Positions 1 to 64,000 of a DNA stretch of 64,000 bases are shown in pieces; positions within the stretch are counted from its first letter, which is position 1, and the number at the start of each line of letters is the position of its first letter. Location of the stretch: positions 3,933,501-3,997,500 of the forward strand of contig NZ_CP048411.1 in NCBI RefSeq assembly GCF_019355055.1, given 5' to 3'. Source of the stretch: Pseudomonas sp. MTM4. Its GTDB lineage: Bacteria > Pseudomonadota > Gammaproteobacteria > Pseudomonadales > Pseudomonadaceae. The notes beneath the pieces were generated by a model. It had not been told where the DNA came from. It ran no database searches and saw only the letters and a program-made list of their open reading frames with translations. A program made the translations under genes and the position numbers.

Positions 1-687
1 CAGCAATACCAGCCAGGCCAATACCAGCCAGTGCCTGCGCAACAGCTGCTCTGGCACTGGCAGTTTGTTACCGATCCACATACCTAGGCAGGCACCGAGC
101 AGCAGGCCGCTGATACGCATGTCGAAGCGATAATAAGCTTCAACACTGCCAACCCCCCCTATTTGTAGGGCTGTCATACGCCACAGCCCCAGCAGGGCAA
201 TACCGGCAAGCAGTAACGTCAAGGCAACACGTAGGTTTCTCAAAGCCATCAGGCCGAGCAGGGCCGGTGGCCAGAGCAGATAGAACCGCTCTTCGATACC
301 CAGCGACCAGGCATGCAGCATCATTTGCGGCCCCATGCCGAATACAAGTGCCAGATCGGCCTGATAGATCAGCACCACGATCCAGTCACGGATATGGAAG
401 TAATAATCCGGCCACAACAGGGGTGCGAACAGGGCATAGAGTAGCAACAGCAGAAGTAGCGGTGGGGTCAAGCGCCAGAGCCGCTGGCGATAGAAACGTC
501 GTAGATCAACGGCGCCACTGGCCTGATGCTCCGCCAGCAGGATACGGGTGATCAGATAGCCGCTGAGGACGAAGAAAATGTCCACGCCGACATTGGCTCC
601 CGGCAACCCCGGCATGCGCCCATGGAAAAGCAATACCAGTAATATGGCGACAGCGCGCAGGCCGTCGAGGGCGGGGGAATAAGGCAT
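1..687 (-). CDS. acyltransferase 3 family membrane protein (partial, C-terminus outside window)
   Basis: The reading frame is open for 229 codons from an ATG at 687 and runs off the left edge. It starts MPYSPALDGLRAVAILLVL and has the family hallmarks: a His in the first helix (LLFHGR), FFVLSGYLIT, and WSLGIEERFYLLWP near residue 125. These membrane enzymes move acyl (often acetyl) groups onto sugars of surface glycans. The start has an AAGGAG box six bases upstream and lies 20 bases after the ABC ATPase stop, so it is probably the last visible gene of the pilin-side operon. Its substrate is unknown; a pilin or surface glycan is only a guess from position. Family call sure, role not. Confidence 0.8.
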   Translation of the reverse strand, partial: MPYSPALDGLRAVAILLVLLFHGRMPGLPGANVGVDIFFVLSGYLITRILLAEHQASGAVDLRRFYRQRLWRLTPPLLLLLLLYALFAPLLWPDYYFHIRDWIVVLIYQADLALVFGMGPQMMLHAWSLGIEERFYLLWPPALLGLMALRNLRVALTLLLAGIALLGLWRMTALQIGGVGSVEAYYRFDMRISGLLLGACLGMWIGNKLPVPEQLLRRHWLVLAWLVLL

Positions 688-707
688 GTGCCGCTCCTTG
701 TCTGTCC

Positions 708-1595
708 TCAGACAGTCTCGCTGACAATGTCGTCGAACAGCTCCTCTAGGGAATTCTGCGGATGAGCATTGAGCAAGGTGCCGCCGGCATCGGCAATGGA
801 GGCTAGGGTTGTCGGCATCTGAGCGCGTTCACAACTGCCTTTCCAGATCATTCCGGCATCCTCGACAAAGCCCGGGAGGGCCTTGGTGCCGTAGTAGCGC
901 ACCACGAGCGTGTTCTGGCTGGCCAGCATATCAGCGATGCTCTGCTGGGCACGGATGCGGCCCTTATGGATCATCAGGAAACGGTCGGCCAGGCGCTCGA
1001 CGTCATGAAGGATATGGGTAGAGAAAAACAGCGTGCCGCCGCCCTGGCGATACTCCTGCATCAGGTCGGCGACCTGGCGACGGCCCACCGGATCAAGACC
1101 CGACATCGGCTCATCCAATACCAGCAGTTGTGGCTCGATGGCGAAGGCATGGGCCAGTGCGGTGCGCTGGGTCATACCCTTGGACAGGTTGCGGATGCGC
1201 TTGTCTGCCGCATAGGCGATACCCAGGCGCTCCAGCCAGTGTTCGGTACGGCGATGGTTTTCGGGGCCCTTGATGCCGTGCAGACGCAGGCCGCTGCTCA
1301 CCACCTCGCGCGGCGTCAATTGATCGTAGAGATAGGGGTTTTCCGGCACATAGCCGACGCCCTGACGTGAAAGCGGATCATCCGCGGCGCGCCCCATCAG
1401 CAGCGCCTGGCCGGCATCGGCGCGCAATGCGCCGAATAGTATCTTGATGCTAGTGCTCTTGCCGGCACCGTTCTGCCCAATAAACCCGACCGACTGGCCG
1501 CTCTTGACGGTAAAGCCCACATCGTCCAGCGCCTTGATGGCCTTGCCCTTGCTCTTGAAGGACTTGTATAGCCCTCGCACTTCGATTGGTGTCAT
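708..1595 (-). CDS. ABC transporter ATP-binding protein in the pilin operon (PilH-like by context)
   Basis: A 295-aa ABC-2-class ATPase resembling CcmA/NosF types. Walker A is GQNGAGKST (40-48), the signature is NLSKGM (137-141 region, departing from LSGGQ), Walker B is LLVLDEP (157-163), and the H-loop is STH (192-194). About 75 residues follow the nucleotide-binding fold, as in exporters of this class. The start overlaps the stop of the preceding membrane-anchored protein by four bases (ATGA), implying translational coupling. With the permease and the anchored protein it forms a three-gene transporter beside a pilin, an arrangement like Myxococcus xanthus pilGHI, which is needed for pilus assembly. 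Homology to PilH is inferred from layout only. Confidence 0.88.
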   Translation of the reverse strand: MTPIEVRGLYKSFKSKGKAIKALDDVGFTVKSGQSVGFIGQNGAGKSTSIKILFGALRADAGQALLMGRAADDPLSRQGVGYVPENPYLYDQLTPREVVSSGLRLHGIKGPENHRRTEHWLERLGIAYAADKRIRNLSKGMTQRTALAHAFAIEPQLLVLDEPMSGLDPVGRRQVADLMQEYRQGGGTLFFSTHILHDVERLADRFLMIHKGRIRAQQSIADMLASQNTLVVRYYGTKALPGFVEDAGMIWKGSCERAQMPTTLASIADAGGTLLNAHPQNSLEELFDDIVSETV

Positions 1596-2425
1596 TGCGA
1601 ATCCTGTTGCTTCACATGATCGGCCAGCAGCGGCTGACCCTCGGCGGACAATAGATAACCCAGCTGCAGCGGGTCTTCAGGCAAAGCTTCAAGCCCGGCA
1701 TGGCCGATCAGCTCCTCAAGCTGCGACGGTGCACGCCCGTGTTGTTGGTGATATTCGTCGGCCGCTGTGCGCAGCGCCTGCAAGCCTTGTAGACGCACAA
1801 TGCGCGCGGCGAGCAGGGCGCGAAAATTCTCGTCCTTGCTCTGGTCATACATGGCGATAAGGATGCTCAGGGCGATTTCAGGGTCGTCGTCTCGCTCGTA
1901 CCACTTGGCCGCCATATCGCGCAGAGCTGCTGCATTGCCAGGATGGCGTTGGGCAGCCACTTCGGCCCAGTGGCCGGCCTTGTTCATGTCGCGCTCGAAG
2001 TACATAGCGTTGAATGCGTAATAGAACGCGGGCCACATATCCCAGTCTCGACTCTGTGCCGCCTTGAGCAGCACATCCTGCGCCGCAGCCACCTGGCCGT
2101 TCCACGGCAAGATGGCTGCGCCAACATAGTAGTTATCCTCGTGGCGAGAATTAAAGAACGCTGCGTCAGCCTGCAACTGCCCCTGAATGCGGTAGGTCTC
2201 CTGCTCGGTGATGGAAGCCGCCACCATCAGGCTACGAAACACGTTGAGGTTGGCAGCTAGGAAGGGATCTCCTGCCGCATAGGTCAGCTGCACCGGGATG
2301 GGCATGCGCACCCGCAGCACCTCGGCGCGGGCCTCCGGGCGGGCATGGTCGCGTAACAGCTGGCCGGTGACGGCAAAGCCCGCCCAGGCGAACAGCATGA
2401 TCGTCAGGACAAACAGCGTTCTCAT
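1592..2425 (-). CDS. membrane-anchored periplasmic helical protein between ABC permease and ATPase (unknown)
   Basis: A 277-aa protein with one N-terminal hydrophobic segment (about residues 3-23, an uncleaved anchor or a signal peptide without a lipobox Cys) and a soluble, mostly helical remainder. Stretches such as AGHWAEVAAQRHPGNAAALRD look TPR-like. No family is recognised with certainty. Both ends overlap neighbours by four bases (ATGA), so it is made together with the permease before it and the ATPase after it. By position it could be the PilG counterpart of a PilGHI-type system, acting on pilin in the periplasm. That role is inference; the coding call is firm. Confidence 0.75.
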   Translation of the reverse strand: MRTLFVLTIMLFAWAGFAVTGQLLRDHARPEARAEVLRVRMPIPVQLTYAAGDPFLAANLNVFRSLMVAASITEQETYRIQGQLQADAAFFNSRHEDNYYVGAAILPWNGQVAAAQDVLLKAAQSRDWDMWPAFYYAFNAMYFERDMNKAGHWAEVAAQRHPGNAAALRDMAAKWYERDDDPEIALSILIAMYDQSKDENFRALLAARIVRLQGLQALRTAADEYHQQHGRAPSQLEELIGHAGLEALPEDPLQLGYLLSAEGQPLLADHVKQQDSQ

Positions 2426-3222
2426 GTGAAATTGCGCCGCTGGAAGATCAACACGGCCAGCGCCAGTAAGGCGCCGATATAGGCCAGTGCATTGAGCGCC
2501 GCCAGTGTCATGGCCAGCGGCTCGGCGGGCAGGTCATAGAGCGATAGCACGCGCCAGTCCAGGCGCGACAGGTCGGGCAGCCAGACGTAGGCATGCTCCA
2601 GGAGCGGGCTGAACACTTGCTCATGCAGCGGGTCGGAACGCTCGCCGCGCAGGTAATCGATGGTCGGCCCCATGCCGCGTGCCGCCAAGGCAAAGGCCAG
2701 GCCGAGCAGAAACGGCAGAAAAGGTGTGGTCGAAAGGGTTGCTAGCAGCAGCGCAAAAGCTGCGACCACCAGCAGGTCCAGCCACAGGCCCAGCAGAACC
2801 AGGGCATAGCTCCAGCCCAACGCTGGCGGGCGCATCTGTGCGTATTCGGAGCCGAAGAGATACAGCAATACCCAGAAGGCCGCGCCGATAAACAGTACGC
2901 TCATGCCGCCCAGCGCGGCAACGGCGAAAAATCTCGACAATAGGAACTGCCAGCGGGCCACCGGGTAGGCCAGCATGAAATATACCGACTTGCGTTCGAT
3001 ATCGCGGGCCAGCAAGTCCTGCATCCAGACCAAAACCATCAGCAGCAGGACAATGCGCATACCGCTGAAAGCCACATCGAGGGTCACTGTCAGTTGCTGG
3101 CGGCCGGAAAAGTTGCCGGCCAGAAAGGCCATGCCCAGTAGTGCCAAGGTAGCCAGCAGTAGGATGCGAAAGCCGAGGCCACGCAAGCCCATGCGCACAC
3201 CAAGCCTTGTGAGTTCAAACAT
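2422..3222 (-). CDS. ABC-2 type permease in the pilin operon (PilI-like by context)
   Basis: A 266-aa protein with about six hydrophobic helices. It carries the pattern typical of ABC-2/NosY permeases: a cytoplasmic segment DIERKSVYFMLAYPVARWQF after helix 2, then paired helices and a C-terminal helix ending RRNFT. The ATG at 3222 (MFELTRLG) is chosen over one 21 bases earlier because GGAGG sits six bases before it. It is the first gene after the strong terminator that follows the two pilin genes, so it probably depends on read-through. It pairs with the ATPase at 708-1595 as a transporter or mechanotransmission-like complex; the substrate is unknown. Confidence 0.85.
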   Translation of the reverse strand: MFELTRLGVRMGLRGLGFRILLLATLALLGMAFLAGNFSGRQQLTVTLDVAFSGMRIVLLLMVLVWMQDLLARDIERKSVYFMLAYPVARWQFLLSRFFAVAALGGMSVLFIGAAFWVLLYLFGSEYAQMRPPALGWSYALVLLGLWLDLLVVAAFALLLATLSTTPFLPFLLGLAFALAARGMGPTIDYLRGERSDPLHEQVFSPLLEHAYVWLPDLSRLDWRVLSLYDLPAEPLAMTLAALNALAYIGALLALAVLIFQRRNFT

Positions 3223-3236
3223 GCTTGCCTCCATAA

Positions 3237-3266
3237 CAAACAAGCCCCCTAACGGGGGCTTGTTTG
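3237..3266 (-). terminator. perfect 13-bp hairpin terminator between the split-pilin pair and the ABC genes
   Basis: A 13-bp perfect inverted repeat (3237-3249 and 3254-3266) surrounds a four-base loop. Read on the minus strand it ends in a T-rich tail (TTGTTTGTT). It starts 14 bases after the PilA-C-like stop and ends 14 bases before the permease ATG, so it should release most transcripts after the two pilin genes and let a minority continue into the transporter. This fits a high need for pilin and a low need for accessory proteins. Confidence 0.88.
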
Positions 3267-3280
3267 AACACTAACCGCGA

Positions 3281-3733
3281 TCAGATCTCACGGTTGCAAC
3301 CGTTGGCTTTACTGAGGTCAAGGGTCCCCGTTACAACCAACCCCGCGCTGAGGTTTGTATCGGATTTGGCTGTGGGCTTGCCGCATTGAGAAACACTGCC
3401 GCCTACGGAGGAACCGGTGAATACGGTATAACCCTTGTTAGAACCGGCGACCACGCCCATCCGGTTATTGGCTGCATCATCGTTCAAGCCGGCAATTACG
3501 TTGGCCGACAGGGTGCCTTCAAAGTCGTTCTTAATGAAGCCAGCGCGGGATGCGATTGCCGTGAAAGCATATTGGCGCGCCAGGTTGATGTTAGTGGTCA
3601 CGTTGCCGATCGCATTATAGCCAGTCACGAGCGGGATGGTGGTAGTAGTACTACCACCGCCACCACCAGTAGCATGAGCACCAACGGAGACGAAAGCACT
3701 AGCGAAGAGAGCTGCGGCAATAATCTTTTTCAT
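3281..3733 (-). CDS. secreted PilA-C-like partner protein of the short pilin
   Basis: A 150-aa protein with a clear Sec signal peptide (MKKIIAAALFASAFVSVGAHA, cut after residue 21), then a Gly-Ser-Thr-rich start (TGGGGGSTTTT) and a small globular domain. Only two cysteines are present, C117 and C146, enclosing the C-terminal stretch in the manner of the disulfide loop of type IVa pilins. There is no prepilin motif. It begins 19 bases after the short pilin stop with AAGGAA eight bases upstream, so the two are co-transcribed. In Geobacter a short PilA-N is followed by a secreted PilA-C (Spc) that stabilises it; this pair has the same design. Sequence similarity to Geobacter PilA-C was not shown here, so the role is inferred from architecture. 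Confidence 0.75.
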   Translation of the reverse strand: MKKIIAAALFASAFVSVGAHATGGGGGSTTTTIPLVTGYNAIGNVTTNINLARQYAFTAIASRAGFIKNDFEGTLSANVIAGLNDDAANNRMGVVAGSNKGYTVFTGSSVGGSVSQCGKPTAKSDTNLSAGLVVTGTLDLSKANGCNREI

Positions 3734-3752
3734 CGCAAAAATTCCTTTTGAC

Positions 3753-3929
3753 TTAGTTGGAGTTGGCGATGCCGCCGGTCAGGATATTACGAGCGTCGGA
3801 TTGCGCCGACTTGTCGTAGCCCTTGGCTTGGTAATCCTGGAATTGCGGAATGGCGACTGCAGCCAGGATTCCGATGATCGCGACCACGATCATCAGCTCA
3901 ATCAGGGTAAAGCCTTTTTGCTTCTTCAT
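3753..3929 (-). CDS. short type IV pilin, prepilin leader plus alpha-1 helix only (PilA-N-like)
   Basis: A 58-aa prepilin. The leader MKKQKG is followed by [20 protein letters not shown], with F1 and E5 of the mature protein intact for PilD processing and assembly. The mature chain is only 52 residues and stops just after the helix (ending GGIANSN), about 90 residues short of a Pseudomonas pilin. Past the universal N-terminus it shares with Geobacter sulfurreducens PilA (recalled sequence) F24, Y27, K30, Y32, A36, S38, D39, R41, N42 and T45. The ATG at 3929 has AGGAG nine bases upstream; an in-frame start further up is unsupported. It is divergent from pilBCD, where pilA normally lies. Probably the major pilin subunit, acting with the secreted protein encoded next. 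Confidence 0.85.
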
Positions 3930-3975
3930 TGGAAAGCTCCTGTGTTGGTGAGGTCGTTGGACCTGTAAATACAGG

Positions 3976-3991
3976 AGCAGCTTCTGTGCCA
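3976..3991 (-). promoter_or_regulatory. candidate sigma-54 promoter of the short pilin gene
   Basis: On the minus strand the sequence reads TGGCAC-AGAAG-CTGC, against the consensus TGGCAC-N5-TTGC: a perfect -24 box, exact spacing and one mismatch in the -12 box. It lies 47 bases before the pilin ATG, so the untranslated leader would be about 37 bases. Pseudomonas pilA is transcribed by RpoN with PilR, so this is the expected promoter type and suggests the unusual pilin is under the normal pilus control. Confidence 0.75.
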
Positions 3992-4440
3992 GGCGAAGCG
4001 GGGTAGCTGGTTGGAAGTTTGGGGTTGTGCGGTAGCTCACTTTTCTGTGGCTTTGCCAGTGCGGTGTTTTGGCGCGGGATTAGAGGTGTCGAATGCGGGT
4101 TTTAGCCGCAGGGCGCGCCTTACAAAAGAGCAGGTTGTGCCTGGAGCTATGCTGGACTTGGGTTCGCGGTGCCTTTGGGGTGGGAGTTGTGTTGGTGGGT
4201 CAGTCTCGGTGAGCGCCTTTCCTTTATATAAAGGTAGTCGGCTGCGTCATCGTCGCGAGGGTGCGCCTCCTGCAACGATAAAGGCGCGATTTGGTTGGCG
4301 ATAGCCGTCACCCCTATCGTCAAAGCACCCCTTACAGTCAGCAAGTGACAAAAATTGCCACTTTGTTTCTGCGCGTTTGGCTCTCCCTAGGAACTGCGTT
4401 ATAAGGGCGCGATATTTATTCAGCCTTTATAGGCAATTTA
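3992..4440. other. divergent pilin/pilB intergenic region
   Basis: About 450 bases with no convincing gene; a 65-codon minus-strand frame at 4147-4344 lacks coding character. It contains a 14-base palindrome (CCTTTATATAAAGG, 4221-4234), an inverted repeat CGATAG-N9-CTATCG (4299-4319) and the pilB promoter near 4377-4405. PilR sites upstream of the sigma-54 promoter would be expected between about 4040 and 4130 but cannot be pinned down by eye. No tRNA was found here, although pilin exchange in P. aeruginosa is associated with a tRNA-Thr next to pilA. Confidence 0.5.
4377..4405 (+). promoter_or_regulatory. candidate sigma-70 promoter of pilBCD
   Basis: TTGGCT (4377-4382) and TATAAG (4400-4405) are separated by 17 bases and lie 35 bases before the pilB ATG. 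Spacing is ideal and each box differs from consensus at two positions. No other good candidate lies close to pilB. Confidence 0.5.
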
Positions 4441-6144
4441 ATGAACGAAAACGCTCCTCTCGGTGGTTTAGCTCGCCAGTTGGTATTGGTTGGTCAGCTT
4501 GATGAAAAGGTCGCGCAGCAGGCCCAGCAACAGGCCCAGCGTAATCAGGTGTCGCTGGTTTCCTGGTTGGTGCAGAACAAACTGATAAAAAGTCGGACGG
4601 TGGTGGATGTCGCTGGTGAGCAGTTTGGCGTTCCGTATTTCGATCTGAGTGCTCTGGACAGGGAAACCCAGCCTACGGACCTGATTAGCGAAAAGCTGGT
4701 ACGCCAGCACCGTCTGCTTCCACTGCAGCGTCGCGGTAACAAATTGTATGTCGCGATTTCCGATCCAACTAATCATCAGGCCATCAGCGATATCCAGTTC
4801 AACACCGGGCTTTCTGTCGAATCGGTGCTGGTTGAAGATGACAAGCTTGGCGAAGCGATTGAAAAACTGTTCGAGTCTGCCGACGCTGCGATGGATGGGC
4901 TTACTGATTCTGATCTCGACGAGTTGGATGTCGAGATTAGTGGTGGCGCCAATGAAGAGGATGGAGGGCACAACGAGGCCGATGATGCGCCGGTTGTGCG
5001 CTTCGTCAACAAGATGCTGCTAGACGCAATCAAGCGCGGCTCGTCGGACCTGCACTTCGAACCCTACGAGAAATCCTATCGGGTGCGCTTCCGTACCGAC
5101 GGTGTGCTGCATGAGGTAGCGAGGCCGCCAGTGCAGTTGGTCAGTCGAATTTCCGCGCGCCTCAAGGTCATGGCGGCGCTGGATATTGCCGAGCGGCGCA
5201 AGCCGCAGGACGGCCGGATCAAGATGAAGGTCTCTAAGAGCAAGTCCATCGACTTCCGTGTCAACAGCCTGCCGACGCTATGGGGCGAGAAGATCGTGAT
5301 GCGGATCCTCGACTCATCCAGCGCCAAGATGGGCATCGATGCGCTGGGCTATGAGGAAGAGCAAAAAGCGCTGTACATGGCTGCGCTGAAGCAGCCGCAG
5401 GGGATGATTTTGGTCACCGGCCCAACGGGATCGGGCAAGACGGTTTCGCTGTACACCGGCCTGAATATTCTCAATACCATCGATGTGAATATTTCTACTG
5501 CTGAAGACCCGGTGGAGATCAACCTCGAAGGCATCAATCAGGTCAACGTCAATCCGCGTCAGGGCATGGACTTTGCCCAGGCGTTACGCGCCTTTTTGCG
5601 TCAGGACCCGGACATCATCATGGTCGGCGAAATCCGCGATCTGGAAACCGCCGAGATCGCCATCAAGGCGGCGCAGACAGGCCATATGGTGATGTCAACG
5701 CTGCATACCAACAGTGCCGCTGAAACCTTGACCCGCCTGCGCAATATGGGGGTGCCGGCATTCAATATCGCGACTTCGGTCAACTTGATCATCGCCCAGC
5801 GTTTGGCGCGCAAGTTGTGTCCCGGTTGCAAGAAGCCGGTCGAGGTGCCGCGCGACGCCTTGCTGAAGGAAGGCTTTCCAGAAGACAAGATCGGCACGTT
5901 CCAGCTTTATGGGCCGGTGGGTTGTGACAATTGCAATGGCGGTTACAAGGGCCGTGTCGGTATTTATGAAGTGGTTAAAATCACGCCTGCTCTACAGCGG
6001 CTTATCATGGAGGAAGGAAACTCCATCGATATCGCTATTCAAGCGCGCAGAGATGGCTTCAATGATTTGCGTCTTTCGGGTCTGGTCAAAGCCATGCACG
6101 GCATCACCAGCCTGGAGGAAGTCAACCGCGTGACCAAGGATTAA
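4441..6144 (+). CDS. pilB: type IV pilus assembly ATPase PilB
   Basis: A 567-aa hexameric extension motor on the cytoplasmic side of the inner membrane. An N-terminal T2SSE domain precedes the ATPase core. Visible are Walker A GPTGSGKT (327-334), the Asp-box region, Walker B with the PDIIMVGEIRD segment, a His box (STLHTN), and the tetracysteine zinc site made of CPGCKK and CDNCNGGYKGR. Length is normal for the family. It starts a tight operon: two bases separate it from pilC. The Shine-Dalgarno is weak (TAGG). It looks intact, so the pilus machine is conventional even though the pilin is not. Confidence 0.97.
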   Translation: MNENAPLGGLARQLVLVGQLDEKVAQQAQQQAQRNQVSLVSWLVQNKLIKSRTVVDVAGEQFGVPYFDLSALDRETQPTDLISEKLVRQHRLLPLQRRGNKLYVAISDPTNHQAISDIQFNTGLSVESVLVEDDKLGEAIEKLFESADAAMDGLTDSDLDELDVEISGGANEEDGGHNEADDAPVVRFVNKMLLDAIKRGSSDLHFEPYEKSYRVRFRTDGVLHEVARPPVQLVSRISARLKVMAALDIAERRKPQDGRIKMKVSKSKSIDFRVNSLPTLWGEKIVMRILDSSSAKMGIDALGYEEEQKALYMAALKQPQGMILVTGPTGSGKTVSLYTGLNILNTIDVNISTAEDPVEINLEGINQVNVNPRQGMDFAQALRAFLRQDPDIIMVGEIRDLETAEIAIKAAQTGHMVMSTLHTNSAAETLTRLRNMGVPAFNIATSVNLIIAQRLARKLCPGCKKPVEVPRDALLKEGFPEDKIGTFQLYGPVGCDNCNGGYKGRVGIYEVVKITPALQRLIMEEGNSIDIAIQARRDGFNDLRLSGLVKAMHGITSLEEVNRVTKD

Positions 6145-6146
6145 CC

Positions 6147-7370
6147 ATGGCGCAGCAGAAAGCGTTGAAAACCAGTGTGTTCACCTGGGAAGGCACTGAC
6201 CGCAAGGGCAGCAGGATCAAGGGAGAGCTGTCTGGCCAGAGCCCGGCGCTGATCAAGGCGCAACTGCGCAAGCAGGGCATTAATCCGCTTAAGGTGCGCA
6301 AGAAAGCGGTCTCGCTGTTCAGCGCGGGCAAGAAGATCAAGCCGATGGACATCGCGCTGTTCACCCGGCAGATGGCGACCATGATGAAGGCCGGTGTGCC
6401 GTTGTTGCAGTCGTTCGACATCATCGGTGAGGGCTTCGACAATTCGAACATGCGCAAGCTGGTGGATGACGTGAAGCAAGAGGTGGCCGCTGGTAACAGC
6501 TTCGCCGGTTCGTTGCGCAAGAAGCCGCAATATTTCGATGACCTTTATTGCAACCTGGTGGAATCCGGTGAGCAGTCCGGCGCGCTGGAAACCTTGCTGG
6601 ATAGGGTCGCAACCTACAAGGAAAAGACCGAGCAGCTCAAGGCTAAGATTAGAAAGGCAATGACTTATCCGATAGCAGTTATTGTGGTGGCGGTCATAGT
6701 TTCCGCGATCCTGCTGATCAAGGTGGTGCCACAGTTTGAGAATGTATTTCACGGTTTCGGTGCGGAACTGCCTGCTTTCACCATGATGGTGATTGGGCTC
6801 TCGCGCTGGCTGCAGGACTGGTGGTATCTGGTTATCGTTGGGATGTTTGCGGCGGCATTTCTATTCAAGCATAGCTATAAGCGCTCGGAAAAATTTCGCG
6901 ATGTGCTGGATAGAGGGCTCCTCAGGTTGCCGATTGTAGGCAACATTCTTTACAAGGCCGTTGTGGCGCGTTACGCGCGAACTCTTTCGACTACCTTCGC
7001 TGCCGGCGTACCACTTGTCGATGCGCTGGATTCGGTAGGGGGTGCCACTGGTAACGTAGTGTTCCGCAACGCGGTCGCTAAAATTCGTAACGATGTGTCC
7101 TCCGGTGTGCAGCTTAATTTCTCGATGCGTACTACCGCGGTGTTCCCCTCAATGGCGGTTCAGATGACGGCCATTGGTGAGGAGTCAGGCTCGCTGGACG
7201 AAATGCTGGATAAAGTTGCGGGTTTCTACGAGGACGAAGTGGACAATATGGTCGATAACCTGACGACTCTGATGGAACCCATGATCATGGCGGTGCTGGG
7301 GGTGCTGGTGGGGGGGCTGATCATCGCGATGTACCTGCCTATCTTCCAGCTTGGCAGCGTGATCGGTTAA
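6147..7370 (+). CDS. pilC: inner-membrane platform protein PilC
   Basis: A 407-aa GspF/PilC protein with two repeated T2SF domains: an N-terminal cytoplasmic domain containing ALFTRQMATMMKAGVPLLQSF, hydrophobic helices near residues 173-192 and 215-240, a second cytoplasmic domain starting YARTLSTTFAAGVPLVDAL, and a C-terminal helix (MIMAVLGVLVGGLIIAMYLP). It couples PilB motion to pilin insertion. It begins two bases after pilB and ends four bases before pilD. PilC is required for natural transformation in P. stutzeri. Confidence 0.97.
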   Translation: MAQQKALKTSVFTWEGTDRKGSRIKGELSGQSPALIKAQLRKQGINPLKVRKKAVSLFSAGKKIKPMDIALFTRQMATMMKAGVPLLQSFDIIGEGFDNSNMRKLVDDVKQEVAAGNSFAGSLRKKPQYFDDLYCNLVESGEQSGALETLLDRVATYKEKTEQLKAKIRKAMTYPIAVIVVAVIVSAILLIKVVPQFENVFHGFGAELPAFTMMVIGLSRWLQDWWYLVIVGMFAAAFLFKHSYKRSEKFRDVLDRGLLRLPIVGNILYKAVVARYARTLSTTFAAGVPLVDALDSVGGATGNVVFRNAVAKIRNDVSSGVQLNFSMRTTAVFPSMAVQMTAIGEESGSLDEMLDKVAGFYEDEVDNMVDNLTTLMEPMIMAVLGVLVGGLIIAMYLPIFQLGSVIG

Positions 7371-7374
7371 CTCA

Positions 7375-8238
7375 ATGATTCTTCAGTTGCTGGCCAGCAA
7401 CCTGCTGGCCTTTGTTTTCTGCGTGTTTGTGCTTGGTCTGCTGGTCGGCAGTTTTCTCAACGTCGTGATACACCGCCTGCCCATCATGATGCAGCGCGAT
7501 TGGCGCGCTCAGGCTCGTGAGTTTCTCGAGCTGCCTGGCGAGCCTGCCACGACGTTCAATCTGATCCTCCCTCACTCCCACTGCCCGCACTGCGATCACG
7601 AAATTCGGCCGTGGGAGAACATCCCGTTGGTGAGTTGGCTGGCGCTGCGGGGCAAGTGTTCGTCATGCAAGGCGCCGATCAGCAAACGCTACCCTTTAGT
7701 TGAGCTGGCGTGCGGATTGCTCTCGGGCTACGTCGCCTGGCATTTCGGCTTCACCTGGCAGGCCGGTGCGATGTTGCTGCTGACCTGGGGGCTGCTGGCG
7801 ATGAGCATGATCGATGTCGATCATAAGCTGCTGCCGGACTCCCTCGTGTTGCCGCTGCTTTGGCTGGGATTGCTCGTCAATCTGTTCGGCCTGTTCGCTA
7901 CGCTGCCGGATGCGGTATGGGGTGCGGTTGCCGGCTATCTCAGCCTGTGGTCGGTGTACTGGTTGTTCAAGCTGGTGACCGGCAAGGAGGGCATGGGCTA
8001 TGGCGACTTTAAGCTGCTGGCGATGCTTGGTGCCTGGGGTGGGTGGCAGGTCTTGCCGTTGACCATTCTGTTGTCGTCGGTCGTTGGGGCGGTGCTGGGT
8101 ACGATCATGCTGCGTGTGCAGAAGGCCGATAGCGGCACGGCCATTCCTTTTGGGCCCTATCTGGCGATCGCTGGCTGGGTCGCCCTGCTTTGGGGTGATC
8201 AAATCACGTCGAGTTATCTGCAGTTCGCGGGGTTCTGA
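7375..8238 (+). CDS. pilD: prepilin peptidase and N-methyltransferase PilD
   Basis: A 287-aa bifunctional membrane aspartate peptidase that cuts prepilin leaders (such as MKKQKG of the short pilin here) and methylates the new N-terminus. The N-terminal domain carries the two CxxC pairs (CPHCDHE and CSSCK) usual for the bifunctional form. The catalytic aspartates are in SMIDVDHKLLPD and the GYGDFK motif, within a bundle of about eight helices. It also serves the type II secretion pseudopilins of the genus. It is the third gene of pilBCD. Confidence 0.97.
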   Translation: MILQLLASNLLAFVFCVFVLGLLVGSFLNVVIHRLPIMMQRDWRAQAREFLELPGEPATTFNLILPHSHCPHCDHEIRPWENIPLVSWLALRGKCSSCKAPISKRYPLVELACGLLSGYVAWHFGFTWQAGAMLLLTWGLLAMSMIDVDHKLLPDSLVLPLLWLGLLVNLFGLFATLPDAVWGAVAGYLSLWSVYWLFKLVTGKEGMGYGDFKLLAMLGAWGGWQVLPLTILLSSVVGAVLGTIMLRVQKADSGTAIPFGPYLAIAGWVALLWGDQITSSYLQFAGF

Positions 8239-8552
8239 CGAACGGAGCGTTGTGCTTGTCAAGAAGGGCGGACGCGGAGCAGCCTAGCCTTCGTGCCCAC
8301 GCGGGGCGTGGGTAAGATCGCATGCAGAAGCTTCGCCCCGAGGGCGGGCCTCCTACAAAAAACGGCGCACATCTTCGGTGGGCAACGGGCCCGCGGCGGA
8401 GAAAGCTTGCTGCCGGCTCGAAGCCCATCGTTGTCACTCCAGGGATTGACCGCGTTGATCGCAAATTTTGCCATCCATGGGCACCATCAACTTGCATCCA
8501 CGCTGATCAGACGTTACTACTGCGCGTCGTTTTCCGGTCTGGGCGGTGCGTG
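8239..8552. other. pilD-coaE intergenic region with hairpin and REP-like element
   Basis: Just over 300 bases without a gene. A perfect 7-bp stem (CCCACGC, 8296-8302, with GCGTGGG, 8306-8312) is followed by a REP-like element at 8327-8357. Frames reading across this stretch into coaE are an upstream extension of coaE and not supported as coding. In most Pseudomonas pilD and coaE are close together, so the insert looks like accumulated repeat material. Confidence 0.5.
8327..8357 (-). repeat. REP-like palindromic element
   Basis: On the minus strand the segment begins TGTAGGAGGCCCGCCCTCGG and ends GGCGAAGC, the form of Pseudomonas intergenic REP elements (GTAGGAGCGAGCTTGCTCGCGAAGC type) with an imperfect central stem. 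Only one clear copy was seen in the window. Confidence 0.5.
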
Positions 8553-9161
8553 ATGAAGCCATGGGTGCTTGGTTTGACTGGCGGTATTGGCAGCGGAAAA
8601 AGCGCTGTGGTGGAAGCGTTCGGGCAGCTCGGGGTGCACTGGGTGGACGCCGATCATGCCGCGCGCTGGGTGGTGGAGCCTGGCAAGCCGGCGTTGAGGT
8701 TGATCGCAGAGCGCTTCGGCGAGGCGGTTCTTGCATCTGATGGCACTCTGGATCGTGCAGTGCTGCGTGAGCGGATATTCCAGGACCCGGCTCAGCGCAA
8801 ATGGCTCGAGGAGTTACTCCACCCGCTGATTCGCCAGGAAGTCGCTGGGCACCTCGCCCGGGCAACCTCTCCCTACGCCATCATGGTGTCGCCGCTGCTG
8901 GTGGAGTCCGGCCAGTATCGTCAGGTCGACCGCGTGCTGGTTGTCGATGTGCCTGAAGCTATGCAGATCGAGCGTGCTGCCCGGCGAGATCAGTCTAGCG
9001 AAGCGCAGATCCAAGCCATCATCAAGGCCCAGGCCAGCCGCGAGGAGCGTCTGCGTCATGCCGACGATGTGCTGGTCAACGATCGTGATCTAGCTTGGCT
9101 GAAAGCTGGGGTGGAACGGTTGCACAATTTCTATCTGACGTTGCGAGGAGGTCAGGAATGA
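8553..9161 (+). CDS. coaE: dephospho-CoA kinase
   Basis: A 202-aa P-loop kinase making the last step of coenzyme A synthesis (phosphorylating the ribose 3'-OH of dephospho-CoA). It begins [17 protein letters not shown], with the P-loop at residues 10-17, followed by the [13 protein letters not shown] substrate segment, LLHPLIR, and the lid-region Arg cluster ([12 protein letters not shown]). The ATG at 8553 gives the family length; an in-frame GTG immediately before it is possible. It overlaps yacG by four bases (ATGA). pilD-coaE-yacG order is standard in Pseudomonas. Confidence 0.95.
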
Positions 9162-9352
9162 GCACTATGGTTGAATGCCCTACCTGTGGCGCGCCAGTCG
9201 AGTGGAGCGTGAAGAGTCCGAATCGGCCGTTCTGTTCCGAGCGTTGCAAGCTGATCGATCTGGGTGCCTGGGCGTCGGAAGAGCATGCGATTCCGGGTAA
9301 TGAGGTCGAGGATGATCTTTTTTCCGGTGACGTGCCGCCTCGTCAGCATTGA
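9158..9352 (+). CDS. yacG: DNA gyrase inhibitor YacG, zinc-binding
   Basis: A 64-aa protein with the YacG four-cysteine zinc finger: CPTCG at residues 7-11 and CSERCK at 27-32, followed by the conserved [16 protein letters not shown]. YacG binds GyrB and blocks DNA binding by gyrase in E. coli. The ATG at 9158 overlaps the coaE stop and has GGAGG seven bases upstream, so the two genes are coupled. Confidence 0.95.
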
Positions 9353-9361
9353 GTCTGCGGC

Positions 9362-10054
9362 TCAAGCCTGCTTGTTGCCGTCATCTTTCCAGGGGGCTTG
9401 CAAATAGCGGCTGCGGTTGAAGGTTTCCATCCAGTCTGGATAGAAGACGACCAGAGCGCTGACGACGGTTCCGTTGATGAATGCCTCGGGAAACATCACC
9501 AGCCAGATATAGCCGGCAAAGTCTTCCAGCCAGGGAGGCATTGGATAGCGACCATCGATCAGCAGGATTCCCAGTCCGGCCAGAATGCACAAAAGCGCTG
9601 CTAGGCCGGCGGCAAAGAAGCCGGAAAAGAAAATGTAGACGAAAAGATTTCGCGGCTGGGTGCGTTCCACGGCAAAGGCGCAGAGCTCCGTTACCGTAAC
9701 CGGTATCAGTACTAACAGCACGCCATTCAGGCCGAGCGCTACCAGCTGTTGATGGCCCGTCACGGTCAGCCCAAGCTGGGCAATGAAGGCGGCAAGGATT
9801 GCCAGTGGCCAGTCCAGTAAGAGTGTTACGGCTGTCAGTCCGATGAAGTGGAAGGACAACCCAGAGTCGAAGTCTCGACGAACCAGCCACAGCAGAAATA
9901 TCGCCAGAACGGCGCCGAACACTAGATGCTGGCGCCGGGTATCGCTGAACAGTTCCACCCAGGGCGCTCGCGCGCAGGCCCAGAGCAGCCCGGCGGTATA
10001 AAGCAGCCAGCCCAGAAAAAGGCTGAATGGTGCGAGCAGTTCGGCGGCAATCAT
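9362..10054 (-). CDS. CbiM/ECF-like integral membrane protein
   Basis: A 230-aa protein with about six to seven hydrophobic helices. It resembles the COG3235-type membrane proteins annotated as energy-coupling-factor permeases: the HFIGLTAVTLLLDWPLAILA and MFPEAFINGTVVSAL segments match that group. CbiM-class proteins bind metal through an N-terminal Met-His that is absent here, so metal transport is doubtful. It converges with yacG (nine bases apart) and stands alone; no ECF ATPase is nearby. Coding is certain, function is not. Confidence 0.72.
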   Translation of the reverse strand: MIAAELLAPFSLFLGWLLYTAGLLWACARAPWVELFSDTRRQHLVFGAVLAIFLLWLVRRDFDSGLSFHFIGLTAVTLLLDWPLAILAAFIAQLGLTVTGHQQLVALGLNGVLLVLIPVTVTELCAFAVERTQPRNLFVYIFFSGFFAAGLAALLCILAGLGILLIDGRYPMPPWLEDFAGYIWLVMFPEAFINGTVVSALVVFYPDWMETFNRSRYLQAPWKDDGNKQA

Positions 10055-10132
10055 GTTCGGGCTCTTCGCTTGTGCGGGCTGGGTTTGGCGATCGTGGCGA
10101 TACCAATATTCTGGCTCTTTTTTGTGTATTCC

Positions 10133-11170
10133 TCAGGGTGCGGGATTGGGTTGTTCGGTGTGAATCGCCTCTATGCCTTCAAGCACCTCGGCGGACAGTC
10201 GCAATTCGGCGCTGGCGAGATTGGTTTCCAGCTGGTCGAGTGACGTGGCACCGATGATATTGCTAGTGACGAAAGGCTGTTGCGTGATATAGGCCAGCGC
10301 CATCTGGGCCGGGTCCAGGCCATGTTCGCGAGCAAGTGCCACATATCGAGAGCAGGCGGCTTGCGACTGTGGATTGGTATAGCGCAAAAAACGGCTGAAC
10401 ATCGTGATTCGTGCTCCGGCCGGTCGAGCGCCTTGTTCGTATTTGCCGCTGAGCATGCCAAAAGCCAGGGGCGAATAGGCCAGCAGCCCGCACTGTTCGC
10501 GAATGGCTATTTCGGCCAAGCCGACCTCGAAGGTGCGATTGAGCAGGTTGTAGGGGTTCTGGATCGAAACGGCGCGCGGCCAGCCTCTGGCTTCGGCGAG
10601 CTGCAGGAACTTCATTGTGCCCCAGGGGGTTTCGTTCGACAGACCGATGTGGCGGATCTTTCCGGCCTTTACCTGCTCGTCCATGGCTTCGAGCGTTTCC
10701 TCGATGGGCGTGAAATCCTGCTCCTGATGGCGGTAACCGAGTTGGCCGAAGAAATTGGTGCTGCGTTCTGGCCAATGCAGTTGGTACAGATCGATCCAGT
10801 CCGTCTGCAGGCGCTGAAGGCTTGCATCGAGGGCCGCAACGATGTGCTGCCTGTTCATCTTCAGCTGGCCGTCACGGATGTGACTGATTCCATTGCCGGG
10901 TCCGGCGATCTTGCTGGCCAGGATCCAGTCGGCACGATTCCCGCGGGCCTTGAAATAGTTGCCGATGTAGCGCTCTGTGGTGGCATAGGTTTCCGCTCGC
11001 GGCGGCACTGGATACATTTCGGCGGTATCGAGGAAGTTGATGCCTGCGGCTCTGGCGCGATCCAGCTGAGCGAACGCTTGATCCTGATCGTTCTGTTCGC
11101 CCCAGGTCATGCTGCCCAGGCACAGCGCGCTGACATTCAATTCGGTGCGGCCAAGTTGGCGCAGTTCCAT
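10133..11170 (-). CDS. tas: NADP(H)-dependent aldo-keto reductase, Tas type
   Basis: A 345-aa TIM-barrel oxidoreductase. The opening MELRQLGRTELNVSALCLGS, the GEQNDQDQAFAQLDRA segment, the AEMYPVPP motif with its catalytic Tyr, the SKIAGPG Lys and the HWPERSTNFFG His motif follow E. coli Tas closely through to the C-terminal PAP. The physiological substrate is not known; E. coli tas suppresses tyrosine auxotrophy in starved cells. It is a single gene transcribed away from rplM, and it is also found beside rplM in P. aeruginosa (from memory). Confidence 0.88.
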   Translation of the reverse strand: MELRQLGRTELNVSALCLGSMTWGEQNDQDQAFAQLDRARAAGINFLDTAEMYPVPPRAETYATTERYIGNYFKARGNRADWILASKIAGPGNGISHIRDGQLKMNRQHIVAALDASLQRLQTDWIDLYQLHWPERSTNFFGQLGYRHQEQDFTPIEETLEAMDEQVKAGKIRHIGLSNETPWGTMKFLQLAEARGWPRAVSIQNPYNLLNRTFEVGLAEIAIREQCGLLAYSPLAFGMLSGKYEQGARPAGARITMFSRFLRYTNPQSQAACSRYVALAREHGLDPAQMALAYITQQPFVTSNIIGATSLDQLETNLASAELRLSAEVLEGIEAIHTEQPNPAP

Positions 11171-11564
11171 GCGGAGTCCTTTGGTCTGTTAGGTTCGTGA
11201 ATCGGATTATGGGGTCGGCCGATAAGTTTCGTTCTGAGCCACGAGCCGAGTCGGTTCGTGCTGATGCGCGATTATGCCTCGGTGAGTGACGGGGCGGGCA
11301 CGGCGGGTGATGATTCGCCTACTAACATGCTTGCTATTTTTCGCGTAATCCGGATAATTCCGCAGCCTGTCGCCGGGGATGCCTAGCCCGCTGACGCAAA
11401 AACCAAGGTAGGGGATGCCTAGCCTGCCGAACACTGCCGTAGCGGACGCGCTGACCCGAGCCCCCGATAGCGTCTGTTTCCGGCTGTCCTGGCCTTGCCA
11501 GGGCGAGCACCATTCAGTAAGATTCGCCGTCTTATTTTCAGGGCGGCCCCTGAGGCTATAACGA
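11171..11564 (+). other. rplM-rpsI upstream region with promoter and repeated element
   Basis: About 390 bases with no gene. A promoter-like pair TTGCTA (11331-11336) and GATAAT (11353-11358), 16 bases apart, would give a leader of roughly 200 bases. Inside that leader a 14-base direct repeat GGGGATGCCTAGCC occurs at 11375-11388 and 11411-11424. The leader length and repeat suggest post-transcriptional control of the ribosomal protein operon, but no known leader family was recognised. Confidence 0.45.
11331..11358 (+). promoter_or_regulatory. candidate promoter of rplM-rpsI
   Basis: TTGCTA-N16-GATAAT; the -10 box has one mismatch to TATAAT and the -35 box two to TTGACA. It lies about 200 bases before rplM. 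Confidence 0.45.
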
Positions 11565-11993
11565 ATGAAGACTTTTACTGCTAAACCGGAAACCGTCAAG
11601 CGCGACTGGTTCGTCGTCGACGCTGCCGGCCAGACCCTGGGTCGTCTGGCAACCGAAATCGCTAGCCGCCTGCGTGGCAAGCACAAGGCGGAATACACCC
11701 CTCACGTCGATACCGGTGACTACATCGTTGTTATCAATGCTGAGCAAGTGCGTGTTACCGGTGCGAAAACCACCGACAAGATGTACTACTCTCACTCCGG
11801 CTTCCCGGGTGGCATCAAATCGATCAACTTCGAGAAGCTGATCGCCAAGGCGCCAGAGCGTGTGATCGAGACCGCGGTCAAAGGCATGCTGCCTAAGAAC
11901 CCGCTGGGTCGCGACATGTATCGTAAGCTGAAGGTGTACAAGGGTGCCAATCATCCGCACACCGCTCAGCAGCCCCAAGAACTGAAGATTTAA
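11565..11993 (+). CDS. rplM: 50S ribosomal protein L13
   Basis: A 142-aa early-assembly protein of the large subunit that binds 23S rRNA. It has the canonical start [20 protein letters not shown], the [16 protein letters not shown] and [14 protein letters not shown] motifs and the [11 protein letters not shown] segment. It forms a two-gene operon with rpsI 14 bases downstream. Confidence 0.98.
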
Positions 11994-12007
11994 CGGAATA
12001 GTTCATT

Positions 12008-12400
12008 ATGTCGGCGACTCAAAATTACGGCACTGGCCGTCGCAAGACTGCAACCGCGCGCGTGTTCCTGCGCCCGGGCACTGGCAAGATTTCCATCAAC
12101 AACCGTGAGCTGGACAACTTCTTCGGGCGCGAAACCGCTCGCATGGTGGTTCGTCAGCCGCTGGAGCTGACCGAAACCGTCGAGAAGTTCGATATCTACG
12201 TTACCGTTCTTGGTGGTGGCGTAAGTGGTCAAGCTGGCGCCATCCGTCACGGCATTACTCGTGCGCTGATGGATTACGACGAAACACTGCGTCCTGCTCT
12301 GCGCAAAGCTGGCTTCGTTACTCGCGATGCTCGCGAAGTTGAACGTAAGAAAGTCGGTCTGCGTAAAGCGCGTAAGCGTCCGCAATACTCGAAGCGCTAA
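12008..12400 (+). CDS. rpsI: 30S ribosomal protein S9
   Basis: A 130-aa small-subunit protein. It starts [20 protein letters not shown] and ends [17 protein letters not shown], the basic tail that contacts the P-site tRNA. The length is typical. A strong terminator follows. Confidence 0.98.
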
Positions 12401-12416
12401 TCCGCTTCACAAAAAA

Positions 12417-12449
12417 CGCCCAGCTTCATACGAAGCTGGGCGTTTTTTT
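12417..12449 (+). terminator. rho-independent terminator of rplM-rpsI
   Basis: An 11-bp GC-rich stem (12417-12427 with 12432-12442), a four-base loop ATAC and seven T residues. It starts 16 bases after the rpsI stop. Confidence 0.92.
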
Positions 12450-12662
12450 ATGGGCTGATTTTCACCCATGCGACAGCGTGTCGCGTTTAAGAAGTCCCGA
12501 CTTTCGGGGCCTGGCGCCTAGTTGTGTCCGGTTATTACCTTGTCATGCAAGGGGCTTTTCTTTACCATTTGGCGAATTTTTTCGCGGCCTAGTTTTACGG
12601 TAGACGCACGTAGTAGACGCCTGCTTTCGGTAGGCCATAAGAAACTGATGGGAGACGACTGA

Positions 12663-13256
12663 ATGAGCAATGACGGCGTGAATGCTGGCCGGCGTCGCTT
12701 CCTCGTAGCCGCTACTTCGGTAGTAGGTGCTGCAGGAGCGGTGGGTGCCGCGGTCCCGTTCGTGGGATCGTGGTTCCCGAGTGCCAAAGCCAAGGCAGCC
12801 GGTGCACCGGTTAAGGTAAATATCAGCAAGATCGAGCCAGGTCAGCAGATGGTTGCCGAGTGGCGCGGTCAGCCGGTGTTCATCGTGCGTCGTACCGAGG
12901 AGGCGTTGGCCAATCTGGGCAAACTCACCGATACGGTCGCCGATCCGAATTCCGAAGCTTCCGAACAGCCGACCTATGTTGATCCTGCGGTTCGCTCAAT
13001 CAAGCCGGAAGTACTGATTGTGGTCGGACTATGCACTCACCTCGGTTGCTCCCCGTCCTTCCGTCCGGAAGTTGCGGCGCCTGATCTGGGTGCCGATTGG
13101 CTCGGTGGCTATTTCTGCCCGTGCCATGGTTCGAAATATGACATGGCTGGCCGCGTCTACAAGGGCCAGCCTGCGCCCTTGAACCTGCCGGTTCCCCCTC
13201 ACACTTACGAGACGGACTCTTTGGTCGTCATCGGCGTGGATCAGGAGAGCGCGTGA
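12663..13256 (+). CDS. petA: ubiquinol-cytochrome c reductase Rieske iron-sulfur subunit
   Basis: A 197-aa subunit of the cytochrome bc1 complex carrying the [2Fe-2S] cluster on the periplasmic face. A twin-arginine signal anchor (GRRRFLVAATSVVGAAG, residues 10-26) is retained as the membrane helix. The cluster ligands are in CTHLGC (C124, H126) and CPCHGS (C152, H155), with the flanking disulfide cysteines. It is first of petABC and its stop overlaps the petB ATG by one base. Confidence 0.97.
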   Translation: MSNDGVNAGRRRFLVAATSVVGAAGAVGAAVPFVGSWFPSAKAKAAGAPVKVNISKIEPGQQMVAEWRGQPVFIVRRTEEALANLGKLTDTVADPNSEASEQPTYVDPAVRSIKPEVLIVVGLCTHLGCSPSFRPEVAAPDLGADWLGGYFCPCHGSKYDMAGRVYKGQPAPLNLPVPPHTYETDSLVVIGVDQESA

Positions 13257-14467
13257 TGAGCAAGTTCATGGAATGGGTCGATGCGCGCTTCCCCGCGACC
13301 AAGATGTGGGAAGACCACCTGAGCAAGTACTACGCACCGAAGAACTTCAACGTTCTGTACTTCTTCGGTTCCTTGGCGTTGCTGGTTCTGGTCAACCAGA
13401 TTCTCACCGGCATCTGGCTGACGATGAGCTTCGAGCCGTCCGCCGAAGGTGCATTCGCATCCGTCGAATACATCATGCGGGACGTGGAATACGGCTGGAT
13501 CATCCGGTACCTCCACTCCACTGGCGCATCGGCGTTCTTCGTCGTCGTCTATCTGCACATGTTCCGCGGCATCCTCTACGGCTCCTACCAGAAGCCGCGC
13601 GAGCTGGTGTGGATCTTCGGCATGATGATTTATCTGGCGCTGATGGCCGAGGCTTTCATGGGCTACCTGCTGCCTTGGGGCCAAATGTCCTACTGGGGCG
13701 CCCAGGTAATCATTTCGCTGTTCGGTGCGATTCCTGTCATCGGTGCTGACCTGACCCAGTGGATTCGCGGTGACTACCTGATCTCCGGCATCACGTTGAA
13801 CCGCTTCTTCGCGCTGCACGTCATCGCGCTGCCGATCGTGATCCTTGGCCTGGTGGTTCTGCACATCCTGGCACTGCACGAAGTGGGTTCGAACAACCCG
13901 ATGGGTGTGGATATCAAGAAGACCAAGGACGAGGCTGGCGTGCCGCTCGATGGCATTCCGTTCCATCCTTACTACACGGTCAAGGATATTGTCGGTGTGG
14001 TGGTGTTCCTGTTCGTGTTCTGCGCCATCGTGTTCTTCTTCCCTGAAATGGGTGGCTATTTCATCGAGAAGCCGAACTTCGAAGTGGCGAACGCCTTCAA
14101 GACGCCCGAGCACATCGCGCCTGTCTGGTACTTCACGCCTTACTACGCGATCCTGCGCGCCGTTCCGGACAAGCTGCTGGGCGTAATCGCCATGGGTGCC
14201 GCGATCGCTGTGCTGTTCGTGCTGCCATGGCTGGATCGTAGCCCAGTCAAGTCCATGCGCTACAAGGGCTGGATGAGCAAGGTAGCTCTCGTGCTGTTCT
14301 GTATTTCCTTCGTCATCCTCGGCGTGCTTGGCGTGCTGTCTCCTACTCCTGAGCGCACATTGGTATCTCGGATCTGTACTGCTATCTACTTCGGTTACTT
14401 CATCCTGATGCCGTTCTACACCAAGCTCGAGAAGACCAAAGTAGTTCCGCAAAGGGTGGCTGGCTGA
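13256..14467 (+). CDS. petB: cytochrome b of the bc1 complex
   Basis: A 403-aa membrane subunit with about eight to nine helices holding both b hemes and the quinol oxidation and reduction sites. Conserved pieces include YLHSTGASAFFVVVYLHMFR, GYLLPWGQMSYWGAQV, and the Qo motif, here PEHIAPVWYF (PEWY variant with V before WYF). The ATG at 13256 is preferred over the in-frame GTG directly before it. Its stop overlaps petC. Confidence 0.97.
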   Translation: MSKFMEWVDARFPATKMWEDHLSKYYAPKNFNVLYFFGSLALLVLVNQILTGIWLTMSFEPSAEGAFASVEYIMRDVEYGWIIRYLHSTGASAFFVVVYLHMFRGILYGSYQKPRELVWIFGMMIYLALMAEAFMGYLLPWGQMSYWGAQVIISLFGAIPVIGADLTQWIRGDYLISGITLNRFFALHVIALPIVILGLVVLHILALHEVGSNNPMGVDIKKTKDEAGVPLDGIPFHPYYTVKDIVGVVVFLFVFCAIVFFFPEMGGYFIEKPNFEVANAFKTPEHIAPVWYFTPYYAILRAVPDKLLGVIAMGAAIAVLFVLPWLDRSPVKSMRYKGWMSKVALVLFCISFVILGVLGVLSPTPERTLVSRICTAIYFGYFILMPFYTKLEKTKVVPQRVAG

Positions 14468-15276
14468 TGAAAAAGCAATTTGCTGCATTGATTCTTGCAC
14501 TGGTGCCGGCATTTGGTTTCGCCGCTGGTGGCGGCGTTCACCTCGATGAAGTCGATATCGATCTGACTGACAAGGTAGCGCTGCAGGACGGCCTGAAAAC
14601 CTTTACCAACTACTGCATGGGTTGTCATAGCGCGCAGTACCAGCGCTATGAGCGTGTTGCGACAGATCTGGGTATTCCAGAAGAAGTCATGCTCGACAAT
14701 ATCGTCTTCACTGACGCCAAGATTGGCGATCACATGAAAATCGGTATGAAGCCGGATGATGCCAAGGGCTGGTTCGGCGCGGCTCCGCCGGATCTGACGC
14801 TGGTGGCACGAGTGCGTGGCAATGACTGGTTGTACTCGTACATGCGCAGTTTCTACGAAGACCCGGCGCGCCCGTATGGCGTCAACAATACGGTCTTCCC
14901 TAACGTGGGCATGCCGCACGTCCTGGCGCCGCTGCAAGGCCGTCAGGTCCTGCCGAGCAAGTTGCCGGAAGGGGAGTCGGTTGCCTGCAAGCAGGTCCAG
15001 GTTGTCGAGGATGGCCGCAAGCAGTTTGATCCGCTGACGGGTACGCCGATCACGCATGAAGACTGCAACGCAATGACGGTTGTGCCGGGCACCGGTGAGC
15101 TGACCGAAGCGGAGTACGACGAGAAGATCAAGAATCTGGTGACCTTCCTGGCCTACTCGGCCAACCCGGTCAAGCTGGAAAGCCAGCGCATCGGTACGTA
15201 CGTGCTGCTGTTCCTGGCGGTCTTCTTCGTATTCGCCTATCTGCTCAAGCGGGAATACTGGAAAGACGTCCACTGA
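14467..15276 (+). CDS. petC: cytochrome c1 of the bc1 complex
   Basis: A 269-aa periplasmic heme protein with a signal peptide (first about 20 residues, ending GFAAGG), the heme c site CMGCH (C50, C53, H54), the distal Met in a NVGMPHVLAPLQG segment, and a C-terminal membrane anchor (LLFLAVFFVFAYLLKREYW). It passes electrons from the Rieske cluster to soluble cytochrome c. It ends petABC and is followed by a terminator. Confidence 0.97.
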   Translation: MKKQFAALILALVPAFGFAAGGGVHLDEVDIDLTDKVALQDGLKTFTNYCMGCHSAQYQRYERVATDLGIPEEVMLDNIVFTDAKIGDHMKIGMKPDDAKGWFGAAPPDLTLVARVRGNDWLYSYMRSFYEDPARPYGVNNTVFPNVGMPHVLAPLQGRQVLPSKLPEGESVACKQVQVVEDGRKQFDPLTGTPITHEDCNAMTVVPGTGELTEAEYDEKIKNLVTFLAYSANPVKLESQRIGTYVLLFLAVFFVFAYLLKREYWKDVH

Positions 15277-15301
15277 TCCGTCGCTGTTATGCGGTACCCT
15301 G

Positions 15302-15330
15302 CGCGCGCCCTTTTGGGCGCGCGTTTTTTT
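15302..15330 (+). terminator. rho-independent terminator of petABC
   Basis: A nine-bp stem CGCGCGCCC/GGGCGCGCG with a TTTT loop and a run of seven T residues, 25 bases after the petC stop. Confidence 0.93.
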
Positions 15331-15365
15331 CTGCTGCGCCATAAATTTCAATGAGGAGGGACCCT

Positions 15366-15983
15366 ATGGCCGTGACCAACCGGTTGGCCTGCTATTCCGA
15401 TCCCGCCGATCATTATTCGCATCGGGTGCGCTATGTGCTTGCCGAAAAAGGTGTCGACGCCGAGATAATCGACGTCGATCCGGTGCGTTGTCCTGTCAGG
15501 CTGACAGAAGTGAATCCATACGCCAGCGTGCCTACGTTGGTGGATCGTGATCTGGCTTTGTATGAGCCAGGCGTAATCACGGAGTACTTGGAGGAGCGCT
15601 ATCCGCATCCGCCGTTGCTTCCGGTGTATCCCGTTGCAAGGGCCAATACCCGGCTGCTGGCGCATAGAGTTCAAAGGGACTGGTGTGCTCTGGTGGACCG
15701 AATCCTCGATCGCCGAACCACAGAGGCGGTTCGGGTGCAGGCTCGTAAGGAGCTGCGCGAGAGCCTTACAGGCGTATCGCCCGTATTCGCCGAAAAGCCC
15801 TATTTCATGAGTGAAGAGTTCAGTCTGGTGGATTGCTGTCTGTTGCCTATCCTGTGGCGTTTGCCCAAACTCGGTATCGAGTTGCCCCGGGCTGCAAAGC
15901 CGCTGCTCGATTACATGGAAACCAATTTCGCTCGCGAGGCCTTCCAGGTCAGTCTATCCGCCGTTGAGCGCGGCATGCGCTAA
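15366..15983 (+). CDS. sspA: stringent starvation protein A
   Basis: A 205-aa glutathione S-transferase-fold protein that binds RNA polymerase and helps transcription under stress. It starts [20 protein letters not shown]; the ATG at 15366 is chosen over one 15 bases earlier because GAGGAGGG lies five bases before it. The thioredoxin-like domain is followed by the helical domain with [15 protein letters not shown]. It is in operon with sspB 12 bases downstream. Confidence 0.95.
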
Positions 15984-15995
15984 GAGAGGCTGCAT

Positions 15996-16409
15996 ATGAC
16001 TTCAAGTCGTCCCTATCTGGTTCGGGCGTTGTATGAGTGGATCGTGGATAACGATTGCACTCCACATCTGCTGGTCAATTCCGACTATCCGGGTGTTCAG
16101 GTGCCTGATGGCTTTGCCAGCGATGGCCAGATCGTGCTGAATGTTGCACCCAGTGCGGTTCGTGGCCTGCAGATGAGCAACCAGACGATTACGTTCGAAG
16201 GCCGATTTGGTGGCGTTCCGCATAGTCTGCATGTCCCTTCCGCGGCGGTCATGGCGATCTATGCGCGGGAAAACGGGCAGGGAATGGTATTCGAGATTGA
16301 GCCGACGCCGCCGGATGACGATGCGCCCACCGATGATGCCTCGGTTGGAGCAGGCGCACCATCACGCCCGGCCTCTGCGGGCCGTCCTAGTTTGAAGGTC
16401 GTTAAGTAA
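15996..16409 (+). CDS. sspB: ClpXP adaptor SspB
   Basis: A 137-aa adaptor that delivers ssrA-tagged proteins to ClpXP. It shows the SspB start (SSRPYLVRALYEWIVDNDCT), the PGVQVPDGF and ITFEGRFGG segments, an acidic Pro-rich linker, and the C-terminal ClpX-binding tail (RPSLKVVK). Confidence 0.96.
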   Translation: MTSSRPYLVRALYEWIVDNDCTPHLLVNSDYPGVQVPDGFASDGQIVLNVAPSAVRGLQMSNQTITFEGRFGGVPHSLHVPSAAVMAIYARENGQGMVFEIEPTPPDDDAPTDDASVGAGAPSRPASAGRPSLKVVK

Positions 16410-16505
16410 GCAGCTGCAAGCTCCAAGCGGCAAGCCTGAAGCAAGAGCGAAAGAGCACTCAGCTGGCGGAGCTATGGCGCCGCTCATGCTGGCTTGGAGC
16501 TGCCT
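16410..16505. repeat. degenerate AGCT/CAAGC repeat tract
   Basis: The space between convergent sspB and dolP is made of short related words (AGCTGCAAGCTCCAAGCGGCA, GCTTGGAGCTGCC) with imperfect self-complementarity. Similar tracts occur near 20938, 39435, 52370 and 56236. It may serve as a bidirectional terminator. Confidence 0.4.
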
Positions 16506-17680
<1,175 letters not shown>

Positions 17681-17772
17681 TTAACCTTCAGGTGACGGGC
17701 TGGGCTGCTTGGGCCGCGCCGTAAGGAAATTGGTCAGATGCGGTTTTGGCGGTACGCGGCGGAGCGCTCTGA

Positions 17773-18144
17773 TCAACTGTCGAACGCATTTCGGATCCAG
17801 TTGGGCTTTTCCGAGGCGTCCGCTGTCGCCCCTATGGCGACCACGTCAAAGCGGCATGGGTGCCTCGCCCAGCGGGACTCCTTCTGCAGGAACAGCTGGG
17901 CTGCCTTGATCAGCTTCTGCTGTTTACGCAAGTCGACGCTTTCGAGAGCACCACCCCATGCGGCGTGGCGTCTGTAGCGAACCTCGACGAATACTACTGT
18001 ATCGCCATCGAGCATGACCAGATCAAGCTCGCCGCTGCGGCATGTCCAGTTTCGACAAAGCAGGCGCAGTCCGTGAAGTTGCAGGTGGCGCTGTGCGAAT
18101 TCTTCGGCGAGCTGTCCGCTGATCTGTTTGCTGGTTGCGCTCAA
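17773..18144 (-). CDS. yraN: UPF0102 family protein YraN
   Basis: A 123-aa protein with an endonuclease-like fold. The conserved pattern is GELDLVMLDGDTVVFVEVRYR (residues about 38-58) with the Asp, Glu-Val-Lys/Arg metal-binding arrangement, then a Lys/Arg-rich helix. Function is not established. It overlaps the lpoA stop by four bases and belongs to the lpoA-yraN unit. Confidence 0.9.
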   Translation of the reverse strand: MSATSKQISGQLAEEFAQRHLQLHGLRLLCRNWTCRSGELDLVMLDGDTVVFVEVRYRRHAAWGGALESVDLRKQQKLIKAAQLFLQKESRWARHPCRFDVVAIGATADASEKPNWIRNAFDS

Positions 18145-19901
18145 TAGGGAGTGTCCGCGAGCGGTTGGACTTCACCATCGTGGAATTCGGCCCACGGTAG
18201 GCGTCGCTCGATTCGCTGCTCGGGGGTGATGCTGAGCGTGCCGGACAGGCCGTCGAGCTGTGTTTCCGGCAACGCTAGCAGTTGGTTCAGGCGCGGTGCG
18301 AGCAGATAGGCGTCGGCACCCATGGCGTATAGCCTGCCCAGGCTTCCCCGCGCTTGTGGCCATTTGCGTTCGATTTCCTGGCGAAGGGGCAGCTGGGGAT
18401 TCAGCAGCCAGGGTGTTTCGGTGAACCGGATACCTTCGAGATCGAGGTATTGGGTGCGATTATCGGTTGCGGCGTGCAGATGAGAGGTCGCGTATACGGG
18501 CAGATCTCCGGCATATTGGAATATCAGGGTGGGCTTGACCTGCTGCGCCTGCTGCGGTGTCGCTGCAAGGAACAGGAAGTCGACATCCTGGCGGCGCGAT
18601 GGCTGTGATGCAGCGCCGCTGCTGCGTACCTGCAGCAGGTCGGCAATTTGATTGGCCAGTTCGACGGGTTCGGCCAGCGGCGCGGCAGCAACTACGGTTC
18701 CACCTTGTTCCTGCCACTCCTGGCGAAACGCGTCATAGACGCGATTGCCCCAGTCGCCCCGCGGCGTCAAAGCTATTGCACGGCGATGCCCATCGGCCCA
18801 GGCGCGGCGCGCAACCTCGCGCGCTTCGTCCTCTGCAGCGAGGCCGAACTGAAACAGCTGAGGCGGCGCCTTCTGGTTCGCGTCGCTGTAATTGAGAGCA
18901 AGGGTGGTTATCGGCAGCTGCTCGCGGTCGGCCAGCTGGTGCACCATCTTCTTGTCCAGCGGGCCAATGACCAGCTGGACCCCCGACGCCTCTGCCTGTC
19001 GGTAGAAGTCATCGAGCGAAGATAGGTGGGAGCTGTCGAACAGCTCGATTTTCAGATCTTGCTGTGCTTCCAGATGCGCGGCGAGAAAACCGTCACGCAG
19101 TGCACGCGCTACGCTAGCCAGCGGGCCATCCATGGGGAGCAGTAACGCTACGTGGGTCAGCGGTTTGTCTGCCAGCTCTCGGAGTTTTACCAGCGACTCG
19201 GGCAGGCGTCGTGCGGCGGGATGGTTGGGGTTCTGCTGCACCCAGGCGTCGATCGCCCGCTGCTGCTGACTTATGGTTCCGGCCTGTTTTACCGTCGCGG
19301 CAAGCGCTAACCAGCCGGAAAGATCCACGTCTGCGGTCGGTTGCAGCTGGTCTGCCGGCAGGCTCGATACCAGCGACCAGATCGCTTCATGATTCCGCTC
19401 CGCTGCTTCGCCGCTTAGGAGTGGTGCGATGAAAGTGCGCTCGCGCGCCGCGTCGAGGGGCTGATCGTTGGCTTCAAATGCTTGCGCGCGCGCCAGTTGG
19501 GTGCGCAGCTGCTGATCTACCGGCAGCTCCGCGAGGCGTCGGAATGCGGGATGTTGCAAGGCTTGAAGGGCGCGCTGTGGCTCTCCGTCCGCTATTGCCA
19601 GCTCCGCCTCCAGGGTTTTGGCAAACATCTGCTGAGCCGGCATCAACTGCTCGATATCGATTTGTTCGAGTATCTGCCGAGCCTGCGCCTGGTTGCCTTG
19701 CTGGATGCTCTGGTCGGCAGCCGATAAACGCAACAGTGCAGCTTCGGCCGGGTCGCTGGCATCGGCTTCCTTCAGCAATTGTTGTGTCGACGCCTGCGGA
19801 GTGCGCGGCAGCTCGCCCAGGGTAGAGGACGGCGAGCTGGCGCAGGCCGAAAGCACGGCGGCAATGCATAAGAAGAGAAACGGGCGAAAGCGAGCCATCA
19901 T
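18141..19901 (-). CDS. lpoA: penicillin-binding protein activator LpoA
   Basis: A 586-aa outer-membrane lipoprotein that activates PBP1A. A signal peptide with lipobox LSAC (Cys near residue 20) precedes a TPR-like helical N-terminal domain and a periplasmic-binding-protein-like C-terminal domain (HVALLLPMDGPLASVARALRDG through QRIERRLPWAEF). Two adjacent ATGs (19901 and 19898) are possible; AGGA is eight bases before the first. It is divergent from rsmI. Confidence 0.93.
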   Translation of the reverse strand: MMARFRPFLFLCIAAVLSACASSPSSTLGELPRTPQASTQQLLKEADASDPAEAALLRLSAADQSIQQGNQAQARQILEQIDIEQLMPAQQMFAKTLEAELAIADGEPQRALQALQHPAFRRLAELPVDQQLRTQLARAQAFEANDQPLDAARERTFIAPLLSGEAAERNHEAIWSLVSSLPADQLQPTADVDLSGWLALAATVKQAGTISQQQRAIDAWVQQNPNHPAARRLPESLVKLRELADKPLTHVALLLPMDGPLASVARALRDGFLAAHLEAQQDLKIELFDSSHLSSLDDFYRQAEASGVQLVIGPLDKKMVHQLADREQLPITTLALNYSDANQKAPPQLFQFGLAAEDEAREVARRAWADGHRRAIALTPRGDWGNRVYDAFRQEWQEQGGTVVAAAPLAEPVELANQIADLLQVRSSGAASQPSRRQDVDFLFLAATPQQAQQVKPTLIFQYAGDLPVYATSHLHAATDNRTQYLDLEGIRFTETPWLLNPQLPLRQEIERKWPQARGSLGRLYAMGADAYLLAPRLNQLLALPETQLDGLSGTLSITPEQRIERRLPWAEFHDGEVQPLADTPY

Positions 19902-20022
19902 GTGATCATTCCTGGAGGCGCTGCGAGTGTCGGCGGATTGTACCCAAGGGTTGCAGGGGCTGCGATGTCGTGACCGCTAAACGGGCTACAATGCGCGTTT
20001 TTCCGTGACTGAGGTACGCCCT

Positions 20023-20895
20023 GTGACTGCGCCAGATGATGTGAATTCCGCTGCAGGCACGCTCTATGTCGTCGCCACGCCTATCGGGAATCTTGAAGAT
20101 ATCAGTGCTCGGGCGTTACGCGTGCTGAACGAGGTGGCCCTGATCGCGGCAGAAGACACACGTCACTCGGCTCGTCTGTTGCAGCACTTCGGTATCTCCA
20201 CTCCATTGGCAGCGTGTCATGAGCATAACGAACGGGACGAAGGTGGTCGCTTCATCAAGCGGCTTCTGGCTGGTGAAAATGTGGCGCTGATTTCCGATGC
20301 CGGCACGCCGTTGATCTCCGATCCCGGCTATCACCTCGTCAGACAGGCGCGTGCGGTCGGTATAAGAGTTGTTCCGCTGCCCGGCGCTTGTGCACTTGTT
20401 GCAGCGCTTTCCGCTGCGGGTTTGCCATCCGACCGTTTCATCTTCGAAGGTTTTCTGCCGGCAAAGCAGGTCGCGCGTCGTACTCGTCTTGAGCTTCTGA
20501 GAGAGGAGCCGCGGACGCTGATCTTCTATGAGGCGCCACATCGTATTCTCGATTCCCTGACCGACATGGAGGAAGTGTTCGGTCCAGAGCGGCCTGCTGT
20601 TTTGGGGCGTGAGCTGACCAAGACATTCGAGACGCTGAAAGGATTGCCGTTGGCTGAATTGCGCGTCTGGGTGGCGTCCGATAGCAATCAACAACGTGGC
20701 GAATGCGTGCTGGTGGTGGGCGGCTGGCAGGCGCCACAAGGCGAAGGGGCGATCGATGCGAATGCGCTTCGTGTGCTGCGTTTGTTGTTGGCGGAGTTGC
20801 CTGTGAAGCGTGCGGCAGCCGTGGCCGCCGAAATAACCGGTGCCAGAAAGAACGTGCTTTACCAGCTTGCGTTGCAAGAAAAGAGTTCGGAATAG
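20023..20895 (+). CDS. rsmI: 16S rRNA (cytidine-1402 2'-O)-methyltransferase
   Basis: A 290-aa SAM-dependent enzyme of the tetrapyrrole-methylase fold modifying C1402 in the decoding centre. Motifs are TLYVVATPIGNLEDIS, AEDTRHSARLLQHFGI, LISDAGTPLISDPG and PLPGACALVAALSAAGLPSD. The GTG at 20023 is preferred because GAGG lies nine bases upstream; a GTG at 20005 is an alternative. It is divergent from lpoA. Confidence 0.94.
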   Translation: MTAPDDVNSAAGTLYVVATPIGNLEDISARALRVLNEVALIAAEDTRHSARLLQHFGISTPLAACHEHNERDEGGRFIKRLLAGENVALISDAGTPLISDPGYHLVRQARAVGIRVVPLPGACALVAALSAAGLPSDRFIFEGFLPAKQVARRTRLELLREEPRTLIFYEAPHRILDSLTDMEEVFGPERPAVLGRELTKTFETLKGLPLAELRVWVASDSNQQRGECVLVVGGWQAPQGEGAIDANALRVLRLLLAELPVKRAAAVAAEITGARKNVLYQLALQEKSSE

Positions 20896-20937
20896 AACCG
20901 CCTTCATGCTCGCAGGCGTCTCGGTCGGCGAGATTTG

Positions 20938-20966
20938 TCAGCTTGCAGGCTTCAGCTTGCAGGCTG
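20938..20966. repeat. short CTTGCAGGCT repeat tract
   Basis: Two copies of CAGCTTGCAGGCT in tandem (20940-20951 and 20954-20966) lie between rsmI and rnpB. They belong to the same word family as the tract at 16410-16505. Confidence 0.4.
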
Positions 20967-20992
20967 GGGACGTGCACAGTACCCTAGCGCCC

Positions 20993-21353
20993 GGAGAGTC
21001 GATCAGACAGTCGCTGTCTCTTTTTGTTCCGGCAAAAAGGGAGGGAGGAAAGTCCGGGCTCCATAGGGCGAAGTGCCAGGTAACGCCTGGGAGGCGTGAG
21101 CCTACGGAAAGTGCCACAGAAAATAACCGCCTAAGCGCTTCGGCGCCGGTAAGGGTGAAAAGGTGCGGTAAGAGCGCACCGCGCGGCTGGCAACAGTCCG
21201 TGGCTAGGTAAACCCCACTTGGAGCAAGACCAAATAGGGATCCATTGGCGTGGCCCGCGCTGGATCCGGGTAGGTTGCTAGAGGCAGTCAGCGATGGCTG
21301 TCGTAGAGGAATGACTGTCCTCGACAGAACCCGGCTTACAGATCGACTCTCCG
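20993..21353 (+). ncRNA. rnpB: RNase P RNA, class A
   Basis: All universal parts of bacterial RNase P RNA are present: the P1 strand GAGAGTCGAT at the 5' end pairs with ATCGACTCTC at 21342-21351; GGGAGGAAAGTCCGGGCT at 21043-21060; GTGCGGTAAGAGCGCACC near 21164-21181; GCAACAGTCCGTGGCTAGGT near 21189; and ACAGAACCCGGCTTACAG near 21325-21342. The RNA is the catalytic part of the tRNA 5' processing enzyme. Its position between rsmI and mraZ is the usual Pseudomonas place. Confidence 0.96.
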
Positions 21354-21543
21354 ACTTCTTCCCCCGTAATACCCCTTCTGTTAGTCCAAAATATTATTGC
21401 TCTTAACAAAGTACTTTAACTTTGTGGGGCAGGCTTTTGGTTTACCTGTAAAAGATCGTCTTGCAAGTTTGTCGCTTGACCGTTCATTCCCCTCTCGTTC
21501 GCTAAATTGCCGTTCCGTAAGGCTTTTTCCGCTCAGGCTCACC

Positions 21544-21573
21544 TTGACGGTGGGGCTGCTGCATTTCTATAGT
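21544..21573 (+). promoter_or_regulatory. dcw cluster promoter
   Basis: TTGACG (21544-21549) and TATAGT (21568-21573) are 18 bases apart, about 75 bases before mraZ. The MraZ-type repeats begin nine bases after the -10 box, so a repressor bound there would block initiation or promoter escape. The rest of the 295-base rnpB-mraZ gap shows nothing certain. Confidence 0.7.
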
Positions 21574-21581
21574 GCGCACGA

Positions 21582-21606
21582 GTGGTAAAAAGTGGAGTGA
21601 AGTGGG
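21582..21606 (+). promoter_or_regulatory. mraZ box: MraZ operator, three GTGG repeats at 10-bp spacing
   Basis: GTGGT, GTGGA and GTGGG start at 21582, 21592 and 21602, exactly one helical turn apart. MraZ in E. coli binds similar TGGGN direct repeats with five-base spacers ahead of its own operon. The repeats here are in the expected place for autorepression of mraZ and the dcw cluster. Confidence 0.75.
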
Positions 21607-21648
21607 TAATTATGGATACGGATAGCTAAATTCAGAGGAAGCGCAGCC

Positions 21649-22104
21649 GTGTTTCGCGGAGCAAACGCCATCAGTCTCGATGCCAAAGGGCGGCTAGCTA
21701 TGCCCAGCCGGTATCGCGACGAGCTCGTTTCGCGTTGTGAAGGCCAGTTGATCATCACCATCGACGCCGTAGACCGCTGCCTCTGCATTTATCCACTTCC
21801 CGAGTGGGAGCAAATCGAAGCCAAGCTTCGTGAATTGCCATCGCTGAATGAGGAGAGCCGGCGGTTGCAGCGTCTGCTCATTGGCAACGCGGTAGATCTG
21901 GAGATGGACGGCAGCGGGCGTGTGTTGGTGCCGCCACGCCTGCGTGAATACGCCGGCCTAGACAAGCGGGCCATGCTGGTCGGTCAGCTCAACAAGTTCA
22001 GCCTATGGAACGAGGACGACTGGAACGCGCAAGCAGATGCGGATCTGGCGGCCATTAAACAACCCGGCGCGTTGCCGGAAGCATTGCGTGATCTAATCCT
22101 GTGA
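21649..22104 (+). CDS. mraZ: transcriptional regulator MraZ
   Basis: A 151-aa protein with two SpoVT/AbrB-like domains: [20 protein letters not shown] at the N-terminus and the second domain around [20 protein letters not shown]. It forms a ring that binds repeats upstream of its own operon. Translation starts at GTG 21649, with AGAGGA ten bases before. It overlaps rsmH by four bases (GTGA). Confidence 0.96.
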
Positions 22105-23044
22105 CCCAGACCAGCTGCTATAACCATGTCACCGTGTTGCTCGACGAGGCCGTTGCGGCGCTCGCTGTGCGCCCGGATGGCCGCTATCTGGACGGCACCT
22201 TTGGGCGCGGAGGCCATAGCCGCCTTCTTTTGCGGCAGCTTGGGCCTGAGGGTTGTTTGCTAGGATTCGACAAAGACCCGCTAGCAATCGCTACGGGGCA
22301 AGCATTGGCGGCCGAGGATGGCCGCTTTGTCGTTGTGCAGAGAAGTTTCGCCGAGCTCGGGGCCGAAGTCGCGCAGCGCGGCTGGACCGGTACGTTGAGC
22401 GGCGTGCTGCTGGACCTCGGGGTGTCCTCGCCACAGCTGGACGATCCGGAGCGCGGCTTCAGTTTCCTCAACGATGGCCCTCTCGACATGCGCATGGATC
22501 CCAGTCGCGGAGTCAGTGCTGCGGATTGGATCGCCACGGCCAGCGAAGAAGATATCGCTCGGGTACTCAAGGAGTACGGCGAAGAACGTTTTGCCAAACG
22601 CATGGCGCGCGCCGTCGTGCAACGGCGAGCCGAGCGCCCGTTCGAGCGTACGGCCGATCTCGCTCAGGTGCTGACCGTTGCCAACCCCGCCTGGGAAAAA
22701 GGCAAGAATCCGGCGACTCGCGCCTTTCAGGGGCTGCGCATCTTTATCAACAATGAGCTCGGTGATCTGGAGGTCGGGCTCGAGGCTGCTCTCGAGGCGC
22801 TCGATGTCGGTGGCCGGCTGGTGGTGATCAGCTTTCATTCGCTTGAAGACCGCATCGTCAAACAATTCATGCGCCGCCACGCCAAGGGCGAAGCCGACAA
22901 CCTGCCCCGCGACCTGCCGATCATTCCTGAGAAGTTCGTGCCACGCCTGAAACTGTTGGGCAAGCCGCAGTACGCATCCGCCGAAGAGGTCAAAGCCAAC
23001 CCCCGGTCACGCAGTGCCGTGATGCGCGTTGCGGAGAAGCTGCG

Positions 23045-23048
<4 letters not shown>
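22101..23048 (+). CDS. rsmH: 16S rRNA (cytosine-1402 N4)-methyltransferase
   Basis: A 315-aa methyltransferase acting on the same nucleotide as RsmI, whose gene lies just before rnpB. Conserved are [27 protein letters not shown] (SAM site), [27 protein letters not shown] and [17 protein letters not shown] start overlaps the mraZ stop. Confidence 0.97.
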
Positions 23049-25058
<2,010 letters not shown>

Positions 25059-25059
<1 letters not shown>

Positions 25060-26522
25060 TGCCGATGCCGTTGAATCAGTTGCTGCCTCAGGCCGACAGC
25101 GCCACCTTGATTCGTGAGCTGACCCTCGACAGCCGCAAGGTGCGACCGGGCGACCTGTTTCTGGCTGTGCCTGGTTACCAGCAGGACGGTCGCGTGCATA
25201 TTGCCGATGCCGTTTCCCGCGGCGCGGCGGCGGTGGCCTACGAAGCCGAAGGCGCGGTGGAAATGACCGCCGCAAGTGCCGTGCTGGTTCCCGTGCGTCA
25301 TCTGGCGGAGCAATTGTCGGCGATAGCCGGACGGTTCTACGGGGAGCCGAGCCGCAGTCTGCACCTAGTCGGGGTTACCGGAACCAACGGCAAAACCAGC
25401 GTCACTTATTTGGTCGCTCAGGCCCTGGATCGCCTGGGCGAGCGTTGCGGCATCATCGGCACCTTGGGCACCGGTTTCCATGGCGAGCTGATACTCGGCC
25501 AGCACACGACGCCCGATGCCATTGGTGTGCAAGCCAACCTGGCAAATCTTCGCAAGCAGGGCGCGCGGGCCGTTGCGATGGAAGTGTCGTCTCATGGACT
25601 GGATCAGGGACGGGTTGCCGCGCTGGCGTTCGATGTGGCGGTGTTCACCAATCTTTCGCGCGATCATCTGGACTACCACGGCTCCATGGAAGCCTACGGT
25701 GAGGTCAAGGCTCGGCTGTTCAAGATGCCAGAGCTCAGCTGCCGCGTGATCAATCTGGATGATGCGTTCGGGCGCGTTCTTGCTGCTGAAAAAAATGAAT
25801 CGCGGCTGATCACCTACAGCCTGGACGATGCCTCCGCATACCTCTACTGCCCAGAGGCGCGGCTGGACGACAACGGAATACATGCGCGCCTCATCACCCC
25901 GCAGGGTGAACGCTCGCTGCGCAGCCCCTTGCTTGGCCGTTTCAACGTCAGCAATGTGCTCGCGGCGATCGGCGCGCTGCTGGGGATGAACTATCCGCTG
26001 GATGAAATCCTCGCCGTACTGCCGGAGATCGACGGTCCTGCCGGGCGTATGCAGCGTCTGGGTGGTGGTGAGCGTCCGCTGGTCGTAGTTGATTACGCCC
26101 ATACGCCTGACGCCCTGGAAAAGGTTCTAAGCGCACTGCGTCCGCATACTCGTGGGAGGTTGTTGTGCCTGTTCGGCTGCGGTGGCGATCGCGACCGCGG
26201 CAAGCGTGCACTGATGGCGCAGGTCGCTGAGCGCCTGGCGGACAGCGTCGTGGTGACCGATGACAATCCACGAAATGAAGATCCGCTGCAGATTCTCGAT
26301 GAGATTCGCGCCGGCTTCGGCGCGCCCGAGCGGGCCGCCTTCGTTCCGGGTCGTGCCGACGCCATCGCCCGCTGCATCGCCGATAGCCATGTCGATGACG
26401 TAGTGCTGCTGGCCGGCAAGGGTCATGAAGATTATCAGGAGATCAAAGGAGAGCGCTTGCCGTTCTCCGATCTCGACCAGGCATCGATCGCCCTGGCTGC
26501 CTGGAGGGGTTCCGATGCTTGA
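25059..26522 (+). CDS. murE: UDP-MurNAc-L-Ala-D-Glu:meso-DAP ligase MurE
   Basis: A 487-aa Mur ligase adding meso-diaminopimelate. The ATP loop is GVTGTNGKTSVTYL, with HTTPDAIG, MEVSSHGLDQGR, and the DNPRNEDP motif (DNPR selects meso-DAP over lysine). The ligase joins the third residue of the stem peptide. It overlaps murF by eight bases. Confidence 0.97.
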
Positions 26523-27891
26523 AGCCATTCGCCTGAGTGATCTCGTCGAGTCGCTGTCCGCCAGGCTGGTGAATGCCGATGTGGCGATCAGTTCGGTCAG
26601 CACCGACAGTCGTGCCATTGAGCCAGGACAGTTGTTCGTGGCGCTCACCGGTCCCCGCTTCGACGGTCACGCCTATCTGACCGAGGTCGCTGCCAAGGGA
26701 GCCGTTGCCGCCCTGGTCGAGCGGCACGTGGAAGATGTTTCGCTGCCGCAATTGGTGGTGGCCGACAGCCGCATCGCGCTGGGTCAGCTGGGTGCGCTGA
26801 ACCGTGCCGCCTTTACCGGGCCGGTCGCGGCAATTACCGGCTCCAGTGGCAAAACCAGCGTAAAGGAGCTGCTCGCCAGCATCCTGCGCGCCGCCTTTGG
26901 CGCCGATGCGGTACTGGCCACGCGCGGCAATCTCAACAACGATCTTGGCGCTCCGCTCACGCTGTTGGAGTTGTCCCCTCAGCATAAGGCTGCGGTGATC
27001 GAACTGGGCGCTTCACGTCTCGGAGAAATTGCCTACACCGTCAGCCTGACGCAGCCGGATGTCAGTCTTATTACCAATGCCGGAACCGCCCATGTCGGCG
27101 AGTTTGGCGGGCCTGAGAAAATTGTCGTAGCCAAAGGCGAGATTCTCGACGGGCTCGGCGTGAATGGCATCGCTGTGCTCAATCGCGACGACCGCGCCTA
27201 TGCCACGTGGCAGCAGCGGGTGGCCGGAAAATCGGTGCTCAGCTTCGCAATACAAAGCCCTCTGGCGGACTTTCATCCCTCATCGATCGCTTATGACCAA
27301 CGCGGTTGCCCGAACTTCGTCTTGAACGGCCCGTCCGGGTCCGCTCGTGTCCAGCTCAATCTGCTCGGTCGACACAGCGTGGCCAATGCGCTCGCCGCCG
27401 CGGCCGCCGCGCACGCGCTGGGTGTCGCGTGCGAACATATCGTCGAGGGCCTTGAAAGCCTGCAGCCGGTCAAGGGGCGGGGTGTTGCGCAAATGCTCGG
27501 CAATGGTGTTCGTCTGATCGACGATACCTACAACGCGAACCCAGCCTCCATCTGCGCAGCCACCGACGTGCTGGCCGGCTTCGCCGGGCGTACCGTGCTG
27601 ACGCTGGGCGACATGGGCGAGTTAGGCGATTGGGCCGAACAAGGCCATCGCGAGGTGGGCAGTTACGCCGCCGGCAAAGTGGATGCCCTGTTCGCGGTCG
27701 GACCGCTGATGAAGCATGCGGTCGATGCCTTCGGAGCCGGCGGTCGTCATTTCGCCGATCAGCAGAGCCTGATCGATGCGTTGCGCCTGGAGCAGGGCAA
27801 CGCCACAACAATATTGATCAAGGGATCACGGAGCGCCGCGATGGATAAGGTCGTCGCTGCGCTTTCTGCGTCCGGCATGGAGAAACATTGA
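26515..27891 (+). CDS. murF: UDP-MurNAc-tripeptide:D-Ala-D-Ala ligase MurF
   Basis: A 458-aa Mur ligase completing the pentapeptide. The start [14 protein letters not shown] at 26515 is chosen over an upstream in-frame ATG inside murE, because it fits the family and has GGAGGGG nine bases upstream. The ATP loop is [16 protein letters not shown], with [15 protein letters not shown] and [10 protein letters not shown] following. Confidence 0.97.
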
Positions 27892-28973
27892 TGCTGCTGC
27901 TACTCGCCGAGTATCTGCAACGCTTCCACACGGGCTTCGCGGTCTTCCAGTACCTGTCTCTGCGCGGAATCCTCGGCGTGCTTACCGCGCTGGTGCTTTC
28001 GCTGTGGATGGGGCCCTGGCTGATCCGCACCCTGCAGCTGCGCCAGATCGGCCAGTCCGTACGGACTGATGGGCCGCAGACGCACCTGTCTAAATCCGGT
28101 ACCCCGACCATGGGAGGCGCCTTGATTCTCAGCGCCATCGCCATCAGTACGCTGCTCTGGGCGGACCTATCCAACCGCTACGTCTGGGTGGTGCTGGCCG
28201 TCACGTTGTTGTTCGGGGCGGTGGGTTGGGTCGACGACTATCGCAAAGTGATCGAGAAGAACTCGCGGGGCCTGCCGAGCCGTTGGAAGTACTTCTGGCA
28301 ATCGGTGTTCGGACTCGGCGCGGCGATCTTCCTTTATATGACCGCGCAGACGCCGGTCGAAACCACGCTGATCCTGCCGCTGCTGAAAAACATCGAGATT
28401 CCGCTCGGGATCGGCTTTGTGGTGCTGACCTATTTCGTCATCGTCGGCTCGAGCAACGCGGTCAACCTCACCGACGGCCTGGATGGTCTGGCGATCATGC
28501 CGACCGTGATGGTCGGCGGCGCGCTGGGCATCTTCTGCTACCTCTCGGGTAACGTGAACTTTGCCCAGTACCTTTTGATTCCCTACATCCCCGGCGCAGG
28601 CGAACTGATCGTGTTCTGCGGTGCGCTGATCGGTGCCGGGCTCGGCTTTCTTTGGTTCAACACCTACCCAGCGCAAGTCTTCATGGGTGACGTCGGTGCC
28701 CTGGCCCTCGGCGCGGCGCTGGGCACCATCGCCGTGATCGTTCGCCAAGAAGTCGTGCTGTTCATCATGGGTGGCGTGTTCGTGATGGAGACCCTGTCGG
28801 TGATGATCCAGGTCGCCTCGTTCAAGCTGACCGGCAAGCGGGTCTTCCGCATGGCACCGATTCACCACCATTTCGAACTCAAGGGCTGGCCCGAGCCTCG
28901 GGTCATCGTGCGCTTCTGGATCATTACGGTGATTCTGGTGCTGGTCGGTCTCGCCACCCTGAAACTGAGGTAA
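27891..28973 (+). CDS. mraY: phospho-MurNAc-pentapeptide translocase MraY
   Basis: A 360-aa membrane enzyme of about ten helices that makes lipid I. Motifs are [19 protein letters not shown] (Asp pair), [14 protein letters not shown] and [14 protein letters not shown] (catalytic His cluster). The ATG at 27891 overlaps the murF stop by one base. Confidence 0.98.
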
Positions 28974-28979
28974 TAAAGA

Positions 28980-30323
28980 GTGCTCATCGCTTCCGATCAG
29001 TTCCGCATCGTCGTCGGTCTCGGCAAGAGCGGCATGTCCCTAGTTCGCCATCTGGCGAGCCGTGGCGTGCCGTTTGCCGTGGCCGATACGCGCGCGAATC
29101 CGCCGGAACTGGCCACTCTGCGAGCACAGTATCCGGACGTCGAAGTCCGTTGTGGCGAGCTTGATGCCGAGTTTCTCTGCCGCGCCAGCGAACTGCTGGT
29201 CAGCCCCGGCCTGCCGCTCAGCACACCGGCGCTTCAAGTTGCCGCGTCCAGAGGCGTGAAGCTGTCAGGCGACATCGAGCTGTTCGCTCGCGAAGCCAAG
29301 GCGCCGATCATCGCGATTACCGGCTCCAATGCGAAAAGCACCGTAACCACGTTGGTCGGCGAGATGGCCGCCGCAGCCGGTCGCAAGGTCGCGGTGGGCG
29401 GAAATCTCGGAACCCCCGCACTGGATTTGCTTGACGACGACGTCGAGCTCTATGTGCTGGAACTCTCCAGCTTCCAGTTGGAAACCACCGATCAGCTGAA
29501 CGCACAGGTTGCGACCTGCCTGAACATTAGCGAAGACCACATGGATCGCTACGAAGGGCTGCCGGCGTATCACCAGGCCAAGCACCGGATTTTCCGCGGC
29601 GCACGGCAAGTCGTGATCAATCGTGACGATCGTCTGAGCCGTCCGTTGATCGGTGATGACGTGCCGGCATGGTCGTTCGGCCTTGGCAAACCTGACTTCA
29701 AGGGCTTTGGGCTGTTCGAGGAGAACGGGGAAAAGTATCTGGCCTTCCAGTTCGATGCTCTGATGCCTGCTAATCAGTTGAAGATTCGCGGTGCGCACAA
29801 CCAATCCAACGCTCTGGCCGCTCTGGCCCTAGGGCATGCGGCGGGGCTGCCGTTCGAACCGATGCTCGCTACGTTGCGCCGCTTCGCCGGTCTTGCCCAT
29901 CGCTGCCAGTGGGTGGGTGAGCGCAAGGGCGTTCATTATTACGACGACTCCAAGGCGACCAACGTGGGCGCTGCGCTGGCCGCCATCGATGGTCTGGGCA
30001 GCGATATCGACGGCAAGCTGGTGTTGATTGCCGGCGGCGATGGCAAGGGTGCCGATTTCTCGGGGCTGCGTAGCCCGGTTTCGCATCACTGCCGCCACGT
30101 CGTTCTGCTGGGGCGTGATGCCGAGCTGCTCGCGGCTGCGCTCGATGGTGCCGCGCCGATTCACCGTGTCCAGACCCTGCAGGAGGCCGTGCAGCAGGCG
30201 GCCGAGCTGGCGCAGTCTGGCGATGCGGTATTGCTGTCGCCGGCCTGCGCCAGCCTCGACATGTTCGTCAATTTCGAAGATCGCGGACGTCAGTTCGCCG
30301 CTGCGGTGGGGGCGCTCAACTGA
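28980..30323 (+). CDS. murD: UDP-MurNAc-L-Ala:D-Glu ligase MurD
   Basis: A 447-aa Mur ligase adding D-glutamate. The N-terminal VVGLGKSGMSLVRHLASRG binds the nucleotide sugar; the ATP loop is ITGSNAKSTVTTL, with Ala where most families have Gly; then LELSSFQLE, NISEDHMDRY and YDDSKATN. It starts at GTG 28980, six bases after the mraY stop, and overlaps ftsW. Confidence 0.96.
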   Translation: MLIASDQFRIVVGLGKSGMSLVRHLASRGVPFAVADTRANPPELATLRAQYPDVEVRCGELDAEFLCRASELLVSPGLPLSTPALQVAASRGVKLSGDIELFAREAKAPIIAITGSNAKSTVTTLVGEMAAAAGRKVAVGGNLGTPALDLLDDDVELYVLELSSFQLETTDQLNAQVATCLNISEDHMDRYEGLPAYHQAKHRIFRGARQVVINRDDRLSRPLIGDDVPAWSFGLGKPDFKGFGLFEENGEKYLAFQFDALMPANQLKIRGAHNQSNALAALALGHAAGLPFEPMLATLRRFAGLAHRCQWVGERKGVHYYDDSKATNVGAALAAIDGLGSDIDGKLVLIAGGDGKGADFSGLRSPVSHHCRHVVLLGRDAELLAAALDGAAPIHRVQTLQEAVQQAAELAQSGDAVLLSPACASLDMFVNFEDRGRQFAAAVGALN

Positions 30324-31555
30324 TGCTCGCGTTCCTGCGCAGTGCGCCCTCTCCGCTATTCAGCCGCCGTGGCCTGGATCTCGATTTCCCGATGCTCGCG
30401 GGTTGTCTGGCGCTGCTGGGCCTGGGGCTCGTGATGATTACCTCAGCGTCCTCGGAGGTCGCTGCGGTGAATGCCGGCAATTCGCTGTACCACATGGTTC
30501 GCCATCTGGTGTACGTGCTGCTCGGTCTGGGGGCCGCGGCGGCCGTGTTGTTGGTGCCCTTGTCCGTATGGCAGCGGTCGGACTGGATGCTGCTGTTAGC
30601 CGCGTTTGCGTTACTGATCCTGGTACTGATTCCGGGCATCGGTCGCGAGGTCAACGGCTCCATGCGCTGGATCGGCTTCGGCGCCTTCAACGTGCAGCCG
30701 TCGGAGTTGGCCAAGCTCTTCGTCGTGGTCTATCTCGCCGGTTATCTCGTGCGCCGTCAGCAAGAAGTACGCGAAAGCCTCTGGGGCTTTCTCAAGCCAT
30801 TCTTGGTGCTGCTGCCGATGGCGATGCTGTTGCTGCTCGAGCCCGACTTCGGTGCGACCGTCGTCATGATGGGCGCGGCGGTGGCGATGCTGTTCCTCGG
30901 TGGTGTCGGCTTGATCCGCTTCAGCCTGCTGGTGCTGCTGGCGGTCGGCGCGGTGTTCATCCTGGTGCAGACTCAGGAGTATCGCCTGCAGCGGTTGATC
31001 ACCTTCACCGACCCCTGGGCTGATCAGTATGGTGCCGGCTACCAATTGACCCAGGCGTTGATTGCGTTCGGGCGGGGCGAATGGCTCGGTGTCGGTCTGG
31101 GTAACAGCGTGCAGAAGCAGTTCTACCTGCCTGAAGCGCATACCGATTTCGTGTTTTCTGTGCTGGCGGAAGAACTCGGCATGGTCGGTGCGTTGCTAAC
31201 GATTTTGCTGTTCGCCTTCGTCGGCGTACGCGCTCTGTATATCGGGCTGGCAGCCGAGCGCGCACGCCAGTTCTTCGCCGCTTACATCGCCTGGGGCGTG
31301 GCGTTTTTGTGGCTCGGACAGTTTCTGATCAACGTCGGTGTGAACGTTGGTCTTCTACCGACGAAGGGGCTGACCTTGCCATTCCTGAGCTATGGCGGCA
31401 GTTCGCTGGTGGTGACCTGCGCCAGCATGGCTTTGTTGCTGCGTATCGAGTGGGAGAGCCGCACCGTATTGGGTAGCGAAGACGCCGAGTTCAGCGAAGA
31501 AGACTTCGCCGAAGTGCCGGAATCCAAGGTCAAGGGGGTCGCCCATGGCCGCTAA
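30323..31555 (+). CDS. ftsW: septal peptidoglycan polymerase FtsW
   Basis: A 410-aa SEDS-family glycosyltransferase with about ten helices working with FtsI. It has the SEDS features GREVNGSMRWIGFGAFNVQP, SELAKL, EPDFGATVVM, and GLLPTKGLTLPFLSYGGSS near the C-terminus. It overlaps murD by one base and murG by 11. Confidence 0.97.
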   Translation: MLAFLRSAPSPLFSRRGLDLDFPMLAGCLALLGLGLVMITSASSEVAAVNAGNSLYHMVRHLVYVLLGLGAAAAVLLVPLSVWQRSDWMLLLAAFALLILVLIPGIGREVNGSMRWIGFGAFNVQPSELAKLFVVVYLAGYLVRRQQEVRESLWGFLKPFLVLLPMAMLLLLEPDFGATVVMMGAAVAMLFLGGVGLIRFSLLVLLAVGAVFILVQTQEYRLQRLITFTDPWADQYGAGYQLTQALIAFGRGEWLGVGLGNSVQKQFYLPEAHTDFVFSVLAEELGMVGALLTILLFAFVGVRALYIGLAAERARQFFAAYIAWGVAFLWLGQFLINVGVNVGLLPTKGLTLPFLSYGGSSLVVTCASMALLLRIEWESRTVLGSEDAEFSEEDFAEVPESKVKGVAHGR

Positions 31556-32607
31556 CGTACTGATCATGGCCGGCGGCACCGGCGGGCACGTTTTCCCGGC
31601 GCTGGCCTGTGCGCATGAATTCCAGAGCCGCGGCTACAGCGTGCATTGGCTGGGCACGCCTCGCGGGATCGAGAACGAAGTGGTGCCGGCCGCCGGTCTG
31701 CCGCTGCATCTGATCCAAGTGAGCGGGCTGCGGGGCAAAGGCGTGGCGTCGTTACTCAAGGCTCCTTTCCAGCTGCTGCGTTCACTCGGGCAAGCCCGTC
31801 GGATCATGCGGGAGCTCAAGCCGGTCTGCGTGCTGGGGCTCGGTGGCTATGTGACGGGTCCAGGCGGTTTGGCCGCGAAGCTGGCCGGTGTGCCGTTGGT
31901 GATCCATGAGCAGAATGCCGTCGCTGGGACCGCCAATCGTGGTCTGGTGCCGTTCGCGCAGCGGGTCTGCGAGGCCTTTCCGAATACCTTCGCCAACAGC
32001 GCGAAGCGCCGCACGACCGGTAATCCGGTGCGCCATGAACTGTTTCTCGAAACGCCCCGGCAAACGCTGCTAGGGCGTCGTCCTCGTCTGCTGGTGCTGG
32101 GTGGCAGTCTGGGCGCCGAGCCATTGAACAAACTGTTGCCCGAAGCCCTCGGCCAATTGGCGCAGGAACTGCGTCCCGAGGTGTTCCATCAGGCGGGCAA
32201 GCAGCACGCCGACATCACCCGGGAGCGCTATACCGCCGCGGGTGTCGAGGCCGAAGTCGCTCCCTTCATTAAAGACATGGCCCGTGCCTACGCCTGGGCC
32301 GACCTGGTGATCTGCCGCGCGGGTGCGCTAACCGTCTGTGAGCTGGCCGCGGCCGGGTTGCCATCGTTCCTGGTGCCTTTGCCCCATGCGATCGACGATC
32401 ACCAGACCCGCAACGCCGAATATCTGGCGAAGGAGGGCGCAGCCGTTCTTCTCCTACAAGCAAAGACCGATGCTGCCGCGCTGGCCGCGCAGCTGACCGA
32501 GGTAATGATGCAGCCGGAAAAACTCAAGACCATGGGGGCCACGGCACGCCGCCTGGCTCGGCCGGACGCCACCCGTACCGTCGTTGATATCTGCCTGGAG
32601 GTGGCGC

Positions 32608-32615
<8 letters not shown>
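31545..32615 (+). CDS. murG: lipid II synthase MurG
   Basis: A 356-aa GT-B glycosyltransferase moving GlcNAc onto lipid I on the inner leaflet. Motifs are [16 protein letters not shown], the [10 protein letters not shown] segment, [24 protein letters not shown] and [20 protein letters not shown]. It begins within the ftsW end and ends within the murC start. Confidence 0.97.
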
Positions 32616-35003
<2,388 letters not shown>

Positions 35004-35006
35004 TCC

Positions 35007-35864
35007 ATGATTACCACGCTACGTCACTCGCAACCCGCTACCGGCCGCGCTTCGCGCAAACCGGCGCAGCGGGGTGCGAGCCGGCTGGTGCAACGTGAAC
35101 CGCTTTCAGCGCGCCTGCCGCGCCCAAGCCTGAGTTCGCTCAAGCGTGTTCTCTGGCCGGTGCTATTGGTTGCGCTGGTGGTCGGGCTTTACGAACTGGG
35201 CGAGCGGCTCGCGCCTTATGCCGATCGGCCCATCGCCAAGGTCAGCGTTCGGGGCGAGCTGAGCTATGTCGATCAACAGGTCGTGCAGGCGCGCATGGCT
35301 CCTTTCGTCGAAGCCAGCTTCTTCAAGGTCGATCTCGATGCCCTGCGTCGCGATCTGGAGCAGATGCCATGGATCGCGCACGTGGAAGCGCGCCGTATCT
35401 GGCCGGATGAGGTCATGGTGCGCCTCGATGAGCAATTGCCCATCGCCCGTTGGGGCGATGAGGCGCTGTTGAACAACAACGGTCAGGCCTTTGCGCCCAA
35501 TGACCTAGCTCAGTATGAACACCTGCCGCAGTTGCATGGTCCGAAACGGGCCCAGCAGCGAGTGATGCAGCAATACCAGATGCTTAGCCAGATGCTTCGG
35601 CCGCTCGGGTTCTCCATTGCCCGTCTGGAATTGCGGGCTCGGGGCAGCTGGTTCTTGACGACCAGGCAGGGCGTCGAGCTGTTACTGGGAAGGGATCAGA
35701 TAATCGAAAAAATGCGGCGCTTCACGGCCATCTATCAGCAGGAGCTGGCGCCGGAGAGCGAAAGAATTGCGCGGATCGACCTCCGCTACGCCAATGGCCT
35801 GGCCGTTGCGTGGCGCGAGCCGAGCCCGACCACGACGGACGAATCCGTCGTTGCGAAGAATTGA
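35007..35864 (+). CDS. ftsQ: cell division protein FtsQ
   Basis: A 285-aa bitopic protein: a long basic cytoplasmic tail (about 50 residues), one helix ([18 protein letters not shown]), a POTRA domain ([20 protein letters not shown]) and the beta domain that binds FtsB-FtsL. It starts three bases after the ddlB stop and ends twelve bases before the chosen ftsA start. Confidence 0.94.
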
Positions 35865-35876
35865 GGAATGAAACAC

Positions 35877-37124
35877 ATGTCTAGCGTGCAAAGCGGCAAG
35901 ATGATCGTCGGCCTCGACATCGGCACCTCCAAGGTGGTGGCGCTGGTGGGCGAAGTGACGCCGGACGGCGAACTCGAAATCGTCGGGATCGGCACCCATC
36001 CGTCGCGTGGCCTGAAGAAGGGCGTGGTGGTCAACATCGAGTCCACCGTTCAGTCGATCCAGCGTGCCGTCGAAGAAGCGCAGCTGATGGCCGGCTGCCG
36101 CATCCACTCCGCCTTCGTCGGTCTAGCCGGCAACCATATCCGCAGCCTCAACTCCCATGGCATCGTCGCGATCCGGGATCGCGAGGTCAGTACAGCGGAT
36201 CTAGAACGCGTGCTCGATGCCGCGCAAGCGGTGGCGATTCCGGCTGATCAGCGGGTGCTGCATACGCTTCCGCAGGATTATGTGATCGATAACCAGGAGG
36301 GCGTCCGTGAGCCGTTGGGCATGTCCGGCGTGCGTCTGGAAGCGAAGGTTCATGTCGTTACTTGCGCCGTCAACGCAGCGCAGAACATCGAAAAGTGCGT
36401 ACGTCGCTGCGGCCTGGAAGTCGACGACATCATTCTGGAACAACTCGCATCGGCCCACGCCGTCCTGACCGACGATGAAAAAGAACTGGGCGTCTGCCTG
36501 GTGGATATCGGCGGCGGCACAACCGACATCTGCATCTTCACCGAAGGAGCGATTCGGCATACCGCGGTCATTCCGATCGCCGGTGATCAGGTCACCAATG
36601 ACATCGCCATGGCTCTGCGTACGCCGACCCAGTACGCCGAAGAGATCAAGATCCGCTACGCCTGCGCGCTGGCCAAGCTGGCGGGCCCCGGCGAAACCAT
36701 CAAGGTACCGAGCGTCGGGGATCGTCCGCCGCGGGAACTCTCACGCCAGGCGTTGGCCGAAGTCGTGGAGCCGCGTTATGACGAACTCTTTACATTGATC
36801 CAGGCTGAGCTGCGTCGAAGCGGCTACGAGGATCTGGTCCCGGCAGGGATCGTTCTCACCGGCGGTACGGCGAAGATGGAAGGCGCCGTCGAGCTGGCCG
36901 AGGAAATCTTTCACATGCCGGTGCGCCTGGGCGTACCGCACAGCATCAACGGACTCACGGATGTGGTCCGCAATCCTATCTATTCAACGGGCGTGGGCCT
37001 GTTGCTGTACGGCATGCGCAAGCAGACCGATGGCACGACCATGTCCGGTCTCGGCAACTTCGCCGAAGAACCCAAAACATCTGTCGTGGACCGGCTCAAA
37101 AGCTGGATCCAAGGCAATTTCTGA
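35877..37124 (+). CDS. ftsA: cell division protein FtsA
   Basis: A 415-aa actin-like protein that tethers FtsZ to the membrane. Motifs are MIVGLDIGTSKVVALVGE (phosphate 1), VCLVDIGGGTTDICIF (phosphate 2), GIVLTGGTAKMEG and the C-terminal amphipathic helix SVVDRLKSWIQGNF. The ATG at 35877 has GAGGA nine bases upstream; an ATG at 35868 has none at usable distance. Confidence 0.96.
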   Translation: MSSVQSGKMIVGLDIGTSKVVALVGEVTPDGELEIVGIGTHPSRGLKKGVVVNIESTVQSIQRAVEEAQLMAGCRIHSAFVGLAGNHIRSLNSHGIVAIRDREVSTADLERVLDAAQAVAIPADQRVLHTLPQDYVIDNQEGVREPLGMSGVRLEAKVHVVTCAVNAAQNIEKCVRRCGLEVDDIILEQLASAHAVLTDDEKELGVCLVDIGGGTTDICIFTEGAIRHTAVIPIAGDQVTNDIAMALRTPTQYAEEIKIRYACALAKLAGPGETIKVPSVGDRPPRELSRQALAEVVEPRYDELFTLIQAELRRSGYEDLVPAGIVLTGGTAKMEGAVELAEEIFHMPVRLGVPHSINGLTDVVRNPIYSTGVGLLLYGMRKQTDGTTMSGLGNFAEEPKTSVVDRLKSWIQGNF

Positions 37125-37177
37125 GCAGTGCGGCAGTAGCAGTAACCACAACTAGAAAGCTGGAAGGAGAGAGGGAA

Positions 37178-38362
37178 ATGTTCGAACTCGTAGATCATAC
37201 CCCGCAGAGTGCAGTGATTAAGGTCATTGGCGTAGGCGGAGGCGGCGGCAACGCCGTCAATCACATGGTGCGCAACAGCGTCGAAGGCGTCGAATTCATC
37301 TGCGCCAACACCGATGCTCAGGCGCTGAAGAAAATCGAAGCGCGGACCGTACTGCAGTTGGGTTCCGCTATTACCAAAGGCCTGGGCGCCGGCACCAATC
37401 CCGATATTGGTCGTCAGGCTGCCATGGATGACCGTGAGCGCATTGCCGAGGTGCTGCAGGGCGCTGACATGGTGTTCATCACCACCGGCATGGGCGGTGG
37501 TACCGGTACCGGCGCCGCGCCGGTCATCGCTTCGGTTGCCAAGGAAATGGGCATCCTGACCGTAGCAGTGGTGACTCGCCCGTTCCCGTTCGAGGGGCGT
37601 CGTCGCATGCAGGTCGCCGACGAGGGCATTCGTCAGCTCTCCGAGTGCGTCGACTCGCTGATCACCATTCCCAACGAAAAGCTGCTGACCATCCTGGGCA
37701 AGGATGCGAGCCTGCTCGCGGCTTTCGCCAAGGCCGACGACGTACTCACCGGCGCCGTGCGCGGTATTTCCGACATCATGCAACGCCCAGGCCTGATGAA
37801 CGTCGACTTCGCCGATGTAAAAACCGTCATGGGGGAAATGGGCATGGCGATGATGGGTACGGGGTGCGCAACCGGCCCCAACCGCGCTCGCGAAGCTACC
37901 GAGGCGGCTATCCGCAACCCGCTGCTAGAAGACGTCAATCTGCAGGGTGCTCGCGGCATTTTGGTCAACATCACCGCTGGTCTGGATCTTTCGCTCGGTG
38001 AATACGCTGCCGTCGGCGAGATCATCGAGGCGTTCGCGTCCGATGAAGCGACCGTCAAGGTGGGTGCTGTGATCGATCCCGATATGCTCGACGAACTGCA
38101 CGTTACCGTCGTCGCTACGGGACTCGGCCCGCGTAATGAGAAACCGGTCAAGGTTGTCGACAATACCCTGCAGACCGCAGCGGTCGCGCCGCAGGCAGCG
38201 CCGGCTCCACGTCAGGATCAGGCAGCGGTGAACTACCGTGATCTGGACCGCCCGACCATCATGCGCAATCAGGCCAACGTGGCGACTGCGGCGAAAATGA
38301 ATCCTCAGGAGGACTTGGATTACCTTGATATTCCGGCCTTTCTGCGTCGCCAGGCTGATTGA
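37178..38362 (+). CDS. ftsZ: cell division tubulin FtsZ
   Basis: A 394-aa GTPase forming the Z ring. It has GVGGGGGNAVNHMV, the tubulin signature GGGTGTGAAPVIAS near residues 106-119, the synergy loop NVDFADVKTVM, and the C-terminal FtsA/ZipA-binding peptide DLDYLDIPAFLRRQAD. A strong AAGGAG precedes the ATG. Confidence 0.98.
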   Translation: MFELVDHTPQSAVIKVIGVGGGGGNAVNHMVRNSVEGVEFICANTDAQALKKIEARTVLQLGSAITKGLGAGTNPDIGRQAAMDDRERIAEVLQGADMVFITTGMGGGTGTGAAPVIASVAKEMGILTVAVVTRPFPFEGRRRMQVADEGIRQLSECVDSLITIPNEKLLTILGKDASLLAAFAKADDVLTGAVRGISDIMQRPGLMNVDFADVKTVMGEMGMAMMGTGCATGPNRAREATEAAIRNPLLEDVNLQGARGILVNITAGLDLSLGEYAAVGEIIEAFASDEATVKVGAVIDPDMLDELHVTVVATGLGPRNEKPVKVVDNTLQTAAVAPQAAPAPRQDQAAVNYRDLDRPTIMRNQANVATAAKMNPQEDLDYLDIPAFLRRQAD

Positions 38363-38461
38363 TTTGATTTATCAGGAGTATTGGGTTGATTGGTATTCAG
38401 CAAACTGGGGTTCTGCTATGATCGCCACCTTTGTTGGAAACCATTCGCAACAGCGCAATAG

Positions 38462-39385
<924 letters not shown>

Positions 39386-39408
39386 GCAGTACTCTCCTTT
39401 CCTTTTTG

Positions 39409-39434
39409 AGGCCACCTTCGGGTGGCCTTTTTTT
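39409..39434 (+). terminator. rho-independent terminator at the end of the dcw cluster
   Basis: The eight-bp stem AGGCCACC/GGTGGCCT has a TTCG tetraloop and seven T residues, 24 bases after the lpxC stop. Confidence 0.93.
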
Positions 39435-39559
39435 GCTTCAAGCTTCAAGCGCGCCAACCTCATCTACGGGCCACACTTGACCGTGCTTTTCTAGACACCC
39501 GCCGGTATCTAAGCGTCCTCCATCGATCCGACAATCCTTGCAGGCTGCAGCTTGCAGTC
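39435..39559. repeat. CTTCAAGC / CTTGCAGGCTGCAG repeat words between lpxC and the ferritin-like gene
   Basis: CTTCAAGCTTCAAGCGCG at 39436-39454 and CTTGCAGGCTGCAGCTTGCAG at 39537-39557 flank about 80 ordinary bases. The words match the tracts at 16410 and 20938. Confidence 0.35.
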
Positions 39560-40093
39560 TCAGTTCATGCCGTCGAGCAGGCTGGCCATGTCATCGGCGT
39601 GTTCTTCTTCCTGCGCGAGAATATCCTCGAAGATCCGTCGTGTGGTTGGGTCCTTGTCGCCGATGTACTGAACGATCTCGCGGTAGCTGTCGATGGCGAT
39701 GCGCTCGGCAACCAGGTTTTCGAAGACCATGTCGCGCAGGCCGTTGCCTTCGGCATATTGCGCATGTGATCGCTCGGTAAGGCTGTCCGGATTGAAGTCG
39801 GGTGCGCCGCCCAGCTGCACGATACGCTCGGCCAGTCGGTCGGCATGTTCCTGCTCTTCGTTGGCGTGCTCAAGGAACTCTGCTGCGGCAACGCTCGATT
39901 TCAATCCAGTCGCCATGTAGTAATGGCGCTTGTAGCGCAGGTAGCAGACCAGCTCGGTGGCCAATGCCTCGTTGAGCAGATTGATCACGGTGTCGCGGTC
40001 TGCTGAATAGCTTTCGGTCACCGCACCGTTTTCGACATGCTGCCGGGCACGCTCGCGCAAGGTCTGTTTGTCGCTCAGTTGTACATAGCTCAT
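39560..40093 (-). CDS. ferritin-like / bacterioferritin-type protein
   Basis: A 177-aa four-helix protein with a diiron-type ligand set: an EALATELVCYLRYKRHYY helix, EFLEHANEEQEHADRLAERI, VAERIAIDSYREIVQYIGD and EDILAQEEEHADDMASLL (Glu and E-x-x-H patterns). It resembles the Bfr/Dps superfamily proteins annotated only as ferritin-like. No heme-axial Met is obvious. The ATG at 40093 has AGGAG six bases upstream. It is probably involved in iron storage or oxidative stress; the exact subfamily is unknown. Confidence 0.82.
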   Translation of the reverse strand: MSYVQLSDKQTLRERARQHVENGAVTESYSADRDTVINLLNEALATELVCYLRYKRHYYMATGLKSSVAAAEFLEHANEEQEHADRLAERIVQLGGAPDFNPDSLTERSHAQYAEGNGLRDMVFENLVAERIAIDSYREIVQYIGDKDPTTRRIFEDILAQEEEHADDMASLLDGMN

Positions 40094-40190
40094 CACGGTC
40101 TCCTGAATTCAATAGGGCTGTTTAGCCATACCGCCGCGCCTGTTGGCGTCTCGCTGGGCTTTAGCTGTGATGGATGAGGAGCTGGAAAGT

Positions 40191-40337
40191 TTAGCCGGCT
40201 CCGCCTTTCTCCGACTGATCAGGGTCGTCGGGGTCTTCGATAGGCACCGGTTGATCGGGCTCCTTGCGCTCTGGATATGGAAAGGGGCTCGGCGTTCCAT
40301 CGTCCCGCGGATCGGGATCATGCATGTCGGTTTCCAT
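40191..40337 (-). CDS. small acidic proline-rich protein (unknown)
   Basis: A 48-aa frame starting METDMHDPDPRDDGTPSPFP, dominated by Asp, Pro and Glu and ending QSEKGGAG. The ATG overlaps the stop of the upstream Rho_N-domain gene by one base (TGATG), so it can be translated by coupling. The extreme composition (about half Asp, Glu and Pro) suggests an unstructured protein. Similar short acidic Pro-rich proteins are annotated as hypothetical in Pseudomonas. No function is known. Confidence 0.6.
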   Translation of the reverse strand: METDMHDPDPRDDGTPSPFPYPERKEPDQPVPIEDPDDPDQSEKGGAG

Positions 40338-40735
40338 CAGCTGAGTGCCTTGATCAGCTCGTCCTTGCGCATCTTCGACCGACCGCGGACGTCACGCTCA
40401 CGGGCTTTCTGCATCAGTTCGTCCCGCGTCAGTTCGGTGAGCGAGCTACTGCCGGAGCGATTGCTACGCGCCGAGCCCTTGTTGGGTGAATCGCCGGAGC
40501 GTGCTTTCGCTGCGCGATGAGAAGAATCCTTGCGGTCGGCGCGCTTGGCTGTCTCGCTTTTGTTCTGCCCCGACCCACCCTTGCGCTCGCCGCCGCCAGA
40601 TTGCTTGTTCACCGTGGCCCACGCACGTGCTTCGGCTTCCTTCTCGGGCACACCGCGCTCCTCATAGCTCTGTTCGATATGTTCGGCTTTGCGTTGCTGT
40701 TTATCGGTGTACTTGGATTTTTCACCTCTAGGCAT
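40337..40735 (-). CDS. small basic protein with Rho N-terminal (SAP-like) domain
   Basis: A 132-aa highly charged protein starting MPRGEKSKYTDKQQRKAEHI. A helical start with the pattern ERGVPEKEAEARAWATVNKQ resembles proteins often annotated as plasmid stabilization protein. A disordered Lys/Ser/Gly linker follows, then a C-terminal Rho_N/SAP-like helix pair (LTRDELMQKARERDVRGRSKMRKDELIKAL, residues about 100-130), which usually binds nucleic acid. The start at 40735 gives the family start; a longer frame upstream is not supported. No plasmid functions are nearby, so the plasmid name should not be taken literally. Confidence 0.8.
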   Translation of the reverse strand: MPRGEKSKYTDKQQRKAEHIEQSYEERGVPEKEAEARAWATVNKQSGGGERKGGSGQNKSETAKRADRKDSSHRAAKARSGDSPNKGSARSNRSGSSSLTELTRDELMQKARERDVRGRSKMRKDELIKALS

Positions 40736-41096
40736 AACGATTCCTCCACAAGCATGAACGATGCGAGGCCTACAGGCTTGGGCACGCCGTAGGTTCCGCC
40801 ATAACACCACCTCTTTCAGATTGGTCCCCACCGGCGGTGTCGAGTTTCACGCGTGTTGGCACCGCCCGCTTGCGATTTGTCTTCATGAAGTTGTCATCAC
40901 GGCCCCGCCATGCTTCCGACGAGCTGGGAATAATTCTTATCAGCCTTGCTTTCGACGGAACAAAATTCGTTTATGCTGGCCTGAATGTGCTTGAGCCGCG
41001 CTATCTCGGCGGTTTCAGCGCGATGGGCCTGTATCGAATCTGCTTTACGAATCGTGCTTGCCGTTACTAGCGAGCTTTGAATGAGGTGATAACCAG
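40736..41096. other. intergenic region between the Rho_N gene and rmlD
   Basis: About 360 bases. Frames of 70-80 codons cross it but lack a ribosome site and coding bias. It is somewhat AT-richer in its right half. ATAATTCTTATCA at 40931-40942 weakly resembles a Fur site, and TATGCT at 40972-40977 could be a -10 box. Nothing firm. Confidence 0.35.
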
Positions 41097-42020
41097 ATGC
41101 GAATCCTTGTATGCGGTGCCGGTGGCCAAGTCGGCCACGAGTTGGTAGACCGTGCGAATAAGTATGGTCTCGAGGCGCTTAGCATGACCCGGGAGCAGCT
41201 GGACATTACCGATGCTGATCAGGTGGCAGCTGTCGTAGCCCTGCTCAAGCCGGGGATGATCATCAACGCGGCCGCCTACACCCACGTCGACAATGCCGAG
41301 ACGCATAGCGAGCAGGCGTTCGCAGTGAACCGTGAGGGGGCGGCCAGATTGGCCGAAGCCGCCCGGTATGCCTGCATCCCATTGCTGCACATCTCCACTG
41401 ATTACGTGTTTTCCGGCGAAGCCCGAGAGCCTTACCGCGAAGAAGACGAAGTCGAACCAACGGGCGTGTACGGTGCGAGCAAGCTGGCTGGTGAAGACGC
41501 CATCCGGGCTGTGTTGGATGAGCATCTGATTCTGCGAACCAGCTGGGTGTATGGCGCGCATGGCCACAATTTCGTCAAGACGATGCTGCGCCTGGGGCGT
41601 CAGCGTGACTCGCTTTCGGTGGTCGCTGATCAGTTTGGCTGCCCTACCCAGGCCGGCAGCATTGCCGATGTGCTACTGCAGCTGGCTCAGCGATATGCAC
41701 GTGAAGGCGCGCTTGCTTGGGGGCTCTATCACTACAGCGGCCGTTCGCCCTGTACTTGGTTCGATTTTGCTGTAGAGATTTTCCGCCAGGCAGCAGTCAA
41801 GGGCATGCTTCCTAAACAACCACAGGTATCTTCGATCACGACCGCACAATACCCGACGCCCGCGCGTCGGCCGGCCTGGTCCGTGCTCGATTGCACCCGT
41901 TTCGAAACAACCTTTGGCATCGCTACGCATGACTGGCACGAAGAGTTGTCGGTTGTGCTCGACGCATTGGCCACTGCGGAAACGGGTGCCGCGGTTGTCG
42001 CTGCGCCTCCTCAGATCTGA
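41097..42020 (+). CDS. rmlD: dTDP-4-dehydrorhamnose reductase
   Basis: A 307-aa short-chain-dehydrogenase-type enzyme, last step of dTDP-L-rhamnose synthesis. It has MRILVCGAGGQVGHELVDRA (nucleotide fold), VDNAETHSEQAFAVN, HISTDYVFSG and YGASKLAGE (Tyr-x3-Lys catalytic pair). rmlA, rmlB and rmlC are not next to it, so it is a lone copy or a paralogue acting on a related sugar nucleotide. Confidence 0.9.
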   Translation: MRILVCGAGGQVGHELVDRANKYGLEALSMTREQLDITDADQVAAVVALLKPGMIINAAAYTHVDNAETHSEQAFAVNREGAARLAEAARYACIPLLHISTDYVFSGEAREPYREEDEVEPTGVYGASKLAGEDAIRAVLDEHLILRTSWVYGAHGHNFVKTMLRLGRQRDSLSVVADQFGCPTQAGSIADVLLQLAQRYAREGALAWGLYHYSGRSPCTWFDFAVEIFRQAAVKGMLPKQPQVSSITTAQYPTPARRPAWSVLDCTRFETTFGIATHDWHEELSVVLDALATAETGAAVVAAPPQI

Positions 42021-42151
42021 CGGCTGACCTATCGGATTTGCCCCGGGGTGACTTGGGGCCACACCTGTTGGTTATCCTGTCCGCGAGTCGGTATTCTTTG
42101 CCACCTTTTTACGGGGCGGCATGAGGCCGTACCGGTCGTTGGAGAAGCTGC

Positions 42152-43051
42152 GTGGTCGTGTTTGAGGCAATCCTGCCCATCTTTGGCTTGATCATGCTCG
42201 GCTATCTGCTGGGCTGGAGAGGTTGGCTCGCTGGTGAAGCGGCAACCGGGCTCGCCAATATCACTTTCAAGTTGTTCATGCCGGCCGTCCTGTTCACCGG
42301 TATCGCCCGCGCACAGCTGAGCGACGGCATGTCGCCGATGCTATTGCTGGCCTATTTTGGTCCGGTACTCGCCATCTTCATCTTCGTAGGGTTGATTGCG
42401 CATCGTTTGCTGGGGCGCGCTTCGCCGCTGGGATTGACGGCTGCCTACTCCAATAACGTGCTGGTCGGAATCCCGCTGGTGACCACGTTGCTCGGACAGG
42501 CGAGCCTGGTGTACGTATTCGCAATCCTGGTTTTTCACAGCCTGATCCTGTTTTCGCTGCAGAGCTTCTACAGCGCGTTCGGCTCGGGGCAGAAGGTCAG
42601 TGGCACGGCGCTGCTGAAGAATCTCGCCAACCCGCTCATTGTGGGGCTGTTGCTCGGAGCCTTGCTGAACGTTTCGGGCTTCGGTCTGCCGCAGTCGATA
42701 TGGCGCATCGCCGATTGGCTGGCCCTGGCAGCGTTGCCTTGCGCACTGCTGGTGCTGGGTATCAGTTTGTCACGCTATCGGCTGCGTCCTAGTCCCACTG
42801 CGTTGGCGCTGACGCTCGTCAAGCTGGGCTTGTTTCCATTGCTGGTGTGGTACATCAGTGGGTTGTTGCCCGGGCTGAGTCATGAAGCACGTAGCGTGCT
42901 GGTGCTGCTGGCGGCCTGTCCGAGTGGCGTGAACGTGCTGGCTTTCGTGGCCAATCCGGACGATACCCGCGCGGTCAGTTCGACGGTGTTTCTCTCGACC
43001 ATGCTCGCGGCGATCAGCCTGCCGTTGTGGATGCTGCTGATGTCGGCGTGA
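42152..43051 (+). CDS. AEC (auxin efflux carrier) family transporter
   Basis: A 299-aa membrane protein with about ten helices in two inverted five-helix repeats. Conserved segments include LPIFGLIMLGYLLG, AAYSNNVLVGIPLV (unwound helix with Gly-Ile-Pro) and LLAACPSGVNVLAFV. The GTG start at 42152 has GGAG seven bases upstream. AEC proteins export organic anions; this substrate is unknown. Confidence 0.88.
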   Translation: MVVFEAILPIFGLIMLGYLLGWRGWLAGEAATGLANITFKLFMPAVLFTGIARAQLSDGMSPMLLLAYFGPVLAIFIFVGLIAHRLLGRASPLGLTAAYSNNVLVGIPLVTTLLGQASLVYVFAILVFHSLILFSLQSFYSAFGSGQKVSGTALLKNLANPLIVGLLLGALLNVSGFGLPQSIWRIADWLALAALPCALLVLGISLSRYRLRPSPTALALTLVKLGLFPLLVWYISGLLPGLSHEARSVLVLLAACPSGVNVLAFVANPDDTRAVSSTVFLSTMLAAISLPLWMLLMSA

Positions 43052-43063
43052 TCGCCGAGGCGG

Positions 43064-43819
43064 TCAGGATTTTCCACCACGCCGATCGGCGTGCGCGTGC
43101 GGGGCGATGATGTCCTCGAGGCGCAGGCCGGTCAGGCCGTGAATGGTGCGCCAGAGGTAATAGAAGATCGCCATCATCATCAACATGCTCGGGATCGCGA
43201 TCATTGGGTAGCTGAGCAGGGTCATGCGACCCAGCTCGGCGTTGAAGGCTTCACTGCCGGCCGGGCTGTTGACGATCCATTTGGCCAGTACATAGTTCAT
43301 GAAAGAAGAGAAAAAGAAGGTACCGCTGAGAAAGTAGGTGGCGCGCAGCAGCCGCGTTTCGAAGTGAGCGGTTTGCCCGTTGCGCTCGAGCTGCTCGTGG
43401 ACCTTGTCGACGTTGAGCACCTTGGGGTTGTAGAGCAGGGTGCGGATCAGCGGGAAGCGGGTGCGGGTCGAGGCCAGTACCGCAATGCCGATGATGCCGG
43501 GAATTGCGGCTTCCTTGACTGCCAGCCATTGGGGGTCGAGTTGCAGCAGGCCGATGCCGCCGGTAAGCAGCACGCTGACGAGGCCCAGCAGGGCGATCCA
43601 ATTGAATTTACGATATTTCGCCAGTTCGAACAGACCCCAACCGAGCGGAAACGCCAGCGCCAGCAGGAGCGCGCCGTCGGCGCCAAGGCGGTTCTCGCCG
43701 CTAAGCTTCATCAGGATCAATGATGGGATCACGATGCTGATCGCCAAATCCATCAAGGGCCGTGGCTTGTGCTCGGGCGGTTGATTGGAGCCTGGTCGGG
43801 TGGTACGGGTGTCGGTCAT
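43064..43819 (-). CDS. VC0807-family membrane protein
   Basis: A 251-aa integral membrane protein with about six hydrophobic helices and a polar N-terminus (MTDTRTTRPGSNQPPEHKPR). It resembles the VC0807 family, which has no assigned function. It converges with the AEC gene (12 bases apart). Confidence 0.72.
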   Translation of the reverse strand: MTDTRTTRPGSNQPPEHKPRPLMDLAISIVIPSLILMKLSGENRLGADGALLLALAFPLGWGLFELAKYRKFNWIALLGLVSVLLTGGIGLLQLDPQWLAVKEAAIPGIIGIAVLASTRTRFPLIRTLLYNPKVLNVDKVHEQLERNGQTAHFETRLLRATYFLSGTFFFSSFMNYVLAKWIVNSPAGSEAFNAELGRMTLLSYPMIAIPSMLMMMAIFYYLWRTIHGLTGLRLEDIIAPHAHADRRGGKS

Positions 43820-43907
43820 GTGATTTCGTGTTTCATCTCGAAATGGAGGCGAATGATCACCCGAGCGAGCGAACATAGCCATACTGCAATGGTGGTGTTC
43901 CCGTAGT

Positions 43908-44861
43908 TTACTGACCGGAGCCGATGCCGGTGCGTCGTTTTGCCGACCACTGGGTGGCTTCGAATACCATCACGATCAATATCGCCAGGGCGAATGGCAG
44001 CAGAAGATAGAAGGCCCTGAATACGATCAGTGCAGCCAGGACGTCGGCTGTAGGCAGCTCCGGCAAGGCGGCGATGAAGGTCACCTCGAGTACCCCGAGC
44101 CCGCCGGGTGCATGGGACAACAACGCCAGCGAGAAGGATGCGAGAAATACCCCGAGTACCACCAGATAGCCGGGGTTCTGCGCGTCGGGAAGCGCGAAGT
44201 AGATGATTGCCGCCGCGCAGGCCAGTTCCAGTGGTGCGGCAATCAGCTGCCTGCCGACGATCGGAAGGCGTGGGTAATCGATTCGCCATTTCCCAAGATG
44301 CATGGGCGCGAAATGTCGCCAGGCCCCAATCACGTAAAGACCGACCAGGCACAGCAGGGACGTCCCAATGGCGAGCGAAAGCCAAGGATCTGCGTCGATG
44401 AGCCTGCTCAGCAAATCCGGCCGCAGAATCAATACGGCTCCCCCAGCCAGCAAGGTGCCGAGAAAAAAAGTGAGGGAACAGAATACGATCAATACGCCGA
44501 TCTCATGCGGACTGAGCCCCTTGCTGCGATACGCGCGATAGCGCACAACCGCCCCGGAAAACACCGACGCGCCCACGTTGTGCGCCAGGGCATAGGTGGT
44601 GAACGAGCAGAGCGTGATGAACCACCAGGAGATGTTCTTGCCCAGGTGGGCTATGGCAATCCGGTCATACCAGGCCAGCGCGGTGTAGGCACCAAGCGTC
44701 GCCAGGCCGGCCAGCAGCCAGTCCCGATAGCTGATGGCCTCGAGACTTTCGGTGAGTTCGGCCAGCGAGAGATTGTGAATTTCCTGATATAGCAGATAGC
44801 CGGAAAGCAGTACCGCCGTGATGCCGACAAAGGTCCAGACGACATCGCTCCTCTTCATCAT
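43908..44861 (-). CDS. YbhN/UPF0104-family membrane protein (LPG synthase TM-like)
   Basis: A 317-aa protein with about eight helices, matching the lysylphosphatidylglycerol-synthetase membrane-domain family (Glu/Arg motif near GASVFSGAVVRYRAYRSKGL and the FSLALLSHAPGGLGVLE segment). It has no soluble aminoacyl-transfer domain, so it is not a full MprF. The ATG at 44861 has AAGGAG nine bases upstream. Role unknown; envelope lipid handling is plausible. Confidence 0.8.
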   Translation of the reverse strand: MMKRSDVVWTFVGITAVLLSGYLLYQEIHNLSLAELTESLEAISYRDWLLAGLATLGAYTALAWYDRIAIAHLGKNISWWFITLCSFTTYALAHNVGASVFSGAVVRYRAYRSKGLSPHEIGVLIVFCSLTFFLGTLLAGGAVLILRPDLLSRLIDADPWLSLAIGTSLLCLVGLYVIGAWRHFAPMHLGKWRIDYPRLPIVGRQLIAAPLELACAAAIIYFALPDAQNPGYLVVLGVFLASFSLALLSHAPGGLGVLEVTFIAALPELPTADVLAALIVFRAFYLLLPFALAILIVMVFEATQWSAKRRTGIGSGQ

Positions 44862-45065
44862 TGGGTTGGCTCCTTGGCGATGGCTTATGCCTCGAAGCGA
44901 AGGTTCGGACAATGGGTCACAAGCGTCGCGGAATAGTTCGGCCAGTCTTTTATCGGCATCGGAGCGCGCGTTTTGTTCATTCTGGCATTGGTGTGAGCGG
45001 GAACGGGCACCGGGGCAACGGGATGAGGTCCACCGTAGGGCCTGACATCAAGGGAGGAAACAGTA

Positions 45066-46328
45066 GTGCCTGATATCCCGCGTGATCTACAAGCAGAGAG
45101 TTCGCTTTCGCTGCTCAGCGAAGGGTACTCGTTCATTCCCAGCCGATGTCAGCGGCTTGGATCAGACATCTTCCAGGTCCGCCTGCTGCTACAGAACACG
45201 ATCTGCATGAGCGGCGAAGAGGCTGCGAGGTTGTTTTACGACGAGCAGCTATTCGAGCGTCAGCACGCCGCACCGCGCATGCTGCAGAAAACGCTGTTTG
45301 GCCAAGGCGGTGTGCAGGGGCTGGATGACGAGGCACATCGGCATCGCAAACGACTGTTCATGTCATTGCTGACCGACGATGCGGTCGCCGAACTGGTGCG
45401 GTTGAGCGAGACCCATTGGCAGGCGGCCATCGAGACCTGGCAGCGTAGCGACCGCATCGTTCTCATGCCGGAGGTCCAGGCGATTCTCACCCGCTCGGTG
45501 TGTGGGTGGGCCGGCGTACCGCTCGCCGGGGGTGATGTACTACTGCGTCGTGATCAGCTGACCGCCATGATTGATGGCGCGGGTGGTATTGGAGCCCGCC
45601 ACTTGCGCGCGCGCAAGGCGCGTAAAGAGGCGGAAAACTGGATGATCGAGCTGATCACCCGATTGCGAGCCGGGGAACTGCAGGTCGATGAAACTCGGGC
45701 GCTGGCCGTGGTTGCGCAGTATCTCGATTTAGACGGAAAGGCGCTTGATGAAAGAGCGGCGGCAGTCGAAATGCTCAATCTGTTGCGCCCGACAGTTGCG
45801 GTTACGCGCTTCATTATCTACGCCGCGCTGGAATTGCTGGCGCATCCAGCGTGGCAGCAGCGGTTGCAGCGAGATGATGCTGCGCTGGAACCCTTTGCAC
45901 AGGAAGTTCGCCGGCTTCATGCCTTTTTTCCTTTCACTGCGGCGCGCGTGCGAAAGGATTTCGAATGGCGGGGCTATCACTTCCCTAAAGGTACGCGAGT
46001 GCTCCTGGACCTCTACGGGACCAATCGGGACTCGCGGCTCTGGACTGAGCCTGAAGCGTTTCGGCCCGAACGTTTCGCCACCTGGGATGGCAGTGCGTTC
46101 AATTTCATCACTCAGGGCGGTGGCGATGCCGCGACAGGGCATCGCTGTCCCGGCGAGCGATTGGCGATCGCACTGCTGATGAGTGCACTGCGCATGCTGA
46201 CGCGACGGATGACTTACGCCGTCCCTGCTCAGGATTTACGGATGGATACTTCACGAATGCCGGCGCAACCGGAAAGCCTCCTGGTAATTGAGGATGTGCG
46301 CAGCGTGTCGCCAATTTCCCAGCAATGA
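45066..46328 (+). CDS. CYP152-family fatty-acid peroxygenase (hydroxylase type)
   Basis: A 420-aa cytochrome P450. The heme ligand is Cys361 in GGGDAATGHRCPGE, the CYP152 form of the heme loop. The I helix has Arg241-Pro242 (LLRPTVAV) in place of the acid-alcohol pair, as in H2O2-using CYP152 enzymes, where the Arg binds the fatty-acid carboxylate. The distal residue matching Gln85 of Bacillus P450-BSbeta and His85 of the decarboxylase OleT is Gln84 (GVQGLD). It should hydroxylate fatty acids at the alpha or beta carbon using peroxide. GTG start with GGAGG upstream. Its stop abuts the retS stop. Confidence 0.9.
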   Translation: MPDIPRDLQAESSLSLLSEGYSFIPSRCQRLGSDIFQVRLLLQNTICMSGEEAARLFYDEQLFERQHAAPRMLQKTLFGQGGVQGLDDEAHRHRKRLFMSLLTDDAVAELVRLSETHWQAAIETWQRSDRIVLMPEVQAILTRSVCGWAGVPLAGGDVLLRRDQLTAMIDGAGGIGARHLRARKARKEAENWMIELITRLRAGELQVDETRALAVVAQYLDLDGKALDERAAAVEMLNLLRPTVAVTRFIIYAALELLAHPAWQQRLQRDDAALEPFAQEVRRLHAFFPFTAARVRKDFEWRGYHFPKGTRVLLDLYGTNRDSRLWTEPEAFRPERFATWDGSAFNFITQGGGDAATGHRCPGERLAIALLMSALRMLTRRMTYAVPAQDLRMDTSRMPAQPESLLVIEDVRSVSPISQQ

Positions 46329-49130
46329 TCAGGGGCGGTTGTGCCGATCCGCAGAGGCTGCCGCTCGGATATCTACCCAACGTTCGATCAGTTCACGTAG
46401 TTGCGACATCTCGACGGGTTTGGACATGTGCCCATCCATGCCAGCTTCGCGGGCGCGCTCGCGATGCTCGCTGAGAATATGAGCCGTCAGCGCCACCACA
46501 GGCGTTCGCGGGCGACCTGCCAAAGACTCCCAGGCGCGTAGCCTCGCGGTCGCCTCGAAGCCGTCCATGACAGGCATCTCGCAGTCCATTAGCACCAGAT
46601 CGTAGGGTTGCGTCTTGATCAGTTCGAGCGCTTCCTCGCCGTTGCTGGCAGTGTCCGGCTTGAGGTTCAGCTTGTTCAGCATGCCTCGGATGACTTTGGT
46701 GGAAATACTGTTGTCCTCGGCGACCAGGATGAGGAAGTCGTCCGGTACCGAAAACGGTGTGCTGGATTGAATGGCGGTGGAGGCTACGGTAGTGGTGCGG
46801 CGAGAGATCTCATCGGCGAGGGTCGTTTTCAGGGTGTAGCCGGCAACGGGTTTGGCCAGGATGCGCTTGATTCCGGCGTTGCGCGCAATGATTTTGCTCG
46901 GCGCGCTACTCATACCGGTCAGCATGATCAGCAGAATGTCGTGGTTGATGCTGAAGTCTTCCTTGATCTTGCTGGCCAGCTGCATACCCGTCATGCCGGG
47001 CATGTCCTGATCGAGCAGGACGACATCGAAGTATTCGTGCAGGTGCGCCTTGGTGCGGAGCAGGGCAAGCGCCTCCTTGCCAGAGGCCACGGCACTGACG
47101 TCCAGGCCCCAGCTGCTGCACTGCTGGCTGATTACCTTCCGGCAGGTGTCGTTGTCATCGACTACCAGCAGGCGTGCCCCTTTCAGCTGGCTGTCGAGAT
47201 CGCTGGCGGGTTGTTCGGTAAGTTCGGCACCCAACGGCAGGCTTATCCATAAAGTGTTGCCTGAGATGCCGCCGGTCTGGATGCCGAACTCGCCGTCCAT
47301 CAAGTGAACGAGTTGTCTGGCGATGATCAGACCGAGTCGGCCGCCGTGGCGGGTTGCGGCGAGGAAGTCGCGGCTATCCAGAGCAGCATTGAGCAACGCA
47401 TCGCGTTCCTGCGCTTCCAAGGGCCGCCCACTGTCCTGCACGGTGATGCGCAGACGCGGAAGCGCTTCGTGCTCGTCCACCGCTGCGATCAGCAGGACTT
47501 CGCCTTCTTCCGTCTGCTTGAAGGCATTTTCGAGCAGGTTCAACAAGGCCTGGCGCAGACGGGTAGGGTCGCCTGCGACGACATGTGGAATCTGCGGCTG
47601 AACGAAGCTGATCAACTCGACCTTCTGCTGCTCGGCCTTGGCCCGGAAGATACTCAGACAGTCCTCGATCAGGGCATTGAGGTCGAACTGAACATCGTCC
47701 AGTTCGATTTGTCCGGACTCCAGCTTGGAAATATCCAGGATCTCGTTGATCAGGTTGAGCAGCTCGTTGCCCGAGCTGTGAATCGTCTGTACGTAATCGC
47801 GCTGTTTGGCCGACAGCGAAGTGTCTAGCAACAACTCGCTCATACCCAGCACCCCGTTCATGGGGGTGCGAATTTCGTGACTGATCTTGGCCAGGAAGTC
47901 CGCCTTGGTCCGTAGCTCAGCGCTGGTGACCGCCTCAGCAGTGTGCTGATTGCGAGTGTTGGCCTGGATCTGCCGTTGCCGCTCCAGCAATGCGAAGCTG
48001 AGGATTAGACCCGAGCACGTGGCGACACTGAACATGATGCCGGTCAGCCAGTTGGGATCGAGCTGGTCGAAGCCCAGCAGAATGGGCAGAACGAATAAGA
48101 AGCCGCCATCGAACAGCAGCATACCGGCGACTACTAGTCTGGCGGGCTCATAGCGCTGCCGCCAATGATGGATTGCCACCGCGGTAACGCTGAGCGCAGT
48201 GACCAACACCGAGACGTAGATCAGCCAACTGAACCACAACTCGCCGGTGAGCAATATGATGGTAGCCAAAGCGATGACAATGCCTGCTAGCGTCGCCAGC
48301 AGCCACGTCACCCAATATCGCGTGCGGTGCTGGAAGAAGCCAAAAGTGTAGGCAAGCAAGGACAGGCAGGTGAGCAGCGCCGCCATATCGGCAATCAATG
48401 GTTGGCTATAGATCAGGTTCGGTATCCATACAGCCAGCAAACCGAGGTTCGCCATGGCGCAGATCAGCAGTGCGCCGTGTAGCACGGCCAGCCATACATG
48501 GCTGTAACTGAGCGTGTAGGCGAAGCGCAGCAGGTTGTAGACCATCAGCAGCGCCAGGGCACCGAACAACGCACCGAACAGGTACGCCGGGCGGGCCTGC
48601 TCGACCAGCCCAGCTTCGTCGATCGTATAGAACCAAGTCATGATCGGGTGCGACGACTGCAACCGAACGTAGGCCTCGCGAGGCGCATCGTCGTTGGGCA
48701 GCGAGAACAGGTAGGCGCGCGTCGGCAGAGGACGCGAATCCAGCGGTCTCAGCTCGCCGGTTTCAATATGTTGCTCGAGCTGCCCGTCGCGTAGCAGGTA
48801 GAAGTCGAGATATTGCACACGAGGGGCGAATACCCACAGCCAGTTCGGCTGAGTGAAGGGCGGGAGGCTCACCTGTAGCCAAACGGCGCTGTCGCTTGCC
48901 GGAGCAGCATAGGAGCGGGTATCGATTCGCTGGAACAGACCACGCTGATCCAGAACCTCATCGAGCGTAAGCAGGCCTGACTGATCAATGAGCAGTCGCC
49001 AATTGGGTTCCGTTTGTTGCGTGGCGGCAGCGGGGTCGGAAGAGAGTGGCTCGGCCACCGCGTCGAATGACGACAGCGCAGCCAGCAATAGACTGAAGGC
49101 AAAAGCAATGGCGACTCTGAGTCGACGCAC
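46329..49130 (-). CDS. retS: hybrid sensor kinase RetS
   Basis: A 933-aa hybrid sensor: signal peptide, periplasmic 7TMR-DISM domain, seven membrane helices (about 190-400), kinase domain with SHEIRTPMNG (His418), then two receiver domains with Asp707 (LLDQDMPG) and Asp849 (LMDCEMP). These sites sit six and nine residues before His424, Asp713 and Asp858 of P. aeruginosa RetS, supporting the GTG start at 49130 (AAGGG nine bases upstream). The ATP lid is degenerate: DSGRP for DxGxG and GGRLGL for the GxGLG. RetS forms heterodimers with GacS and lowers RsmY/RsmZ, favouring acute behaviour over biofilm. It neighbours purD, as in P. aeruginosa. Confidence 0.92.
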   Translation of the reverse strand: MRRLRVAIAFAFSLLLAALSSFDAVAEPLSSDPAAATQQTEPNWRLLIDQSGLLTLDEVLDQRGLFQRIDTRSYAAPASDSAVWLQVSLPPFTQPNWLWVFAPRVQYLDFYLLRDGQLEQHIETGELRPLDSRPLPTRAYLFSLPNDDAPREAYVRLQSSHPIMTWFYTIDEAGLVEQARPAYLFGALFGALALLMVYNLLRFAYTLSYSHVWLAVLHGALLICAMANLGLLAVWIPNLIYSQPLIADMAALLTCLSLLAYTFGFFQHRTRYWVTWLLATLAGIVIALATIILLTGELWFSWLIYVSVLVTALSVTAVAIHHWRQRYEPARLVVAGMLLFDGGFLFVLPILLGFDQLDPNWLTGIMFSVATCSGLILSFALLERQRQIQANTRNQHTAEAVTSAELRTKADFLAKISHEIRTPMNGVLGMSELLLDTSLSAKQRDYVQTIHSSGNELLNLINEILDISKLESGQIELDDVQFDLNALIEDCLSIFRAKAEQQKVELISFVQPQIPHVVAGDPTRLRQALLNLLENAFKQTEEGEVLLIAAVDEHEALPRLRITVQDSGRPLEAQERDALLNAALDSRDFLAATRHGGRLGLIIARQLVHLMDGEFGIQTGGISGNTLWISLPLGAELTEQPASDLDSQLKGARLLVVDDNDTCRKVISQQCSSWGLDVSAVASGKEALALLRTKAHLHEYFDVVLLDQDMPGMTGMQLASKIKEDFSINHDILLIMLTGMSSAPSKIIARNAGIKRILAKPVAGYTLKTTLADEISRRTTTVASTAIQSSTPFSVPDDFLILVAEDNSISTKVIRGMLNKLNLKPDTASNGEEALELIKTQPYDLVLMDCEMPVMDGFEATARLRAWESLAGRPRTPVVALTAHILSEHRERAREAGMDGHMSKPVEMSQLRELIERWVDIRAAASADRHNRP

Positions 49131-49245
49131 GATTGAAGTCCCTTCATCTGTCTGACGGCAGATTATAGCCATCGCCATGTGCCCCTGTAATACGTGCAAC
49201 GGAAGATAAGGTCTGCCGTTGCGCACATTCCAGCGAGTTTCTCGC

Positions 49246-50535
49246 TCAGCTTTTGCCCTGTTCGCGCGCAATTGCACGGTAGCCGATGTCATGGCGGTAG
49301 AAGTGGCCGTCCCAGTCGACGCGAGCAGCCAGCGCGTAGGCGTTCTGCTGGGCTGCCGAGACCGTTTCGCCCATGGCTGTTGCGCAGAGCACGCGTCCGC
49401 CGGAGGTAGTGATCGCGCCGTCCTTCAGCGTCGTGCCGGCATGGAATATCTTGCCTTCCAGTTGCGCTGCAGCCTCCAGGCCGCGAATCGTCGCGCCCTT
49501 GCTGTAATAGCCGGGGTAGCCTCCAGCCGCGAGAACGACGCCCAGACTCGGGCGAGGATCCCATTGTGCCTCGATCTTATTCAGCGCCTTCGCCAGTGCG
49601 GCCTCGACCAGGAGCACCAGACTCGATTGCAGGCGCAGCATGATGGGCTGGGTTTCCGGATCGCCGAAGCGGCAATTGAACTCGATGACCTTCGGTGCGC
49701 CGGCCTTGTCGATCATCAGGCCGGCATAGAGAAAGCCGGTGTAGACATTGCCTTCGGCGGCCATGCCCGTGACGGTCGGCCAGATCACCTCGTCCATGAC
49801 ACGCTGGTGAACCTCGGCGGTGACCACCGGAGCGGGCGAATAGGCGCCCATACCACCGGTATTCGGCCCGCTGTCGCCATCACCGACGCGCTTGTGATCC
49901 TGGCTGGTGGCCATCGGCAGGACGTTCTCGCCATCGACCATGACGATGAAGCTGGCCTCTTCGCCATCGAGGAATTCCTCGATCACGACGCGTGCGCCGG
50001 CATCACCGAAGGCGTTGCCCGAGAGCATGTCGCGTACGGCTTCTTCAGCTTCTGCCAGGGTCATGGCGACGATCACGCCTTTGCCGGCTGCCAGGCCATC
50101 GGCCTTGATCACGATGGGCGCGCCTTTCTCATGCAGATAAGCCAGCGCCGGCTCCACCTCGGTGAAGTTTTGATAGTCGGCGGTAGGGATCTGGTGACGA
50201 GCAAGGAAGTCCTTGGTGAAGGCTTTTGAGCCTTCCAGCTGCGCGGCTGAGGCGGTGGGGCCGAAACAATCCAGACCACGCGAACGGAACAGGTCGACCA
50301 CACCTTTGACCAGTGGCGCCTCTGGACCGACGATGGTCAGCTGCACGTTCTTTTCGGCGAAATCCGCCAGTTGCTCGATGGCCAGCACGTCGATGTCGAC
50401 GTTTTCGCACTTGGCTTCGGTCGCAGTGCCGGCATTGCCCGGCGCGACGAACACCTTATTCACCCGTGGGTCCTGCGCCACCTTCCAGGCCAGCGCGTGT
50501 TCACGTCCGCCGCTGCCGATGATCAGTACGTTCAT
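49246..50535 (-). CDS. purD: phosphoribosylamine-glycine ligase
   Basis: A 429-aa ATP-grasp enzyme of purine synthesis. It starts MNVLIIGSGGREHALAWK and has GPEAPLVKGVVDLFR, IVIKADGLAAGKGVIVAM, and EFNCRFGDPETQPIM. The ATG at 50535 has AGGAG eight bases upstream; a longer frame upstream is not supported. Next to purH as usual, though separated by about 200 bases with nothing recognisable in them. Confidence 0.97.
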   Translation of the reverse strand: MNVLIIGSGGREHALAWKVAQDPRVNKVFVAPGNAGTATEAKCENVDIDVLAIEQLADFAEKNVQLTIVGPEAPLVKGVVDLFRSRGLDCFGPTASAAQLEGSKAFTKDFLARHQIPTADYQNFTEVEPALAYLHEKGAPIVIKADGLAAGKGVIVAMTLAEAEEAVRDMLSGNAFGDAGARVVIEEFLDGEEASFIVMVDGENVLPMATSQDHKRVGDGDSGPNTGGMGAYSPAPVVTAEVHQRVMDEVIWPTVTGMAAEGNVYTGFLYAGLMIDKAGAPKVIEFNCRFGDPETQPIMLRLQSSLVLLVEAALAKALNKIEAQWDPRPSLGVVLAAGGYPGYYSKGATIRGLEAAAQLEGKIFHAGTTLKDGAITTSGGRVLCATAMGETVSAAQQNAYALAARVDWDGHFYRHDIGYRAIAREQGKS

Positions 50536-50731
50536 GAAAAATCTCCTGGCGGGTCCGGACGATGCCGGATCGTTGGGTATCGCTTCGCTCATCCCAACCT
50601 GCGAATCTCGAGGTCGTAATCGGGTCGGTAGATGCAAGGCGTCAGGCCCTTTACCCAGCGGAGCTGCCTTCTGGCATGAGCATGGGGAGGGCCGGACAAC
50701 GCCGCAGATGCCTGTCCGAGCGCGACCGTTA

Positions 50732-52336
50732 TTAGTGTCTGAAGTGGCGCATACCGGTGAACACCATGGCGATGCCGGCTTCGTCTGCCGCGGCGATGAC
50801 TTCGGCGTCGCGCATCGAACCGCCCGGTTGGATCACTGCAGTGATGCCGGCTTTGGCGGCATTGTCGATGCCGTCGCGGAACGGGAAGAAGGCATCCGAG
50901 GCCATGACCGCGCCGGGTACCGGCAGGCCAGCATGTTCGGCCTTGATCGCGGCGATGCGGGCGGAATTGACGCGGCTCATCTGGCCGGCGCCGACGCCCA
51001 CGGTCTGGCGATTCTTGGCGTAGACGATGGCGTTGGACTTGACGAACTTGGCCACCTTCCAGGCGAAGATCAGGTCGTGAATTTCCTGCTCGGTCGGGGC
51101 GCGCTGGGTCACGATCTTCAGATCGTCCGCGGTAATCATGCCGATGTCGCGGCTTTGTACCAGCAGGCCACCGTTGACCCGCTTGTAATCCCAACCCGGC
51201 GCGCGTTCGGCCGGCCATTGGCCGCACTCGAGCAGGCGCACGTTGGCCTTGGCGGCGACAACCTCCCGGGCCTCGGCGGATACGCTCGGCGCAATGATCA
51301 CTTCGACGAACTGGCGCTCGACGATGGCGCGGGCGGTTTCACCGTCCAGCTCGCGGTTGAAGGCGATGATGCCGCCGAACGCCGATTCGCTGTCGGTGGC
51401 ATAGGCCAGCTCGTAGGCCTGGCGGATGCCGCCTTCGTCTTCCGGCACCACGGCGACGCCGCAAGGGTTGGCGTGCTTGACGATGACGCAGGCCGGCTTG
51501 ACGAAGCTTTTTACGCATTCCAGTGCGGCGTCAGTGTCGGCCACGTTGTTGAACGACAGCTCCTTGCCCTGCAGTTGGGTAGCAGTCGCGACGCAGGCTT
51601 CATCGGGCTGCTCGACGTAGAAGGCGGCGATCTGGTGTGGATTCTCGCCGTAGCGCATGTCCTGCGCCTTGACGAACTGCGTGGTGAAGGTGCGAGGCAG
51701 CAGGCTGCGGCCTTCGGTGGAAAGGGTGTCGACGCTCTGGTCGATGGTGCCCAGGTAGTTGGCAATCATGCCGTCGTAGGATGCGGTGTGTTCGAAGGCT
51801 TTGAGTGCCAGATCGAAGCGCTGCGCGTAGGTCAGGCCGCCGTTGCGCAGATTCTCGATGACGTCGGCGTAGTCATCAGCATTGACCACGATGGCCACGT
51901 CTTTATGGTTTTTCGCAGCGCTACGAACCATGGTCGGACCGCCGATATCGATGTTCTCGATGGCGTCCGGAAGCGTGCAGCCGGGTTTGGCGACGGTGGC
52001 GGCAAACGGGTAGAGATTGACCGCGACCAGATCGATCGGGGCGATGCCGTGCTCGGCCATGACCGCGCTGTCCAGATCGCGACGGCCAAGAATGCCGCCG
52101 TGGATCTTCGGATGCAGGGTCTTGACCCGCCCGTCCATCATTTCCGGAAAGCCGGTGTAGTCTGCGACTTCGACGGCGGCGATGTCGTTCTCGCGCAGCA
52201 GCTTGAAGGTGCCGCCAGTGGACAGGATCTCGACACCGAGGGCAGCGAGTTCACGGGCGAATTCAACGACGCCGGTCTTGTCGGACACGCTGATCAGCGC
52301 GCGGCGGACGGGAAGGCGGAGGGAATGGTCGGTCAT
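50732..52336 (-). CDS. purH: AICAR transformylase / IMP cyclohydrolase
   Basis: A 534-aa bifunctional enzyme doing the last two steps to IMP. The N-terminal cyclohydrolase domain begins [20 protein letters not shown] and has STGGTFKLL; the C-terminal transformylase domain includes [19 protein letters not shown] and the final GMRHFRH. Length is normal. Confidence 0.97.
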
Positions 52337-52369
52337 CTTTATTCCAGTCGATGGAGGCGGATTCGGGGC

Positions 52370-52436
52370 AGCTAGCTAGAAGCTAGAAGTCGAGCCGTAT
52401 GCCGAGGCTGGAAACGTCCGGCTTCCAGCTTTTGGT
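52370..52436. repeat. AGCTAGAAGCT / GGCTGGAA repeat tract with small stem
   Basis: Tandem words GCTAGCTAGAAGCTAGAAG precede a stem GCTGGAA (52407-52413) with TTCCAGC (52423-52429). It lies between fis and purH. The words resemble those at 16410-16505. Confidence 0.35.
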
Positions 52437-52441
52437 TCGGC

Positions 52442-52762
52442 TTACAGCAGATCGTACTGCTTGAGTTTCTTGCGCAGAGTGCCGCGATTCAGGCCCAGCA
52501 GTTCGGAGGCCTTGGTCTGGTTGCCCTTGACGTAATTCATTACGGTTTCGAGCAGTGGTGCTTCCACTTCGGAAAGGACCAGGTTGTAAACGTCCGTGAC
52601 GTCCGCTCCTTCCAGATGGGCAAAGTAATTGTGCAACGCCTTCTCGACACTGCCACGCAGGGTCTGGCCTGCTTCGCTTGGCGTGTTGAGGTGTTGCTTG
52701 AGGTTCACGTTGTCGCTCACGGATGTTGTTCCAGTTACCAGTGTTTCGTTCAACAGCGTCAT
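52442..52762 (-). CDS. fis: DNA-binding protein Fis
   Basis: A 106-aa nucleoid protein. The C-terminal helix-turn-helix reads [20 protein letters not shown], followed by [11 protein letters not shown]. It bends DNA and regulates growth-phase genes. Its ATG overlaps the dusB stop by four bases, the classic dusB-fis operon. Confidence 0.97.
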
Positions 52763-53772
52763 GCAGCCACCCCTTTCCCTTCCCCCGAGTCAGGGCCTGT
52801 TCGGCGTTCGGCAAAGAATGCTCGAACACTGGCGCATTGCGCGTCCCTGTCTTCCAAACCATTGAACCGGGCGCGATATTCACGCGCGCCGGGTAGTGTT
52901 GCGAGATACCAGCCGACATGCTTGCGCGCGATGCGCACACCCATGACATCGCCATAGAAGGCGTGTAGCGCGCTCAGGTGTTCCAGCAGAATGTCTTCGA
53001 TTTCGATCAGACCCGGCGGAGCCAGCAGCTCGCCGGTCGCCAGGTAGTGATTGATCTCGCGAAAGATCCAGGGTCTGCCCTGTGCCGCTCGACCAATCAA
53101 CAGTGCATCGGCACCTGTTGCGCTCAACACCTCACGCGCCTTTAGCGGCGTATCGATATCCCCATTGGCAAATACCGGTATCGACACCGCCTGCTTGATC
53201 GCCGCGATGGTGTCGTACTCGGCGTCGCCCGTATAAAGGTCGGCACGGGTACGGCCATGTACGGCCAGGGCTGCGATTCCGGATTGTTCGGCGATCTTCG
53301 CCACCGTCAGTCCGTTTTTGTTCTGCCTGTCCCAACCGGTGCGGATCTTCAAGGTCACCGGAACATCAACCGCACCGACGACGGCTTCCAGAATTTCCGA
53401 GACGAGCCTTTCATCTTTCATCAACGCCGATCCGGCGGCCTTGTTACAGACCTTCTTCGCCGGGCAGCCCATGTTGATGTCGATGATCTGCGCGCCCAGC
53501 TCGACATTGCGAGCGGCGGCTTCGGCCAGCATCTGCGGATCGCCACCCGCGATCTGCACCGAACGCGGCTCCGGATCACCTTCATGCAGCAGGCGCAGTC
53601 GCGATTTGCGGCTGTTCCACAGGCGTACGTCACTGGTCACCATTTCCGACACCACCAGACCCGCGCCGAGGCGCCGACAAAGCTGGCGGAACGGCTGATC
53701 GGTCACACCGGCCATGGGTGCGAGGATCAATCGATTCGGAAGGATATAGGGGCCGATGCGTACCGCTGACAT
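52759..53772 (-). CDS. dusB: tRNA-dihydrouridine synthase B
   Basis: A 337-aa FMN enzyme reducing uridines in tRNA. It starts [20 protein letters not shown] and has [28 protein letters not shown] (catalytic Cys), [11 protein letters not shown] and ANGDIDTP. fis follows. Confidence 0.97.
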
Positions 53773-53960
53773 GAAGATTCCCTGCTTGGAGCCTGCTTGT
53801 TAGGTCGATCGGGACAGCAAAAAAGGGTGTGCATAATACCCGCTCCGGATGACGGGTTAAAGGTTGTTTTGAACAAAATCTGAGCAGCCCTAAGCTTATA
53901 ACCAGCGCAAGGAATGGCACGCCGATACGACAGGCGGCGGAGGCTATAGCGTGCTTGGCA

Positions 53961-55229
53961 CTAATCCGGCGAGCGGAAGCTCAGGCTGTAGTTAACTGCC
54001 TTTGCGCCTGGGTCGAGGATGTCCAGGGCGATATGAATGGGAATCTGCGATGGCATTTCCCGCCGACCGGCAAGCTCCCCCGACAGGTACTCGCCAGGTT
54101 TGAACGTGCGCTGCGCCAGTGTCTGCCCGTTGATGTCGGCGAAGCGGATTTCCAGCAGCGGAAACGGTTGGGCGAACGACGCGCGGTTGTAGATGATCGC
54201 ATCGACCACTAGCGCTCCGGCGAAGTCGGGGTGGCTGCGCACCACCAGATTGCTGCTCTTGATCTGGCTGATATCGACCCTGGGTGGCAGCTCGCAGCCC
54301 AGAGCGGGACAGATTCGCGCCAGCCATGGGCGATATTGGTCCTGTCGCGACACTTCATCAAAGTTGTACGCAACATATTGGCCAGCGAGCGCAAGCAGGG
54401 CGATCAGGTTCAGCAGGCCCCAGCCCAGCCAGCGTCCCCAGGGGCGGCGGTGCGCCTCCCAGCCGAGTTGCAGTGGCTCGTCGTCGAGTTCGAACAGCGG
54501 GTCCTCACGGTTCCTGCGGGTCGTTCGCTCCGGAGCCTGCTCCGCGTCGCCCGGTTCGGTCGCGACTTCCGGCTCGATCAGTCTGTTGAAGACGGGCTCG
54601 ACGCGCTCCCGTGAATCGGGGTTCTCGTTCAGCGGAACGGGCCGGTTTGTCAGTGGACTTGGCGGCGCGGGATGTTCGGCGCTTACCGGTGTAAAGCGAA
54701 GATCGGTCGTCTGGGACAATGGCTCTGTCGTGAGCGCTGGCTCCGCTTGCGTTCGGTTGTGGTTTGTCGGTGTGTCGGTTTCCGCGCTCAGCAGCTGCTC
54801 GGCCCAGGCCTCGTCATCGGCCGACGAGAGTTCATCCGTTGGGGTGCGCAGGCGTTCGTCAGGCCGTGGCTCCAGCTCCAGAAAATCTCGCGACAACTCC
54901 AATTCCTGGCGTTCGAGCTTCGCCAGTTCTTCGTCCAGGTCGAGGCTGTCCAGATCAAGGTCATCGTGGATCCAGAGCGTTTCGTCAGTGGTGGGATGCG
55001 CGGGTGACGTCGCGTGAGTCGGTGCCGGTTCGCTGCGGGAGGGCTGGCTGGCTACCGTCGGATCAGCGACAACGTCGCTCGCGATATCGTCCCCTTGCAG
55101 GTAGCGGGCTGCATTGAACAGTTCCATGCAGGCGCCGCAACGCACCACGCCTTGGGCAGCTGCGAGTTGAGCGCGGCTGACACGAAAGCTTGTACGGCAA
55201 TGAGGACACTGAGTGACGAAGCTGGTCAT
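53961..55229 (-). CDS. zinc-ribbon and DUF3426 membrane protein
   Basis: A 422-aa protein. The N-terminal zinc ribbon (zf-MJ0042) is CPHCRTSFRVSRAQL with CGACMELFNA. A long, acidic, Pro/Glu-rich disordered linker (about residues 60-270) precedes one membrane helix (GWGLLNLIALLALAGQYVAY) and a periplasmic DUF3426 domain with ARICPALGCELPPRVD. It is always near prmA in Pseudomonas. Function unknown. Confidence 0.88.
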   Translation of the reverse strand: MTSFVTQCPHCRTSFRVSRAQLAAAQGVVRCGACMELFNAARYLQGDDIASDVVADPTVASQPSRSEPAPTHATSPAHPTTDETLWIHDDLDLDSLDLDEELAKLERQELELSRDFLELEPRPDERLRTPTDELSSADDEAWAEQLLSAETDTPTNHNRTQAEPALTTEPLSQTTDLRFTPVSAEHPAPPSPLTNRPVPLNENPDSRERVEPVFNRLIEPEVATEPGDAEQAPERTTRRNREDPLFELDDEPLQLGWEAHRRPWGRWLGWGLLNLIALLALAGQYVAYNFDEVSRQDQYRPWLARICPALGCELPPRVDISQIKSSNLVVRSHPDFAGALVVDAIIYNRASFAQPFPLLEIRFADINGQTLAQRTFKPGEYLSGELAGRREMPSQIPIHIALDILDPGAKAVNYSLSFRSPD

Positions 55230-55338
55230 GCGTTGGTCCGGCGAAAAATGCCCGTAGTCTAGCGCATGCGCATCGATGAACGGCAGTGGCGTCTCGCAAC
55301 GGAAATCGCGGCACTACTGCCGCGATTCGACGCTTTGT

Positions 55339-56220
55339 TCAAGAGCGTCGAATTCCCGTAATCCGCACCCAGCCGTCTTTTTCAGCGGTGGGGTCCAGGT
55401 CGAAGTGGCCCGCGTAGGCGGCGCGAACCTCTTCGGCTTGTTCGACCAGAATTCCAGACAAAGCCAGGCGACCGCCGAGTTTGGCGCGCTCGATGATCCG
55501 TGGTGCCAGTTCCACCAGCGGCCCCGCCAGGATATTGGCGACCACGACGTCGAACTGGCCTTCCGGCAACTGCTCGGGCAGATACAGCGGGAAGCGTGCA
55601 GGGTCGATGCCGTTGCGTCCGGCATTATCACGGGACGCCTCGATGGCCTGAATATCGATATCGGTACCAACCGCCTTGTCAGCACCCAGCAACAGCGCGG
55701 CAATGGCAAGAATGCCCGAGCCGCAACCGAAATCCAGCACCTGCAGGCCGGTCAGCTCTTGAGAATCCAGCCATTCCAGGCATAGCGCGGTGGTGGGGTG
55801 GGTTCCAGTGCCGAAGGCGAGGCCGGGATCGAGCAACAGGTTCACCGCATCTGGCTCGGGCGCGGCGTGCCAGCTGGGCACGATCCACAAACGACGGCCG
55901 AAGCGCATGGGCTGGAAGTTGTCCATCCAGCTGCGCTCCCAGTCCTGGTCCTCGATGCGCTCCAACTGGTAATCGGGCAGTTCACCGCCGGTCAGCAACT
56001 GCAGGTGCGCGAGCAGGTTGCTTTCATCCACATCGGCTTCGAACAGGGCCAGCAGGTGGGTATGCGACCACAACGGCGTGGTGCCCAGGTCCGGCTCGAA
56101 AATGGGTTGGTCCTCGGCATCCATGAAGGTCACCGATACCGCGCCGACGCCGAGCAGGGCGTCTTCGTAGGATTGCGCCTGTTCCGGGGCGATGGCGAGG
56201 CGAAGTTGTAGCCAGGGCAT
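55339..56220 (-). CDS. prmA: ribosomal protein L11 methyltransferase
   Basis: A 293-aa SAM enzyme trimethylating L11. The N-terminal substrate domain ([20 protein letters not shown]) is followed by the methyltransferase with [32 protein letters not shown] and [13 protein letters not shown]. Normal length. Confidence 0.96.
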
Positions 56221-56235
56221 GCGAAGCTCCCTTCG

Positions 56236-56272
56236 AAAGCGGCTTCAGGCGACAAGCCTCAAGCTGCAGGAA
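56236..56272. repeat. GGCTTCAGGCGACAAGCCTCAAGC repeat words
   Basis: A short tract of the same CAAGC/GCTTC word family as elsewhere, immediately beside the accBC terminator. Confidence 0.35.
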
Positions 56273-56300
56273 AAAGAAAGGGAGCGGCTATGCCGCTCCC
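56273..56300 (-). terminator. rho-independent terminator of accBC
   Basis: A nine-bp stem GGGAGCGGC/GCCGCTCCC (56280-56288 with 56292-56300). Read on the minus strand it is followed by TTTCTTTTT. It lies 28 bases after the accC stop and separates accBC from prmA. Confidence 0.85.
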
Positions 56301-56328
56301 TTCGGGTGCACATCATATCGCTTGCAGC

Positions 56329-57678
56329 TTAGTGCTTATCCATACCCAGTTTCTTTTCCAGGTAATGGATATTCACGCCGCCCTTGCAGAAGCCTTCATC
56401 GCGAACCAGATCCCGGTGCAGCGGGATGTTGGTCTTGATGCCATCGACGACGATTTCGTCCAGGGCATTGCGCATGCGCACCATGGCTTCTTCGCGCGTG
56501 GCGCCGTAGGTGATCAGCTTGCCAATCAGCGAATCGTAGTTCGGCGGAACCGAATAACCACTGTACAGGTGCGAATCGACGCGTACGCCGTTGCCGCCCG
56601 GTGCGTGGAAATGCTTGACTTTGCCAGGGCTCGGGAGGAATTTCTCCGGGTCTTCGGCGTTGATCCGGCACTCCAGCGAATGGCCGCGGATGACTACGTC
56701 TTCCTGCTTGATCGACAGCTTGTTACCAGCGGCGATGCTGAGCATCTCCTTGACGATGTCCACACCAGTGACCATCTCGGTGACCGGATGCTCGACCTGC
56801 ACGCGGGTGTTCATCTCGATGAAGTAGAAGCGCCCGTCTTCGTACAGGAATTCGAAAGTGCCGGCGCCACGATAGCCAATCTCGACGCAGGCGTCGGTGC
56901 AGCGCTTGAGTACTTCTGCCCGGGCCTTTTCATCGATGTAAGGGGCTGGCGCTTCTTCCAGGACCTTCTGATGGCGACGCTGCAGGGAGCAGTCGCGATC
57001 GCCCAGGTGAATGGCGTTGCCCTGACCATCGGAAAGCACTTGGACTTCCACGTGGCGCGGGTTGCCGAGGAATTTTTCCAGATAGACCATCGGGTTGCCG
57101 AAGGCAGCACCGGCTTCGGTGCGGGTCAGCTTGGCTGACTTGATCAGGTCTTCTTCCTTGTGCACCACGCGCATGCCGCGACCACCGCCGCCGCCTGCGG
57201 CCTTGATGATCACCGGATAGCCCACTTCACGGGCGATGCGCAGGGCTTCCTTCTCGTCTTCCGGCAGCGGGCCGTCGGAGCCGGGAACCACGGGTACGCC
57301 GGATTTGATCATGGCGTCCTTGGCGGACACCTTGTCGCCCATCAGGCGGATGGTTTCCGCTTTCGGGCCGACAAAGGCAAAACCGGATTTCTCTACCTGT
57401 TCGGCGAAGTCGGCGTTCTCGGCGAGAAAACCGTAACCGGGGTGAATGGCGGTAGCGCCGGTCACCTCTGCCGCGGCGATGATCGACGGGATGTGCAGAT
57501 ATGAATTGGTGGCAAGGGGCGGGCCGATGCAAACGGACTCATCCGCCAGGGCCAGGTGCATCAGTTCGCGGTCGGCAGTGGAATGCACCGCGACGGTCTT
57601 GATACCCAGCTCCTTGCAGGCTCGCAAGATCCGCAGGGCGATTTCACCGCGGTTTGCGATCAATACTTTTTCCAACAT
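56329..57678 (-). CDS. accC: biotin carboxylase subunit of acetyl-CoA carboxylase
   Basis: A 449-aa ATP-grasp enzyme carboxylating the biotin on AccB. It starts [20 protein letters not shown] and has the Gly-rich lid [44 protein letters not shown] and ECRINAEDP. The ATG at 57678 has GGAGA seven bases upstream. It is 17 bases after accB. Confidence 0.97.
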
Positions 57679-57695
57679 CGCTGGCTCTCCGCGGT

Positions 57696-58151
57696 TCAAA
57701 CGATGGTGAACAGCGGCTGGTCGTATTCGACCGGCTGACCATTCTCCACCAGGATGGATTCGATGGTGCCGCTGGTTTCGGCCTCGATATGGTTCATCAT
57801 CTTCATGGCTTCGACGATGCAGAGGATGTCGCCCTTCTTGACGCTCTGGCCAACATCGGCGAACGGCTTGGATTCCGGCGAGGAGGCGCGGTAGAAGGTG
57901 CCGACCATCGGCGAGCGGACCACGGTGCCGTTCAGCTTCGGAGCAGCTGGAGCGGCATCAGCGACCGGGGCGGCAGCCACAGGTGCCGCTGCTGGTGCGG
58001 CGGGGGCCTGTGCGTAGATCGGCTGTTGCATGGCCACTTGTTTGCTGTGGCGGCTGATGCGCACCGACTCTTCGCCCTCGTGGATCTCCAGTTCGTCGAT
58101 CCCGGACTCTTCCAGCAGTTCGATCAGTTTCTTGACTTTGCGAATATCCAT
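57696..58151 (-). CDS. accB: biotin carboxyl carrier protein
   Basis: A 151-aa carrier of acetyl-CoA carboxylase. An N-terminal helix ([20 protein letters not shown]), an Ala/Pro-rich linker and the biotinyl domain with the biotinylated Lys in [15 protein letters not shown]. The ATG at 58151 has GGGAG ten bases upstream. Confidence 0.97.
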
Positions 58152-58230
58152 GAAGCGTTGACTCCCAGGTAAGTTCAAAGGGTGTTGCCGCTCGCTTTAT
58201 CGAGCCCCGGCATGCTTGCGCGCAGGCCCG

Positions 58231-58674
58231 TCAGGAAGCAGCGAGTTGTTCCAGGGCGGCCTCCAATGCCAGCCGATAGCCGCTGGCGCCAAGGCCGCAG
58301 ATCACACCTACCGCGACATCCGAAAAGTAGGAGTGATGGCGGAAAGGTTCACGTTTGTGCACGTTTGAGAGGTGCACTTCGATGAATGGGATGCTCACTG
58401 CCAGCAACGCGTCACGTAACGCGACACTTGTATGTGTGAAGGCGGCAGGATTAACGAGGATGAAATCGACACCCTCATCGCGAGCGGCGTGAATGCGCTC
58501 GATCAATTCGTATTCGGCATTGGATTGCAGGTGCAGCAGATGGTGGCCGGCATCACGCGCGCGCTGCTCTAGATCTTGATTGATCTGCGCCAGCGTCATC
58601 GAGCCGTAGACGCCCGGTTCGCGGGTGCCGAGCAAATTCAGATTCGGGCCGTGAAGGACCAGAAACGTCGCCAT
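58231..58674 (-). CDS. aroQ: type II 3-dehydroquinate dehydratase
   Basis: A 147-aa shikimate-pathway enzyme. It has the type II hallmarks [48 protein letters not shown] and [17 protein letters not shown]. The ATG at 58674 has AAGGA six bases upstream. aroQ before accB is the usual Pseudomonas order. Confidence 0.96.
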
Positions 58675-58872
58675 GAATATTCCTTGTTGTTGTGTCCGAT
58701 CGCGCCAGTAAGGTGGGGCTGATCGGGAAGGGGAAAAACTATGCACGAAGCGGGGGCTGACTGTCCAGTCATGCTGCGATCGGCGTAAATGCCTGCATTA
58801 TGAGTGGAGATTGCCGCAAGGTTGCTGGGCGTAATCCCGTTTCGCTGTGATCGCGGCGAAGCGGGGCAGGCG

Positions 58873-60648
58873 CTAGCGCAATGCTTCCGCGCGGTTCAAC
58901 CGTTCAGCGAATTGAGCTACGTCGATTTCGCCGACGACACGGGCATCGGAGATTTCCTGGCCGCTGCGATCGAAGAACAGGACGGCCGGTGGGCCGAACA
59001 GTTTGTAGCGATCGAGAAGTGCGCGCTGCTGCGCATTGCTTTCGGTGATGTCGAAGCGGATCAGGCGGTAGTCGGCCAGGCGAGGTGCGATCAGCGGGTC
59101 GGCAAATACTTCGCGTTCGATCACCTTGCAGCTGATGCACCAGTCGGCATACCAGTCGAGCATCAACGGCTCTCCCGCAGTGCGAGCGGCTGCGAGTTGT
59201 GCGTCGAGTTCCGCTGGTGTCGACAGGGTGTGCCAGTTTTCGGCTTGCGTGGGCCCGCTGCCTGCGGCGAGCGTGGTACGTGGCAGCGGCCGCAACGGAT
59301 CGGAGCCGCCTTGTAATGCGCCGATCCACGCGGCCAGGGCATAGACCAGCAAAACCAGGCCAAGCAGCTGCGCGAGCTTCTGTTGTGGTGTCTTGGGAGC
59401 GAGTTCAAGGGTGCCCAGAAACAACGCCGTACCGGCGGCCAGCAACCCCCACAACGCCAACGCCAACGGACCCGGCAGCACGCGTTCGAGCATCCAGACC
59501 GCCACGGCGAGCAGCAGAACGCCGAAGGTGTTGCGTACGCTGATCATCCAGGGGCCGCTCTTGGGCAGCAGCGCACCGCCACTGGTGGCGAACAGTACCA
59601 GCGGGGCGCCCATGCCCAGGCCCAGCGCGAACAGTTTCAAGCCGCCGCCCAGGGCATCGCCGCTGGCGCTGATATACAGCAGGGCGCCGGCCAACGGCGC
59701 CGAGACGCACGGAGAGACCAGCAAACTGGAGACGCCGCCTAGCAGGGCGGCGCCCGTGAATGAGCCGCCCTTGGCGTTACCGGCCAGACGATCGAGACGA
59801 CTGCTCAGTGCGTGTGGCAGGCGCAGTTCGTACAGACCGAACATCGCCAGCGCGAAGGCCACGAAGAACAGCGCGAAGGGCACCAGGACCCAGGGTGATT
59901 GCAGACGCGCCTGCAAATTCAGTTCGGCGCCGAACACGCCCATCAGTGCGCCCAGCAGGGCAAATCCGCCGGCCATCGGCAATACGTAGGCGAGCGACAG
60001 TAGGAAGCTGCGCATGCCGCCGGGTTGTCCGCGCAGCACCACGCCGGAAAGGATCGGCAGCATCGGCAGCACGCAAGGCGTGAAGGTCAGGCCCAGGCCG
60101 GCGAGAAAGAACAGCGCCACCGAGCGCCAGGACAGGGCATCGCCGCCGGTATCGTGGGTGGCGCTGGGTGCAGCCGGGGCCGGAGTGCCACCTGCGGCGA
60201 TCTCGAACGACTCGGTTTCCGGTGGATAGCACAGCCCCTTGTCGGCGCAGCCCTGGTAGCCGACCTGCAGCGTGAAGGGTCTGTTGTCGGGGTTCCGCAC
60301 CGGCAGTTCGACGTCAAGTATGCCGTAATAGACTTCGACCTCACCGAAATACTCGTCGGTCTTCTGCTCGCCTGGCGGAAGCTGAGCGTCGCCGAGAATC
60401 ACACCGGCGTCGCTCGCCTTGAACTGAAAACGATGCCGGTAGAGGTAGTAGCCCTCGGCGCCGATGAAGCGCAGTTTGATCCGCTCGGGCGTTGCGTCCA
60501 CCAGGCTCAGGCGGAAGGCTTCACGCACCGGTAGAAAGTCGGCGCTGTTGTCCAGACCGCCCAGGGTGGCACTGGGGCGACCATCGAACAGGCCCGCAGT
60601 GGCAGGAAGGGTGAATAGCAGGATCAGCAGACACAGCAAACGGCGCAT
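58873..60648 (-). CDS. dsbD: thiol:disulfide interchange protein DsbD
   Basis: A 591-aa inner-membrane protein that carries electrons from thioredoxin to periplasmic DsbC and DsbG. A signal peptide, the N-terminal immunoglobulin-like domain (with YQGCADKGLCYPPETE cysteine pair), eight helices with the transmembrane cysteines (GLTFTPCVLPMLP and LLVSPCVSAPLAG), and the C-terminal thioredoxin-like domain DWYADWCISCKVIE. The ATG at 60648 has GAG six bases before it; an ATG two codons earlier is also possible. Confidence 0.95.
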   Translation of the reverse strand: MRRLLCLLILLFTLPATAGLFDGRPSATLGGLDNSADFLPVREAFRLSLVDATPERIKLRFIGAEGYYLYRHRFQFKASDAGVILGDAQLPPGEQKTDEYFGEVEVYYGILDVELPVRNPDNRPFTLQVGYQGCADKGLCYPPETESFEIAAGGTPAPAAPSATHDTGGDALSWRSVALFFLAGLGLTFTPCVLPMLPILSGVVLRGQPGGMRSFLLSLAYVLPMAGGFALLGALMGVFGAELNLQARLQSPWVLVPFALFFVAFALAMFGLYELRLPHALSSRLDRLAGNAKGGSFTGAALLGGVSSLLVSPCVSAPLAGALLYISASGDALGGGLKLFALGLGMGAPLVLFATSGGALLPKSGPWMISVRNTFGVLLLAVAVWMLERVLPGPLALALWGLLAAGTALFLGTLELAPKTPQQKLAQLLGLVLLVYALAAWIGALQGGSDPLRPLPRTTLAAGSGPTQAENWHTLSTPAELDAQLAAARTAGEPLMLDWYADWCISCKVIEREVFADPLIAPRLADYRLIRFDITESNAQQRALLDRYKLFGPPAVLFFDRSGQEISDARVVGEIDVAQFAERLNRAEALR

Positions 60649-60719
60649 GGTCATCTCACTTGGGGCAGTGGACGAATGATACCCAACGTGGCGAATCGTC
60701 GCCTGGGCGCAACGTCGCA

Positions 60720-61043
60720 CTACCGCGCGTTTTGCAACCAGATGATGCCGTCGCGCTCGGTGCTCGGCAGTGCTCGAAGGGCTTGACCGGCACAGGGGCC
60801 GGCTACGCACTCGCCGCTCTCGATGAGGAACAGCGCGCCATGAGTGGCGCATTGGATCAGGCTGCCGCTAGTGTCGAGAAACTGGTCCGGAACCCATTCC
60901 AAGGGTATCCCTCGATGCGGACAGCGGTTCTCGTAGACATGCACGATGTCGTCCTTGCGTATGACGAGCAGGCGCTGCCCCTGTACTTCCAAGCCCTTGC
61001 TCTGGCCTTCGGCGATATCGCTCGCGGCGCATAATCGAATCAT
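60720..61043 (-). CDS. small Rieske [2Fe-2S] ferredoxin
   Basis: A 107-aa single-domain Rieske protein. The ligands are Cys-x-His in NRCPHRGIPLEWV and Cys-x2-His in QCATHGALFLIESGECVAG. It resembles NirD/ferredoxin-type subunits rather than a bc1 protein and has no membrane anchor. The ATG at 61043 has AGGGGG five bases upstream; a longer frame is unsupported. The partner oxygenase or reductase is not nearby. It is downstream of nothing obvious and divergent from the heme permease. Confidence 0.85.
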   Translation of the reverse strand: MIRLCAASDIAEGQSKGLEVQGQRLLVIRKDDIVHVYENRCPHRGIPLEWVPDQFLDTSGSLIQCATHGALFLIESGECVAGPCAGQALRALPSTERDGIIWLQNAR

Positions 61044-61171
61044 GTGTCCCCCTGTCAGCCCAGGATTATCACTCAGGCGCTCGGATCGGTGGAGACCAAG
61101 GCGGATTAAAGGTGGCGGACCGACTGGCTGGCTTTTATCCTTCGCCCGAACTCCGACTGGCGACACTCTCG

Positions 61172-62209
61172 ATGAGCCCTGTGCTGACCGCACGCCCCCT
61201 GTTCCTTTCGTTGGGCCTGTTGTGGCTGATTGCCTTCTGGCTATCGCTGGCATTGGGGCCGGTCAGCCTGTCGCTCGGTGAAACTCTGCAGGCCATGCTG
61301 CGTCTGCTGGGTCTCTCGTTTGGCGCCGAGGGTACAGCGCAGGCCGAACTTATCCTGGGGCAGATACGTTTGCCGCGGGCCTTGCTCGGGATGGCTGCAG
61401 GCGCTGTATTGGCGCTCGCCGGCGTCGCCATGCAGGGTTTGTTTCGCAATCCACTGGCAGATCCCGGACTGATCGGCGTCTCGAGTGGTGCCGCATTGGG
61501 CGCGGCAATGACTATCGTTGGGGGCGAACTGATCGGCGGCATTTCACCGCTACTGGAACCCTATCTGCTGTCGCTTAGTGCATTTGTTGGTGGCCTCGGG
61601 GTTACCGCGCTGGTCTATCGCCTGGGGCGTCGCGAGGGACGCACCGATGTCGCCACGATGCTGCTCGCGGGCATCGCGCTGACTGCGCTGGCGGGCGCCA
61701 TGATCGGGCTGTTCACCTACCTTGCCGATGACAGCACGCTGCGCACGCTGACGTTCTGGAATCTTGGCAGTCTCAACGGTGCAAGTTACGCGCGGCTCTG
61801 GCCGTTACTGCTGGTCACGGTGACGGTGACGTGTTGGCTGCCACGCCGCGCCCGAGCGCTGAATGCGCTGCTGCTGGGCGAATCCGAAGCGCGTCATCTG
61901 GGTTTCGACGTCGAGCGGCTCAAGCGCGAGCTGGTCTTTTGTACTGCACTGGGCGTGGGGGCGGCAGTGGCTGCAGCTGGCATGATCGGGTTCGTTGGGT
62001 TGGTGGTGCCCCATTTGGTACGTCTGTTGGTCGGACCCGACCACCGATTGCTGCTACCGGCCTCGGCGCTGGCTGGCGGCAGTTTGCTGCTGCTGGCCGA
62101 TCTGCTGGCGCGGCTCATACTGGTGCCTGCGGAGTTGCCGATCGGCATCGTCACCGCGCTACTGGGCGCGCCTTTCTTCCTTTATCTGTTGCTACGAGGG
62201 CGTCGCTGA
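61172..62209 (+). CDS. phuU: FecCD-family ABC permease, heme or siderophore type
   Basis: A 345-aa permease with about ten helices. [40 protein letters not shown] and [16 protein letters not shown] are the FecCD/HmuU signature segments. The start is uncertain: ATG 61172 gives typical length but has no clear ribosome site; GTG 61112 would add 20 residues. It overlaps the ATPase gene by one base. Heme specificity is inferred from the HmuV-like ATPase and the ChaN-like protein downstream, as in P. aeruginosa phuUVW. Confidence 0.85.
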
Positions 62210-62976
62210 TGCTCTGCGCCCGGAATGTTTCGGTCCGTCGCGGCGCCATGACCGTGCTTGAAAACATCGATCTCGAATTGGCGCCAGGCCAAGTTCTGGG
62301 CGTGTTGGGCCCCAACGGCGCTGGTAAAAGCACCTTGCTTGGGGCACTGAGCGGTGAGCTTGCGATCAGCGCCGGTGAGGTGCAGCTGCATCAACGATCG
62401 CTGCATGACTGGGATGGGCCTGAGCGGGCGCGCTGTCTGGCGGTGCTGCCACAGACGTCGACGCTGAGTTTCGGTTTTCGCGTCGACGAAGTGGTGAGCC
62501 TCGGGCGGTTGCCCCACGCCAGTGGCCAGGACCTAGACAGGCGGATCGTCGCTGCTGCGCTGCAGGCTGCGGATGCGCAGCACTTGGCAGCCCGCAGTTA
62601 TCTGGCGCTGTCGGGCGGAGAGCAGCAGCGCGTGCACCTGGCGCGCGTGTTGGCGCAGTTGTGGCCAGGTGGCGCCGGGCAGGTCCTGCTGCTGGACGAG
62701 CCCACAGCCATGCTCGATCCATTGCATCAGCACGGCATTCTGCAGGCCGTCCGGCAGTTCGCGGAGCAGGGCGGCGCGGTCATGGTGATTCTGCATGATC
62801 TGAATCTTGCGGCACGCTATTGCGATCACCTGTTGCTGCTGGCGGACGGGCGGGCGCGGTTAAGTGGTGCGCCCGGGCAGGTGCTGCGTGCAGAACCGCT
62901 GAAGTCGGTATTCGGCCTGGATGTGTTGATACAGCAGCACCCTGAGCGGGGGCACCCGCTTGTCATTGCGCGCTGA
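62209..62976 (+). CDS. phuV: heme ABC transporter ATPase, HmuV type
   Basis: A 255-aa ATPase. Walker A is GPNGAGKST (residues 34-42), the HmuV-type segment [20 protein letters not shown] is followed by LGRLPHASG, the signature is [13 protein letters not shown], Walker B is [13 protein letters not shown], and the switch His is in ILHDLN. It sits between the permease and the ChaN-like lipoprotein, the order of phuUVW. Confidence 0.9.
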
Positions 62977-62986
62977 GGAGTGATCG

Positions 62987-63859
62987 ATGCGATTTTTGTT
63001 GTCTATTGCCATGATCCTGCTGACTGCATGTCAATCGATCCCGCCATTGCCGTCCTGGCAGAGCCCAGAAGGCCTGGCGCATCCTGACCTTGGTCAGATC
63101 ATAGATCTGCGCAGCGGCGAACGGCTTTCGGCGCAGCAGCTGGTAAGGGAGTTGGCCGATGTCGATCAGGTATTGATTGGTGAGCGCCATGACAACCCCG
63201 ACCATCACGCCCTACAGCGTTGGCTTCTTCAGGCGCTGGCTCAGCGGCGCGAGCAGGGCAGCCTGCTATTGGAAATGCTCAACCCGGATCAACAGAAGCG
63301 CGTCGCGCGCGTGCAGGCGTCTATCGGGCGAGGGCAATGGCCGGCGGATCTGCCCGGAGCGCTGGATTGGCAAAAGGGCTGGGATTGGGACCTTTACGCG
63401 CCAGTAGTCGAGTATGCCTTGGCGCAACCTTATCCGATGCTGGCGGCGAATCTCGATCGCGCTGAGATCACCGATATCTACCGCCGTAAACCGCAGTTGA
63501 CGGCGGCCGCAGCTGCGGAGCCTGTGCAAAAGGAACTGCTGGCGCAGATACGCGTTTCTCATTGCAACATGCTGCCCGAGGCGCAACTGCCGGCGATGTT
63601 GGCGGTGCAGCAGCAGCGCGACCGCCGGATGGCCGAACAACTGAACGCGGCGCCGAAGCCAGCGGTATTGCTGGCGGGGGCCTTTCATGTGCGGCGTGAT
63701 CTGGGTGTGCCCTTGCATTTGGCGAGTCGCGACACGAAGGTTCTGGTACTCGCCGAGGTGGGCGAGACCTTGAGCGCGGAGCAGGCCGATTTCGTTTGGT
63801 TTACACCGGCCCAGCCGCAGCAGGACCATTGCGTCGAGTTCGGTAAAAAGCAGCAGTAG
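62987..63859 (+). CDS. ChaN-like heme-binding lipoprotein (PhuW-like)
   Basis: A 290-aa protein with a lipoprotein signal (FLLSIAMILLTAC, Cys near residue 15) and a ChaN domain: IGERHDNPDHHALQRWLLQA, LLLEMLNPDQQKRV and AGAFHVRRDLGVP. The Campylobacter ChaN dimer binds two hemes. It ends the heme-uptake unit, ten bases after the ATPase gene. No TonB-dependent receptor or periplasmic heme-binding protein is beside it. Confidence 0.88.
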   Translation: MRFLLSIAMILLTACQSIPPLPSWQSPEGLAHPDLGQIIDLRSGERLSAQQLVRELADVDQVLIGERHDNPDHHALQRWLLQALAQRREQGSLLLEMLNPDQQKRVARVQASIGRGQWPADLPGALDWQKGWDWDLYAPVVEYALAQPYPMLAANLDRAEITDIYRRKPQLTAAAAAEPVQKELLAQIRVSHCNMLPEAQLPAMLAVQQQRDRRMAEQLNAAPKPAVLLAGAFHVRRDLGVPLHLASRDTKVLVLAEVGETLSAEQADFVWFTPAQPQQDHCVEFGKKQQ

Positions 63860-63903
63860 GCGTCAGGCAAGCGTACCCGAGCCGGCAGGCATTTATTTCG
63901 GGC

Positions 63904-63930
63904 AAAAAAAGACCCGGCAAGAGCCGGGTC
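63904..63930 (-). terminator. rho-independent terminator for the gene entering at the right edge
   Basis: An eight-bp stem GACCCGGC/GCCGGGTC (63911-63918 with 63923-63930) and a four-base loop. Read on the minus strand it is followed by seven T residues (63910 to 63904). It may also stop the convergent heme operon less efficiently. Confidence 0.85.
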
Positions 63931-63940
63931 AAAACCGTGA

Positions 63941-64000
63941 TTAGCCTGATGAGGAGATAACCTGAAAGTCCGACTGCCTGGCCTTCCAGCTTACCAACTG
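63941..64000 (-). CDS. C-terminal end of a gene entering from the right (partial, unknown)
   Basis: On the minus strand a frame enters at 64000 and reads QLVSWKARQSDFQVISSSG before a TAA at 63941-63943, followed ten bases later by the terminator at 63904-63930. Nineteen residues are too few to identify. The frame is chosen only because its stop precedes the terminator. Confidence 0.3.
   Translation of the reverse strand, partial: QLVSWKARQSDFQVISSSG

Follow-up and report, generated by a model that had tools for sequence, protein, structure and literature searches.

Gene organisation and selection at the pilA locus

The window, by which we mean the whole 64,000-nucleotide stretch of Pseudomonas sp. 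MTM4 DNA that was analysed, carries two small adjoining genes, pilA-N and pilA-C, divergent from pilBCD (4441–8238, plus strand) and followed by three ABC-type genes (Table 1). PilA-N has the N-terminal methylation motif, Glu5 and short leader of a type IVa prepilin, with cleavage predicted before F7, and it scored above the curated cut-offs of both Pfam N_methyl PF07963 (46.7 bits against 21.2) and TIGR02532 (41 bits). Its mature part has no globular domain, and the adjoining gene encodes a secreted partner whose Sec-type leader was judged by eye. The original prediction of a helix-only pilin divergent from pilBCD and, 19 nt on, a Sec-type protein with a C-terminal cysteine pair was borne out on both counts. 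Behind the PilA-C leader, ACC-rich repeats (window 3640–3680) encode a Gly/Thr linker whose length differs between relatives, and slippage is possible.

Table 1. Features of the split pilin locus and its surroundings
Feature	Positions	Strand	Remarks
ABC ATPase	708..1595	minus	PF00005
277-aa protein	1592..2425	minus	without Pfam/NCBIfam family; tracks short pilins
ABC-2-like permease	2422..3243	minus	start codon uncertain; Pfam matches below curated cut-off
Perfect 12-bp hairpin, loop TAAC	3238..3265		3' of pilA-C, ahead of ABC genes
pilA-C, class A	3281..3733	minus	150 aa; Sec-type leader; predicted beta domain; Cys117/Cys146
Gap pilA-N/pilA-C	3734..3752	minus	19 nt
pilA-N	3753..3929	minus	ATG 3929 to stop 3753; 58-aa prepilin, 52 mature residues, alpha-1 only
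Sigma-54-like -24/-12 site TGGCACAGAAGCTGC	3977..3991	minus	47 nt upstream of pilA-N start; putative
pilB, assembly ATPase	4441..6144	plus	lineage tracks pilin architecture
pilC, platform protein	6147..7370	plus	lineage tracks pilin architecture
pilD, prepilin peptidase	7375..8238	plus	not part of the exchanged block

Scanning upstream of pilA-N with the sigma-54 -24/-12 consensus gave a putative site that is one of two one-mismatch sites within the window, where the plain pattern is rarer than in shuffles (55 found against 90 expected). A looser form lies upstream of 19/29 related short pilins and is missing at 10/29. The hairpin between pilA-C and the ABC genes is a possible terminator.

Scanned twice, the 4.69-Mb single-contig genome returned 10 prepilin-type N-termini each time. 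The nine besides PilA-N belong to a type II secretion cluster and to a minor-pilin/PilY1-like cluster surrounding a 1280-aa gene; we assigned the names Gsp, PilY1 and minor pilin from gene order, size and motif. None of the 10 resembles a full-length major PilA, whose presence elsewhere in the genome the original prediction had singled out for checking.

Across 15 pairs drawn from six class A loci, PilA-N showed a dN of 0–0.043 against a dS of 0.36–1.80, and PilA-C a dN of 0.16–0.45 against a dS of 1.55 or more, often saturated. Both chains are constrained, the variable one being the C chain, and the recurrence of the pair across species under purifying selection is beyond chance. The summed lengths resemble a full-length pilin, which might suggest decay of a full-length pilA, a pseudogene product or a sequencing error. 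This is hardly credible: the second gene has its own leader, and purifying selection has kept both genes in different species and genera.

Relation to Geobacter PilA-N/PilA-C

The top PDB sequence matches of PilA-N were Geobacter geopilin domain 1 proteins (7.6e-17, 1e-15 and 1.3e-14). Aligned by hand with 2m7g past P22, it shares 11 residues (Q23, F24, Y27, K30, Y32, A36, S38, D39, R41, N42 and T45), so the ten matches to G. sulfurreducens PilA beyond the universal N-terminus given in the original prediction were a fair count. As in the Geobacter PilA-N/PilA-C system (PDB 6vk9, 7tgg, 9egp), a gene for a helix-only pilin is followed by one for a secreted protein with a beta domain, a predicted one in the case of the window; the Geobacter PilA-N, however, has 61 mature residues in the description within PMC11046646, compared with 52 here, and more late aromatics, and in the window the gene order differs, with pilB divergent.

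For the C chain there is no established sequence link to Geobacter PilA-C. Searching PDB sequences with phmmer gave no match for PilA-C or for one distant partner, and PilA-C belongs to no Pfam or NCBIfam family. Two low-scoring candidates, a Stx2b subunit B model (E 0.11, PilA-C residues 1–23) and a guanido-kinase domain (E 0.13), fell below the cut-off and were taken as chance. The partner did match PilA-C when leaders were included, and we dropped this as proof because the match vanished without leaders and for class B partners (described below) alone. Likewise, hhalign of class A against class B partners with leaders aligned the leaders alone; the mature parts gave a probability of 62% over two collinear segments, compared with 0.06% for a reversed control, which is only suggestive of a relationship between the two classes.

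The best VIA matches of the predicted PilA-C model were Geobacter PilA-C chains solved inside filaments, and the top VIA match was identical for partner classes A and B; a viral fold library gave no match below E 0.001. On an older reading, that of the Geobacter e-pilus, PilA-N alone would form the filament and the 150-aa protein would act outside the fibre as a periplasmic chaperone or stabiliser. GSU1497 is reported as necessary for PilA stability in Geobacter, and PilA-only pili are still defended, in passages of PMC5174107 and PMC9207759. The predicted fold is nevertheless nearest to PilA-C chains solved in filaments, the C chain is far more variable than the N chain, as fits an outer surface, and portions of PMC12954529 and PMC11046646 refer to solved structures of Geobacter filaments that contain both chains; we consider the chaperone reading unlikely.

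The original prediction also hinted at conductivity, which our analysis does not support and which is best set aside for the time being. The only aromatics of mature PilA-N are F1, F24, Y27 and Y32, with none in the +50 to +61 cluster that a section of PMC5174107 names, so the dense aromatics of a conductive pilin are lacking, and the class B short pilins are without Y32. Parts of PMC12954529 and PMC9207759 describe the two-chain filaments of Geobacter as poor conductors, the authors of the latter treating such filaments as an artefact and defending conductive PilA-only pili.

Distribution of short pilins, their partners and the ABC genes

Of the other 55 genomes of the genus, 18 have a short pilin (52 mature residues) at the pilA site and 37 a full-length one (126–170 residues), giving a split pilin beside pilB in 19/56 genomes with the window included. 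By partner, three of these 19 loci are class A and 16 are class B, the class B partners having 4–7 cysteines and 21–49% identity to the first sequence of their class. Relatives of the window's PilA-C occur in 3/56 genus genomes, and a protein database gave 126 at E 0.01; among the 120 of these that were listed, the named ones are mostly 'hypothetical protein', with hosts including Stutzerimonas, Pseudomonas, Ectopseudomonas, Atopomonas and similar. The class A partner had no match in plasmids, and class B relatives include Thauera proteins.

In a sample of the family, 42/398 genomes from 4/19 genera carry a PilA-N-like pilin at E 1e-16 or better, a lower bound because G024 escapes the threshold. 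In that genome the short pilin (L067) has Thr for Ile at mature position 4 (GFTLTE) and a class B partner. For 30 of the 42 genomes the locus could be classified: 10 combine a class A pilin, partner and permease and 20 are class B for all three, the class B permease query itself being drawn from one of those 30 loci; L188 and L182, each with an intact class B partner, are included in the 30/30. A taxonomic-class sample yielded eight short pilins (51–52 residues), each followed by a partner, with the G387 contig stopping inside the partner and the tally resting on one of two G387 matches. The 150-aa protein might have had nothing to do with the pilin beyond lying next to it, and have been a secreted adhesin or an ABC substrate, as it has no Pfam or NCBIfam family and three ABC genes come after it; with a partner behind every short pilin that could be read in two samples, and the same top VIA match for classes A and B, this is very improbable.

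Some loci hold additional genes. In several class B loci a second short pilin-like gene (~53 mature residues) lies 3' of the partner: at L017:1343-1526, L024:1103-1367 and L025:1142-1322, and in L026, 544 nt after the first pilin. L018 encodes a second class-B-like secreted protein of 145 aa, 559 nt past the pilin and after the first partner, possibly a duplicate or silent allele. At E 1e-5, 6636/7989 scored proteins of ~32–101 aa in the protein database matched the short pilin; helix-only pilins are perhaps widespread and under-annotated, although some of these matches will be gene fragments.

At the pilB site, the ATPase and 277-aa genes lie beside 17/18 fetched split loci and in the window, compared with 0/37 full-length loci, a few of the fetched pieces being short. 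The 277-aa gene occurs in 19/56 genus genomes, namely 18/19 of the split ones (G024 excepted) and G019, where pilB adjoins a full-length pilA and another small contig holds both the 277-aa gene and an intact split pair (L182, L056); this genome is 73% complete, and the second locus is either genuine or contamination. In the taxonomic-class sample, 9/369 genomes have 277-aa relatives, and these are the nine with the strongest PilA-N matches (E 2.3e-17 or better), the gap between 2.3e-17 and the next value of 2.4e-15 having been picked after inspecting the list; they fall in five families and therefore do not count as nine independent cases. Eight of them supply the short pilins described above, and the ninth, G131, has full-length pilins. 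A phylum sample had the 277-aa protein in 23/398 genomes. Larger pieces fetched from six of its distant loci, in six other-family genomes, showed three strong matches (E 6.9e-38 or better) adjoining 52-residue pilins and class-B-like partners, two weak matches adjoining full-length pilins and one short contig without a pilin; the short flanks L200–L207 showed no pilin.

A strict tie of the trio to splitting is weakened by G131 (L141), G814 (L212) and G833 (L213), where full-length pilins with Geobacter-like N-termini lie near weak 277-aa matches, and by G024, whose short pilin comes without a 277-aa match. Given these full-length cases, what the ABC genes go with may be the pilin lineage and not the split itself. 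The Myxococcus xanthus pilus cluster likewise contains ABC genes, PilGHI, which a passage in PMC3724824 calls essential for pilin translocation over the inner membrane. We liken the trio to PilGHI by description: the window has an ABC ATPase, a permease candidate below cut-off and a third protein without family, and the M. xanthus pilin is one-chain, in contrast to the two-chain reading here.

Apparent block exchange and a probable two-chain pilus

PilB identity to the window is 85–95% in 16 split loci, 58–64% in G009 and G024 (in G024 both PilB and PilC are strongly diverged, at 58–59%) and 77–80% in full-length loci, while identities of PilD and flanking genes are not sorted by split or full-length pilin. 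We built quick trees with a simple model from the genus (Stutzerimonas) loci and counted changes of the split/full-length label. The label switches once on the PilB tree (56 rows) and once on the tree of each half of PilC (55 and 56 rows). For PilD it switches 12 times, with 8 and 13 changes when the halves are taken separately (56 rows), and for two flank proteins 13 times (51 rows). With labels shuffled on the trees of PilC and PilD, the ten values listed out of thirty shuffles ranged from 13 to 19. G041, which is near the window by flank, has, in complete steps of 500 bases, 90–95% identity to the right of 8.5 kb and 94% at 7.5–8.0 kb (pilD), then 74–83% at 5.0–7.5 kb (pilB–pilC) and no match left of 4678.

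The single label change on PilB and PilC against the many on PilD and the flank, together with the identity step in G041, argues for joint exchange: pilA-N, pilA-C, the ABC genes, pilB and pilC apparently travel between sister species as a single block, with an edge that seems to lie near pilC|pilD. PilB and PilC may be specialised by pilin architecture; physical linkage alone could also account for the pattern.

We think it likely that this type IV pilus has a two-chain major pilin. PilD would cut PilA-N, which would reside in the inner membrane, and Sec would export PilA-C to the periplasm, where its small beta domain would fold, probably with a Cys117–Cys146 bridge. PilA-C would then dock at the PilA-N end and supply the globular head that PilA-N lacks, and PilB and PilC would polymerise the pair, presumably 1:1, with PilA-C outward; the ABC trio would probably aid this pilin lineage at an inner-membrane step. 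This agrees with the split-pilin reading of the original prediction, which stands on the gene order, the agreement of N type with C class, selection, the lack of another major pilA in the genome and the PilA-C-like predicted folds. A two-chain structure might instead be short or secretory and pseudopilus-like, not a retractile pilus that serves motility or takes up DNA, and for the PilA-N/C pili of Geobacter a role in secretion or sensing has been put forward (in part of PMC12954529 and, by its title as cited, Gu 2021). The pair sits at an ordinary pilA–pilBCD site where sister species carry full-length pilins, and the genome has a separate type II secretion cluster; we judge a pseudopilus-like structure quite improbable. 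Extending the two-chain pilus reading, we suggest tentatively, as something possible yet doubtful, that the trio is a dedicated assembly factor that would load PilA-C onto PilA-N at the inner membrane, with PilB and PilC specialised and the block serving as a recombination cassette for one-/two-chain switches in Stutzerimonas.

Short-prepilin operons have a precedent in Azoarcus pilAB, the subject of a 1998 paper that PMC3262810 cites. The Azoarcus PilB differs from the assembly ATPase PilB. The closest named short pilins outside Pseudomonadaceae are from Azoarcus (80%), Accumulibacter, Chitinimonas, Azospira and such, rather than Geobacter, and the A. olearius protein is 80% identical to the window PilA-N along the whole chain. 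Azoarcus pilA is described in a section of PMC3262810 as a short prepilin gene co-transcribed with pilB, both crucial for pili. The canonical Pseudomonas/Stutzerimonas PilA (PilAI) occupies the same position as the window pair, divergent from pilB, but is one chain of 126–170 mature residues at the 37 genus loci and has no adjoining ABC trio; in P. stutzeri, pilAI is essential for pili and transformation (a passage of PMC10234333 citing Graupner 2000). Section 14 of Shu 2016 (PMC5174107) places Pseudomonas among the truncated-pilin groups, with the second gene treated there in Geobacter. A different route to two chains, cleavage of the pilin after translation, appears in part of PMC10980823 for Acinetobacter; a passage in PMC9118636, on P. 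stutzeri in fuel cells, has the truncated pilin not found in its databases; further literature includes portions of PMC6201914, PMC6060248 and PMC4471445. Our literature search, which covered few subscription journals, found, among the papers listed, no description of a PilA-N/PilA-C pair in Pseudomonas or Stutzerimonas. The expectation that a two-gene pilin would be unexpected in a Pseudomonas-type locus was half right: a split pilin is a known type of design and little noticed, but it is fairly common among relatives, with 42/398 family and 19/56 genus genomes, and Pseudomonas had already been named. More surprising are the way the ABC trio tracks the short pilin and the apparent block exchange ending at pilC|pilD.

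The solved two-chain type IV pilins that we found are those of Geobacter, where their role is disputed. In S. balearica, pilAI went undetected in the part of PMC10234333 concerned, with only a 39% match upstream of pilB; a class A partner from this species (P0031) is among the listed PilA-C relatives, and a split locus may account for the puzzle. Sister species with a split or a full-length pilin at one site, and with matching PilB and PilC, form a natural experiment that bears on assembly, retraction, DNA uptake and surface variation, and the pair provides a group of 'hypothetical proteins' with a likely function.
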